35,155 nucleotides of DNA from Elusimicrobia bacterium HGW-Elusimicrobia-3. Lineage in GTDB: Bacteria > Elusimicrobiota > Elusimicrobia > Elusimicrobiales > UBA9959. The DNA is taken from positions 37,904 through 73,058 of the forward strand of contig PHAL01000023.1 in NCBI GenBank assembly GCA_002840355.1. The letters run 5' to 3'. A model generated the notes under the pieces. It saw nothing but the letters and a program-made list of their open reading frames with translations, ran no database searches and was not told the origin of the DNA. Positions 1 to 35,155 of the stretch are shown piece after piece. The translations under genes and the position numbers were made by a program. Position 1 is the stretch's first letter. Every line of letters starts with the position of its first letter.

Positions 1-791
1 CCGCGCCGCGCGAGGGCGGCCCCGGCGCTTTTATTGGCCGGCGCCCCGGTCCCTGCTGCGGAGCCGGTGACGGCGGTGCCCGCCGCGCCTTTAGGGAGAT
101 CGTGCCTGGCGGCCGCCGCAGGCAGGGGGACGGCGTCTCCGGTGGCGGTGGAACCGTCGAAAGCCCTGGCTAAATTGCCGCCGGCCGAGCCGCCGGTCTG
201 GCTGGTGACGCCATGCAGCGCGGTGTTCGCCGTGCCTTTTGGAATTTCATTTCTGGCGGGGTCGGCTGTAACCGCGGCCTGCCGCTGCAGCGAGGCCGCG
301 GCGCGCAGCGCGACCAGGTCGGCTATGGCCCCGGCGGTAAGGTATGGTCTGAGGGCGTCCCTGTCCTCCGAGTCCAGCCCTTCGGCCGCCGCCTTCTTTA
401 TCATAGCCCTGGTCACCAGAAGCTTCTTCTTGAAGGCCTCCGTCTTGGCCCGGCCCAGCCAAAGCTTTACGGCCGCGGTATCGGCGTCCTTGACCCCGGC
501 GGCGTAGCCGTTGAGCTGCTCCGTATTCCAGGGGCGCATCGCGGCCTCGTAATATTCGGTCATCGCGGCCAGGCGCTCGCCGGCCGGAACGGCGGCCTCG
601 TCGAGCAGCCGGGCCTGTTCGGCCGGGGGCAGCGCCGTCCAGGTTTCGGGGGTGTAGGCTTCGCTCTCTGTGAACAAGGCGAATTCGGGCAGGAAGTCCG
701 GATGCTTCCACTCCACGGCCTCCTGGGCAAAAGCCGGCGCGCCGGCCGTGGCCAGTATAAGCAGGGCTATCAGGAAGCGCGGCGCCTTCAT
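1..791 (-). CDS. secreted hypothetical protein, 3' end cut by window edge
   Basis: The frame is open from the ATG at 791 to the window edge (263 codons), so the C-terminus is missing. Residues 1-22 are a typical Sec signal peptide (basic start, LIALLILATAG core, AFA cleavage region), so the product is exported. Residues 25-170 look alpha-helical and charged. From about residue 180 the sequence becomes Ala/Gly/Thr-rich and contains a degenerate repeat: IPKGTANTA near 183-191 and LPKGAAGTAV near 232-241. No family was recognised. The start is supported by a TTGACA/TAGACT promoter ending 9 bases upstream. The stop of the upstream hypothetical gene is 17 bases away, so the two could also be cotranscribed. 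Function unknown. Confidence 0.75.
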   Translation of the reverse strand, partial: MKAPRFLIALLILATAGAPAFAQEAVEWKHPDFLPEFALFTESEAYTPETWTALPPAEQARLLDEAAVPAGERLAAMTEYYEAAMRPWNTEQLNGYAAGVKDADTAAVKLWLGRAKTEAFKKKLLVTRAMIKKAAAEGLDSEDRDALRPYLTAGAIADLVALRAAASLQRQAAVTADPARNEIPKGTANTALHGVTSQTGGSAGGNLARAFDGSTATGDAVPLPAAAARHDLPKGAAGTAVTGSAAGTGAPANKSAGAALARR

Positions 792-800
792 AGGTAATAT

Positions 801-828
801 AGTCTACCTCATGCCACCGGGTTGTCAA
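801..828 (-). promoter_or_regulatory. sigma70-type promoter of the gene starting at 791
   Basis: On the minus strand, TTGACA (828-823) and TAGACT (806-801) are separated by 16 bases. Predicted initiation is at about 794, only a few bases before the ATG at 791, so the transcript would be nearly leaderless. The -35 box lies inside the 3' end of the upstream coding sequence. Confidence 0.55.
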
Positions 829-1525
829 GGGCGGGCGGGGCGGCGGGAGCGGCTATAGCGCTCAGGCCGTACCTGGCGTAGATCTCGCGCACGCAGTCGG
901 CGTAGGGTTTGCGCTTCTCGGGGGTGAAATCCCGGTAGACCAGTTCCACGGCCCTGCCCGAGCCGAACATGGCGTGGTCTATGGGGAACAGGGCCTCGCT
1001 GCCGGCGGGCAGGAATTCCTTCTTCATCTCCAGGCGCAGCCCCCAGCCGGCCAGCAGCGACAGGCAATATACCCATTTCTGCGTGCTCTTGTTGAAGATC
1101 TTGAGCACCGGGCCGGGGTTCTTGGAGGTATTGGGCCGCATCTCCCAGGTCTGGCCGGGGATGTCGCCGGCGGCGGCCATCAGCTCGGCCCAGAATTCGC
1201 GGAAAGCCTCGGCGGACTTGGGGTAGCGGACGCCGATATGTTTGACGAATTTCTCGAACTCCTCGCGGATGAGCGCGGGATCGGTCTTTACCGTCTTGGC
1301 CCGCTCGCGGTTCTCCTCCTCGAGCTTCAGGCGGGTGGCCAGGTCGCGCAGCGCGGCGGCCTCGGCCTCCGTGGCGGGGGCCAGGTACTGGGACTTGAAG
1401 GTCATGCGCTCGCCGGAGAGCGGCTGCACGGTGACATTGTCGCCGGCCACCTTCACCACCACGCCGAGGGCCTTGTTGATGGTATTGCGCACCGGCGCGT
1501 AAATTTCGAAAGTAGTAGGTTCCAT
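809..1525 (-). CDS. hypothetical cytoplasmic protein, 238 aa
   Basis: A 238-residue protein with no signal peptide or membrane segment. Residues 1-50 (VRNTINKALGVVVKVAGDNVTVQPL) look like a small beta domain. About 50-80 is a charged helix rich in Ala, Glu and Arg, probably a short coiled coil. The rest (about 85-225) is mixed, with a Trp-containing central part (GQTWEMRPNTS, KWVYCLSLLAGWG). The C-terminus is Ala/Pro-rich. No family was recognised and no function is proposed. It is transcribed divergently from radC, with a palindromic repeat between them. A TTGTAGAAT box lies 11 bases before the ATG, giving a very short leader. There is no clear ribosome-binding site. Confidence 0.7.
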   Translation of the reverse strand: MEPTTFEIYAPVRNTINKALGVVVKVAGDNVTVQPLSGERMTFKSQYLAPATEAEAAALRDLATRLKLEEENRERAKTVKTDPALIREEFEKFVKHIGVRYPKSAEAFREFWAELMAAAGDIPGQTWEMRPNTSKNPGPVLKIFNKSTQKWVYCLSLLAGWGLRLEMKKEFLPAGSEALFPIDHAMFGSGRAVELVYRDFTPEKRKPYADCVREIYARYGLSAIAAPAAPPALDNPVA

Positions 1526-1536
1526 AAGTTCCCATA

Positions 1537-1545
1537 ATTCTACAA
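1537..1545 (-). promoter_or_regulatory. candidate -10 box TTGTAGAAT
   Basis: Reads TTGTAGAAT on the minus strand, 11 bases before the ATG at 1525. No convincing -35 box was seen. The same TTGTANAAT pattern precedes htpX, the SRAP gene and tRNA-Val. Confidence 0.4.
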
Positions 1546-1552
1546 AAGTTCT

Positions 1553-1594
1553 CTATCGAGGCTCCCTATCGAGGCTTCGCCTCGATAGGGAGCC
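1553..1594. repeat. CTATCGAGGC palindromic repeat, copy A
   Basis: A direct copy of CTATCGAGGCT is followed by a perfect 16-bp inverted repeat (1560-1575 and 1579-1594) around a 3-base TTC loop. It lies between two divergent genes, upstream of the radC promoter. A related copy with the same order of parts lies at 4733-4766. It has no T-run on either side, so it is not an ordinary terminator. It is probably a dispersed REP-like element. Confidence 0.7.
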
Positions 1595-1619
1595 CTTCCT
1601 CCTGCAACCCGACAAGCCC

Positions 1620-1647
1620 TTGACGGGGTGACCTGCTAGGCTATAAC
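1620..1647 (+). promoter_or_regulatory. radC promoter
   Basis: TTGACG (1620-1625) and TATAAC (1642-1647) are separated by 16 bases. Predicted initiation is near 1654, leaving a leader of about 20 bases that contains the GGGGGGA ribosome-binding site of radC. Confidence 0.55.
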
Positions 1648-1672
1648 GGGGCCGAAAGGCGAAGGGGGGACT

Positions 1673-2347
1673 ATGAGAGGAGCAGGAGCCATACAGGACA
1701 TGCCGAGGGTAGAGCGCCCGCGCGAGAAGCTGATGCGCTACGGGCCGGAGAAGCTGGCCGACGAGGAATTGCTGGCCATACTGCTGCGCACGGGCAACCG
1801 GGGAACGGGGGTGCTGGACCTGGCCGGGGAATTGCTGCGGAAATTCGGCCGAAGCGACATCGCCAAGGCCGGCTTCGCCGAGCTGCGGGCCGCGCACGGG
1901 CTGGGGCCGGCCCGGGCCTGCGAGATCCTGGCCGCTTTCGAGCTGGGCCGCCGCTACCTGCACGGCAAGAAGGCCGGCATCTACCTCAAGCCGCGCGACA
2001 TCTGGGAGGAGCTGCGCGACATCCGCGACCAGAAGAAGGAACACTTCATCGTGTTCTACCTCGACACGCGCAACCAGGAGATCAAGCGCGACATCGTCTC
2101 CATCGGCACGCTGAACTATAATCTGGTGCACCCGCGCGAGGTGTTCGAGCCGGCGGTCAAGAACCTGGCGGCCAGCGTGATAGTGGCGCACAATCACCCG
2201 TCGGGCTGCCTGGAGCCTTCCGACGAGGACCTGAGCCTGACCAAGCGGCTGGCCCAGGCCGGCAAGCTGCTGGGCATAGAGCTGCTGGACCACGTGATAG
2301 TGACGCGGGAGGGCTTCATGAGCTTCAAGCAGAAAGGGCTGATGTAG
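1673..2347 (+). CDS. radC: RadC family JAB/MPN-domain protein
   Basis: A 224-residue member of the RadC (DUF2466) family. Residues 11-40 carry the family N-terminus (ERPREKLMRYGPEKLADEELLA), followed by a helix-hairpin-helix-like stretch around 65-92. The C-terminal JAMM-type domain shows a metal-binding set: E123, then H173-x-H175-x7-S183-x2-D186 in AHNHPSGCLEPSDED. Such proteins are predicted zinc metal-dependent hydrolases. The historical link to DNA repair has not held up, and the true role is unclear. The ATG at 1673 follows an AGGGGGG ribosome-binding site. Met10 is a possible later start that matches many homologues. The gene is monocistronic, with its own promoter and a likely terminator. 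Confidence 0.93.
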   Translation: MRGAGAIQDMPRVERPREKLMRYGPEKLADEELLAILLRTGNRGTGVLDLAGELLRKFGRSDIAKAGFAELRAAHGLGPARACEILAAFELGRRYLHGKKAGIYLKPRDIWEELRDIRDQKKEHFIVFYLDTRNQEIKRDIVSIGTLNYNLVHPREVFEPAVKNLAASVIVAHNHPSGCLEPSDEDLSLTKRLAQAGKLLGIELLDHVIVTREGFMSFKQKGLM

Positions 2348-2352
2348 CCTCC

Positions 2353-2389
2353 GCCCGTCGGCGCATTGGCCCGGCGGGCCGGCTTTTTT
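2353..2389 (+). terminator. likely terminator after radC
   Basis: Arms GCCCGTCGG (2353-2361) and CCGGCGGGC (2371-2379) pair with one mismatch and are followed shortly by six T residues (2384-2389). It is a weaker match than the other terminators here. Confidence 0.5.
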
Positions 2390-2427
2390 ATATCCTATAC
2401 CGGAAGCTGCGATTTCCCGGAGGAAAA

Positions 2428-4731
2428 ATGAGCGACGCATACGTATCCAAAATAGCCGGAGAACTGAAACTGAACCCGGCCGGAGTGGCCGCGGTCATGG
2501 GCCTGTTCAAGGAAGACGCCACCATCCCTTTCATCGCCCGCTACCGCAAGGAAGCCACCGGCAACCTGGACGAGGTGGCCATCGGCAAGATACAGGAGCG
2601 GCTGGAGCAGCTCAAAGAGCTGGACACCCGCCGCGAGGCCATCCTGAAGTCGCTGGCCGAGCGCAACCTCCTTACGCCCGAACTCAAGGCCAAAATAGAC
2701 GCGGCCGAAGTACTCTCCAAGCTGGAGGACATTTACCTGCCTTTCCGCCCCAAGCGCCGCACCCGCGCCACGATTGCCAAGGAAAAAGGCCTCGAGCCCC
2801 TGGCCGACCAGGTGTACGCGCAGGGCAATGAAGACCCCGCCGCGCTGGCCGCCCCTTTTATCAGCGAGGAGAAGGGCGTGAAGACCGCCGCCGAGGCCCT
2901 GGCCGGGGCGCGCGACATTATAGCCGAACGCGTGAGCGAGGACGAGGGCGCCCGCGCCCGCCTGCGCCAGCTTTTCGCCCAGAAAGGGGTTTTCCACTCC
3001 AAGGTGCTGAGCGGCAAAGAGGCGGAAGGCGCGAAGTTCAAAGACTATTTCGACTGGAAAGAGCCGGCCGCCAAGGCCCCGTCACACCGCATCCTCGCGA
3101 TGCGGCGCGGCGAGACCGAGGGTTTTCTGTCGATGCGCATAGAGGTGGAGGCCGAGGAGGCCATAGCCCTGCTCGAGCCGCTGTTCGTTCTTAACGGCGG
3201 CGCCTGCGGCCAGCAGGTAAAAGAAGCCGTGACCGACGGCTATAACCGCCTGCTCGCCATCTCCATGGAGGGCGAGGCCCGCCTGGAGACAAAGAAGCGC
3301 GCCGACGCCGAGGCTATAGGCGTGTTCGCCCGAAACCTGCGCGAGATCCTGATGAGCTCGCCGCTGGGCCACAAGAATATCCTGGCGCTGGACCCGGGCT
3401 TCCGCACCGGCTGCAAGCTGGTCTGCCTCGACAGCAACGGCAAGCTGATCCACGACGACGTGGTGTATCCGCATAACGGCGACGGCGCCGCCGCTGGCGC
3501 CGCCGCCAAGGTGAAGGAGCTCGCCGCCAGGTTCAAGACCGAGGTCATCGCCATCGGCAACGGCACCGCCGGCCGCGAGACCGAGGAGTTCGCCCGCGGC
3601 CTTAAGCTCGAAGGCGTGACCATAGTGATGGTCAACGAGAGCGGCGCGTCGGTGTATTCCGCCTCCGAAGTGGCCCGCAACGAGTTCCCGGACAAGGACG
3701 TCACCGTGCGCGGCGCCGTGTCCATCGGCCGCCGGCTGATGGACCCGCTGGCCGAGCTGGTGAAGATCGACCCCAAATCCATAGGCGTGGGCCAGTACCA
3801 GCACGACGTGGACCAGAACGGCCTGAAGAAGAGCCTGGACGCCACGGTGGAGAGCTGCGTCAACAGCGTGGGCGTGGAGGTGAACACCGCCAGCCGCGAG
3901 CTGCTGAGCTATGTGTCCGGCCTGAACGCCGCGCTGGCCAAGAACATCGTGGAATTCCGCAACGAGAACGGGGCCTTCCCTTCGCGCGCCGCGCTGAAAA
4001 AAGTGCCGCGCCTCGGGCCCAAGGCCTTCGAGCAGGCCGCCGGTTTCCTGCGCCTGTCGGCCGGCAAGAACCCGCTGGACGCCAGCGCCGTGCACCCCGA
4101 GCGCTACGGCATTGTGGAGCAGATGGCCGCCGACCTGGGCTGCACCGTGGTCGACCTGATGGACAAGGCGGAGCTGCGCTCGAAGATCGATATCAAGAAA
4201 TACATCTCCGACGGCGTGGGTGAGCCCACCCTCAGGGATATCCTGGCCGAGCTGGCCAAGCCCGGCCGCGACCCGCGCAAGCAGTTCGAGGCTTTCGTCT
4301 TCGGCGAGGCGCAGAAGATAGGCGACCTCAAGCCCGGTCAGAAATTGCCCGGCATAGTCACCAACGTGGCCGCCTTCGGCGCTTTCGTGGACATCGGCGT
4401 GCACCAGGACGGCCTGGTGCATATCAGCGAGCTCTCCGACCGCTACGTGCAGGACGCGGCGGCGGTGGTGAAAGTGGGCCAGCGGGTTAGCGTGACGGTG
4501 ATAGACGTGGACCTGCCGCGCAACCGCATCGCCCTCTCGATGAAGTCCAACCCGCTGGTCGGGCCCCGCGAGAGCCGCGGCCCCCGCCAGGAGCCGGCGC
4601 AGGCCCAGGCCGGCCCCAGGCCCGGATTCAACCGCGACCGCCGTCCGGACAACCGCCCGCGCCAGGCCGAGGCCCCGGCCGGTTCCATGGCCGAGGCCCT
4701 GAAAGCCTTCATGGAAAAGCGCCGCAACTGA
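2428..4731 (+). CDS. tex: Tex family transcription accessory / RNA-binding protein
   Basis: A 767-residue, full-length Tex (Spt6-related) protein. The N-terminal helical Tex domain begins at residue 1 (ATIPFIARYRKEATGNLDE near 31-48). A YqgF/RNase H-like fold starts at about 317 (LALDPGFRTGCK). Helix-hairpin-helix motifs lie at about 480-550 (the VGVEVNTAS region and PRLGPKAFEQAAGF). A C-terminal S1 RNA-binding domain spans about 632-705 (GIVTNVAAFGAFVDIG, DGLVHISEL). Residues 715-767 are a basic Pro/Arg/Gln-rich tail, probably disordered. Tex proteins bind nucleic acid and affect transcription and stress tolerance in other bacteria. The ATG at 2428 follows GGAGGAAAA. The gene stands alone and ends just before a repeat and a strong terminator. 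Confidence 0.96.
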   Translation: MSDAYVSKIAGELKLNPAGVAAVMGLFKEDATIPFIARYRKEATGNLDEVAIGKIQERLEQLKELDTRREAILKSLAERNLLTPELKAKIDAAEVLSKLEDIYLPFRPKRRTRATIAKEKGLEPLADQVYAQGNEDPAALAAPFISEEKGVKTAAEALAGARDIIAERVSEDEGARARLRQLFAQKGVFHSKVLSGKEAEGAKFKDYFDWKEPAAKAPSHRILAMRRGETEGFLSMRIEVEAEEAIALLEPLFVLNGGACGQQVKEAVTDGYNRLLAISMEGEARLETKKRADAEAIGVFARNLREILMSSPLGHKNILALDPGFRTGCKLVCLDSNGKLIHDDVVYPHNGDGAAAGAAAKVKELAARFKTEVIAIGNGTAGRETEEFARGLKLEGVTIVMVNESGASVYSASEVARNEFPDKDVTVRGAVSIGRRLMDPLAELVKIDPKSIGVGQYQHDVDQNGLKKSLDATVESCVNSVGVEVNTASRELLSYVSGLNAALAKNIVEFRNENGAFPSRAALKKVPRLGPKAFEQAAGFLRLSAGKNPLDASAVHPERYGIVEQMAADLGCTVVDLMDKAELRSKIDIKKYISDGVGEPTLRDILAELAKPGRDPRKQFEAFVFGEAQKIGDLKPGQKLPGIVTNVAAFGAFVDIGVHQDGLVHISELSDRYVQDAAAVVKVGQRVSVTVIDVDLPRNRIALSMKSNPLVGPRESRGPRQEPAQAQAGPRPGFNRDRRPDNRPRQAEAPAGSMAEALKAFMEKRRN

Positions 4732-4732
4732 A

Positions 4733-4766
4733 CTATCGAGCTTCCTATCGAGGCAAGCCTCGATAG
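4733..4766. repeat. CTATCGAGGC palindromic repeat, copy B
   Basis: CTATCGAG (4733-4740) is followed by an inverted repeat, CTATCGAGGC (4745-4754) and GCCTCGATAG (4757-4766), around a 2-base AA loop. The order matches copy A at 1553-1594, with differences in the linker, loop and outer arm. It begins one base after the tex stop codon and directly precedes the terminator. Confidence 0.65.
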
Positions 4767-4770
4767 AAGG

Positions 4771-4799
4771 GACGCCCGCCAGCGCGGGCGTCTTTTTTT
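4771..4799 (+). terminator. rho-independent terminator of tex
   Basis: A perfect 9-bp stem GACGCCCGC/GCGGGCGTC (4771-4779, 4784-4792) with a CAGC loop is followed by seven T residues. Confidence 0.9.
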
Positions 4800-4839
4800 G
4801 CTGGGTATATAGGGCCCAGGCGCGTAGGCCCTTTAGGCC

Positions 4840-4872
4840 TTGCCGATTCAAGGGGGGGCTGTTAGACTATAA
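4840..4872 (+). promoter_or_regulatory. promoter of the tandem secreted-protein operon
   Basis: TTGCCG (4840-4845), a 17-base spacer and TAGACT (4863-4868, within TAGACTATAA). Initiation near 4875 would fall on or after the first possible ATG. This supports the second ATG (4890), which has its own AAGGGA ribosome-binding site. Confidence 0.5.
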
Positions 4873-4889
4873 GCATGAAAGGGACTTTT

Positions 4890-6155
4890 ATGAAAAAAAT
4901 TATCCTCACCCTGATCGCGTCGCTCGGTCTCACGGCCTCTGGTTACGCCGGGGATTTCGGCCTCGAGTCTCTCAGCGTAGCCGACCTGAAGGCTTCGCAG
5001 GAGAACCTGGCGCTGGGCGTGCCGACCCCCGAGGACATCGAGGGCGTCAACAAGTCGCCCAACCTGGCCTCCCCTTTCCTGGACCTGACCATCAAGCTGC
5101 CCTTCGCCTCGCTGAGCTCTCGCCTCGCCGAGCTGCCCGGAGTGAAAGTACAGCCGATCAACCCGGGCGCGCCCATCCTCTTCAAACAGGCCGACCACAT
5201 CGCTTTCAGCAACGTGGCCGTGAACTATAACGGCATAGAGGTGGAGCCCACCATCCTCATCAAGCCCGCCTTCGAAGGTCTTAATAAACTCTCCATAAAG
5301 GTGATGAGGGTGGAGGCCGACATAGCCTTCGGCCCCGCCAAGGCCCTGCCCGCGGAGCTGGATAAGGACGGCCTGATGGAGATGGTGATGACCAGCCTCA
5401 CCACCGGCATGCTGCAGTCCATGGACGAGGCCTTCGCCAAGAACAAGGTGAACCTGCGCGCCAAGGACGTGCTGGTGTTCGCCTACGACCGCCGCAGCTG
5501 GACGCTGCGCGCCACCGTGAACCCCAATTTCATCGCGCCGCTGATGCCCGGCCTGATCAGCAACGTCAGCCTCTCCAACTTCAGCTTCGACGCCGAAGGC
5601 TTCGCCCTCAGCGTGAAGACCGGCTCCGCCAACGCCGCCCAGCTGGCCGGCTACAACCTGACGCTGTCCGACGGCCTGCTCGACAACTTCATCAACCAGT
5701 TCACGCAGGGCACCGACTTCACCTTCCACCCGCAGGGCAAGGAAGGCGGCCTGAAGTTCCGCGCGGACGGCCGCCTGGAGATAGCCGGCAAGATCTACGC
5801 CCGCGACGTGTTCGGCAAGCCCAACGTCTACTTCAAGGCGACCATCCTGGCCGAGTGCGTGGGGCCCAACACGCTGCGCGTGAAAGTGGAGCGCGTGGAC
5901 GTGGACAAGGCCTACGGCATCGGCATCCCCGGCTTCCTCAACAACTGGATACAGGGCAAGGTCATCCGCTCCATCACCGAGACGCTGGTGAGCAACCCCG
6001 CCATGGCCAAGGTGATGACCGCCAGCAAGCTCGACGACAAGACCGTGCGCATCGTGCTCAAGAGCAGCGCTTTCATGCCCTCCTTCGCCAAGGGCGCCGT
6101 GATCCAGAGACTCAAGATAGCCAACGGCCTGCTGTACCTTGGCTTCGACCTGTGA
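4890..6155 (+). CDS. secreted protein with an internal duplication, possible lipid-binding (TULIP/LmeA-like) fold
   Basis: A 421-residue exported protein. Residues 1-20 are a signal peptide (KKIILTLIASLG, SGYA-GD). Two halves look related. In the first (about 63-243), IKVMRVEADIAFG near 136-148 is followed by WTLRATVNPNFIAPLMPG and NFSFDAEGFALSV. In the second (about 255-421), VKVERVDVDKAYGIG near 331-345 is followed by VRIVLKSSAFMPSFAKG and KIANGLLYLGFDL. The long alternating beta pattern and ADGRLEIAGKIYA recall LmeA/BPI-like lipid-binding proteins, but this is inference from pattern only. I chose the ATG at 4890 (AAGGGA five bases upstream) over the in-frame ATG at 4875, which sits at the predicted transcription start. 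A shorter paralogue follows 23 bases downstream. Confidence 0.72.
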   Translation: MKKIILTLIASLGLTASGYAGDFGLESLSVADLKASQENLALGVPTPEDIEGVNKSPNLASPFLDLTIKLPFASLSSRLAELPGVKVQPINPGAPILFKQADHIAFSNVAVNYNGIEVEPTILIKPAFEGLNKLSIKVMRVEADIAFGPAKALPAELDKDGLMEMVMTSLTTGMLQSMDEAFAKNKVNLRAKDVLVFAYDRRSWTLRATVNPNFIAPLMPGLISNVSLSNFSFDAEGFALSVKTGSANAAQLAGYNLTLSDGLLDNFINQFTQGTDFTFHPQGKEGGLKFRADGRLEIAGKIYARDVFGKPNVYFKATILAECVGPNTLRVKVERVDVDKAYGIGIPGFLNNWIQGKVIRSITETLVSNPAMAKVMTASKLDDKTVRIVLKSSAFMPSFAKGAVIQRLKIANGLLYLGFDL

Positions 6156-6178
6156 GCGGAACGGCAAGAGGAAAATTT

Positions 6179-6931
6179 ATGAAAAAACTCACTTTCCTGA
6201 TAGCGATAGCGGCCCTGCTCGGAGCCGGCACCGCCTACGCGCAGCAGTTCGACCTCTCCGAACTTGACGCCGGCGACGTGCGCGCCGCGCAGTACGACTT
6301 CCGGGCCCCGGCCCCGCTGGCCGACGTTTCCGAGAAGGCCGCGCAGACCGGCAGCGACCTGCTGGGCCTGGACGTGAACGTCCGCGTGCCCTACAAGCTG
6401 ATGAAGAACGCCGTGACGGCGATGGCCGCCACAGAGAGCCGCCTGACGATCATCGACCGCAACGCCGCGGTGGTCTTCAAGTACGGCGAATTCCTGCGCA
6501 TCAGCAACCTCAAGATAGACCAGGGCGGCATCATCATCATCCCCACGCTGACGCTCAAGCCCTATTTCAACGGTACCGACCGGCTGGCCGTGCGGGTGCA
6601 GCGCATACAGCTGCACGCCTCCATGGAGCCCTCGGTGAAAGCCGCGCCGCCGCAGATAGACCAGGAGCAGATCATGGTGCAGGTGATGGACGTGCTGATC
6701 AAGGGCGTCTACTCCGCCCTCGACGCCAAGCTCAAGGCCAAGAACATCCCGCTCAGGGCGCAGGACGTGGTGGCGCTGCGCTACGACAAGGCCGCCTGGA
6801 CGCTGCACGCGCAGCTGTCCTCCAGGATAATGGGGCACTTCATTCCCGCCGGCCTCATCGGCGACCTGCACCTCACCGGCTTCTCCTTCAGCGACTCCGG
6901 CCTGGCCATCAAGCTGCAGACCGCCAACTGA
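6179..6931 (+). CDS. secreted paralogue of the upstream gene, single-domain version
   Basis: A 250-residue exported protein with a signal peptide at residues 1-21 (FLIAIAALLGAGTAYA-QQ). It aligns by eye with the first half of the preceding gene product over most of its mature length. Examples are PTLTLKPYFNGTDRLAVRVQRIQL against PTILIKPAFEGLNKLSIKVMRVEA, and AAWTLHAQLSSRIMGHFIPAGLI against RSWTLRATVNPNFIAPLMPGLI. It lacks the second half. The ATG at 6179 follows GAGGAAAATTT. Cotranscription with the upstream gene is likely (23-base gap, shared terminator). The function is unknown. An envelope lipid-binding role for the pair is speculative. Confidence 0.75.
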   Translation: MKKLTFLIAIAALLGAGTAYAQQFDLSELDAGDVRAAQYDFRAPAPLADVSEKAAQTGSDLLGLDVNVRVPYKLMKNAVTAMAATESRLTIIDRNAAVVFKYGEFLRISNLKIDQGGIIIIPTLTLKPYFNGTDRLAVRVQRIQLHASMEPSVKAAPPQIDQEQIMVQVMDVLIKGVYSALDAKLKAKNIPLRAQDVVALRYDKAAWTLHAQLSSRIMGHFIPAGLIGDLHLTGFSFSDSGLAIKLQTAN

Positions 6932-6950
6932 GCCGCTGTCCCGGTAAAGA

Positions 6951-6983
6951 AAGCCCCGCCCGGCGCGGGGCTTTTCTTTTTTT
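6951..6983 (+). terminator. rho-independent terminator
   Basis: A stem AAGCCCCGC/GCGGGGCTT (6951-6959, 6965-6973) is followed by a T-rich tail ending in seven T residues. It closes the two-gene operon. Confidence 0.9.
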
Positions 6984-7006
6984 GCGGCGCCGCGCGCCGA
7001 TTTTCC

Positions 7007-7012
7007 TATAAT
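7007..7012 (+). promoter_or_regulatory. -10 box of the PAS gene
   Basis: A perfect TATAAT. No good -35 box lies 17 bases upstream. Initiation near 7019 falls after the ATG at 7016, so the ATG at 7043 with AGGAGG is preferred as the start. Confidence 0.5.
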
Positions 7013-7042
7013 CTTATGAGTCTTACTGCGGCAGGAGGGAAC

Positions 7043-7450
7043 ATGCTTTTCGACAGAATGAGCGCGGAGATGGTGAAGGCGATGATAGAGGCCGTGCCGG
7101 CCGAGCTGACCGTCATAGACGCCAGCGACGAGGTGGTGGGCTGGAACAAGCACGAGACGCGCCTTTTCAAGCGCCCTATGACCGCCATGGGCATGAACTT
7201 CCGTCAATGCCACCCGGAGCACAGCCTGGCCATGGTGGAAAAGCTGGTGGCCGACCTGAAGTCCGGCGCCCGCGACAAGGCCACCTTCTGGATAGACCTG
7301 GAAGTGGCCAAAGGCGAGCCGAAGCACAAGATCTTCATAGAGTTCTACGCGCTGCGCGACGAGAAAGGCAAGTATCTCGGCTGCATGGAATTCACGCAGG
7401 ACGTGCAGGCCATCAGGGACCTGCAGGGCCAAAAACGTTTGATGGACTAG
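7043..7450 (+). CDS. single PAS-domain protein (DUF438-type PAS)
   Basis: A 135-residue protein made almost wholly of one PAS domain: AVPAELTVIDASDEVVGWN near 17-35, the FRQCHPEHS segment near 53-61, and the closing strands KIFIEFYALRDEKGKYLGCMEF with a TQDVQAIRDLQGQKRL helix. The CHP-x-S box, the VEKLVADLKSG helix and the C-terminal pattern resemble the PAS domain found at the end of DUF438 proteins. Such domains sense ligands or redox state and some bind heme, but no ligand can be assigned here. There is no output domain, so it may act by protein contact. The start at 7043 has AGGAGG four bases upstream. The upstream in-frame ATG at 7016 overlaps the predicted transcription start. Confidence 0.82.
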   Translation: MLFDRMSAEMVKAMIEAVPAELTVIDASDEVVGWNKHETRLFKRPMTAMGMNFRQCHPEHSLAMVEKLVADLKSGARDKATFWIDLEVAKGEPKHKIFIEFYALRDEKGKYLGCMEFTQDVQAIRDLQGQKRLMD

Positions 7451-7452
7451 CG

Positions 7453-7571
7453 ACCGAGGGCAAGGGGGCCGCGCGACTTTGGGGAAGGGGGGCCCGCCCC
7501 TCTTTTTCCGGGGCGGGGGGAACCGCGCAACGGTTCCCCTCTTCCAGGAGCGCGGTACCCTTGCCCTCGGT
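7453..7571. repeat. 119-bp imperfect palindrome with 22-bp terminal inverted repeats
   Basis: The ends (7453-7474 and 7550-7571) are inverted repeats over 22 bases with two mismatches; the outer 14 (ACCGAGGGCAAGGG) are perfect. Inside are two more hairpins: CCCGCCCC/GGGGCGGG around a T-run (about 7493-7517) and GGGGAACCG/CGGTTCCCC (about 7517-7539). It has no coding capacity and lies between two convergent genes. It could be a MITE-like element, a REP-type element or a complex terminator. A target-site duplication is not clear. Confidence 0.65.
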
Positions 7572-7585
7572 TGCGTGAGAGCATT

Positions 7586-7614
7586 AAAGAAAAAGCCGGA
7601 CAACAGTCCGGCTT
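7586..7614 (-). terminator. rho-independent terminator of the CsgG-like lipoprotein operon
   Basis: A perfect 9-bp stem AAGCCGGAC/GTCCGGCTT (7593-7601, 7606-7614) around a 4-base loop. On the minus strand it is followed by TTTCTTT, a good terminator tail. On the plus strand the tail (CGTCTTTT) is weaker. Confidence 0.85.
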
Positions 7615-7635
7615 CGTCTTTTGTATGGAGAGGGC

Positions 7636-8268
7636 TTACTTGGGCTTGTAGAGGCCCGGCCAGATAGGGGACAGCGAGCGCACGAAAGCGTCGGTGATGC
7701 CGGTCATCGCCGAGGCCACGTCGAAACCCTCGTAGGCCATCGAAGCCGACCACATGATGGAGCCGGTCTGCACGTCGACCATGCGCGACAGCAGCGACAC
7801 GTTGGCCGTGGTGCTGAGCAGCTGCGAGTTGGGCATGCCCATCACGGAGCCCTCGGAATAGACGGTGCCGCCGCTGACCTGCGTCATCGAGGTGTGGCGC
7901 GGGTTGTCTGACTGGCTGACTATGTAGGAGCTCTGCGGCGTGCTCTCGGCCACCGTGCCCACGAACAGCGCGTCCACGCCCAGCAGCTTGCCCAGCTGTT
8001 TGGCGGTGGCCGGGTCGAAAGAGCCGGAGTCGGCCAGCGACTGCTCGCGCAGTACGGCGTCCAGGCGCTGGCGCTCCACCACGTCGGCGCCGTGCATCAG
8101 CAGGCTCTGGGTCATCAGGTCGGCGGCCAGCTCGCCGCTGGGGCCGCTGAAGGAGATCACGGCCACCCGCTTTACCGAGGAGAAGTCCGAGCGGGGGTTC
8201 ACGGCCACCCTGGGGGCGGCGCAGGCGGCTAGCAGCAGCAGTACCGGCAGCAATAGTTGTTTTTTCAT
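7636..8268 (-). CDS. CsgG-like outer-membrane-associated lipoprotein
   Basis: A 210-residue lipoprotein. A type II signal peptide is clear (MKKQLLLPVLLLLAAC, lipid-bearing Cys16). The mature part resembles the CsgG/GNA1162-like fold: KRVAVISFSGPSGELAADLMTQSLL, then VVERQRLDAVLREQSL, then a strand containing LGVDALFVGTV, and a C-terminal SRMVDVQTGSIMWSASM segment. In CsgG proper this fold builds an outer-membrane secretion channel, but many CsgG-like lipoproteins are of unknown role. No curli subunit gene is present, so curli export is not implied. It starts 4 bases after the stop of the TPR gene and lacks a clear ribosome-binding site, so it is probably translated by coupling. Confidence 0.85.
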   Translation of the reverse strand: MKKQLLLPVLLLLAACAAPRVAVNPRSDFSSVKRVAVISFSGPSGELAADLMTQSLLMHGADVVERQRLDAVLREQSLADSGSFDPATAKQLGKLLGVDALFVGTVAESTPQSSYIVSQSDNPRHTSMTQVSGGTVYSEGSVMGMPNSQLLSTTANVSLLSRMVDVQTGSIMWSASMAYEGFDVASAMTGITDAFVRSLSPIWPGLYKPK

Positions 8269-8272
8269 GTTG

Positions 8273-8692
8273 TCAGCGGGCGTTGAGGTTGTTGAGGTGC
8301 TTGACCGCGGTATCCTTGAGCTTCTGCTCCGCGGCGGTTTCCAGGCAGGCCTTCCAGGCCGCTATGGCCTTGTCCTTCAGGCCTTTCTTCTCGTAGATGA
8401 GGCCCAGCATGTAGTGGGCTATGGCCCGGCGGGGGTCCAGCCTGACAGCATTCTCGAAGGCGCGCTGCGCGGCGTCGGCGCGGCCCAGGCGGGTGTAGGT
8501 GAAGCCCAGCTTCACGTGCAGCTCCACGTTGGCGGGCTGCAGGGTCAGCGCCTGCTCCAGTTCCAGGGCGGTCTTGTTGAGCTCGGCCGGGGTTTGCAGG
8601 CGTATGTCCTTGCCGGGGCCGGTCTGCGCGGCGGTCTGGGCGGCCAGCGGCAGGGCGCAGGCCAGCAACAGGGCAGTGAGTAAATATTTCAT
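8273..8692 (-). CDS. exported TPR protein
   Basis: A 139-residue protein with an N-terminal signal peptide (LLTALLLACALPLAAQ, cleavage near residue 19). The rest consists of TPR helices: VELHVKLGFTYTRLGRADAAQRAFENAVRLDP (about 56-87), AIAHYMLGLIYEKKGLKDKAIAAWKACLE (about 90-118) and a capping helix. TPRs mediate protein contacts, here in the periplasm or at the outer membrane. The ATG at 8692 follows AGGAGAC. It is the first gene of a two-gene operon with the CsgG-like lipoprotein, so a partner role for that lipoprotein is likely but unproven. Confidence 0.85.
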   Translation of the reverse strand: MKYLLTALLLACALPLAAQTAAQTGPGKDIRLQTPAELNKTALELEQALTLQPANVELHVKLGFTYTRLGRADAAQRAFENAVRLDPRRAIAHYMLGLIYEKKGLKDKAIAAWKACLETAAEQKLKDTAVKHLNNLNAR

Positions 8693-8731
8693 ATAGTCTC
8701 CTGTCTAGAAGCATATAAAATACCGCGGGGC

Positions 8732-8761
8732 TTGTGTAGTGCCGGCCTCGAGTGCTAACAT
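8732..8761 (+). promoter_or_regulatory. promoter of the glyoxalase gene
   Basis: TTGTGT (8732-8737), an 18-base spacer and an extended -10, TGCTAACAT (8753-8761). It lies in the divergent gap with the TPR gene, just upstream of the AAGGAG ribosome-binding site. Confidence 0.45.
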
Positions 8762-8780
8762 TAGCGCAAGGAGACCCGAC

Positions 8781-9152
8781 ATGGAATTCACCTTTTCGCA
8801 TAACAATCTCAACGTGCTGGACCTGGAAAAAAGCCTGAAGTTCTACCACGAGGCGCTGGGCCTGCGCGAGACCCGCCGCAAGCAGGCGGCCGACGGCAGC
8901 TTCACCCTGGTCTTCCTGGGCGACGGGACCACCCCGCACAAGCTGGAACTGACCTGGCTGCGCGACAGGAAAGAGAAATACGACCTGGGCGACAACGAGA
9001 TACACCTGGCCTTCACTACCCCCGACTACGAGGCGGCGCGCGCCCTGCACAAGCGCATGGGTTGCGTCTGTTTCGAGAACGAGGCCATGGGCATTTACTT
9101 TATAGAGGACCCTGACGGCTACTGGCTGGAAATACTGCCGGAGCACAGATGA
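8781..9152 (+). CDS. gloA: glyoxalase I (lactoylglutathione lyase) family protein
   Basis: A 123-residue VOC-superfamily protein of glyoxalase I size and layout. The four metal ligands expected from E. coli GlxI are all present: H7, E56 (KLELTWL), H75 (NEIHLAF) and E117 (YWLEILPE). The family C-terminal signature FIEDPDGYWLEI is intact. Glyoxalase I isomerises the hemithioacetal of methylglyoxal and glutathione in the cytosol. Whether this organism uses glutathione or another thiol cannot be told from here. The ATG at 8781 has AAGGAG seven bases upstream, and an in-frame ATG-like extension to 8739 is rejected. Its stop overlaps the start of a tiny membrane ORF (ATGA). Confidence 0.9.
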   Translation: MEFTFSHNNLNVLDLEKSLKFYHEALGLRETRRKQAADGSFTLVFLGDGTTPHKLELTWLRDRKEKYDLGDNEIHLAFTTPDYEAARALHKRMGCVCFENEAMGIYFIEDPDGYWLEILPEHR

Positions 9153-9235
9153 GCCGTTTTGTCCCGATCGCCCGCGTTGCCGCCGTCCTTATAGTCCTGA
9201 TCGCCGCCATCCTGGTGTATCTGGCCCGCCCCTGA
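9149..9235 (+). CDS. 28-aa single-pass membrane microprotein (candidate)
   Basis: A 28-codon frame whose ATG overlaps the stop of the glyoxalase gene (ATGA at 9149-9152) and whose stop lies 7 bases before dinB. It encodes a short basic N-terminus (SRFVPIAR), one hydrophobic helix of about 18 residues (VAAVLIVLIAAILVYLA) and a short RP tail: a positive-inside single-pass membrane peptide. There is no separate ribosome-binding site, so translation would rely on coupling. DinB likewise lacks a ribosome-binding site, so this frame may serve to deliver ribosomes to dinB. It is either a real small protein or a coupling ORF. Confidence 0.5.
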   Translation: MSRFVPIARVAAVLIVLIAAILVYLARP

Positions 9236-9242
9236 CCCCCCG

Positions 9243-10412
9243 ATGGAACGCCGCATAGTGCACGTGGACATGGACGCCTTCTTCGCGGCCATAGAGCAGC
9301 GCGACAACCCTTCGCTGGCCGGAAAGCCCGTCATCATCGGGGCCGACCCTAAAGGGGGGCGCGGCCGCGGCGTGGTGTCCACCTGTTCCTACGAGGCGCG
9401 CAAGTTCGGCGTGCGCTCGGCCATGCCCATCTCGGAGGCCTGGCGCCGCTGCCCGCGCGGGGTCTTCCTGCCCCCGGATTTCCATAAATACGAGGAGGCC
9501 TCCGGCAAGATACGGGAGGCCTTCTTCGAGTTCACACCCGACGTGGAGCAGGTCAGCATAGACGAGGCCTTTCTCGACATCACCCGCAGCGCCCACCTGT
9601 TCGGCGGGCCGACGGAGACCTGCCGCCGCATCAAGGCGCGCGTGCGCGCCGTCACCGGCCTCTCTTGCTCCGTGGGCCTGGCCCCCACCAAGATGGCGGC
9701 CAAGATCGCCTCCGACCTTGAGAAGCCCGACGGCCTGGTGGAGGTGCGCGAGGCCGGCCTGCGCGCCTTCCTGGCCCCGCTGGATATCTCCAGGCTCTGG
9801 GGGCTGGGCCCCAAGACGGCCGCCCTGCTGCGCGAGCGCGGCGTCAACACGGTGGGCGAGCTGGCCGCCGCCGGGCCGGAACAGCTGCGCGGCATGGGCT
9901 CGCAAGGTCCGGCATTGCGGGCGCTGGCGCTGGGCGAGGACCCGCGCGAGGTGATAGAGGACGGTGAGACCAAGTCGGTGGGCAATGAGACCACTTTCGA
10001 TACCGACACCGGGGACGCGCGAGAGATAAAAGGATCCTTGCTGGCGCTGGCCGACAAGGTCTCTTCGCGGCTGCGCGAGGCAGGCCTGAAAGGCCGCACC
10101 GTGACGCTGAAACTGCGGCTGGAAGGCTTCGAGACCTATACCCGGGCCCATACGCTGTCGCTTTCCACCAATTATACCGACGTCATCGCCGCCGAGGCGC
10201 TCGCGCTCTACAGCGCCTTCGACCGGGGGCGCCGGCGGGTGCGCCTGCTGGGCGTGAAGGTGTCCGGCCTGATGCCGGCCGGCGAGCGCGAGAGCCTGTT
10301 CGAGGACGAGCAGGACGGGCGGCGGGAGAAGGCCCACAAGGCCATAGAGGGCATCAGGGAGAAGTTCGGCCGGTCCTCCATCTACAGGGCAGGCGGCAAG
10401 AAGGAAATTTAG
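9243..10412 (+). CDS. dinB: DNA polymerase IV (Y-family translesion polymerase)
   Basis: A 389-residue complete DinB. Palm-domain catalytic acids are D9 (in HVDMDAFFAAIE), D107 and E108 (QVSIDEAFLD); F13/F14 form the steric-gate region. The YEARKFGVRSAMP finger motif lies at 50-62, the thumb helix-hairpin-helix near 180-200 (WGLGPKTAALLRERGV), and the little-finger domain spans about 230-345. A clamp-binding-like SLF motif (RESLFEDE) precedes the last helix. The enzyme copies damaged templates in the cytosol. The ATG at 9243 has no Shine-Dalgarno sequence and sits 7 bases after the microprotein stop, which suggests translational coupling. No LexA-type operator was recognised upstream. Confidence 0.95.
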   Translation: MERRIVHVDMDAFFAAIEQRDNPSLAGKPVIIGADPKGGRGRGVVSTCSYEARKFGVRSAMPISEAWRRCPRGVFLPPDFHKYEEASGKIREAFFEFTPDVEQVSIDEAFLDITRSAHLFGGPTETCRRIKARVRAVTGLSCSVGLAPTKMAAKIASDLEKPDGLVEVREAGLRAFLAPLDISRLWGLGPKTAALLRERGVNTVGELAAAGPEQLRGMGSQGPALRALALGEDPREVIEDGETKSVGNETTFDTDTGDAREIKGSLLALADKVSSRLREAGLKGRTVTLKLRLEGFETYTRAHTLSLSTNYTDVIAAEALALYSAFDRGRRRVRLLGVKVSGLMPAGERESLFEDEQDGRREKAHKAIEGIREKFGRSSIYRAGGKKEI

Positions 10413-10441
10413 CGGTTCAGGGGCGCCAGCCCTTTAAGGTT

Positions 10442-10468
10442 TTGCCGGCGGTTCAATTTTAATAATAT
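10442..10468 (+). promoter_or_regulatory. promoter of the thioesterase gene, probably leaderless
   Basis: TTGCCG (10442-10447), a 15-base spacer and TAATAT (10463-10468). The hexamer ends 6 bases before the ATG at 10475, so initiation would fall at or next to the start codon. Confidence 0.4.
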
Positions 10469-10474
10469 ATAGGT

Positions 10475-10906
10475 ATGCCCATATCCAAGGTTTTTGAGTA
10501 CGTGCAGGCGGTACAGCCCGGGGACATAGACGGCCTCGGGCACGTGAATAACCAGGTCTACCTGGACTGGCTTATGAGCGCCGCTACCAGGCATTCCAAA
10601 GAAGTGGGCTGGGATATAGAGAAGCTCATAGCGATGGGCGAGGGCTGGGTGGTGCGGCGCCACGAGGTGGACTACCTGCTGCCGGTGCTGCCCGGAGACT
10701 CTTTCCGGATGCGCACCTGGATAGAGACGGCCGAGCGGGCCTCCTCCGAACGGCGCTACGAGGTGTTCAGGGTTTCCGACGGCCGCCTGGCCTGCTCGGG
10801 CCGGACGCTCTGGGTGTGGATAAACTACAAGACGGGCCGCCCGGCCCGCATTCCCGCCGCAGTGATAGAGGATTTTACGAACTGGACCCCGGCCCCGGCT
10901 AAGTAG
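10475..10906 (+). CDS. hot-dog fold acyl-CoA thioesterase (YbgC/FadM type)
   Basis: A 143-residue single hot-dog domain of the 4-hydroxybenzoyl-CoA thioesterase type. The active-site segment PGDIDGLGHVNNQVYLDWL contains the usual nucleophile or base aspartate (D19) and the GHVNN loop. A second family strand, VVRRHEVDYLLPVLPGD, follows at about 59-75. Such enzymes hydrolyse acyl-CoA or acyl-ACP thioesters in the cytosol; the substrate cannot be read from the sequence. There is no Shine-Dalgarno sequence, and a -10 box lies 6 bases upstream of the ATG. The 3' end overlaps the convergent exonuclease gene by 8 bases. Confidence 0.88.
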   Translation: MPISKVFEYVQAVQPGDIDGLGHVNNQVYLDWLMSAATRHSKEVGWDIEKLIAMGEGWVVRRHEVDYLLPVLPGDSFRMRTWIETAERASSERRYEVFRVSDGRLACSGRTLWVWINYKTGRPARIPAAVIEDFTNWTPAPAK

Positions 10907-11417
10907 CGCCGGCGGCGGCTTTTTCGGCCCTAACCTGTTCCACGGTTATCATTATTTTAGCGCAGGCTTCTGCGTCCGAGAGGGCGTTGTGATGCTTCAG
11001 CGGTATGCTGAGGTGGTGGCAGACATGCGACAGCGTGGCGGGCTTGAGCAGCAGCTCCTTGCGCGCCAGCTGCACCGTGCAGGTGAAAGGCTGCGGCGGC
11101 GGCTGCAGGCCGGCCGCGGCGCAGCAGGCGTAGAGCACGCCCCTGTCGAAAGGCGCGTTGTGCGCCGCTATGAAATCTATCCCTTCGAAAAAATCCGCCA
11201 GACCCGGCCAGACCCCGGCGAAGTCGGGTTCCCCGGCCACGTGCTCCCAGGCTATGTCGTGGATATAGGTGAACAGGATCTCGGGGCGCGGCGGGCGTAT
11301 CAGCCTGTAGGCCGTGCGCACCAATTTCCCGTTCTCAACGCGCGCCAGGCCCACGGCGCAGGCGGAATCCCGGCCGTGGTCGGCGGTCTCGAAATCTATG
11401 GCGGTAAAGGCAGGCAT
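10899..11417 (-). CDS. DnaQ-like DEDDh 3'-5' exonuclease
   Basis: A 172-residue stand-alone exonuclease domain. All catalytic residues of the DEDDh class are present: D8 and E10 (TAIDFETAD), D91 (AAHNAPFDRGVL), H143 and D148 (HHNALSDAEA). It lacks other domains, so it is a single-domain relative of the Pol III epsilon proofreading subunit. Homologues annotated simply as 3'-5' exonucleases act on DNA or RNA ends; the substrate is unknown here. Its ATG overlaps the stop of the transglycosylase gene by one base (TGATG), so the two are cotranscribed and probably translationally coupled. Confidence 0.92.
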   Translation of the reverse strand: MPAFTAIDFETADHGRDSACAVGLARVENGKLVRTAYRLIRPPRPEILFTYIHDIAWEHVAGEPDFAGVWPGLADFFEGIDFIAAHNAPFDRGVLYACCAAAGLQPPPQPFTCTVQLARKELLLKPATLSHVCHHLSIPLKHHNALSDAEACAKIMITVEQVRAEKAAAGAT

Positions 11418-12145
11418 CAGGGGGCGGTGGCCAGGCGGCCCTCGTAGTAGGCGAAATACTCGGTGACCTTGCTTACGTAGTTGCGCGTCTCCTTGAAGGG
11501 GGGGACGTCGTCGTACTTGCGCACATTGCCCTGGCCGGCGTTATAGGCCGCGATGGACATGCGCGAGGCCTTCCTGGCCAGGTCCTCGGGCGACAGGTCC
11601 GCCGGCTCCTTGTCGCCGAACTCGCCCCAGAGGAATTTAAGGTATTTGACGCCGTACTTGATGTTGACGGCGGGCGTGGTAAGCTTGGAGGTGTCCTTGA
11701 GGCCCAGCCAACGGGCGGTGGAGGGCAGCAGCTGCATCAGGCCTACCGCTCCGGCGGAGCTGCGGGCTTTGGGGTTGAAGGTGGATTCTTTCTGTATCAC
11801 GGCCAGCACCAGCGCCAGGTCCACGCCCTGCGCCTCGGCCTCGGCCCGCGCTTCAGCCAGGAACGGTATGGGTTTGGCGCCGGACACGGATTTGGATAAG
11901 CCGCCGTCTTCTTCCCAGGGCAGATAAAGCTCGGCGCCGGGCTCGTGCTCGGCCTCGGGCTTTACCAGGAAATCGAAGTCGGCGCGCAGCGCCTCGGGGT
12001 CGAGTTCTTCTTCGGCGCTGACGGGAGCGGCGGCCGGCACCTCGATGCAGGCGGCGTCGCCGTATTCTTCGAGCTGGGAAATGGACTGGGCGCCGGCCGG
12101 GGCGGCGGCGCAGAGCAGTATGGCGGGCAGGAAGTATTTGTTCAT
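11417..12145 (-). CDS. periplasmic lytic transglycosylase, SLT (family 1) domain
   Basis: A 242-residue exported enzyme with a signal peptide at residues 1-19 (YFLPAILLCAAAPAGA-QS), then an acidic low-complexity linker (about 35-85). The SLT/lysozyme-like domain spans about 95-235. The catalytic glutamate is E120 in AVIQKESTFNPKA, followed by the family GAVGLMQLLPSTA motif (132-144) and AYNAGQGNVRKY. It cleaves peptidoglycan glycan strands to anhydromuropeptides in the periplasm, for wall turnover or insertion of envelope machines. It heads a two-gene operon with the exonuclease; no functional link is obvious. The leader carries GAGGCG upstream of the ATG. Confidence 0.92.
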   Translation of the reverse strand: MNKYFLPAILLCAAAPAGAQSISQLEEYGDAACIEVPAAAPVSAEEELDPEALRADFDFLVKPEAEHEPGAELYLPWEEDGGLSKSVSGAKPIPFLAEARAEAEAQGVDLALVLAVIQKESTFNPKARSSAGAVGLMQLLPSTARWLGLKDTSKLTTPAVNIKYGVKYLKFLWGEFGDKEPADLSPEDLARKASRMSIAAYNAGQGNVRKYDDVPPFKETRNYVSKVTEYFAYYEGRLATAP

Positions 12146-12160
12146 AAAACGCCTCGGAAT

Positions 12161-12189
12161 AGTGTATTTGACGTGTCAAGACTTGTCAA
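12161..12189 (-). promoter_or_regulatory. promoter of the transglycosylase operon
   Basis: On the minus strand, TTGACA (12189-12184), a 17-base spacer and TACACT (12166-12161). It is the best sigma70-like promoter in the window, 15 bases before the ATG. Confidence 0.7.
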
Positions 12190-12208
12190 GGGCCTGCCGG
12201 GCGGGCGC

Positions 12209-12240
12209 AAAAAAAACGCGGCGGGGTGAGCCGCCGCGTT
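12209..12240 (-). terminator. rho-independent terminator of the CsgG-domain gene
   Basis: A perfect 10-bp stem AACGCGGCGG/CCGCCGCGTT (12215-12224, 12231-12240) is followed on the minus strand by a run of eight T residues (12216-12209). Confidence 0.9.
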
Positions 12241-12259
12241 CTTTGACCCCGCAGGGGGG

Positions 12260-13162
12260 TTACTTAAGGATGTCGGTTTTCTGCACCGCGGCCTTGGTCT
12301 CGGCAACGGAGAACTTGGGGTTAACCTTTACCACCTTGGCCGTCCCTATCTTCTCCTCCTCGGAGCCCAGCGATTCGCCGGTATCCGGGTCCACCATGTC
12401 CTCGCCCATGCGGTAGACGCCGTAGACGCGGCCTACCTTCTCGCCGTCGGCGCTCCCGGAGTTGATGTAGACCTGATTGCCGCTGATCTTGATGATCTTC
12501 ACCGCCCCGCCGCCGCCCTCGTCGAAAGCTTTGGTGATCTCCTTGACCACGTCCTCCACGGCCTTGCGGGCCGCCTTGCCGATGATGGTCTCGTCGAAGC
12601 CGTCCTTGCCGAAGTCGAAACTGGGCGCTATGCTGAGGTTGCCGGAGAATTCGGCGCTGGACTTGCTGCCCTCGCCCTTGGCCGCCGCCACGATCTGCGC
12701 GGAGGTGGTGTCGATGGCGCGCACGTCTATGGCCGCGCGGGCGGTGTTCTTGGCCACCTTGGCCCCGCCGCCGAACGGCAGCACTTTCTCCAGGCCGCCC
12801 ACGCCGATCTTGCTGTCCTTCACGCCGAATTCGGTAATAGCTCCGGTAATGATGTAGTTGGCGCCCAGCAGGCGGCCTATCCTGGCCGCGGTCTGCGCGG
12901 TCACCGCGCCCGAGGCGCCCAGGCGCTGCTCGTCCAGCACCTTGTCGAGCTTCTCCCGCTCTATCAGGGTATATTTTTTGGTCCCGGCCAGGGCCGTAAC
13001 CAGCATGTCCGCCACGCCGGTGCCCACGTTCCGCCAGCCGTGGCTGTGGCTGGATTTGTCCTGCAGCTCCATCACGCAGATGATCTTCTTGCCCGCGCAG
13101 TAGCCCGGCGCCGCCGCCAGCAGCAGCAGCGAAAGCGAGACGAGAATTGTCCGTTTATTCAT
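12260..13162 (-). CDS. exported CsgG-domain protein
   Basis: A 300-residue protein. The ATG at 13162 (GGGAGGAAAAAA upstream) is chosen over an in-frame upstream extension to 13216, because it gives a clean signal peptide (KRTILVSLSLLLLAAAPGYCA). The core matches the CsgG family: YTLIEREKLDKVLDEQRLGASGAVTAQTAARIGRLLGANYIITGAITEFG (about 70-120), then a VDVRAIDTTSAQIV-type segment. There is no lipobox, unlike true CsgG. Residues 215-300 form a separate beta-rich C-terminal domain (KISGNQVYINSGSADGEKVGRVYGVYR, KVVKVNPKFSVAETKA). Function unknown; presumably an envelope assembly or transport role. It is monocistronic with a strong terminator. Confidence 0.85.
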   Translation of the reverse strand: MNKRTILVSLSLLLLAAAPGYCAGKKIICVMELQDKSSHSHGWRNVGTGVADMLVTALAGTKKYTLIEREKLDKVLDEQRLGASGAVTAQTAARIGRLLGANYIITGAITEFGVKDSKIGVGGLEKVLPFGGGAKVAKNTARAAIDVRAIDTTSAQIVAAAKGEGSKSSAEFSGNLSIAPSFDFGKDGFDETIIGKAARKAVEDVVKEITKAFDEGGGGAVKIIKISGNQVYINSGSADGEKVGRVYGVYRMGEDMVDPDTGESLGSEEEKIGTAKVVKVNPKFSVAETKAAVQKTDILK

Positions 13163-13221
13163 TTTTTTCCTCCCTAAACTGCCCGTCGTTAAATGATAGC
13201 AAAAAACCCCGGCCACGGATT

Positions 13222-13230
13222 TTGTAAAAT
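13222..13230 (+). promoter_or_regulatory. candidate -10 box TTGTAAAAT of htpX
   Basis: TTGTAAAAT lies 24 bases before the htpX ATG; ACGGAGG follows at 13244-13250. No -35 consensus was seen. Confidence 0.4.
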
Positions 13231-13254
13231 ATAGGGGTAAGTTACGGAGGTAAG

Positions 13255-14142
13255 ATGGGCTTCGGAAAAAGAATTATGATCTTCCTGGGCGTCAACGCCC
13301 TGATCCTGGTGACGCTGTCCGTCACGCTGAACCTGCTGGGCGTCGGGTATTATTTCACCGAGCGCGGCATAGACTTCCGCTCGCTGCTGGTGTTCTGCCT
13401 GGTCTGGGGCATGGGCGGCGCCTTCATCTCGCTGGCGCTGTCGCGCGTGCTGGCCAAGTGGATGATGGGCGTCAAGGTGATAGATCCCGACACCTCCGAG
13501 CCCGAACTGCGCGAACTGGTGGCCACCGTGCACCGCCTGGCCCGGGCGGCCAACCTGCCCGAGATGCCCGAGGTGGGCTGGTATCCCAGCCCCGAGGTCA
13601 ACGCTTTCGCCACCGGCCCCACCAGGAGCCGCGCGCTGGTGGCCGTCTCCGCCGGCCTGCTCGAGCGCATGGACCGCCAGGCCGTAGAGGGCGTGCTGGG
13701 CCACGAGATCGCCCACGTCGCCAACGGCGACATGGTCACGATGACGCTGGTGCAGGGCGTGATCAACGCGCTGGTGATGTTCCTGGCCCGCGTGATAGCC
13801 TTCTTCCTGGCCAACCGCGGCCGCTCGGACGACAGCAGCGCCGCGCCGAGCTACTTCATCATCTTCATCCTGGAGATAGCGCTGAGCGCGCTCGGCATGA
13901 TAGCCGTGGCCGCTTTCTCCCGCTACCGCGAGTACCGCGCCGACGCCGGCGGGGCCGAGCTGGCCGGCCGCGAGAAGATGATAGGCGCCCTCGAGGCGCT
14001 GCAGCGCGCCAGCGGCCTGGTGGACCTGACCGGCAAGGAATCGCTGGCCACGCTGAAGATCTCCGGCAAGCGCCGGTTCTCGCTGTTCGCCACGCACCCG
14101 CCGCTGGACGAGCGCATAGCGCGCCTGAAGGCCATGGTCTGA
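13255..14142 (+). CDS. htpX: membrane zinc protease HtpX
   Basis: A 295-residue M48-family protease. Two N-terminal membrane helices lie at about 7-30 and 43-63. The zinc motif HEIAH (H150, E151, H154) lies in VEGVLGHEIAHVANGDM. Two further hydrophobic helices follow (about 168-186 and 200-221), and the third ligand is E226 in SRYREYRADAGGA. The family segment PSPEVNAFATGP is at 111-122. The C-terminus FATHPPLDERIARLKAM is the usual HtpX ending. It degrades misfolded inner-membrane proteins from the cytosolic side. The start follows ACGGAGG. The gene is monocistronic, with a terminator 20 bases after the stop. Confidence 0.96.
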   Translation: MGFGKRIMIFLGVNALILVTLSVTLNLLGVGYYFTERGIDFRSLLVFCLVWGMGGAFISLALSRVLAKWMMGVKVIDPDTSEPELRELVATVHRLARAANLPEMPEVGWYPSPEVNAFATGPTRSRALVAVSAGLLERMDRQAVEGVLGHEIAHVANGDMVTMTLVQGVINALVMFLARVIAFFLANRGRSDDSSAAPSYFIIFILEIALSALGMIAVAAFSRYREYRADAGGAELAGREKMIGALEALQRASGLVDLTGKESLATLKISGKRRFSLFATHPPLDERIARLKAMV

Positions 14143-14162
14143 AAGCCTGAGCCCGGAGAATG

Positions 14163-14191
14163 CCGCCCGCCTCCGCGGGCGGTATTTTTTT
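14163..14191 (+). terminator. rho-independent terminator of htpX
   Basis: A stem CCGCCCGC/GCGGGCGG (14163-14170, 14175-14182) with a CTCC loop is followed by TATTTTTTT. Confidence 0.92.
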
Positions 14192-14202
14192 GCCCTTTTA
14201 TT

Positions 14203-14211
14203 TGGGATAAT
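14203..14211 (+). promoter_or_regulatory. extended -10 promoter, probably leaderless
   Basis: TGGGATAAT (an extended -10 of the TGn form) ends 5 bases before the ATG at 14217. No Shine-Dalgarno sequence lies between them, so transcription would start at the initiation codon. Confidence 0.4.
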
Positions 14212-14216
14212 GGGGT

Positions 14217-14987
14217 ATGGGCGGGCTCAACCTTAAATATCTTTTCCTCTGCTCCGCGGCCCTGCTCCTGCTCTCCTGGTACATGTACTCCGATACCTAT
14301 AAGCGCGTGGGGCCGCTGCTGCCGGCCACGCACGCCGCGCCGCTGCAGGGGCCGCTGACAGGCGCCGCGGCGGCACCGGGCTGCTGCAAGGGACCGTACT
14401 GCTGGCAGTTCAGCCCGCTCTACGAGTATTCTGTCACCGGCATGGCCTTCGGCATCTCGCACAAGCTGTCCAGCGAGTTCGACGACGTGATGGCCGCCGA
14501 CGTGGGCCTGTTGTGGGGCGAGAACGCCGCCAAGGAACTCTACCGCGACGTAAAACTGCGCGTGATGATGGACCATTACGAGGTCTGGTGGAAGGACGGG
14601 CAGCGCTTCAACCTGGCTGACGCGGCTAATACCCACCTGGTTTCCTGCGACGACGGGGCTTTCGCGGCGGCCAAGCGCATCCGCCCCGGCGACCAGGTGC
14701 GCATCCGCGGCTGGCTGGTGAACGCCAGGGCCTTCAAGGAGCCGGGCGAGACGGACCCGCGCAAGATCCTCTCCTGGCACAGCAGCGTCACCCGCGAGGA
14801 CAGGGGGGAGGGCGCCTGCGAATTGCTCTACGTGCGTTCCGCCGGAGACATAGAGATACTGGAGCGGGGGCCGCGCTTCTGGTCCCTGGCGCGCTGGCCC
14901 GGAGCGGCCGGCATGCTGCTGGCCGTTTTCCTGTGGCACCGGCGGCTGAAGGCGCATCTGGCGGCGGTCCGTAAGGCGGATTTCTAG
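14217..14987 (+). CDS. uncharacterised membrane-anchored conserved hypothetical protein
   Basis: A 256-residue protein with a hydrophobic N-terminal helix (about 7-22) and a second near the C-terminus (about 225-242), so the middle lies outside the cytoplasm. The middle carries AADVGLLWGENAAKELYRDV, YEVWWKDGQRF, THLVSCDDGAFAAAKRIRPGDQVRIRGWLVNA and SSVTREDRGEGACELLYV. The GDQVRIRGWLV strand and the closing acidic GACE segment suggest a small beta-barrel (OB-like) domain. I recall similar conserved hypothetical proteins of unknown role in other bacteria but know no family name. It is transcribed alone from a probable leaderless promoter. Confidence 0.72.
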   Translation: MGGLNLKYLFLCSAALLLLSWYMYSDTYKRVGPLLPATHAAPLQGPLTGAAAAPGCCKGPYCWQFSPLYEYSVTGMAFGISHKLSSEFDDVMAADVGLLWGENAAKELYRDVKLRVMMDHYEVWWKDGQRFNLADAANTHLVSCDDGAFAAAKRIRPGDQVRIRGWLVNARAFKEPGETDPRKILSWHSSVTREDRGEGACELLYVRSAGDIEILERGPRFWSLARWPGAAGMLLAVFLWHRRLKAHLAAVRKADF

Positions 14988-15004
14988 GGCGGCGGCGGGG
15001 GAAT

Positions 15005-15013
15005 TTGTATAAT
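15005..15013 (+). promoter_or_regulatory. -10 box TTGTATAAT of the SRAP-sirtuin pair
   Basis: TTGTATAAT contains a perfect TATAAT, 13 bases before the ATG at 15027. The predicted leader is about 7 bases and includes only part of a G-rich ribosome-binding site. Confidence 0.5.
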
Positions 15014-15026
15014 TCCGGGGGGAACT

Positions 15027-15758
15027 ATGTGCGGCAGATACTCACAATCTTTCGACCTGGCCGAGGTGGTCAAGCGCTTCGGCCTCAAGCAGGCGCCTTT
15101 CAACGCCAAGGCTTCGTACAACATCGCGCCAGGGGCGCAGGTCCCCGTGATCTGCGCGGCCGGCCTGCGCCAGATGAAATGGGGCTTCGTCCCCGCCTGG
15201 AGCGCAGGCGCCTTCGGCGCCGGGACCTCCGTGCCGCTTTTCTCCGCCGGCAACACGCTGGAGCGGAAGTTCTCCGAAGAGACCGCGCCCGACAGCGCCG
15301 CCACGCCGGAGCGCGAGGGCTTCATCAACGCCCGCGCCGAGGGCATAGCCTCCCGGCCGGCCTTCCGCAACGCTTTCTACCGCAACCGCTGCATCGTCCC
15401 CGCTGACGCCTTCTACGAGTGGCAGACCTCCGCCGGCGCGCGGACGCCGTACCGCTTCGAAATGCGCGACAAGGGGCTATTCGGCATGGCCGGCGTCTAC
15501 GAGGAGAAGACCGGCACCTTCGCCATAATCACCGCGGCCGCGAGCGCCCTGGTGCGCACCGTGCATCACCGCATGCCGGTGATCCTGGAGCCTCGCCACG
15601 AGGCGCTGTGGGTAGACCCCAGGATGCGCGACAGCGAAACGCTGCTGCCGCTGCTGCGCGCCTACGACTCATCTAAAATGCATCTCTACCGCGTCTCCGA
15701 CACCGTCAACGATCCGGTGAACGATTCCCCCGACTGCGCGCGGCCGCTGCAGGCCTGA
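15027..15758 (+). CDS. yedK: SRAP/YedK family abasic-site DNA-protein crosslinking protein
   Basis: A 243-residue SOS response-associated peptidase family protein. The invariant Cys2 directly follows the initiator Met (MCGRYSQ), as needed for thiazolidine crosslinking to an abasic site. Other active-site elements are N32 (YNIAPG), N101 and R103 (INARAEG), E131 (ADAFYEW) and H180 (HHRMPVIL). Between the MKWGFVPAW strand (50-58) and INARAEG there are about 40 residues, far more than the roughly 10-15 usual there, and the insertion is Ala/Gly/Ser-rich. The protein shields abasic sites in single-stranded DNA. Three bases separate it from the sirtuin gene, so they form an operon. Confidence 0.93.
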   Translation: MCGRYSQSFDLAEVVKRFGLKQAPFNAKASYNIAPGAQVPVICAAGLRQMKWGFVPAWSAGAFGAGTSVPLFSAGNTLERKFSEETAPDSAATPEREGFINARAEGIASRPAFRNAFYRNRCIVPADAFYEWQTSAGARTPYRFEMRDKGLFGMAGVYEEKTGTFAIITAAASALVRTVHHRMPVILEPRHEALWVDPRMRDSETLLPLLRAYDSSKMHLYRVSDTVNDPVNDSPDCARPLQA

Positions 15759-15761
15759 CCC

Positions 15762-16502
15762 ATGACCGAAGGACTTGAGAAAGCCAGGGAGCTGCTGGCG
15801 GCGGCGAAGAAGATACTGGTCTTCACCGGGGCCGGCGTCTCCACCGGCAGCGGCATCCCCGATTACCGCGGCCCGGACGGCGAATGGGCCCGGCGCGAGC
15901 CGGTACTGTACCCGGATTTCCTCGCCTCCACCAGGGCCAAGCAGGATTACTGGCGCTACAAGGCCGCCACTTTCCCGGCGCTCAGGCGGGCCGCGCCCAA
16001 CGCCGCGCACCTGGCGGTGGCGGAGCTGGAGAAAGCCGGCCGGCTGCTGGCCCTGGTGACGCAGAACATAGACGGCCTGCACCGCGCGGCCGGGGTTGGC
16101 GCCGACAAATTGGTGGAGCTGCACGGCTCCGGCCTGTACGCAGAATGCCTGGACTGCTGCGGCTGGACCTCCATGGAGGAGGCGCTGGATAAATTCAACG
16201 CCGACGGCGCGCCGCCGCTCTGCGCCTGCGGCGGCTGGCTGAAGCCGGCCGTTATCATGTTCGGCCAGCCGCTGGACCAGGAGACGCTGCTGCGGGCTTT
16301 CCGGGCGGCCGAGACTTGCGACCTGGTGCTGGCGGCGGGCTCTACCCTGTCGGTGGAACCCGCGGCCTCGGTGCCGCTGGCAGCCGCCGCCGGCAAGCCC
16401 TATATAATCGTGAACCGCGGCCCCACGGCCCAGGACGCCGCGGCCGACGTCAGGCTGGAAGGCGACGCCTGCGACCTGCTCCCCGCGCTGCTGGCCTTTT
16501 AG
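15762..16502 (+). CDS. cobB: Sir2-family NAD-dependent protein deacylase (sirtuin)
   Basis: A 246-residue single-domain sirtuin. NAD-binding GAGVSTGSGIPDYRG lies at 23-37, QNIDGLH at 101-107, the catalytic His121 in ELHGSG, and FGQPL at 167-171. The Rossmann C-terminal motifs AGSTLSVEPAA and VNRGPT are present. The zinc module has C129-x2-C132 but then C154-x-C156 (LCACGGWLKP) in place of the usual C-x2-C. It removes acyl groups from lysine using NAD+ in the cytosol. It shares a transcript with yedK (3-base gap); whether this couples deacylation to DNA repair is unknown. Confidence 0.93.
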   Translation: MTEGLEKARELLAAAKKILVFTGAGVSTGSGIPDYRGPDGEWARREPVLYPDFLASTRAKQDYWRYKAATFPALRRAAPNAAHLAVAELEKAGRLLALVTQNIDGLHRAAGVGADKLVELHGSGLYAECLDCCGWTSMEEALDKFNADGAPPLCACGGWLKPAVIMFGQPLDQETLLRAFRAAETCDLVLAAGSTLSVEPAASVPLAAAAGKPYIIVNRGPTAQDAAADVRLEGDACDLLPALLAF

Positions 16503-16534
16503 TAGAATATCCTTGTCCGCGGCTCCGTTACATA

Positions 16535-18079
16535 ATGAAAAATATTTTATTCCTCCTGCTGTTCGCCTGCTGCTGCCCGTCCGCCGCGGCCCAGCAGCCC
16601 GCCGCCCCGGCGCCGGGCAGCTACGACTACGGCATGCTGCAGTACCGGCAGGGCGACCATGCCGGGGCCAAGGAAACCTTCGTGAGCCTGCTCATCGCCG
16701 ATCCCGCCGGCGCCGGCGCGCTGGAGGGCCTGGGCCTGGCCTGCCTGGCGTTGGGCCAGTATGACGAAGCGGCCGTCTACCTGGAGAAATGGAACGCCCG
16801 GTCGCCCGGCAAACCTTATATATTGGGCCTGCTGCAGCGCGCGCAGGCCGGCGCCGGCGACGAGCGCGGCGCCTTGCGCACCAACAGGGAACTGGCCGGG
16901 CTGGACCCCCGCGATTGCGCCGCGCGGCAGCGCGCCGAGAACGGCGCCGAGCGGGCCGGCAGCGCCGTCACCCCCAAAGCCAGGGCCTACCGGTCGGTTT
17001 CGCTGGAAGACCTGGATACCGCCAGCCCGCAGCGCATCATTTACGAGGGCAGTTCGGCCGGGGCCAGGTTCCGCGCGCCGCTCACCGGCGGCCTGGACCT
17101 GATCGGCGGCGCCGAGATCCGCACCGACGCGCAGCGCAACGACGGCCGGGGCTTCACTTATTTCGAGATACAGGAGCAGGCTTACACGGCCGGCCTCACG
17201 GGCCGGCTGCGCGGGCGCGCCCGGTGGGAGGCCGAAGCCGGCCAGTCTGTCTTCACCGAAGTCTCCGCGCCCGGCGGAGCGCCGCTGGCCATGGGCCGGG
17301 GCCGCCTGTCGCTGCGGCGGGCCGCCTCTTCGCTGGACCTGGCCAGCCAGCCCAAGTTGGTGCGCGTGGCCGGCGGCGGGCGCTTCTACCGGCTGCTGCG
17401 CGAGAGCACGGCCCGGGCCGAAGCCGAAGGCATGCTGCTGGGCCTGGACCTGCTCGGCCGCGCCGGTTTCAGTAATCTCTCCGGCGGCAGGACGCTGGGC
17501 AACCTCTACCTGCGCGGCCTGCGCGATCTGGGCTGGAGCGCCGGGGCCGCCTCCTACTCCCACGGTCAGCAGGAATTTTACAGCGCCGCCGCCTCGGGCC
17601 GGCTGCGCTACGTGCACGCCGACCGCCTCGGCGCCTCCGTCACCCGCCTGGCGCAGGGGGCCTACCGCGCCTCGGCTTCGGCCTACCAGACCTATTATTC
17701 AGACTCCAACAGGCTGCTCGATACCGGCGCCAGTCTTACCGCCTGGCTGCCCTGGCAGAAAGAGTTCTCCGCCGGCTACCGCTACTCCAACCTGGACTTC
17801 CGCCGGGCCTATTCCGGCTACGATACGGTGGACGAGACCGGCCACTGGCTCGGCGCGGGCTGGCGCCGCTGCGCCGGCTACAACTGGTCCGCCGCCGCCG
17901 GCTACGAGCACGGCTACGTTACCGACAGCCTGCTCTCCTACCACGCCGACGTCTACACCGCCGAGGCCGAATGGTACTCCGACCGCGGTTCGCTGAAATT
18001 CACCGGCCGGCGCAGGACCACCGGCGGGCGCGGCCATTCCTGGTCGGCCGGCCTGCAGGCCCGCTACAGCTTTAAATGA
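16535..18079 (+). CDS. TPR plus outer-membrane beta-barrel protein (YaiO/PgaA-like)
   Basis: A 514-residue protein. The ATG at 16535 gives a signal peptide (KNILFLLLFACCCPSAAA-QQ) and is preferred over an in-frame upstream extension to 16316 that would run through the sirtuin gene. Residues about 28-130 are TPR-like (DYGMLQYRQGDHAGAKETFVSLL, LGLACLALGQYDEAAVYLEKW). From about 160 to the end, alternating polar/aromatic strands (for example YQTYYSDSNRLLDTGASLTAWLPW, FSAGYRYSNLDFRRAYSGY, GLQARYSFK) look like a 14-18 strand outer-membrane barrel, as in YaiO-family proteins and the PgaA export porin. The layout suits polysaccharide export. No Shine-Dalgarno sequence is evident. Its stop overlaps the next start (ATGA). 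Confidence 0.82.
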   Translation: MKNILFLLLFACCCPSAAAQQPAAPAPGSYDYGMLQYRQGDHAGAKETFVSLLIADPAGAGALEGLGLACLALGQYDEAAVYLEKWNARSPGKPYILGLLQRAQAGAGDERGALRTNRELAGLDPRDCAARQRAENGAERAGSAVTPKARAYRSVSLEDLDTASPQRIIYEGSSAGARFRAPLTGGLDLIGGAEIRTDAQRNDGRGFTYFEIQEQAYTAGLTGRLRGRARWEAEAGQSVFTEVSAPGGAPLAMGRGRLSLRRAASSLDLASQPKLVRVAGGGRFYRLLRESTARAEAEGMLLGLDLLGRAGFSNLSGGRTLGNLYLRGLRDLGWSAGAASYSHGQQEFYSAAASGRLRYVHADRLGASVTRLAQGAYRASASAYQTYYSDSNRLLDTGASLTAWLPWQKEFSAGYRYSNLDFRRAYSGYDTVDETGHWLGAGWRRCAGYNWSAAAGYEHGYVTDSLLSYHADVYTAEAEWYSDRGSLKFTGRRRTTGGRGHSWSAGLQARYSFK

Positions 18080-19020
18080 AGAGCCTGGCCCTGGCCGTCC
18101 TGCTGCTGGTCGGGCCGGCCGCGCTGTACGCGGCCCCGCCGCTCCGCGCCGTCTGGATGTGGGAAGCCGAGTCCTACGCGCTGCTGGAAAGCCCGCGGGC
18201 GGCGAAGAAAGCCATAAAGTTCCTGAAGTCCAAAGGGGTGGGGACGCTGTACCTCTACGCCGACGCCTACAAGGGCCGCAGCCTCATCGAGAACAAGCCG
18301 AAGCTGTACCGCAACCTGCTCCGCCGGCTGAACAAGGAAGGGCTGAACGCCTACGCGCTGCTGGGCTCCTGGCATTTGCGCACGCACGAGTACGTGCTGC
18401 CGGAGCGCCGGGCGGAAGCGCGGGCTATGTTCCAGCGGGTGCTGGATTATAACGCGGCGGCCCGGCCGGGGGAGCGCTTCGACGGGGTGAACCTGGACAT
18501 AGAGCCGCACATGCTCGACGCCTGGGAGACGGACCGGGAGGGGCTGCTGCTGAATTTCCTGGACCTGGGCCGCGACCTGATGGCGCTGAAGGCGCGCTCC
18601 GGCCTGGCCCTCGAGGTGGGGCCGGCCATACCGTTCTGGCTCGACGGGATAGAGCTGGAATGGGAGGGGCGCAGGAAGCCGGCCAGCGAGCACGTGCTGG
18701 ATATTTACGATTACGCGGCGCTGATGGCCTATCGCGACCGGGCCGCCGGCCGTGACGGGATCATAGCTCTGTCTGCCTCCGAGCTGGCCTACGCCGGCAG
18801 CCTCGGCAAGCGGCTGGCTGTGGGCGTGGAAGTGACGCCCAACGAGGTGAAAAAAATTTCTTTCAGCCGCTTGGCGGAGGCCGACCTGGAGCGCGAACTG
18901 GCGCTAGCCGGGGAAGCTTTTGCGCGGGAGCCGGCTTTCAGCGGGTTCGTGCTGCACCATTACGAGAGCTACCGGGCCTGGCTGGACGCGCAGGGCGGCA
19001 AAAAAAGGAAAGGGAAATGA
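18076..19020 (+). CDS. exported GH18-like TIM-barrel protein (putative glycoside hydrolase)
   Basis: A 314-residue exported protein with signal peptide MKSLALAVLLLVGPAALYA. The rest reads as a TIM barrel: GVGTLYLYADAY near 54-65 and GLNAYALLGSWH near 89-100. FDGVNLDIEPHML near 135-147 matches the GH18 DG-x-D-x-D-x-E signature, except that the middle Asp is Asn139; D141 and E143 keep the catalytic pair. IYDYAALMAYRD near 210-221 is the GH18-like strand 6. It probably cuts or remodels a beta-linked polysaccharide in the periplasm, comparable in position to the hydrolase half of PgaB. It overlaps the upstream barrel gene and the downstream kinase gene by 4 bases each. Confidence 0.75.
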   Translation: MKSLALAVLLLVGPAALYAAPPLRAVWMWEAESYALLESPRAAKKAIKFLKSKGVGTLYLYADAYKGRSLIENKPKLYRNLLRRLNKEGLNAYALLGSWHLRTHEYVLPERRAEARAMFQRVLDYNAAARPGERFDGVNLDIEPHMLDAWETDREGLLLNFLDLGRDLMALKARSGLALEVGPAIPFWLDGIELEWEGRRKPASEHVLDIYDYAALMAYRDRAAGRDGIIALSASELAYAGSLGKRLAVGVEVTPNEVKKISFSRLAEADLERELALAGEAFAREPAFSGFVLHHYESYRAWLDAQGGKKRKGK

Positions 19021-19376
19021 AAAAGAGACTGCGCAGCTTTAAATACGCTTTCAACGGGATAATCTGCGTGGCCTCCACCGAGGCCAATTTTCAGATCCAC
19101 GTCGCGGCGGCGGCGGCGGCCCTCTTCCTGGGCTTTTTGCTGGGCATCTCGGCCGTGGAATGGTGCCTGGTGCTGCTATGCTTCGCCGCCGTGCTGTCGG
19201 CTGAGGCGCTTAACAGCGCCGTGGAGAAACTTACCGACCTGGTCTCGCCCGGGCGCCGCCCCGAGGCCGGGACAGTGAAGGACATGGCCGCGGGGGCGGT
19301 GCTCCTCTCCGCCATGATGGCGGCGGCGGTAGGCTGCATTATTTTTCTGCCCAAGATAGCGGCCCGCCTGGGCTAG
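19017..19376 (+). CDS. dgkA: DgkA-type undecaprenol/diacylglycerol kinase
   Basis: A 119-residue integral membrane kinase with about three hydrophobic helices (30-45, 47-63, 92-113). The family signature SAEALNSAVEKLTDL (61-75) contains E63, N66 and E70; an N-terminal amphipathic helix with FKYAFNGI and a VKDMAAGAVL segment (88-97) complete the active site. These enzymes phosphorylate diacylglycerol or undecaprenol at the inner membrane, and the latter recycles the carrier lipid used for wall and capsule sugars. Its ATG overlaps the preceding stop (ATGA), so it is the last gene of the barrel-hydrolase operon. Its 3' end overlaps the convergent phosphatase gene by 4 bases. Confidence 0.93.
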   Translation: MKKRLRSFKYAFNGIICVASTEANFQIHVAAAAAALFLGFLLGISAVEWCLVLLCFAAVLSAEALNSAVEKLTDLVSPGRRPEAGTVKDMAAGAVLLSAMMAAAVGCIIFLPKIAARLG

Positions 19377-20473
19377 CGCTGCTTTACCCTCTTGTAGGTC
19401 GCTATGAAGTCCGAGCTTTCCGGCGAGCGGGAGAGGAAGGCGTGCACCACCAGCGGTTTCTTGAAGGCCGTCATTTCCCTGACGGCCTTCTCCTTTTCCA
19501 GCCGGCCCAGCGAGCGCCAGGGGTAGTTGGCGTACTTGAGGCCGTACTCGGCGGCTATTTTCTTTTCCTTCCGTATCCAGGGCAGGTCTTCGGGATTCTT
19601 CGGGTCCAGCAGCGAGACCAGCGAGGCCACCGTGCCGTTGAGCACGTAGCCGAAAAATTCCTCGTCGGTGGGATAGGGGGTGAAGAAAACGTCCGTCGCC
19701 AGGGCGGTTATGGCGCCCCTCTCGAATTTGGTTATATCCCGCAGGCTGCGCGCCGAGCCGGGCTGCGCGCCGGACACCCTGGCGTCTCCCGCCATCGAGA
19801 CCAGCATATTCCTGAAAACGTTCACCCTGTCCTTGCCCAGGTAGCAGTGCACGTAGTAACGGCCGCCCCTGGCCAGCAGCTCTTCCAACTTGGCCTTCAC
19901 GTGGTCGTTGGAGGAGACCCAGGGCAGCATGGGTATATGTATCAGCTCCACGCCCGCCTTGCCCGCCGCGGAGATCTCCGTGTTGAGCAGCATCGGCTCG
20001 AAAGGCACCACGGCCCGGCTGAGCAGGGAGATTACGCCGGTGTAACCCTCGCCCTTGAGTTCCGCCAGCCGCGCGGCTTCCGGGTAAGGGCCGAAAACGA
20101 ATTCAGCCCCCGCGTAAGTGTCCGAGCTGGTCTTCATGCCGGCGTCTATCATCAGCTTGGGGTTCATCCAGGCCAAGAGCGCGGCGGCGAACAGCGCCAG
20201 CGACAGGGCCGGCAGGGCGTAGCGCCGGCGGCCGGGCATGGCCTCGGTCTTAAGCGTCAGCAGCCGGGCCAGCAGCAGCGAGACGGCGGCCAAGGCGCCG
20301 ATGAAGGAGAGCACCAGTAATTTTTCGGCGAGGGCGCTCCAGCCGGCGCCGCGAGTATAGTTGGTGGCCCAGCGTACAGGGCCCATCAGCGTCAGCGTGC
20401 CCAGGAAGAAGCCCGTCAGCACCCAGTGCCAGAGGAAGAGCGCGGCGCGTTTAATGCCTATATTCTCTATCAT
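19373..20473 (-). CDS. membrane-anchored tandem dual-specificity-type phosphatase, second domain degenerate
   Basis: A 366-residue protein. Three membrane helices at about 10-31, 50-71 and 86-104 anchor it. Two related domains follow. In domain 1 (about 124-220), FVFGPYPEAARL and GVISLLSR lead to the P-loop HCYLGKDR (C210, R216), a complete C-x5-R site. In domain 2 (about 262-355), VFFTPYPTDEEF and SLVSLLDP lead to HAFLSRSP at 344-351, where the catalytic Cys and Arg are replaced by Ala345 and Pro351, so it cannot be an active phosphatase of this class. It overlaps the glycosyltransferase stop by ATGA. It may regulate polysaccharide synthesis or dephosphorylate a lipid-linked substrate. Confidence 0.8.
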   Translation of the reverse strand: MIENIGIKRAALFLWHWVLTGFFLGTLTLMGPVRWATNYTRGAGWSALAEKLLVLSFIGALAAVSLLLARLLTLKTEAMPGRRRYALPALSLALFAAALLAWMNPKLMIDAGMKTSSDTYAGAEFVFGPYPEAARLAELKGEGYTGVISLLSRAVVPFEPMLLNTEISAAGKAGVELIHIPMLPWVSSNDHVKAKLEELLARGGRYYVHCYLGKDRVNVFRNMLVSMAGDARVSGAQPGSARSLRDITKFERGAITALATDVFFTPYPTDEEFFGYVLNGTVASLVSLLDPKNPEDLPWIRKEKKIAAEYGLKYANYPWRSLGRLEKEKAVREMTAFKKPLVVHAFLSRSPESSDFIATYKRVKQR

Positions 20474-21888
20474 ACCGCGGTCCCCTTTTTCTCGAAAACC
20501 CGCCTGTCCTGAGTGCCCCAGTCCTTCTTCCTGAAGGTCAGGGTGGCTTTAAGCCGTTCCAGCAGCATGATCTGCCTGTAACCGAAGAACTCGGCGGCCG
20601 ACAGCACGCAGAGCCGCAGTATGTCCGACGTCCTGTTGTAGCGGCGGAAATTATAAATATCCAGGAAGACCGCCCCGATATTGATGGAGATGCCCCAGAA
20701 CACGGCCAGCAGCACCAGCATGACCAGGAACTTCGTGCTGAGCAGGCCGAAATAATAGAGCACCGGGATGGACAGGTAGCCGAAGAGCTCTATCAGCGGC
20801 CCCAGGAACTCCACGAAGACGAAGTAGGAGATGCCGATAAGACTGGTGGCCCCGTACTTGCGGTTGAGTATCATCTCGCGGTTGGTCAGCAGCGCGTCTA
20901 TCATGCCCCGGTGCCAGCGGTTGCGCTGCTTGAGCAGCATGCGCAGGCTGTACGGGGCCTGGGTCCAGCAGACCGGGTCCGGCACGAAGAGGATCTTGTA
21001 GGGAATGGCGCGGTCCCGGCAGTGGCGGTGCAGGCGCATTACCAGGTCCATATCCTCGCCTACCGTCTTGCGGTAGCCGTTGACCGCCACCACCATGTCC
21101 TTGCGGAACACGCCGAAGGCGCCCGAGATGATCAGCAGGCTTTTTAAAGCGTTCCAGCCGGTGCGGCCGGAGAGGAAGGCGCGCGTGTATTCCAGCACCT
21201 GCATGGCTTCCAGGAAGCCGCGGGGCAGGCCTATCTCCGTCACGGCGCCGTCCCGCACCATGCAACCGTTGAGGATGCGGATGATGCCGCCGGTGGCTAT
21301 CAGCTCGTCGTCCTCCAGGAACAGCTTGGAGGATTTGAGCAGGGCGTCGGGCTCGAGCAGTGAGTCGGCGTCTATCGAGCAGAAGATGGGATAGGCGGAG
21401 ACGTTGATGCCGGCGTTGATGGCGTCGGCCTTGCCGCCGTTGAACTTGTCCACCACTATCAGGTGGCGGTAGACGGACGAGCGGTAGACGCCGCGGATGG
21501 CCTCGTGCGGCACCTGCAGGCGCACCGGCTTGGCGCAGGGCAGCAGGCTGAAATCCAGGCGCAGGCGCTCCAGCGTATCGTCCGTGGACCCGTCGTTGAC
21601 CACTATAACCTCGAATTCGGGGTAATGCAGGTTGAGCAGGGCCTGCACGCTTTGGGTGATGACGGCGGCCTCGTTGTGGGCCGGGACTATGACGGAGACC
21701 GGCTTGAAATAGAACTCGCTGGCCAGCTGCCGCCGGGACACGCGAGAGGTGGTGAGGTAGGCGTGGCGCACTATGTCGCGCAGGGCGAGCAGGATGAGCG
21801 CGGTATAGACCGAGTTGATGGCCAGGAAGTAGAGGAAGAGCACGTACTGCGAGACGTGGACGGCGGCCCAGAGAAGGAAAAATTTCAC
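20470..21888 (-). CDS. processive family 2 glycosyltransferase (PgaC/IcaA-like)
   Basis: A 472-residue inner-membrane synthase. The GTG start at 21888 has AGGAGG four bases upstream and overlaps the HEAT-gene stop (GTGA). N-terminal helices (about 3-38) are followed by the GT-A domain: VSVIVPAHNEAAVI (64-77), VVNDGSTDD (D99), SIDADS (D173, D175), VGEDMD (E278, D279) and QRNRW (321-325), the hallmark of processive beta-glycan synthases. Three or more C-terminal membrane helices lie at about 345-410. It probably polymerises and extrudes a beta-linked polysaccharide from a UDP- or GDP-sugar. There is no PilZ domain, so no direct cyclic-di-GMP control is seen. It lies in an operon with cheY-like, HEAT and phosphatase genes. 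Confidence 0.9.
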   Translation of the reverse strand: MKFFLLWAAVHVSQYVLFLYFLAINSVYTALILLALRDIVRHAYLTTSRVSRRQLASEFYFKPVSVIVPAHNEAAVITQSVQALLNLHYPEFEVIVVNDGSTDDTLERLRLDFSLLPCAKPVRLQVPHEAIRGVYRSSVYRHLIVVDKFNGGKADAINAGINVSAYPIFCSIDADSLLEPDALLKSSKLFLEDDELIATGGIIRILNGCMVRDGAVTEIGLPRGFLEAMQVLEYTRAFLSGRTGWNALKSLLIISGAFGVFRKDMVVAVNGYRKTVGEDMDLVMRLHRHCRDRAIPYKILFVPDPVCWTQAPYSLRMLLKQRNRWHRGMIDALLTNREMILNRKYGATSLIGISYFVFVEFLGPLIELFGYLSIPVLYYFGLLSTKFLVMLVLLAVFWGISINIGAVFLDIYNFRRYNRTSDILRLCVLSAAEFFGYRQIMLLERLKATLTFRKKDWGTQDRRVFEKKGTAV

Positions 21889-22973
21889 GCGGCCTCCTGG
21901 CCCAGGGCGTAGGCCGCCGTAGAGGCCGCGAAGGCGTCGGCCCCGGCCGCCTCTTCGCGCAGCGCCGCGCGGCCTTTTTCGCCGCTCTTCGCCAGCGCCA
22001 GCGCGGCGTTGAGCCGCACGTGGTAGTTGGGGTCGCGCAGCAGGGCGCGTATCTCCGGGATCATGTCCATGCAGCAGAGATGGGCGTATTTCAGGGCCGC
22101 CAGGCGCACGCGCCAGTCCGGGTGCCGGATGGCCGCGGGCATGACGGAGAAATCGCCTATGCGCGCCAGCGCCTTGACGGCCGCCATCAGTATCTCCGGC
22201 TCTTCCGGGAAGGCCGCGTAATACTCCATGAGCAGGCCGCGGCCCTTCTCGCAGGAGGCGGCGTAGCAAGCCGTGATGCAGTCCCGCTTTACCAGGTTCA
22301 GCACGGCGCCGTCGTGCATGATCTCCCGCATGAAGATGCCGAACTCGGCCTCGTTGCCGGCGGCCTTGAGCGCGGTTATGATGTTGTAGAAGATATCCTC
22401 GGTATACTTGGCCGTCAGGTAGGGCAGGCCGGAGAGCATGCGCGCCAGCGCGCGGATGTCGGAATGCTCCCGGGTGAGGAGGCTCAGGCCGTAGATGATG
22501 CGGTAGCGCACGTCCAGGGAGGTCTCGCTGCGGAAGACGGCCAGGAAGAATTCCTTATTGGCCTTTAGCCTGAATGAGGAGAGTATGTCTATGGCGTTGC
22601 CGCGCTTGTACCAGACCCGGTGTCTGGCCAGGCGGCGGTAATGCTCGTCGATGCCCAGGTCGGAGATGAGTCCCACCGCCTTTACCGCGATCTCGCCCTC
22701 GAAGCTGTCCAGCACGCTGGCTATCGCCTCGCTGTAGGCGGCGAAATCCTCCTCGTCGGCCGGCTTGGGGAGAAGTTCCGCGGGATCGGTGGCCGTGATG
22801 AGCGCCGTGGAGGCCAGCCGCTTGAGGTCCTGGCGCTTCAGCTCGGAACGCTCCACGCGGGCCTTGTTCCAGAGCAGGAAAAGGACCTCGGCCACGTTGA
22901 ACACGCCGAGCAGCAGCACGGCGGCGGTCACGTAGTCGTAGAAATGCGGGGACTGGGTGAGTATCTCCAGCAA
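21885..22973 (-). CDS. membrane-anchored HEAT-repeat protein
   Basis: A 362-residue protein. It has no early ATG; the TTG at 22973 gives the longest reasonable frame and has GAGGCG upstream. A single hydrophobic helix lies at about 15-36 (VTAAVLLLGVFNVAEVLFLLW), then a fully helical repeat domain. The C-terminal 90 residues are clear HEAT repeats (HPDWRVRLAALKYAHL, DPNYHVRLNAALALAKSG, AFAASTAAYALGQ); the middle is a more diverged solenoid. HEAT solenoids are protein-binding scaffolds. It sits between a CheY-like gene and the glycosyltransferase, whose start it overlaps, suggesting that it links the regulator to the synthase. The exact start is uncertain. Confidence 0.8.
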   Translation of the reverse strand: MLEILTQSPHFYDYVTAAVLLLGVFNVAEVLFLLWNKARVERSELKRQDLKRLASTALITATDPAELLPKPADEEDFAAYSEAIASVLDSFEGEIAVKAVGLISDLGIDEHYRRLARHRVWYKRGNAIDILSSFRLKANKEFFLAVFRSETSLDVRYRIIYGLSLLTREHSDIRALARMLSGLPYLTAKYTEDIFYNIITALKAAGNEAEFGIFMREIMHDGAVLNLVKRDCITACYAASCEKGRGLLMEYYAAFPEEPEILMAAVKALARIGDFSVMPAAIRHPDWRVRLAALKYAHLCCMDMIPEIRALLRDPNYHVRLNAALALAKSGEKGRAALREEAAGADAFAASTAAYALGQEAA

Positions 22974-23007
22974 GGTTCGCCTCGGGGCGCCGGGGCGCCC
23001 TACCTAG

Positions 23008-23379
23008 TTACTTTCTGCTCTGCAGGAATTTCTCGATCCTCAGTTTCAGGTGCTCGACGTTGGTCGGCTTCGTGATGTACTCTTCTATGCCCAGGCCATA
23101 GCTGCGCTTTATGTTGGACTCCTGCTTCAGGGAGGTCATCATGAAAATGGGTATCCCCTTGGTGGCCGGGTTTTCCTTCAGTTTTTTCGCCACGTCGAAG
23201 CCGGACATCCTGGGCATGTTGATGTCGAGCAGCAGCAGGTCGGGCTGGAAGGCTTCCGCCTTCGCCAGGCCTTCGGGACCGTCGTAGGCCTCCTCGATGG
23301 TGTGGCCGGCCTTGGTGAGGTAGGCCCGGCAGATGAGGTGTATGGTCTCGTCGTCGTCGATGATAAGTATTTTAGCCAT
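23008..23379 (-). CDS. stand-alone CheY-like response regulator
   Basis: A 123-residue single receiver domain. The acidic pocket is D8-D9-D10, the phosphoacceptor D52 (LLLLDINMPRMSG), and the switch and lysine residues are T82 (FMMTS) and K104 (ITKPTN). There is no output domain, so it acts through a partner, plausibly the adjacent HEAT protein. The stop lies 34 bases before the HEAT gene start. No cognate kinase is adjacent; the REC-kinase at 25883 is a possible source of phosphate. A GC-rich hairpin ends 9 bases before its ATG and contains the only candidate ribosome-binding site (GGGA). Confidence 0.92.
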   Translation of the reverse strand: MAKILIIDDDETIHLICRAYLTKAGHTIEEAYDGPEGLAKAEAFQPDLLLLDINMPRMSGFDVAKKLKENPATKGIPIFMMTSLKQESNIKRSYGLGIEEYITKPTNVEHLKLRIEKFLQSRK

Positions 23380-23384
23380 TTTAA

Positions 23385-23419
23385 AACGTCCCGGCCCCCC
23401 CTGAGGAGGGAGGCCGGGA
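23385..23419 (-). terminator. hairpin between the cyclophilin gene and the cheY-like gene
   Basis: An 8-bp stem TCCCGGCC/GGCCGGGA (23389-23396, 23412-23419) with additional C/G pairing inside is followed on the minus strand by CGTTTT. It could terminate the cyclophilin transcript. Its proximity to the next ATG (23379) leaves no room for a promoter after it, so it may instead be an attenuator or translational control hairpin. Confidence 0.55.
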
Positions 23420-23431
23420 GTGGTTGTTTCC

Positions 23432-24160
23432 TTAGTCCAGCAGCTGCGCGCTCTTGATATAGTCGAGGTTGGGGAAGTCGGCCTTCAGGTAGGCGTTGCC
23501 CTTCATCTGCACGCGGCCCTGGTCGGGGCCCATGCCGGAGGGGGCGCCTTCGCCGTAGCCGGAATAGAGGGTGTCCACCACGGGCATCCCCTCGGCCACC
23601 ATGCCGAACGGGGAGAAGCCCATGCCGTCGAGGCGGTTGTTGTCGCCGTAGTTGATGAAGAACTGCGTGGTGCGGGTGTTGGGGCCGGCCATCGCGTAGG
23701 AGACGTAGCCGCGGCCGTTGGATTCTTTCACCGGGTCGTCCTGTATGCGGGCGCCGCGCCAGGCGGAAGCCACCTCGGGGTCGCCGTGTATGCCGAACTG
23801 CGCCATGAAGCCCTGTATGACGCGGAAGAAGGCGACGTCGGTGAAGAAGCCGGCCTTGACCAGGTTATAGAACCTGTCGGCGCCGAGCGGCGACCAGTCG
23901 CGGGTGACGGCTATGACGAAGTCGCCCTTGGTGGTGACGAACTTGACCTTGAAGTTATCGGGAGCTTTTTCGGTAGCTTTGGAAGGGTTTTTAAGAATGT
24001 CCATTTCGGGTGTCATCTCCTTGTAATTTCCCTGTGCCGACGAGACCGGCGGCGCCGCGGGAACGGTCTGCTGCTCGGGCTCCTGCATTTCCGGCACCTT
24101 GGGGGCGCAGGAAACGGCAAGCAACGCGGCAGAAAGTATCGCTAAGTGGCGGATGTTCAT
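23432..24160 (-). CDS. lipoprotein cyclophilin-type peptidyl-prolyl isomerase
   Basis: A 242-residue envelope protein. A signal peptide with a likely lipobox (LSAALLAVSC, Cys18) and a Pro/Gln/Glu-rich linker (about 20-65) precede the cyclophilin domain (about 68-235). Domain motifs are AFFRVIQGFMAQFG (catalytic Arg kept, compare FHRVIPGFMIQGG), TTQFFINYGDN and FSPFGMVAEGMPVVD. It catalyses proline isomerisation during folding of exported proteins, tethered to the membrane. The start follows AAGGAGG. It is divergent from the OsmC gene, sharing a symmetric TATAAT region. Confidence 0.9.
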   Translation of the reverse strand: MNIRHLAILSAALLAVSCAPKVPEMQEPEQQTVPAAPPVSSAQGNYKEMTPEMDILKNPSKATEKAPDNFKVKFVTTKGDFVIAVTRDWSPLGADRFYNLVKAGFFTDVAFFRVIQGFMAQFGIHGDPEVASAWRGARIQDDPVKESNGRGYVSYAMAGPNTRTTQFFINYGDNNRLDGMGFSPFGMVAEGMPVVDTLYSGYGEGAPSGMGPDQGRVQMKGNAYLKADFPNLDYIKSAQLLD

Positions 24161-24201
24161 TTTACTGTATCCTCCTTAACGGAAGGTGACGAGAGATAAG
24201 T

Positions 24202-24209
24202 ATTATAAT
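24202..24209. promoter_or_regulatory. overlapping divergent -10 boxes (ATTATAAT)
   Basis: ATTATAAT contains TATAAT on the plus strand (24204-24209) and on the minus strand (24207-24202). It lies midway between the divergent osmC-like and cyclophilin starts. Neither direction has a clear -35 box. Confidence 0.45.
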
Positions 24210-24237
24210 AAATAGAAGCGGGCCTTTAGGAGGAAAT

Positions 24238-24639
24238 ATGGGTTTCAAGATCAGCGCCGAATATGCCGGTGACGACCGCGTGGAACTTACCCACGGTCTC
24301 AGCGGCGACAAGATGTTCACCGACCTGCCGCCCGACAACGGCGGCCGGGGCCGAACCTTCTCGCCTACCGACCTGGCCGCGGCCTCGGTGGCTTCCTGCG
24401 TGCTGACCATCATGGCCAAGATAGCCGAGCGCAACGGCATAGATTTCAAAGGTTCCTCCTTCGAGATAGAAAAGCACATGCAGGAGAACCCGCGGCGCAT
24501 AGCCCGCCTGACCGGGGTGATCACGCTGCCGCCGGAGCTGGACCCCGTACAGCGCGAGAAGCTCCTGGCCGCGGTGCGGGCCTGCCCGGTCAGCCGCAGC
24601 CTGCACCCCGACATAGCGCTGGAGTTCGAGTACCGCTGA
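24238..24639 (+). CDS. OsmC/Ohr family thiol peroxidase-like protein
   Basis: A 133-residue OsmC-superfamily protein. Both redox cysteines are present: C54 in SVASCVLTIMAKIAERNGI and C116 in RACPVSRSLHP. Family members reduce organic hydroperoxides, usually with lipoylated or thiol reductants, in the cytosol. The short form with DLPPDNGGRGRTFSPTDL resembles the general OsmC-like (YhfA-type) group rather than Ohr proper. The start follows AGGAGG. Its stop overlaps the next start by one base (TGATG), so it heads a three-gene oxidative-damage operon with a ferric-reductase-like membrane protein and MsrA. Confidence 0.9.
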   Translation: MGFKISAEYAGDDRVELTHGLSGDKMFTDLPPDNGGRGRTFSPTDLAAASVASCVLTIMAKIAERNGIDFKGSSFEIEKHMQENPRRIARLTGVITLPPELDPVQREKLLAAVRACPVSRSLHPDIALEFEYR

Positions 24640-25286
24640 TGAAGAAAGCCGCCCTGCTGCTGTTCCCCGTTCTCGCGCTGGCCGCGCTGGGCCTGTGGGT
24701 TTACGACAACCTCACGGCCCCCATGGGCAGCTTCTTCTCCGACGGAACGGGCTGGGTTATGGCGCTGGCCCGCCTGGCCGGCATACTGGGAGCTTTAGGC
24801 GTTATGGGACAGATACTGCTGATGTCGCGCGCCTCCTGGCTGGCGCCGCTCACCGGCGGCTTGCCGCCCGTGAAATGGCATCACCGGGCCGGCCTGGCTA
24901 TCCCGCTGCTGCTGCTGGCGCACCCGCCGCTTGTGGCCTGGCATCACTCGCTGATGTCCGGCCTGCCTTTTACCGAACAGTACCTGGCCATACTGCGCTG
25001 GGAGGACGTGCCGCAGGCCGCCGCGGGCCTGACGCTGATAGTTGCCGCGGCGCTGCTGTCGCTGGACTGTTTCCGCCGCCGCCTGCCCTACGCGCTCTGG
25101 CAGCGGCTGCACCTGGGCGTCTACCTGGGCCTGGCGCTCTCGGTGGGCCACCAGCTGGAGCTGGGCGGGGACCTGTCGGCAGAGCTGCCGTACTTCGCCT
25201 GGGCCTGGTACGGCCTGCTGGCCTTCACGGCCGCCAACGCGCTGTGGTTCCGGCTGCTGGAGCCGAGGTTCAGGGAGAGAGCATGA
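24639..25286 (+). CDS. ferric reductase-like heme membrane protein (MsrQ/FRD superfamily)
   Basis: A 215-residue polytopic protein with about six hydrophobic helices. Histidines fall as two pairs 13 residues apart on separate helices: H82/H95 (KWHHRAGLAIPLLLLAHPP) and H158/H171 (LHLGVYLGLALSVGHQ). This is the bis-heme arrangement of the ferric reductase/NOX transmembrane domain; MsrQ belongs to the same superfamily. There is no FAD or NADPH domain, so it would pass electrons from quinol or a separate flavoprotein across the inner membrane. It is flanked with overlapping ends by OsmC-like and lipoprotein MsrA genes, so MsrA is a likely electron acceptor. This is inference. Confidence 0.78.
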   Translation: MKKAALLLFPVLALAALGLWVYDNLTAPMGSFFSDGTGWVMALARLAGILGALGVMGQILLMSRASWLAPLTGGLPPVKWHHRAGLAIPLLLLAHPPLVAWHHSLMSGLPFTEQYLAILRWEDVPQAAAGLTLIVAAALLSLDCFRRRLPYALWQRLHLGVYLGLALSVGHQLELGGDLSAELPYFAWAWYGLLAFTAANALWFRLLEPRFRERA

Positions 25287-25855
25287 GGAAGATCGTTTTA
25301 ACGCTGGCCGCCGCGCTGCTGTGCGGCTGCGGCCGCCAGGCCGAGGAGAACATTATGGACAAGAACGCTAAACTCGAGACCGCCACGCTGGCCGGCGGCT
25401 GCTTCTGGGGCATGGAGGAGATACTGCGCGAGCTGCCCTGGGTGGAGGACCCCGTGGTGGGCTACTGCGGCGGCCATACCGAGAACCCGGTGTACGAGCA
25501 GGTGAAAACCGGGACTACCGGCCACGCCGAGACCATACAGTTCCGCTTCGACCCGGCCAAAATTTCCTACGCGGCCATCCTGGACCTGTTCTTCAAGATG
25601 CACGACCCGACCACGCCCAACCGGCAGGGCAACGACGTGGGCACGCAGTACCGCTCCGTAATATTCTATCATGACGAGGGACAGCGGCTGGAGGCCGAGG
25701 CGGCGGTAAAACGCGCGCAGGACGGCGGCCGCTGGCGGCGGCCTATCACCACCGAGGTGGTGCCGGCCGGCAAATTCTGGCCGGCGGAGCAGTACCACCA
25801 GGATTATCTCAAGAAGCATCCCGGCGGTTACACCTGCCACTATATCAGGGACTAG
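25283..25855 (+). CDS. msrA: lipoprotein peptide-methionine (S)-S-oxide reductase MsrA
   Basis: A 190-residue MsrA with an N-terminal export signal. MRKIVLTLAAALLCGC reads as a lipobox with Cys16 (Cys14 also possible), followed by a short linker. The catalytic motif GGCFWGME carries Cys40. VGYCGGHTENPVYEQVKTGTTGHAE, NRQGNDVGTQYRSVIF and FWPAEQYHQDYL are classic MsrA segments. A C-terminal recycling Cys185 lies in GYTCHYIRD. It reduces methionine-S-sulfoxide, here outside the cytoplasm, so it needs an electron source other than cytosolic thioredoxin. Its ATG overlaps the membrane-protein stop (ATGA), with GGGAGAGAG just upstream. There is no MsrB domain. Confidence 0.93.
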   Translation: MRKIVLTLAAALLCGCGRQAEENIMDKNAKLETATLAGGCFWGMEEILRELPWVEDPVVGYCGGHTENPVYEQVKTGTTGHAETIQFRFDPAKISYAAILDLFFKMHDPTTPNRQGNDVGTQYRSVIFYHDEGQRLEAEAAVKRAQDGGRWRRPITTEVVPAGKFWPAEQYHQDYLKKHPGGYTCHYIRD

Positions 25856-25882
25856 CGGGGCGGGGGCGGGTCAGGGGGGGGA

Positions 25883-27022
25883 ATGAAAGATCGTGAACTT
25901 TCGGTAATAGCCGTCGACGACGACGAGGCGCTGCTGGGCTTTCTCAAGCGCGCTTTCGAAGGAGCCAAGTCCTTTGTGTCGTATTCGTCCGCGCCTGATT
26001 TTCTGGCGCGCGCCGAGCTGGAGCGCTGCGACATCGTCTTCGTGGATATCAACATGCCGGGCGGGCAGGACGGCCTCAGCCTGACGCGCCACATCAAGCG
26101 CGTGGCCCCGCAATGCGACGTGGTGGTGATCACCGGCGAGGCCACGCTGGACAACGCGGTGGCCGCCATCAAGGCCGGCGCCTACGATTTCCTCACCAAA
26201 CCTTTTTCCTACGACAGCCTGGAGACCGCCGTGGACCGCTGCGTGGAGAAGCGCGCCATCTCTTCCGAGTTGCGGCTGATCAAGGCCGCGCAGGGCGAGC
26301 TGTCGGCCGCTTACTCGCAGCTCAAGAGCGCCGAGCGCATGAAGGAGGCTTTCCTGTCCGTGATAGGCCACGAACTGCGCACGCCGCTGGCCAAGATACA
26401 TGGCGGGCTGGAACTGCTCAGGGACGCCCCCGAGGCCCAGCGCGCCGCCCTGATGGGCACGGCCCTGACCGGGGCCAGGGAACTGCGCGAGGTGATAGAA
26501 TCCCTGTTACTTTACGCCGAGTCCAGCAAGGAGGCCGCCCCTGAGAACTGCGCCGGCGTCAACCTCGACGAACTGGCGGCGGGGGTGGCGGCGGAGCTGG
26601 CCCCCCGGGCGGCGGCGGCCGGCGTGACGCTGACCTTGCGCCGCTCCGAGGGCGCGCCCGTGGTGGAGGGACACCCCGACTGGCTGCGCAGCGCCTTCCG
26701 GCAGCTGGCGCTCAACGCCATCGCTTTCAACAAGAAGGGCGGCAGCGCGGAGATCTCCGTGCTGGACAAGCCGGACTATGCCGAGGTAACCGTCAGCGAC
26801 AGCGGCATCGGCATACCGAAGGAACTGCTCTCCGGCCTGGGCAACCCGTTCTACCAGGTGGCCGACTACCTGACCAGGAAAACGGGCGGGCTCGGCCTCG
26901 GCCTCGCCATAGTAAAGCGGGTGGCCGAGGCGCATAAAGGCAGCGTTACGGTGAGGAGCGAGCCGGGCAAAGGGACGGTGTTCACCGTCACTTTCAGGAA
27001 GGCCGGCGCCTGCTCCGGTTAG
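25883..27022 (+). CDS. REC-histidine kinase hybrid
   Basis: A 379-residue cytosolic protein with a reversed hybrid layout. An N-terminal receiver domain (about 6-120; phosphoacceptor D55 in VFVDINMPG, K107 in LTKPFSY) is followed by a short coiled coil (about 125-155) and a histidine kinase. The H-box is VIGHELRTPLAK with H163. The ATPase domain shows the N-box (ALNAIAFNKKGG), G1 (VSDSGIGIP) and G2 (GGLGLGLAI). There is no membrane segment or sensor domain, so its input is probably phosphorylation of its own receiver. It may phosphorylate the stand-alone CheY-like protein at 23008. It starts 28 bases after msrA, preceded by a G-rich ribosome-binding site. Confidence 0.92.
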   Translation: MKDRELSVIAVDDDEALLGFLKRAFEGAKSFVSYSSAPDFLARAELERCDIVFVDINMPGGQDGLSLTRHIKRVAPQCDVVVITGEATLDNAVAAIKAGAYDFLTKPFSYDSLETAVDRCVEKRAISSELRLIKAAQGELSAAYSQLKSAERMKEAFLSVIGHELRTPLAKIHGGLELLRDAPEAQRAALMGTALTGARELREVIESLLLYAESSKEAAPENCAGVNLDELAAGVAAELAPRAAAAGVTLTLRRSEGAPVVEGHPDWLRSAFRQLALNAIAFNKKGGSAEISVLDKPDYAEVTVSDSGIGIPKELLSGLGNPFYQVADYLTRKTGGLGLGLAIVKRVAEAHKGSVTVRSEPGKGTVFTVTFRKAGACSG

Positions 27023-27024
27023 AT

Positions 27025-27480
27025 TTACTTGTGGTCCAGATCGAACTTGCGGTCTGCGGCCAGCTTGCGTATCTCTTCGGCGAAGGCCGGGTTCTGCGCC
27101 ATCGCCGCGTCGAAATGGTCCGCCAGCAGTACGAATAGTTTGGCGGGTTCCTCGCAGGCCACCGTGGCAGTGCGCGGGGCGCGCGAGAGCAGGGCCATCT
27201 CGCCGAAGCAGCTGCCCGGCCCCAGCTCCGCCACTTTCCTGGAGAAAGAAAAAAATCCGCTCTTGACGCTCACGCCCAGCTTTCCCTCTGCCACGACGTA
27301 GAAAGAGTCGCCCGGATCGCCCTGGCGGCAGATCTTCTCGCCCTTATCGAAGCTGTAGTAGGCGATATGGCCGAGTATCTTCTCCAGCAGGCCCATGTTC
27401 ATCGAGGCGAAGAAGTTTATCTTGCGCACGATCTTCGTGAACAGGATGCTCTCGTTATCCGTTATCGGCAGTTTTTGCAT
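27025..27480 (-). CDS. cyclic nucleotide-binding domain protein
   Basis: A 151-residue protein containing one CNB domain (about 22-130) and nothing else of note. EKICRQGDPGDSFYVVAEGKLGV (48-70) and the phosphate-binding cassette FGEMALLSRAPRTATV (92-107, with E94 and R103) fit binders of cAMP or cGMP. There is no helix-turn-helix, so it is not a CRP-type transcription factor. It probably acts as a small regulatory or targeting subunit. The 3' end lies 2 bases from the convergent kinase gene. The start has GGGGGA upstream and an extended -10 box further up. Confidence 0.88.
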   Translation of the reverse strand: MQKLPITDNESILFTKIVRKINFFASMNMGLLEKILGHIAYYSFDKGEKICRQGDPGDSFYVVAEGKLGVSVKSGFFSFSRKVAELGPGSCFGEMALLSRAPRTATVACEEPAKLFVLLADHFDAAMAQNPAFAEEIRKLAADRKFDLDHK

Positions 27481-27496
27481 GGTTCCCCCAGCACCA

Positions 27497-27505
27497 ATTT
27501 TACCA
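27497..27505 (-). promoter_or_regulatory. extended -10 box of the cyclic nucleotide-binding gene
   Basis: TGGTAAAAT on the minus strand (TGn extended -10), 16 bases before the ATG at 27480. Confidence 0.45.
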
Positions 27506-27551
27506 AATTCCGCCCTTAGCGGCGGACGGCCGGGACCGGGGGGTGGCGGCT

Positions 27552-27866
27552 TTATTTCAGCTGCCGGCTGATATGCGACCAGGCGCCTTTGAGCTCCTGC
27601 GTCAGGTGCTGCATCTCCGAAGAGCTGACGCGGCCCACGCGCTGGTAGCGGGCGGCCACTTCGTCCACCACGGTGTGGTAGGCCTCGCGGTTGAGCAGCT
27701 TGACCTGCCGCATGCGGCGCAGAACCTCCGCCTTCATGTCCAGCGTCCAGGCCGCTATCTTCTCGCGGTTCTCGCGGCCGCGCGGCCCGGTGAGAAAATA
27801 AGTGGCCGCCGCGGCTATGGCCGCCAGCGCTATACCCGCGCCTACCGCTTTCTTGGATTTTTCCAT
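27552..27866 (-). CDS. YtxH-like small membrane-anchored protein
   Basis: A 104-residue protein. The ATG at 27866 (GGAGGG upstream) is preferred over an in-frame extension to 27938. Residues 1-24 form one glycine/alanine-rich membrane helix (KKAVGAGIALAAIAAAATYFL), followed by the GPRGRENREKIAAW junction typical of YtxH-domain proteins and then a charged amphipathic helical tail. YtxH-like proteins are small, stress-linked membrane proteins of unclear function. It is divergent from an outer-membrane barrel gene. A weak TCCGCC/GGCGGA hairpin (27509-27526) may end its transcript. Confidence 0.75.
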   Translation of the reverse strand: MEKSKKAVGAGIALAAIAAAATYFLTGPRGRENREKIAAWTLDMKAEVLRRMRQVKLLNREAYHTVVDEVAARYQRVGRVSSSEMQHLTQELKGAWSHISRQLK

Positions 27867-28012
27867 ATGCCCTCCTGTACTTGCGACAATAATACTAAAA
27901 ATCGGCCGGCGCGGCCTCAGTGTTAGTCCGTATTTCACGGCCGCGCGCGGATATTGTAGGATTATATCGGCCGCCGCACCCGGGCGGAATGGAAATCACT
28001 GATGGGGGAAAT

Positions 28013-28801
28013 ATGCGTTCACCTTATCTCTCAGCCTTCGCCATTTTATCGCTCTGCCTGGCGGCCGCGCCGGGCGCCGGGGCCTACGACTGGAAGTTCG
28101 GCACCTCGCTGAACTACGACACCGGCAAGTACGGCACCGGCACCAGGACCGACTCGGTCTATATCCCTCTCACCCTGACCCGCTATTACACCGGCGGCCA
28201 GGTTTCGCTGACCGTGCCCTGGCTGCGGCAGAGCTCCTCCGGGGCGGTGACGCGCGTGGGCGGCAACCCGGTGCGCGCCAGCCGCAGCGACACTGCCGCT
28301 GCCGCAGGCAGTTCCGAAGCCGGCATCGGGGACGTGCTGCTGCGCGGCACCTACGCCATCAAGGAGGAGAGCCTGCACCGCTTCGACCTGGCTTTCGCCG
28401 GCAGCCTGAAATTTCCCACGGCCAACGAGAAGAAGGGCCTGGGCACCGGCGAGATAGACCAGGGCGCCGGCCTGGAGTTCGCCAAAAAGATGTCGCGCAA
28501 CTGGACGCTGCTGATAGACGGCTACTACACCATCATCGGCGATCCCGAGGGGGTGGACTACGAAAACCAGGTGTCGCTGGACATAGGTTTCTACCGGTTG
28601 CTGCGCGAGGACCTCTCAGTGACCGCTTACTACCAGACGCGCAGCGCGCTGGTGTCCGGCAACGCCGACCAGCGCGAAGTGAACGCCACGCTGGTGCGCA
28701 CGCTGGCAAATGACGACCAGGTTTCCGCCGGCCTGCTGCTCGGCCTGTCCGAGGGCAGCCCCCAGGTGGGCGTAAGCGCAGGTTTCGCCCGCCGCTTTTA
28801 A
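28013..28801 (+). CDS. outer-membrane beta-barrel protein
   Basis: A 262-residue exported protein. The ATG at 28013 follows GGGGGAAAT and gives a signal peptide ending near GAGA-YDWKFG; the longer upstream frame has no signal. The mature part is amphipathic beta strands throughout (SLTVPWLRQ, DLAFAGSLKFPTA, VSLDIGFYRLLREDLSVTAYYQTRSAL) and ends in ARRF, with the terminal Phe recognised by the barrel assembly machine. The LTVPWLRQSS and GIGDVLLRGTYAI segments resemble transporter-like barrels of the phenol-degradation MetA type. The substrate is unknown. A PBP gene follows 18 bases downstream, perhaps on the same transcript. Confidence 0.82.
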   Translation: MRSPYLSAFAILSLCLAAAPGAGAYDWKFGTSLNYDTGKYGTGTRTDSVYIPLTLTRYYTGGQVSLTVPWLRQSSSGAVTRVGGNPVRASRSDTAAAAGSSEAGIGDVLLRGTYAIKEESLHRFDLAFAGSLKFPTANEKKGLGTGEIDQGAGLEFAKKMSRNWTLLIDGYYTIIGDPEGVDYENQVSLDIGFYRLLREDLSVTAYYQTRSALVSGNADQREVNATLVRTLANDDQVSAGLLLGLSEGSPQVGVSAGFARRF

Positions 28802-28819
28802 AGGGCGGATTTGCAGCGC

Positions 28820-31084
28820 ATGATCAAAAAATACTTCTGGCGTATCGCGGCGGCGGCCGGCCTGCTGGCCGCGGCTGCCGCCATGCTCACCGCCTATTTC
28901 GCCGAGCGCGGCCTGGCGCGGCTGGCGCCCGGCGGCCTGGGCGTGGCTTTCTCCACCCGCATCTATTCCGCCCCTCATGAATTGCGTTCCGGCGCCCCGG
29001 CCGACCTGCCCGGCCTGCTGGAGCGGCTGGCGCGCCTGGACTACCGCGAGGCGCAGGCCCCTGCCGCGCCCGGAGAATACGGCCGGACGGGCGCCTCCGT
29101 AGAGATAAACCTGCGCGGTTTCCGCACCCCGCTGGCGGCGCAGCCGCCGCTGGCCGCGGTGTTGACCGACCAGGGCGGCGCCTGGGAGATACGCGATTCC
29201 TCCGGCGGCGCGCCGGGCGCGGTGCTGCTGGAGCCGGAGCTGGCCGAAGAGCTGTCGGGCCCGCTGCGCGTGCGCCGCGACCCCGCCACCCTCGACGAGC
29301 TGCCCGTGGAGCTGCGCGACGCCGTGATAGCGGTGGAGGACAAGCGCTTCTACTCCCACTTCGGCCTGGACCTGCGCGCCACCGCGCGCTCGCTGCTCTA
29401 CACCCTCACCCGCCGCGGCCTCTGGGGCGGCAGCACCATCACCCAGCAGCTGGCCAAGAACCTGTTCCTCACGCCCCGGCGCACGCTGAAGCGCAAGGCG
29501 GCCGAGGCCGCGCTGGCCGTGTACCTGGAATTGCGCTTCACCAAGGACGAGATCCTGACGCTGTACCTGAACCATATCTACCTGGGCCAGGACGGGCCTT
29601 CGGGTGTGGCCGGCATGAAGGCCGCGGCCCGCTTCTATTTCGGCCGGGACCCGGCCGCGCTGACCCTGAGCCAGTGCGCCGCGCTGGCCGGCCTGATCCG
29701 TTCGCCTTACCTCTATAACCCCCGGCGCGACCCGGCCGCCGCGGAGCGCCGCCGCGACCATGTGCTCTCGCGCATGCGCGCCGAAGGTATGATAACCCCC
29801 GGGGAGCTGGCCGAGGCCGCCGCCGCGCCGCTGGCGCCGGTGACGCTCTCCGTCCGCCCCGACGACCGCGGCGCCGCCTACTACACCGCCGAGGTGGTGC
29901 GGCAGCTGCTGCAGCGCTACGACGAGGAAGAGCTCTTCCGCGGCGGCCTGTCGATATATACCGCCATGGACCCGAAATTGCAGGCGGCGGCCTCCCGCGC
30001 CGCGGCCGCCGGCCGCTACGAGGCCGCGGTGCTGGCGCTGGACCCCGCCGGCGGCGGCGTGCTGGCCATAGCCGGCGGGCGAGATTTCGCCAAGTCCCAG
30101 TTCAACCGGGCTACCCAGGCGCGGCGCCAGCCGGGCAGCGCTTTCAAACCTTTCGTCTACGGCGCGGCGCTGGAGGCCGGGTTTACGCCGGCCACGCTGC
30201 TGCAGGACGCCACCCGTACCTATCAAAACCCGGGCGGCGAGACCTGGGAGCCGCGCAACTACAACAACGTCTACGCCGGTACCGTCACCCTGCGCGTGGC
30301 GCTGGCGCGGTCGCTGAACCTGGCCACGCTGGACCTGGCCGGCCGGGTGGGCCCGGCCAAGATAACCGCTTATGCCCGGCGGCTGGGTATAGACAGCCCG
30401 CTGGAGAACAGCCTGGCCGTGGCGCTGGGCGCCTCCGAGGTGAGCCTGATCGAACTGACGGCCGCCTACGCCCCTTTCGCCAACGGCGGCATGCGCATCA
30501 CGCCGGTGATCGTTACGGCGGTGACCGACCAGCGCGGCCGCGTGCTGGAATACGCCGACCGCTCGCGCGTGCCGGTGATCACGCCGGCCCAGGCTTACCT
30601 GATGACCTCGCTGCTGGAGAGCGCGGTGACCGAAGGCACCGGCAGCGCGCTGGGCCGCTATTACGGCTGGATAGGCGCCGCCGCCGGCAAGACCGGCACC
30701 ACCAACAAGGGCCGGGACGCCTGGTTCGTGGGCTATACGCCGCGGCTGCTGGCCGGAGTGTGGACCGGAGACGATTCCAATAAAGCCGTGGGCGCCGTGG
30801 GCGCCGGGGACGCGGCCCCGCTGTGGACGGCCTTCATGCGCTCGGCCCTGGGCGGCGCGCAGCCCGATAAGTTCGAGCCGCCCCCCGAGGGCCTGGTGAC
30901 GGTAGAGGTGGACCCGATGAGCGGCCTGCTCGCCGTGGCCGGCTGCCCGGCGCGGCGCGAGGAGGTCTTCGCGGCCGGCACCGAACCCAGGGAGAAGTGC
31001 CGGCTGCACCCGCGCGGCATCGGCGGCTGGTTCAAGCGGTTTTTCGGGATAGGGAAAACTGATAAAAACGATAGGAAGGAATAA
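28820..31084 (+). CDS. bifunctional penicillin-binding protein, class A (PBP1B-like)
   Basis: A 754-residue peptidoglycan synthase. A membrane helix (about 9-28) leads to a small domain at about 45-105 (IYSAPHELRSG, EINLRGF) like the UB2H region of PBP1B. The GT51 glycosyltransferase domain has catalytic Glu173 (AVEDKRFYSHFGLD), GGSTITQQLAKNLFL and KAAEAALAVYLELRFTKDEIL. The transpeptidase domain has S440-x2-K443 (GSAFKP), S498-L-N500 and K624-T-G-T (KTGTTNKG). It polymerises and crosslinks the wall at the inner-membrane outer face. I chose the ATG at 28820; a TTG at 28811 in the same frame is possible. A basic Lys-rich tail ends the protein. Confidence 0.93.
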   Translation: MIKKYFWRIAAAAGLLAAAAAMLTAYFAERGLARLAPGGLGVAFSTRIYSAPHELRSGAPADLPGLLERLARLDYREAQAPAAPGEYGRTGASVEINLRGFRTPLAAQPPLAAVLTDQGGAWEIRDSSGGAPGAVLLEPELAEELSGPLRVRRDPATLDELPVELRDAVIAVEDKRFYSHFGLDLRATARSLLYTLTRRGLWGGSTITQQLAKNLFLTPRRTLKRKAAEAALAVYLELRFTKDEILTLYLNHIYLGQDGPSGVAGMKAAARFYFGRDPAALTLSQCAALAGLIRSPYLYNPRRDPAAAERRRDHVLSRMRAEGMITPGELAEAAAAPLAPVTLSVRPDDRGAAYYTAEVVRQLLQRYDEEELFRGGLSIYTAMDPKLQAAASRAAAAGRYEAAVLALDPAGGGVLAIAGGRDFAKSQFNRATQARRQPGSAFKPFVYGAALEAGFTPATLLQDATRTYQNPGGETWEPRNYNNVYAGTVTLRVALARSLNLATLDLAGRVGPAKITAYARRLGIDSPLENSLAVALGASEVSLIELTAAYAPFANGGMRITPVIVTAVTDQRGRVLEYADRSRVPVITPAQAYLMTSLLESAVTEGTGSALGRYYGWIGAAAGKTGTTNKGRDAWFVGYTPRLLAGVWTGDDSNKAVGAVGAGDAAPLWTAFMRSALGGAQPDKFEPPPEGLVTVEVDPMSGLLAVAGCPARREEVFAAGTEPREKCRLHPRGIGGWFKRFFGIGKTDKNDRKE

Positions 31085-31094
31085 AGGATACAAA

Positions 31095-31541
31095 ATGAAA
31101 AAACTAATAGTAGCTGCGTTCGTTCTGGCCCTGGCGCCGCTGTGCGCCTCGGCCGCGGGTAAATACGAGCTGGGCCTGATAGTGGGCGAGCCCACCGGCA
31201 TCAGCGGCAAGGCCAACCTGGCCGGCGGCGGCGCGGTGGCCGCGGCGCTGGCCTGGTCTTTCTCCGGAGAGGACAGGCTCACCCTGCACGCTGACCGCCT
31301 CTGGTACAAGCACGACGTCATCGCGGTCAGCGAGGGCCGGCTGCCCATGTACTACGGCATAGGCGGGCGCCTCAAGCTGGAGGATAAATCCAAAGCCGGC
31401 GTGCGCTTCCCGGTGGGCCTGCAGTACTTCTTCTCCGACGTGCGCTTCACCGCCTTCGGCGAGATCGTGCCGATACTCAACGTCGCGCCCGACACCGACG
31501 TGGACGTGGCCGTAGCCGTGGGCTTCAGGGTGATCTTCTAA
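31095..31541 (+). CDS. small outer-membrane beta-barrel protein
   Basis: A 148-residue exported protein with a signal peptide at residues 1-20 (KKLIVAAFVLALAPLCASA). About eight amphipathic strands follow (KYELGLIVGEPTGISGKANL, GGAVAAALAWSF, LTLHADRLWYK, VRFTAFGEIVPIL), and the C-terminus VAVGFRVIF ends in the terminal Phe typical of outer-membrane barrels. It resembles small eight-stranded barrels of unknown function. It starts 10 bases after the PBP stop with AAAGGAT upstream, so it may share the PBP transcript. A strong terminator follows. Confidence 0.82.
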   Translation: MKKLIVAAFVLALAPLCASAAGKYELGLIVGEPTGISGKANLAGGGAVAAALAWSFSGEDRLTLHADRLWYKHDVIAVSEGRLPMYYGIGGRLKLEDKSKAGVRFPVGLQYFFSDVRFTAFGEIVPILNVAPDTDVDVAVAVGFRVIF

Positions 31542-31567
31542 AGCCCTGCGGCAGCTGTAAAACAAGA

Positions 31568-31593
31568 AAGCTCCCATGTTGGGGAGCTTTTTT
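31568..31593 (+). terminator. rho-independent terminator
   Basis: A stem AAGCTCCC/GGGAGCTT (31568-31575, 31582-31589) with a 6-base loop and a T6 run. It ends the barrel-PBP-barrel transcript and lies just beyond the 3' end of the convergent tRNA-Asp. Confidence 0.9.
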
Positions 31594-31617
31594 GTTGCCA
31601 CCTTGCTGAGAAATCGG

Positions 31618-31696
31618 TGGCGGGGTCGACGGGATTCGAACCCGCGGTCTTCGCCTTGACAGGGCGACGTGTTAAACCAGGCTACACCACGACCCC
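31618..31696 (-). tRNA. tRNA-Asp (anticodon GTC), 3'-CCA encoded
   Basis: Acceptor arms GGGGTCG and CGACCCC pair fully, with discriminator G followed by an encoded CCA (31620-31618). The D arm is GTGT/ACAC with GG in its loop. The anticodon stem TCGCC/GGCGA closes the loop CTGTCAA (anticodon GTC). The T arm is GCGGG-TTCGAAT-CCCGT (closed by one G-T pair). The total is 79 bases with CCA; the D loop is slightly long. Confidence 0.97.
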
Positions 31697-31765
31697 GCGG
31701 TATTTGTATAGGATACTAAAAAATTAAATATTTTTCCACGAAATTCTGGCGCTGGCGTCGGGAGG

Positions 31766-31796
31766 GGAAAGAAAAGGCCCGGTCGCCCGGGCCTTT
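31766..31796 (-). terminator. rho-independent terminator of the OPT transporter gene
   Basis: A perfect 10-bp stem AAAGGCCCGG/CCGGGCCTTT (31773-31782, 31787-31796) with a 4-base loop. On the minus strand it is followed by TTTTCTTT. It lies 17 bases after the transporter stop. Confidence 0.88.
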
Positions 31797-31813
31797 CTTT
31801 TGACCGGCCGAGC

Positions 31814-33766
31814 TTAACGGCCCAGCAGCGCCCTGACCGGGCCCAGGAAGGCCGAGAACATGGCGCGCGCGTCGTACAGGGCCACGCCCACGCCCATCAG
31901 CGACTCGCCGGCTATGATGCCGGAGCTGACCGGGATGATGTACTTGTCGGCCGTGGCCGGGGCCTTCTTTTCGATGATCAGCGCTATCAGGCCGCCGAGG
32001 AACATCGACAGCGTGTAGGAGAAGCCGATCACCATCGACAGGCCCAGGCCCATCGCCGAGGGGATGTACTTCTTGCGCTTGGGGAAGACCAGCTCTATCA
32101 GCGGCACCACGATGCCGATGATGCCGCCCACCAGCATGCCCATGCGGGCCGCGGGGTGCAGCGACTCTATGCCGTTGGACAACAGCTTGGCCACGGCGGC
32201 CCAGACCTGCGCCGACGGGGCGGGCCACTGCTCGGTGCCCAGCACCGAGGCGTCGGGCACCAGCACGTAGAAGGCGGGCACCACCACCAGCGTGCCGGCG
32301 AAGATGCCGAGGAACTGCGCTATGAACTGCTGGCGCGGGTTGGCGCCCAGCAGGTAGCCGCTCTTGAGGTCGGTGAGCAGGTCCGCGGTGGAACCGGCGG
32401 CGCCGGCGGTGACCGAGGCGGTCATCAGGTTGGTGGTCATGTTGGTCGGGGCCAGCACGCCGAAGGTGAGCTGCGTGATCTTGCCCATCGCGCCCACGGG
32501 GGTGATGTCGGCTTCGCCGGTGGCGCGGGCCGCCACGATGGCCAGCAGGAAGGTGAGCGCCACGGCCACCAGGCCCATCCACCAGGTGGTCTGGAAGGCG
32601 TAGTGCAGCACCGACATACAGGCCAGGCCGGCCAGGGCCGTGCCGGTGACGAACCAGGAATTGGGCACTTCGATATGCGCCAGCGGGTCGGCGGCGCTGT
32701 CCTTGCGGTTGTGGAAGATGTTGGTAAGGCCGCCGAAGGCGCGCACCACGGTCTTCCACTGCAGGGCGAACATGACCAGGCTCGACGAGACCATGATGGA
32801 GGCGCCGGCCCAGACGCTCCACTTCAATATGGCGCTGAGGCCGATGCTGGTGGCGTCTATCGCGCCGAGCTGTATCATCCACGGCACCAGCACGAAGTAG
32901 TTGACGGCGGCGCCTATCATCAGCGACCAGGCCATCTTCCAGCCTATGATGGCGCCGGCGGCCACCATCAGGGCGCTCATGTCGAAGGAGATCGTCATTT
33001 TGCCGAGGGGGATGCCGTTGATGGAGCCCGGGAAGGGGATGGAGCCGGGGAACAGCGGCCCGCCTATGCCCTTGTCGCGGAAGAAGGCCACCAGGCCGCC
33101 GAACAGGCCCGCTATGCCCATGGCGCGCGCCTTGGCGGTGGCGTCGCCGCCCTTGGCGTGCAGGCTGCGCAGCGTCTCCGCCGCGGCTATGCCGCTGGGG
33201 AACTTGAGCTGCTCGATATTGATCATCTGGCGCTTCATCGGTATGGCTATGAAGACGCCGAGCGCGGCCAGCGACACGGTCCAGGCGGCCAGCACCTGCC
33301 AGCTCATGTGCGAGCCGGTGATCAGCAGGTAGGCGCAGATGGCCGACGTCATGGTGCCGCCGGTGGAGTAGCCGGCCGACGAGGCCGTGCTCTGCATGCA
33401 GTTGTTCTCCAGGATGGTCATGTCCTCCTTGAAGAGGAAGGGCATGGTGACGCGCAGGAATTTCCAGATGGCGAAGGAGAGTATGCACGACGTGATGGCC
33501 ACGCCCAGGCCCCAGCCGGTCTTGAGGCCGATGTAGAGGTTGGACAGCGACATGAAGCCGCCCAGGAAACCGCCCATAATGATGGCGCGCAGCGTCAGCT
33601 GCTTCACGCTGTCGCCCTGGTAGACTTCCCTGTACCACTTGAGCTCTATGTCCTCGGGGCCGCCGGAGGCTACGTGCGGATCTTTTTCGGGCTCCTCTAC
33701 GAGTTCAACTTCTTCCTCCGCCAGGGCTTCTTCCCGGGGGAGGTCGTCGCGTTTTTCGTCGGCCAT
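31814..33766 (-). CDS. OPT family oligopeptide/metal-complex transporter
   Basis: A 650-residue polytopic protein with a 45-residue acidic cytosolic N-terminus (EEALAEEEVELVEEPEKD) and about 14-16 membrane helices. Family segments include LTLRAIIMGGFLGGFMSLSNLYIGLKTGWGLGV (about 57-89), MQSTASSAGYSTGG, LKFPSGIAAAETLRSLH, and late SVTAGAAGSTADLLTDLKSGYLLGANPRQQF. Bacterial OPT proteins take up small peptides or metal-chelator complexes across the inner membrane by proton symport; the substrate cannot be assigned here. AAAGGAT precedes the ATG. It lies between tRNA-Val upstream and tRNA-Asp downstream on the same strand and has its own terminator. Confidence 0.95.
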   Translation of the reverse strand: MADEKRDDLPREEALAEEEVELVEEPEKDPHVASGGPEDIELKWYREVYQGDSVKQLTLRAIIMGGFLGGFMSLSNLYIGLKTGWGLGVAITSCILSFAIWKFLRVTMPFLFKEDMTILENNCMQSTASSAGYSTGGTMTSAICAYLLITGSHMSWQVLAAWTVSLAALGVFIAIPMKRQMINIEQLKFPSGIAAAETLRSLHAKGGDATAKARAMGIAGLFGGLVAFFRDKGIGGPLFPGSIPFPGSINGIPLGKMTISFDMSALMVAAGAIIGWKMAWSLMIGAAVNYFVLVPWMIQLGAIDATSIGLSAILKWSVWAGASIMVSSSLVMFALQWKTVVRAFGGLTNIFHNRKDSAADPLAHIEVPNSWFVTGTALAGLACMSVLHYAFQTTWWMGLVAVALTFLLAIVAARATGEADITPVGAMGKITQLTFGVLAPTNMTTNLMTASVTAGAAGSTADLLTDLKSGYLLGANPRQQFIAQFLGIFAGTLVVVPAFYVLVPDASVLGTEQWPAPSAQVWAAVAKLLSNGIESLHPAARMGMLVGGIIGIVVPLIELVFPKRKKYIPSAMGLGLSMVIGFSYTLSMFLGGLIALIIEKKAPATADKYIIPVSSGIIAGESLMGVGVALYDARAMFSAFLGPVRALLGR

Positions 33767-33795
33767 TGTGGTATCCTTTGATGTGGGGTGTAAAG

Positions 33796-33870
33796 TGGTG
33801 CGCGGTACAGGGCTCGAACCTGTGACATCCTCTGTGTAAGAGAGGCGCTCTACCGCTGAGCTAACCGCGC
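33796..33870 (-). tRNA. tRNA-Val (anticodon TAC), 3'-CCA encoded
   Basis: Acceptor arms GCGCGGT/ACCGCGC with discriminator A and encoded CCA (33798-33796). The D arm is GCTC/GAGC. The anticodon stem CCTCT/AGAGG closes the loop CTTACAC (anticodon TAC). The T arm is ACAGG-TTCGAGC-CCTGT. The total is 75 bases with CCA. The OPT transporter gene lies 29 bases downstream on the same strand. Confidence 0.97.
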
Positions 33871-33888
33871 GGTATTTCTGCGGAAACT

Positions 33889-33897
33889 ATTCTACAA
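33889..33897 (-). promoter_or_regulatory. -10 box TTGTAGAAT of tRNA-Val
   Basis: TTGTAGAAT on the minus strand, 18 bases upstream of the mature tRNA 5' end. It is the same pattern as at 1537, 13222 and 15005. Confidence 0.45.
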
Positions 33898-33902
33898 TTT
33901 TT

Positions 33903-33908
33903 TATAAT
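33903..33908 (+). promoter_or_regulatory. -10 box of the sigma-factor gene, probably leaderless
   Basis: A perfect TATAAT ending 8 bases before the ATG at 33917. No Shine-Dalgarno sequence lies between (GGTTATAT), so initiation is expected at or next to the start codon. Confidence 0.5.
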
Positions 33909-33916
33909 GGTTATAT

Positions 33917-34450
33917 ATGGACAAGAACGACTCGGAACTGGTTGAGAAGGCCAAGGCCGGCGACACCGCCAGCTTCGAGGCGCTGGTAAAGAAGTACCAG
34001 GACAAGATCTACGGCCTGGCCAACTATGTCTGCATGGGCCTCAAGTCCGAGGCCGACGACGTGTACCAGGAAACCTTCATCAACGCCTTCAAGAACATCT
34101 CCAAGTTCAAGGGTAATTCCGGCTTCGGCACCTGGTTGTACCGCATCGCGGCCAACAACTGCTGGATGAAGTACCGCAAGCGCAAGAGCGAGAAACTGGT
34201 GAGCATGGAGGACCTGACCGAGCTGAAGGACCTGACGCACGCCGATGAGGTGATCAAGCAGGAGCTGTCCTCCAGCGTGGCCAAAGCCCTCTCCAAACTT
34301 TCCGTGGATTACCGCCTCGCCATCACGCTGGCCGACATACAGGGCCTGACGATGGAGGAGGCCGCCCGGGTGCTCAAGATCACCGTGCCCGCCTTCAAAA
34401 CCCGCCTCTTCCGCGCCCGCCAGGCGCTCAAAAAAGAATACGTAGAATAA
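33917..34450 (+). CDS. ECF-type RNA polymerase sigma factor
   Basis: A 177-residue sigma70-family protein of ECF size. Region 2 (about 20-95) contains FEALVKKYQDKIYGLANYVC, EADDVYQETFINAFKNISKFKG and GFGTWLYRIAANNCWMKYRKR. Region 4 (about 117-175) contains LSKLSVDYRLAITLADIQGLTMEEAARVLKITVPAFKTRLFRARQALKK with its helix-turn-helix. Regions 1 and 3 are absent. It directs RNA polymerase to a specific promoter set. No anti-sigma gene is adjacent, so its control is not visible. Transcription starts divergently from tRNA-Val. Confidence 0.95.
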   Translation: MDKNDSELVEKAKAGDTASFEALVKKYQDKIYGLANYVCMGLKSEADDVYQETFINAFKNISKFKGNSGFGTWLYRIAANNCWMKYRKRKSEKLVSMEDLTELKDLTHADEVIKQELSSSVAKALSKLSVDYRLAITLADIQGLTMEEAARVLKITVPAFKTRLFRARQALKKEYVE

Positions 34451-34478
34451 CCAGGCACGCCCCTTTCGGTTCATGCCG

Positions 34479-34507
34479 CGGCGCCCGTAACGGGGCGCCG
34501 TTCTTAT
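34479..34507 (+). terminator. likely terminator of the sigma-factor gene (possibly bidirectional)
   Basis: A stem CGGCGCCC/GGGCGCCG (34479-34486, 34493-34500) is followed by TTCTTAT on the plus strand. The minus-strand flank is T-poor. It separates convergent genes. Confidence 0.65.
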
Positions 34508-35155
34508 TTACGCGGCGTAGGCCAGCAGGGCGAGGAGGAGGAACTGGGTGTCTATCAGGGTTTCGGCGGTGATGCGCTCCGGGATCTTGCCGAGGAAGAA
34601 GAAAAGCATCAGGCCCAGGTAGTAGAGCATGCCGGTGAGCAGGGCGGAGGCCAGGTCGGCCCGCCAGCCGGAGCCTTTGAGCGTCACCAGCACGGCGGCC
34701 AGCAGCAGGAAGATGGAGAACAGCGTGAAGTAGGTCAGCCGCGGGCCGGCCGCCTTGTAGAAATTCTCGCGGCCCACTATCATGTCGCTGTGCGCGTGGC
34801 TGACGCCGAACAGCACCGAGCGGGTGAACACCAGCAGGAAAGCGAAGAAGGCCGCCAGCTGGGTGGAATCGCTCAGCCCGCCCTTGTACCACAGCCCCGG
34901 CGCGTAGGCGCACATGAAGGCCCAGCCCAGGGCGGTGACCAGATCTTTGGAGGCGGGGAAATTGCCGAACTTTTCCAGGCCGAGCGGGAGCTTGTACGGG
35001 TAGAGCATGCCTACGCCCCAGAAGAAGGCGGCGGCCAGGAACACCTTCCAGCCCAGCGCGGCCGACAGGAAGATGGCCAGCGCGCCGCAGACCAGCGCGG
35101 TGAGCAAGGCAGTGAGCGCCAAGGCCCCGGTCGTCGCGCGCAAAACTGCCGCCAA
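34508..35155 (-). CDS. polytopic membrane protein, UbiA-like, 5' end cut by window edge
   Basis: The last 215 codons of a gene that runs in from beyond the right edge; the first visible codon is TTG and there is no internal reason to treat it as the start. Six or seven hydrophobic helices are visible. LYPYKLPLGLEKFGNFPASKDLVTALGWAF and VSHAHSDMIVGRENFYKAAG align in position with UbiA-family prenyltransferase motifs (compare the D-x-x-D-x-x-G-D second Asp motif), but the first Asp of that motif reads His, so catalysis is doubtful. The first Asp-rich motif would lie outside the window. ETLIDTQFLLLALLAY is UbiA-like too. It is a probable UbiA relative, with medium-low certainty. Confidence 0.6.
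   Translation of the reverse strand: MAAVLRATTGALALTALLTALVCGALAIFLSAALGWKVFLAAAFFWGVGMLYPYKLPLGLEKFGNFPASKDLVTALGWAFMCAYAPGLWYKGGLSDSTQLAAFFAFLLVFTRSVLFGVSHAHSDMIVGRENFYKAAGPRLTYFTLFSIFLLLAAVLVTLKGSGWRADLASALLTGMLYYLGLMLFFFLGKIPERITAETLIDTQFLLLALLAYAA

Follow-up and report, generated by a model that had tools for sequence, protein, structure and literature searches.

A cassette with a HEAT-partnered glycosyltransferase in Elusimicrobia is best read as a synthase-dependent polysaccharide system

Control of synthase-dependent polysaccharide systems is mostly understood to run through cyclic-di-GMP. In E. coli, the GT2 synthase and the TPR outer-membrane protein of the NfrBA-YbcH system are encoded in one operon (PMC8669469), and the coupling of OpgB and DgkA is established in the same species (PMC8027125). 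The locus described here lies at positions 16535-23379 of a 35,155-nucleotide stretch of DNA from Elusimicrobia bacterium HGW-Elusimicrobia-3 (contig PHAL01000023.1), hereafter the window, and its best reading is a synthase-dependent polysaccharide system in which the synthase has a HEAT-repeat protein as a subunit of its own and a phosphorelay is a frequent input. Its seven genes form two convergent runs:

16535..18079, plus strand: TPR protein with a predicted outer-membrane beta-barrel, exporter candidate (TPR Pfam matches, signal-like N-terminus)
18076..19020, plus strand: GH18-like TIM-barrel glycoside hydrolase with a signal peptide (AF2 model, PDB fold match)
19017..19376, plus strand: DgkA-type lipid kinase, acting on diacylglycerol or undecaprenol (PF01219 E=5.5e-34)
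19373..20473, minus strand: three-TM anchor with a tandem DSP-type phosphatase (alignment, model, fold search, topology)
20470..21888, minus strand: processive membrane GT2 synthase of a HEAT-partnered subfamily (Pfam/NCBIfam, motifs, tree, cross-phylum tblastn)
21885..22973, minus strand: membrane-anchored cytoplasmic HEAT-repeat protein (HEAT_2 E=4e-14, topology, GT2 adjacency)
23008..23379, minus strand: stand-alone CheY-like receiver (PF00072 E=6e-27, alignment)

All seven open reading frames are intact and free of internal stops and, with the Pfam and fold matches, bear out the gene content that an earlier note had read from the sequence; this content also supports its view of a synthase-dependent polysaccharide export locus. 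The tight packing it described is likewise real. ATGA overlaps join the barrel and hydrolase genes at 18076 and the hydrolase and DgkA genes at 19017, and on the minus strand HEAT (22973-21885) and GT2 (21888-20470) share a 4-bp GTGA and GT2 and phosphatase (20473-19373) an ATGA, the exception being a 34-bp gap between the receiver gene (23379-23008) and HEAT. At 19373-19376 the tails of the two convergent runs overlap by four bases, CTAG.

The synthase gave a GT2 Pfam match (E=1.2e-21) and combines TM segments with the motifs NDGS96, DADS173, GEDMD and QRNRW321, that is, the DxD, ED and QxxRW signatures of a processive inner-membrane GT2. It scored 120 bits with the PgaC_IcaA model, the equivalog cut-off of which is 422 bits, has 28% local identity to PgaC over 275 aa, and shows negligible sequence similarity to NfrB. 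In a tree of 27 subfamily members, from which BcsA, OpgH and NfrB were left out because those rows hardly aligned, the HEAT-partnered GT2s form one branch (support 100/99) that excludes PgaC, YaiP and five plasmid GT2s without HEAT neighbours. Identification as PgaC was rejected on score and tree position, and the labels "PgaC-like" for the synthase and "PgaABC-like" for the locus could not be retained, the barrel also being without detectable YaiO similarity. The subfamily, which spans Elusimicrobiota, Bacillota, Deinococcota, Pseudomonadota, Bacteroidota and haloarchaea, is widespread and apparently unnamed, and no paper describing a HEAT-GT2 polysaccharide system was found in the open-access literature searched.

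A HEAT gene directly adjoins the GT2 gene in 27/27 of the treed subfamily members and in 0/10 control GT2 loci. When searches were started from the GT2, HEAT was directly upstream in every inspected subfamily match, namely seven distant Elusimicrobiota copies and 12 plasmid-borne copies from Bacillota, Deinococcota, Alphaproteobacteria, Legionella, Bacteroidota and haloarchaea; the Emticicia HEAT protein is a weak match. The window pair has the two properties by which this analysis defines the HEAT-GT2 module, a GT2 within the branch and an adjacent HEAT gene overlapping it by 4 bp. The window HEAT protein is predicted to have one N-terminal TM with N-out/C-in topology, and a single N-terminal TM is kept in nearly all homologues. 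With this protein (P0006) as query, tblastn of plasmids returned no match; HEAT sequences diverge too fast, which makes the GT2 the better bait there. Comparison with one haloarchaeal HEAT protein by hhalign was weak (probability 6.6%), so the case for HEAT orthology is one of architecture and position, not of sequence. The tie between HEAT and synthase that had been proposed for this genome thus extends far beyond it, through bacteria and haloarchaea, and suggests that HEAT may be a dedicated, allosteric synthase subunit.

The receiver conserves D9, D52, T82 and K104, corresponding to the acidic pair, acceptor Asp, Thr/Ser and Lys, and as judged from its alignment it is phospho-competent. Seven loci outside the Elusimicrobia have a receiver just upstream of HEAT-GT2, several of them with an HK or Hpt gene in the vicinity; Mesorhizobium ciceri, Emticicia oligotrophica and Haloarcula halophila are among the organisms that carry receiver-HEAT-GT2. 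Near the HEAT-GT2 genes of Bacillota, Deinococcus, Bacteroides, Legionella and most of the distant Elusimicrobiota there is no receiver. No conserved cognate kinase was found at the Elusimicrobia locus. The receiver is accordingly a frequent but optional partner of HEAT-GT2, and signalling could run from CheY through HEAT to the synthase, with the receiver docking on HEAT.

The barrel protein has a TPR_16 match (Pfam, E=4e-8) and ends in ARYSFK, its homologues in ARYSF or ARYNF, with the barrel region being predicted. The YaiO likeness that had been suggested did not stand: PF19413 found no match in eight barrel homologues at E<=10, TIGR04390 none in the window barrel (P0001), and hhalign against YaiO gave a probability of 0.2%. 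No known barrel family matched the window barrel. The hydrolase fared better, since its likeness to the hydrolase half of PgaB was supported by the predicted fold (AF2 model pLDDT 81; best PDB match PgaB 4f9j, Foldseek E=1.8e-6); it carries the motif DGVNLDIEP, and the GH18 Pfam match is sub-threshold (E=0.039). A homologue sits in a Paenibacillus HEAT-GT2 gene run. As a marker of the module the hydrolase was rejected, since one of five inspected plasmid matches was linked to HEAT-GT2, and relatives are often far from any such pair.

The phosphatase is indeed composed of two halves, as had been noted, but only one keeps the catalytic motif. The first half has HCYLGKDR (H209-C210-YLGKD-R216), the HCX5R loop of CX5R dual-specificity phosphatases, invariant in seven aligned sequences, together with a weak DSP/DUF442-like fold match (E about 1e-3, predicted model); in the second half HAFLSxSP replaces CX5R, and Cys and Arg are missing. 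The domain is predicted to be periplasmic and is therefore unlikely to act on CheY, which disfavours it as a CheY phosphatase. No homologues of the phosphatase were found in plasmids.

DgkA-type kinases (DAGK_prokar) are present in 7/150 genomes of the phylum, four of them at this locus. LTA/OpgB-type transferases, which would be needed for OPG-type phosphoglycerol transfer, are absent from the window and present in 5/8 other family loci, and one remote homologue is encoded elsewhere in the source genome. They adjoin HEAT-GT2 in other phyla too: the best match of the Elusimicrobia LTA-type protein among 72,556 plasmids was the gene beside the Emticicia HEAT-GT2-YaiO genes (E=1e-101), scoring 353 bits where the second strongest of the matches listed reached 102. 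A strict rule of LTA-DgkA pairing proved imperfect. The window and two relatives lack the LTA-type gene and retain DgkA, and one locus (L018) has the LTA-type gene without DgkA; diacylglycerol recycling therefore fits imperfectly.

Convergent strands, and a gene order that differs between related loci, might be taken to indicate a chance neighbourhood of unrelated genes, a view that can hardly be credited and is already contradicted by the data. SRAP is directly beside PPI, leaving an empty site, in genomes G115 and G081, and in G087 the whole locus stands between them, so that of two sister genomes one has the locus and the other the empty site; the two runs thus behave as one presence/absence cassette. 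Among 150 Elusimicrobiota genomes, five with the CheY-HEAT-GT2 set and 145 without, the barrel gene occurs in 5/5 versus 0/145, the phosphatase (PTP) gene in 4/5 versus 0/145 and DgkA in 4/5, all four encoded at the locus, versus 3/145 (p down to 1.7e-9 with no correction for phylogeny). Linkage is also seen across phyla, and the gene-neighbourhood check revealed neither separated runs in relatives nor HEAT or CheY genes failing to co-occur with the synthase. The two-run locus is a single mobile-like cassette, and the runs belong together as the earlier note held. Its statement that deacetylase, PilZ and cyclic-di-GMP genes are missing is correct for the locus, where Pfam detected no deacetylase (the N-terminal domain of PgaB), PilZ, GGDEF or PgaD among the seven proteins, but not for the source genome, which has five GGDEF and four polysaccharide-deacetylase matches elsewhere. 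Control by cyclic-di-GMP made elsewhere, in an otherwise ordinary Pga/Nfr-type system, could draw on those GGDEF matches and on the distant PgaC similarity of the GT2. However, PilZ, MshEN and PgaD-like partners are not at the locus, the GT2 is on a separate branch, and HEAT-GT2 occurs in haloarchaea while GGDEF searches gave no match in Haloferax, Methanosarcina and other archaeal controls, which makes such control quite improbable.

HEAT could also serve constitutively to assemble or stabilise the synthase, in the way that PgaD serves PgaC, with the CheY-like protein acting elsewhere and the synthase having no phospho-switch. This would agree with HEAT being universal where the receiver is not, with the Asn that replaces the phospho-accepting Asp in the Emticicia receiver, and with the CheY-HEAT gap where other minus-strand genes overlap. 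It is nevertheless rather unlikely, given that haloarchaea, Alphaproteobacteria and Elusimicrobiota repeatedly have a stand-alone receiver, which has no DNA-binding domain, immediately upstream of HEAT, and that several loci have kinases or Hpt proteins close by. The product, in turn, might not be exported as an exopolysaccharide but stay in the periplasm or linked to a membrane, as an OPG-like or teichoic-like glycan decorated with phosphoglycerol or phosphoethanolamine, as the transferases and DgkA of family loci and their coupling in E. coli would allow. A TPR/beta-barrel gene in every family locus, YaiO or TPR proteins beside HEAT-GT2 in several diderm relatives, and the lack of OpgG/OpgH relatives at the locus and of a transferase in the window all argue against this glycan, which we consider improbable.

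The reading preferred here, a single cassette for a synthase-dependent surface polysaccharide with HEAT as synthase subunit and phospho-CheY switching through HEAT, is moderately favoured by these sequence comparisons. The membrane GT2 would polymerise a sugar, with a UDP-sugar as its probable substrate, and carry the polymer through the inner membrane; export would be the task of the TPR/beta-barrel protein and trimming that of the GH18-like enzyme. In sister genomes the LTA-synthase/OpgB-type transferase may decorate the polymer with head groups taken from phospholipids; the diacylglycerol that this transfer leaves would be recycled by DgkA. HEAT would fill the slot taken elsewhere by PgaD, PilZ or MshEN domains, and docking of the phosphorylated receiver on it would turn the synthase on or off. 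Extended to a pan-prokaryotic synthase class in bacteria and haloarchaea, in which a membrane-anchored HEAT protein reads a phosphorylated stand-alone receiver and switches the polymerase allosterically, by direct two-component control without cyclic-di-GMP or transcription, the proposal is tentative and its chances fall a little short of even. A GT2 branch that is paired with HEAT in haloarchaea as well as in five or more bacterial phyla, and is often accompanied by phosphorelay proteins, points to another kind of control over polymer synthesis, one based on proteins. Since culturable Mesorhizobium, Paenibacillus, Emticicia and Haloarcula carry the module, it is directly testable, and it suggests a concrete role for many genes whose annotation goes no further than "HEAT repeat domain-containing protein" or "glycosyltransferase".

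Among known systems, TpbA of Pseudomonas aeruginosa is an extracytoplasmic DSP to which the window phosphatase has a weak fold match (E about 0.03), the latter differing in its anchor of three TM helices and its fused degenerate second half. Several relatives pair an LTA/OpgB-type transferase and DgkA with a membrane GT2, resembling OpgB (MdoB)-DgkA of osmoregulated periplasmic glucans and BcsG of pEtN-cellulose, whereas the window is without the transferase and its GT2 is not OpgH. In Mesorhizobium, Emticicia, Legionella and Bacteroides, HEAT-GT2 comes with YaiO barrels, while the window barrel has no detectable resemblance to YaiO and YaiP falls outside the HEAT-partnered branch. Like NfrBA-YbcH, the window locus pairs a GT2 synthase with a TPR protein, here a predicted outer-membrane one, but where NfrB has a C-terminal MshEN cyclic-di-GMP domain the window has a separate HEAT protein. 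With PgaABCD of E. coli, which makes poly-beta-1,6-GlcNAc, it has in common a TPR protein, in the window a predicted beta-barrel and candidate exporter, a periplasmic hydrolase of PgaB-like fold and a processive membrane GT2; it differs in having no deacetylase domain or PgaD and a GT2 from a separate branch, and it carries HEAT and a receiver where Pga has cyclic-di-GMP control.

The seven genes at window positions 16535-23379 are real and intact in the arrangement that the earlier note had stated, as judged from coordinates, junctions and Pfam matches to TPR, DgkA, GT2, HEAT and receiver domains. The locus appears to be a synthase-dependent polysaccharide cassette. At its core is HEAT-GT2, a widespread and apparently unnamed module in which the gene for a membrane-anchored HEAT-repeat protein adjoins that for a processive GT2 synthase. 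By the logic of the family, the predicted polysaccharide function is well supported.

Genes of the cassette (window coordinates, strand, assignment and its basis)
16535-18079, plus: predicted barrel with TPR (TPR by Pfam)
18076-19020, plus: GH18-like hydrolase (sub-threshold Pfam, E=0.039, and fold match)
19017-19376, plus: DgkA (Pfam)
23379-23008, minus: CheY receiver (Pfam)
22973-21885, minus: HEAT (Pfam)
21888-20470, minus: GT2 (Pfam)
20473-19373, minus: phosphatase (HCYLGKDR loop and weak fold match)

Neighbouring genes overlap by ATGA twice in the plus run and by GTGA and ATGA in the minus run, the exception being a 34-bp gap between CheY and HEAT, and the two runs share the same four terminal bases.

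The host is an Elusimicrobia MAG with named relatives GWB2_63_22, GWD2_63_28, GWA2_61_42, STC_50 and GWB2_63_16. CheY-HEAT-GT2 is contiguous in all nine family loci (window counted), with the barrel within about 10 kb in each, and a search starting from HEAT found GT2 at 9/9. Phosphatase and DgkA are present in every family locus except L018, and GH18 in every one except L017 and L018. Strand and gene order differ among these loci; in L024, L026 and L027 GH18 is flipped and preceded by an LTA-synthase/OpgB-type (LTA-type) gene. In the 150 Elusimicrobiota genomes covered, a barrel gene was present in 5/5 with a close HEAT and 0/145 others (p=1.7e-9, Fisher test; such values ignore phylogeny), the phosphatase in 4/5 and 0/145, GH18 in 3/5 and 0/145, and DgkA in 4/5 and 3/145. 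Two genomes in the window's genus and one genus-mate of genome G087 lack the cassette. SRAP and PPI flank the complete cassette in G087; in G081 SRAP directly neighbours PPI, and in G115, of G087's genus, SRAP (7475-8203) is followed by PPI after 87 bp without a cassette. Separation of the two runs in relatives, which the earlier note had named as a refuting result, was not found.

Full-length GT2 relatives (31-43% identity) are found on plasmids or chromids of Halosolutus, Haloarcula, Salinirubellus, Paenibacillus, Planococcus, Deinococcus, Mesorhizobium, Erythrobacter, Devosia, Emticicia, Bacteroides and Legionella. In searches starting from GT2, HEAT lay directly upstream in 7/7 distant Elusimicrobiota copies and in all 12 distinct plasmid copies inspected, the Emticicia HEAT being weak (HEAT_2 E=2.4e-5, 25.0 bits against a cut-off of 27.7). 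No HEAT neighbour was present at the control loci, five plasmid GT2s outside the branch described below and five E. coli GT2s. The pairing is strongly supported across loci. Because HEAT sequences diverge quickly, their orthology is judged by position and architecture. Most have one N-terminal transmembrane segment with basic residues on its C-terminal side, which gives the repeats a cytoplasmic location; the two annotated ORFs that lack the segment probably have truncated starts. In one Elusimicrobiota lineage the partner is a 1230-residue solenoid (L056:9179-12868) instead of the usual 360 residues. On the Planococcus plasmid, the pair has a polyphosphate polymerase/DUF4956/CotH run on one side and a Qat anti-phage gene on the other.

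In alignment, D9, D52, T82 and K104 are conserved in the window CheY. In the loci of the haloarchaea, Mesorhizobium, Erythrobacter, Devosia and Emticicia, a stand-alone receiver is encoded no more than a few genes upstream of HEAT. The Mesorhizobium and Devosia sets have Hpt proteins on their flanks, and those of Haloarcula and Erythrobacter have histidine kinases next to them. No receiver was found beside the pair in Paenibacillus, Planococcus, Deinococcus, Bacteroides, Legionella or most of the distant Elusimicrobiota loci, and that of Emticicia has Asn in place of the acceptor Asp, so the receiver is a frequent input and not a core part. Phospho-control of the synthase is plausible, and the receiver may act upon it through HEAT. 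A receiver-histidine kinase fusion (25883-27022) lies between MsrA and a cNMP-binding gene, which are adjacent in relatives such as L017, which makes the kinase a feature specific to the lineage of the window; it could be the partner of CheY.

YaiO barrels or TPR proteins accompany HEAT-GT2 in Mesorhizobium, Emticicia, Legionella, Bacteroides, Erythrobacter and Devosia and were absent beside it in the haloarchaeal and Bacillota loci inspected, a distribution that fits an outer-membrane exporter. The barrel of the window had been called YaiO-like; it fills the same slot as a putative exporter but has no detectable YaiO similarity. An LTA-type protein (Sulfatase E=5.8e-30; PDB relatives VP1736 and lipoteichoic acid primase) is encoded at L020, L024, L026 and L027; in L018, L020 and L026 the barrel adjoins a gene of a second type. 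Against 72,556 plasmids, the first type gave a top match of 353 bits, the next strongest listed being 102; the top match is the Emticicia gene beside HEAT-GT2-YaiO, and the search is a blind confirmation of linkage to the module. No such transferase was found in the window, and a single remote relative is encoded elsewhere in its genome. In E. coli, the diacylglycerol left when phosphoglycerol is transferred to periplasmic oligosaccharide is salvaged by DgkA (PMC8027125), and by analogy such salvage would be the likeliest reason for a lipid kinase at the cassette. DgkA and the transferase do not always co-occur. A GT-C/PMT-like membrane protein lies between DgkA and phosphatase at L017:3844-5871, where other relatives have the LTA-synthase-like gene, which suggests that the modification slot is swappable. 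Upstream of the cassette is a CsgG/LpoB-like gene (12260-13216; PF03783 E=9e-39) with an adjoining SLT transglycosylase.

Among PDB folds, the best match to the AlphaFold model of the GH18-like protein (pLDDT 81) is E. coli PgaB (E=1.8e-6). A homologue (E=2.5e-27, motif DGIHLDVEP) is the first gene of a Paenibacillus cellulosilyticus run with HEAT-GT2 at its end, and four other plasmid matches showed no linkage to the module. In Paenibacillus, Planococcus and Deinococcus, the proteins encoded ahead of HEAT are large and related to one another. The phosphatase model (pLDDT 72) weakly matches DSP/DUF442-like folds (E about 1e-3). The earlier description as a tandem phosphatase stands for the first unit, whose HCYLGKDR loop is invariant in seven homologues, but the second carries HAFLSxSP at the expected loop position, giving one catalytic and one degenerate unit. 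With three N-terminal transmembrane segments (residue numbering shifted a few residues by alignment gaps) and a positive loop between the second and third, the positive-inside rule would place the domain in the periplasm. The G087 copy of this gene (L019:6989-8079) is split over two overlapping reading frames, owing to a frameshift or an assembly error, and the other genes there are intact.

GGDEF, EAL, PilZ and MshEN domains are lacking at the locus. The proposed absence of cyclic-di-GMP and deacetylase genes holds there but is local, since five GGDEF matches and four deacetylases are encoded elsewhere in the genome. The haloarchaeal distribution argues against cyclic-di-GMP as the general signal of the module. 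No description of a HEAT-repeat/GT2 polysaccharide module was found in a search of 5.39 million open-access papers, and its novelty is therefore provisional. In Halosolutus (L029:7582-10556), a sugar nucleotidyltransferase and glmS directly follow GT2, which points to a UDP-amino sugar and hints at a polymer of amino sugars. The Legionella locus carries a nucleotide-sugar dehydrogenase and epimerases, so polymers may differ between loci.

In the maximum-likelihood tree, 27 of the GT2s found beside HEAT share one side of a branch (100/99) recovered in all 200 bootstrap trees, with PgaC, YaiP and five plasmid GT2s on the other; BcsA, OpgH and NfrB, whose rows hardly aligned, were left out of the final tree. 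The window synthase, earlier described as PgaC-like, reaches 120 bits where the PgaC_IcaA model requires 422, and has 28% local identity to E. coli PgaC; together with the separate branch, this score rules out its identification as PgaC.
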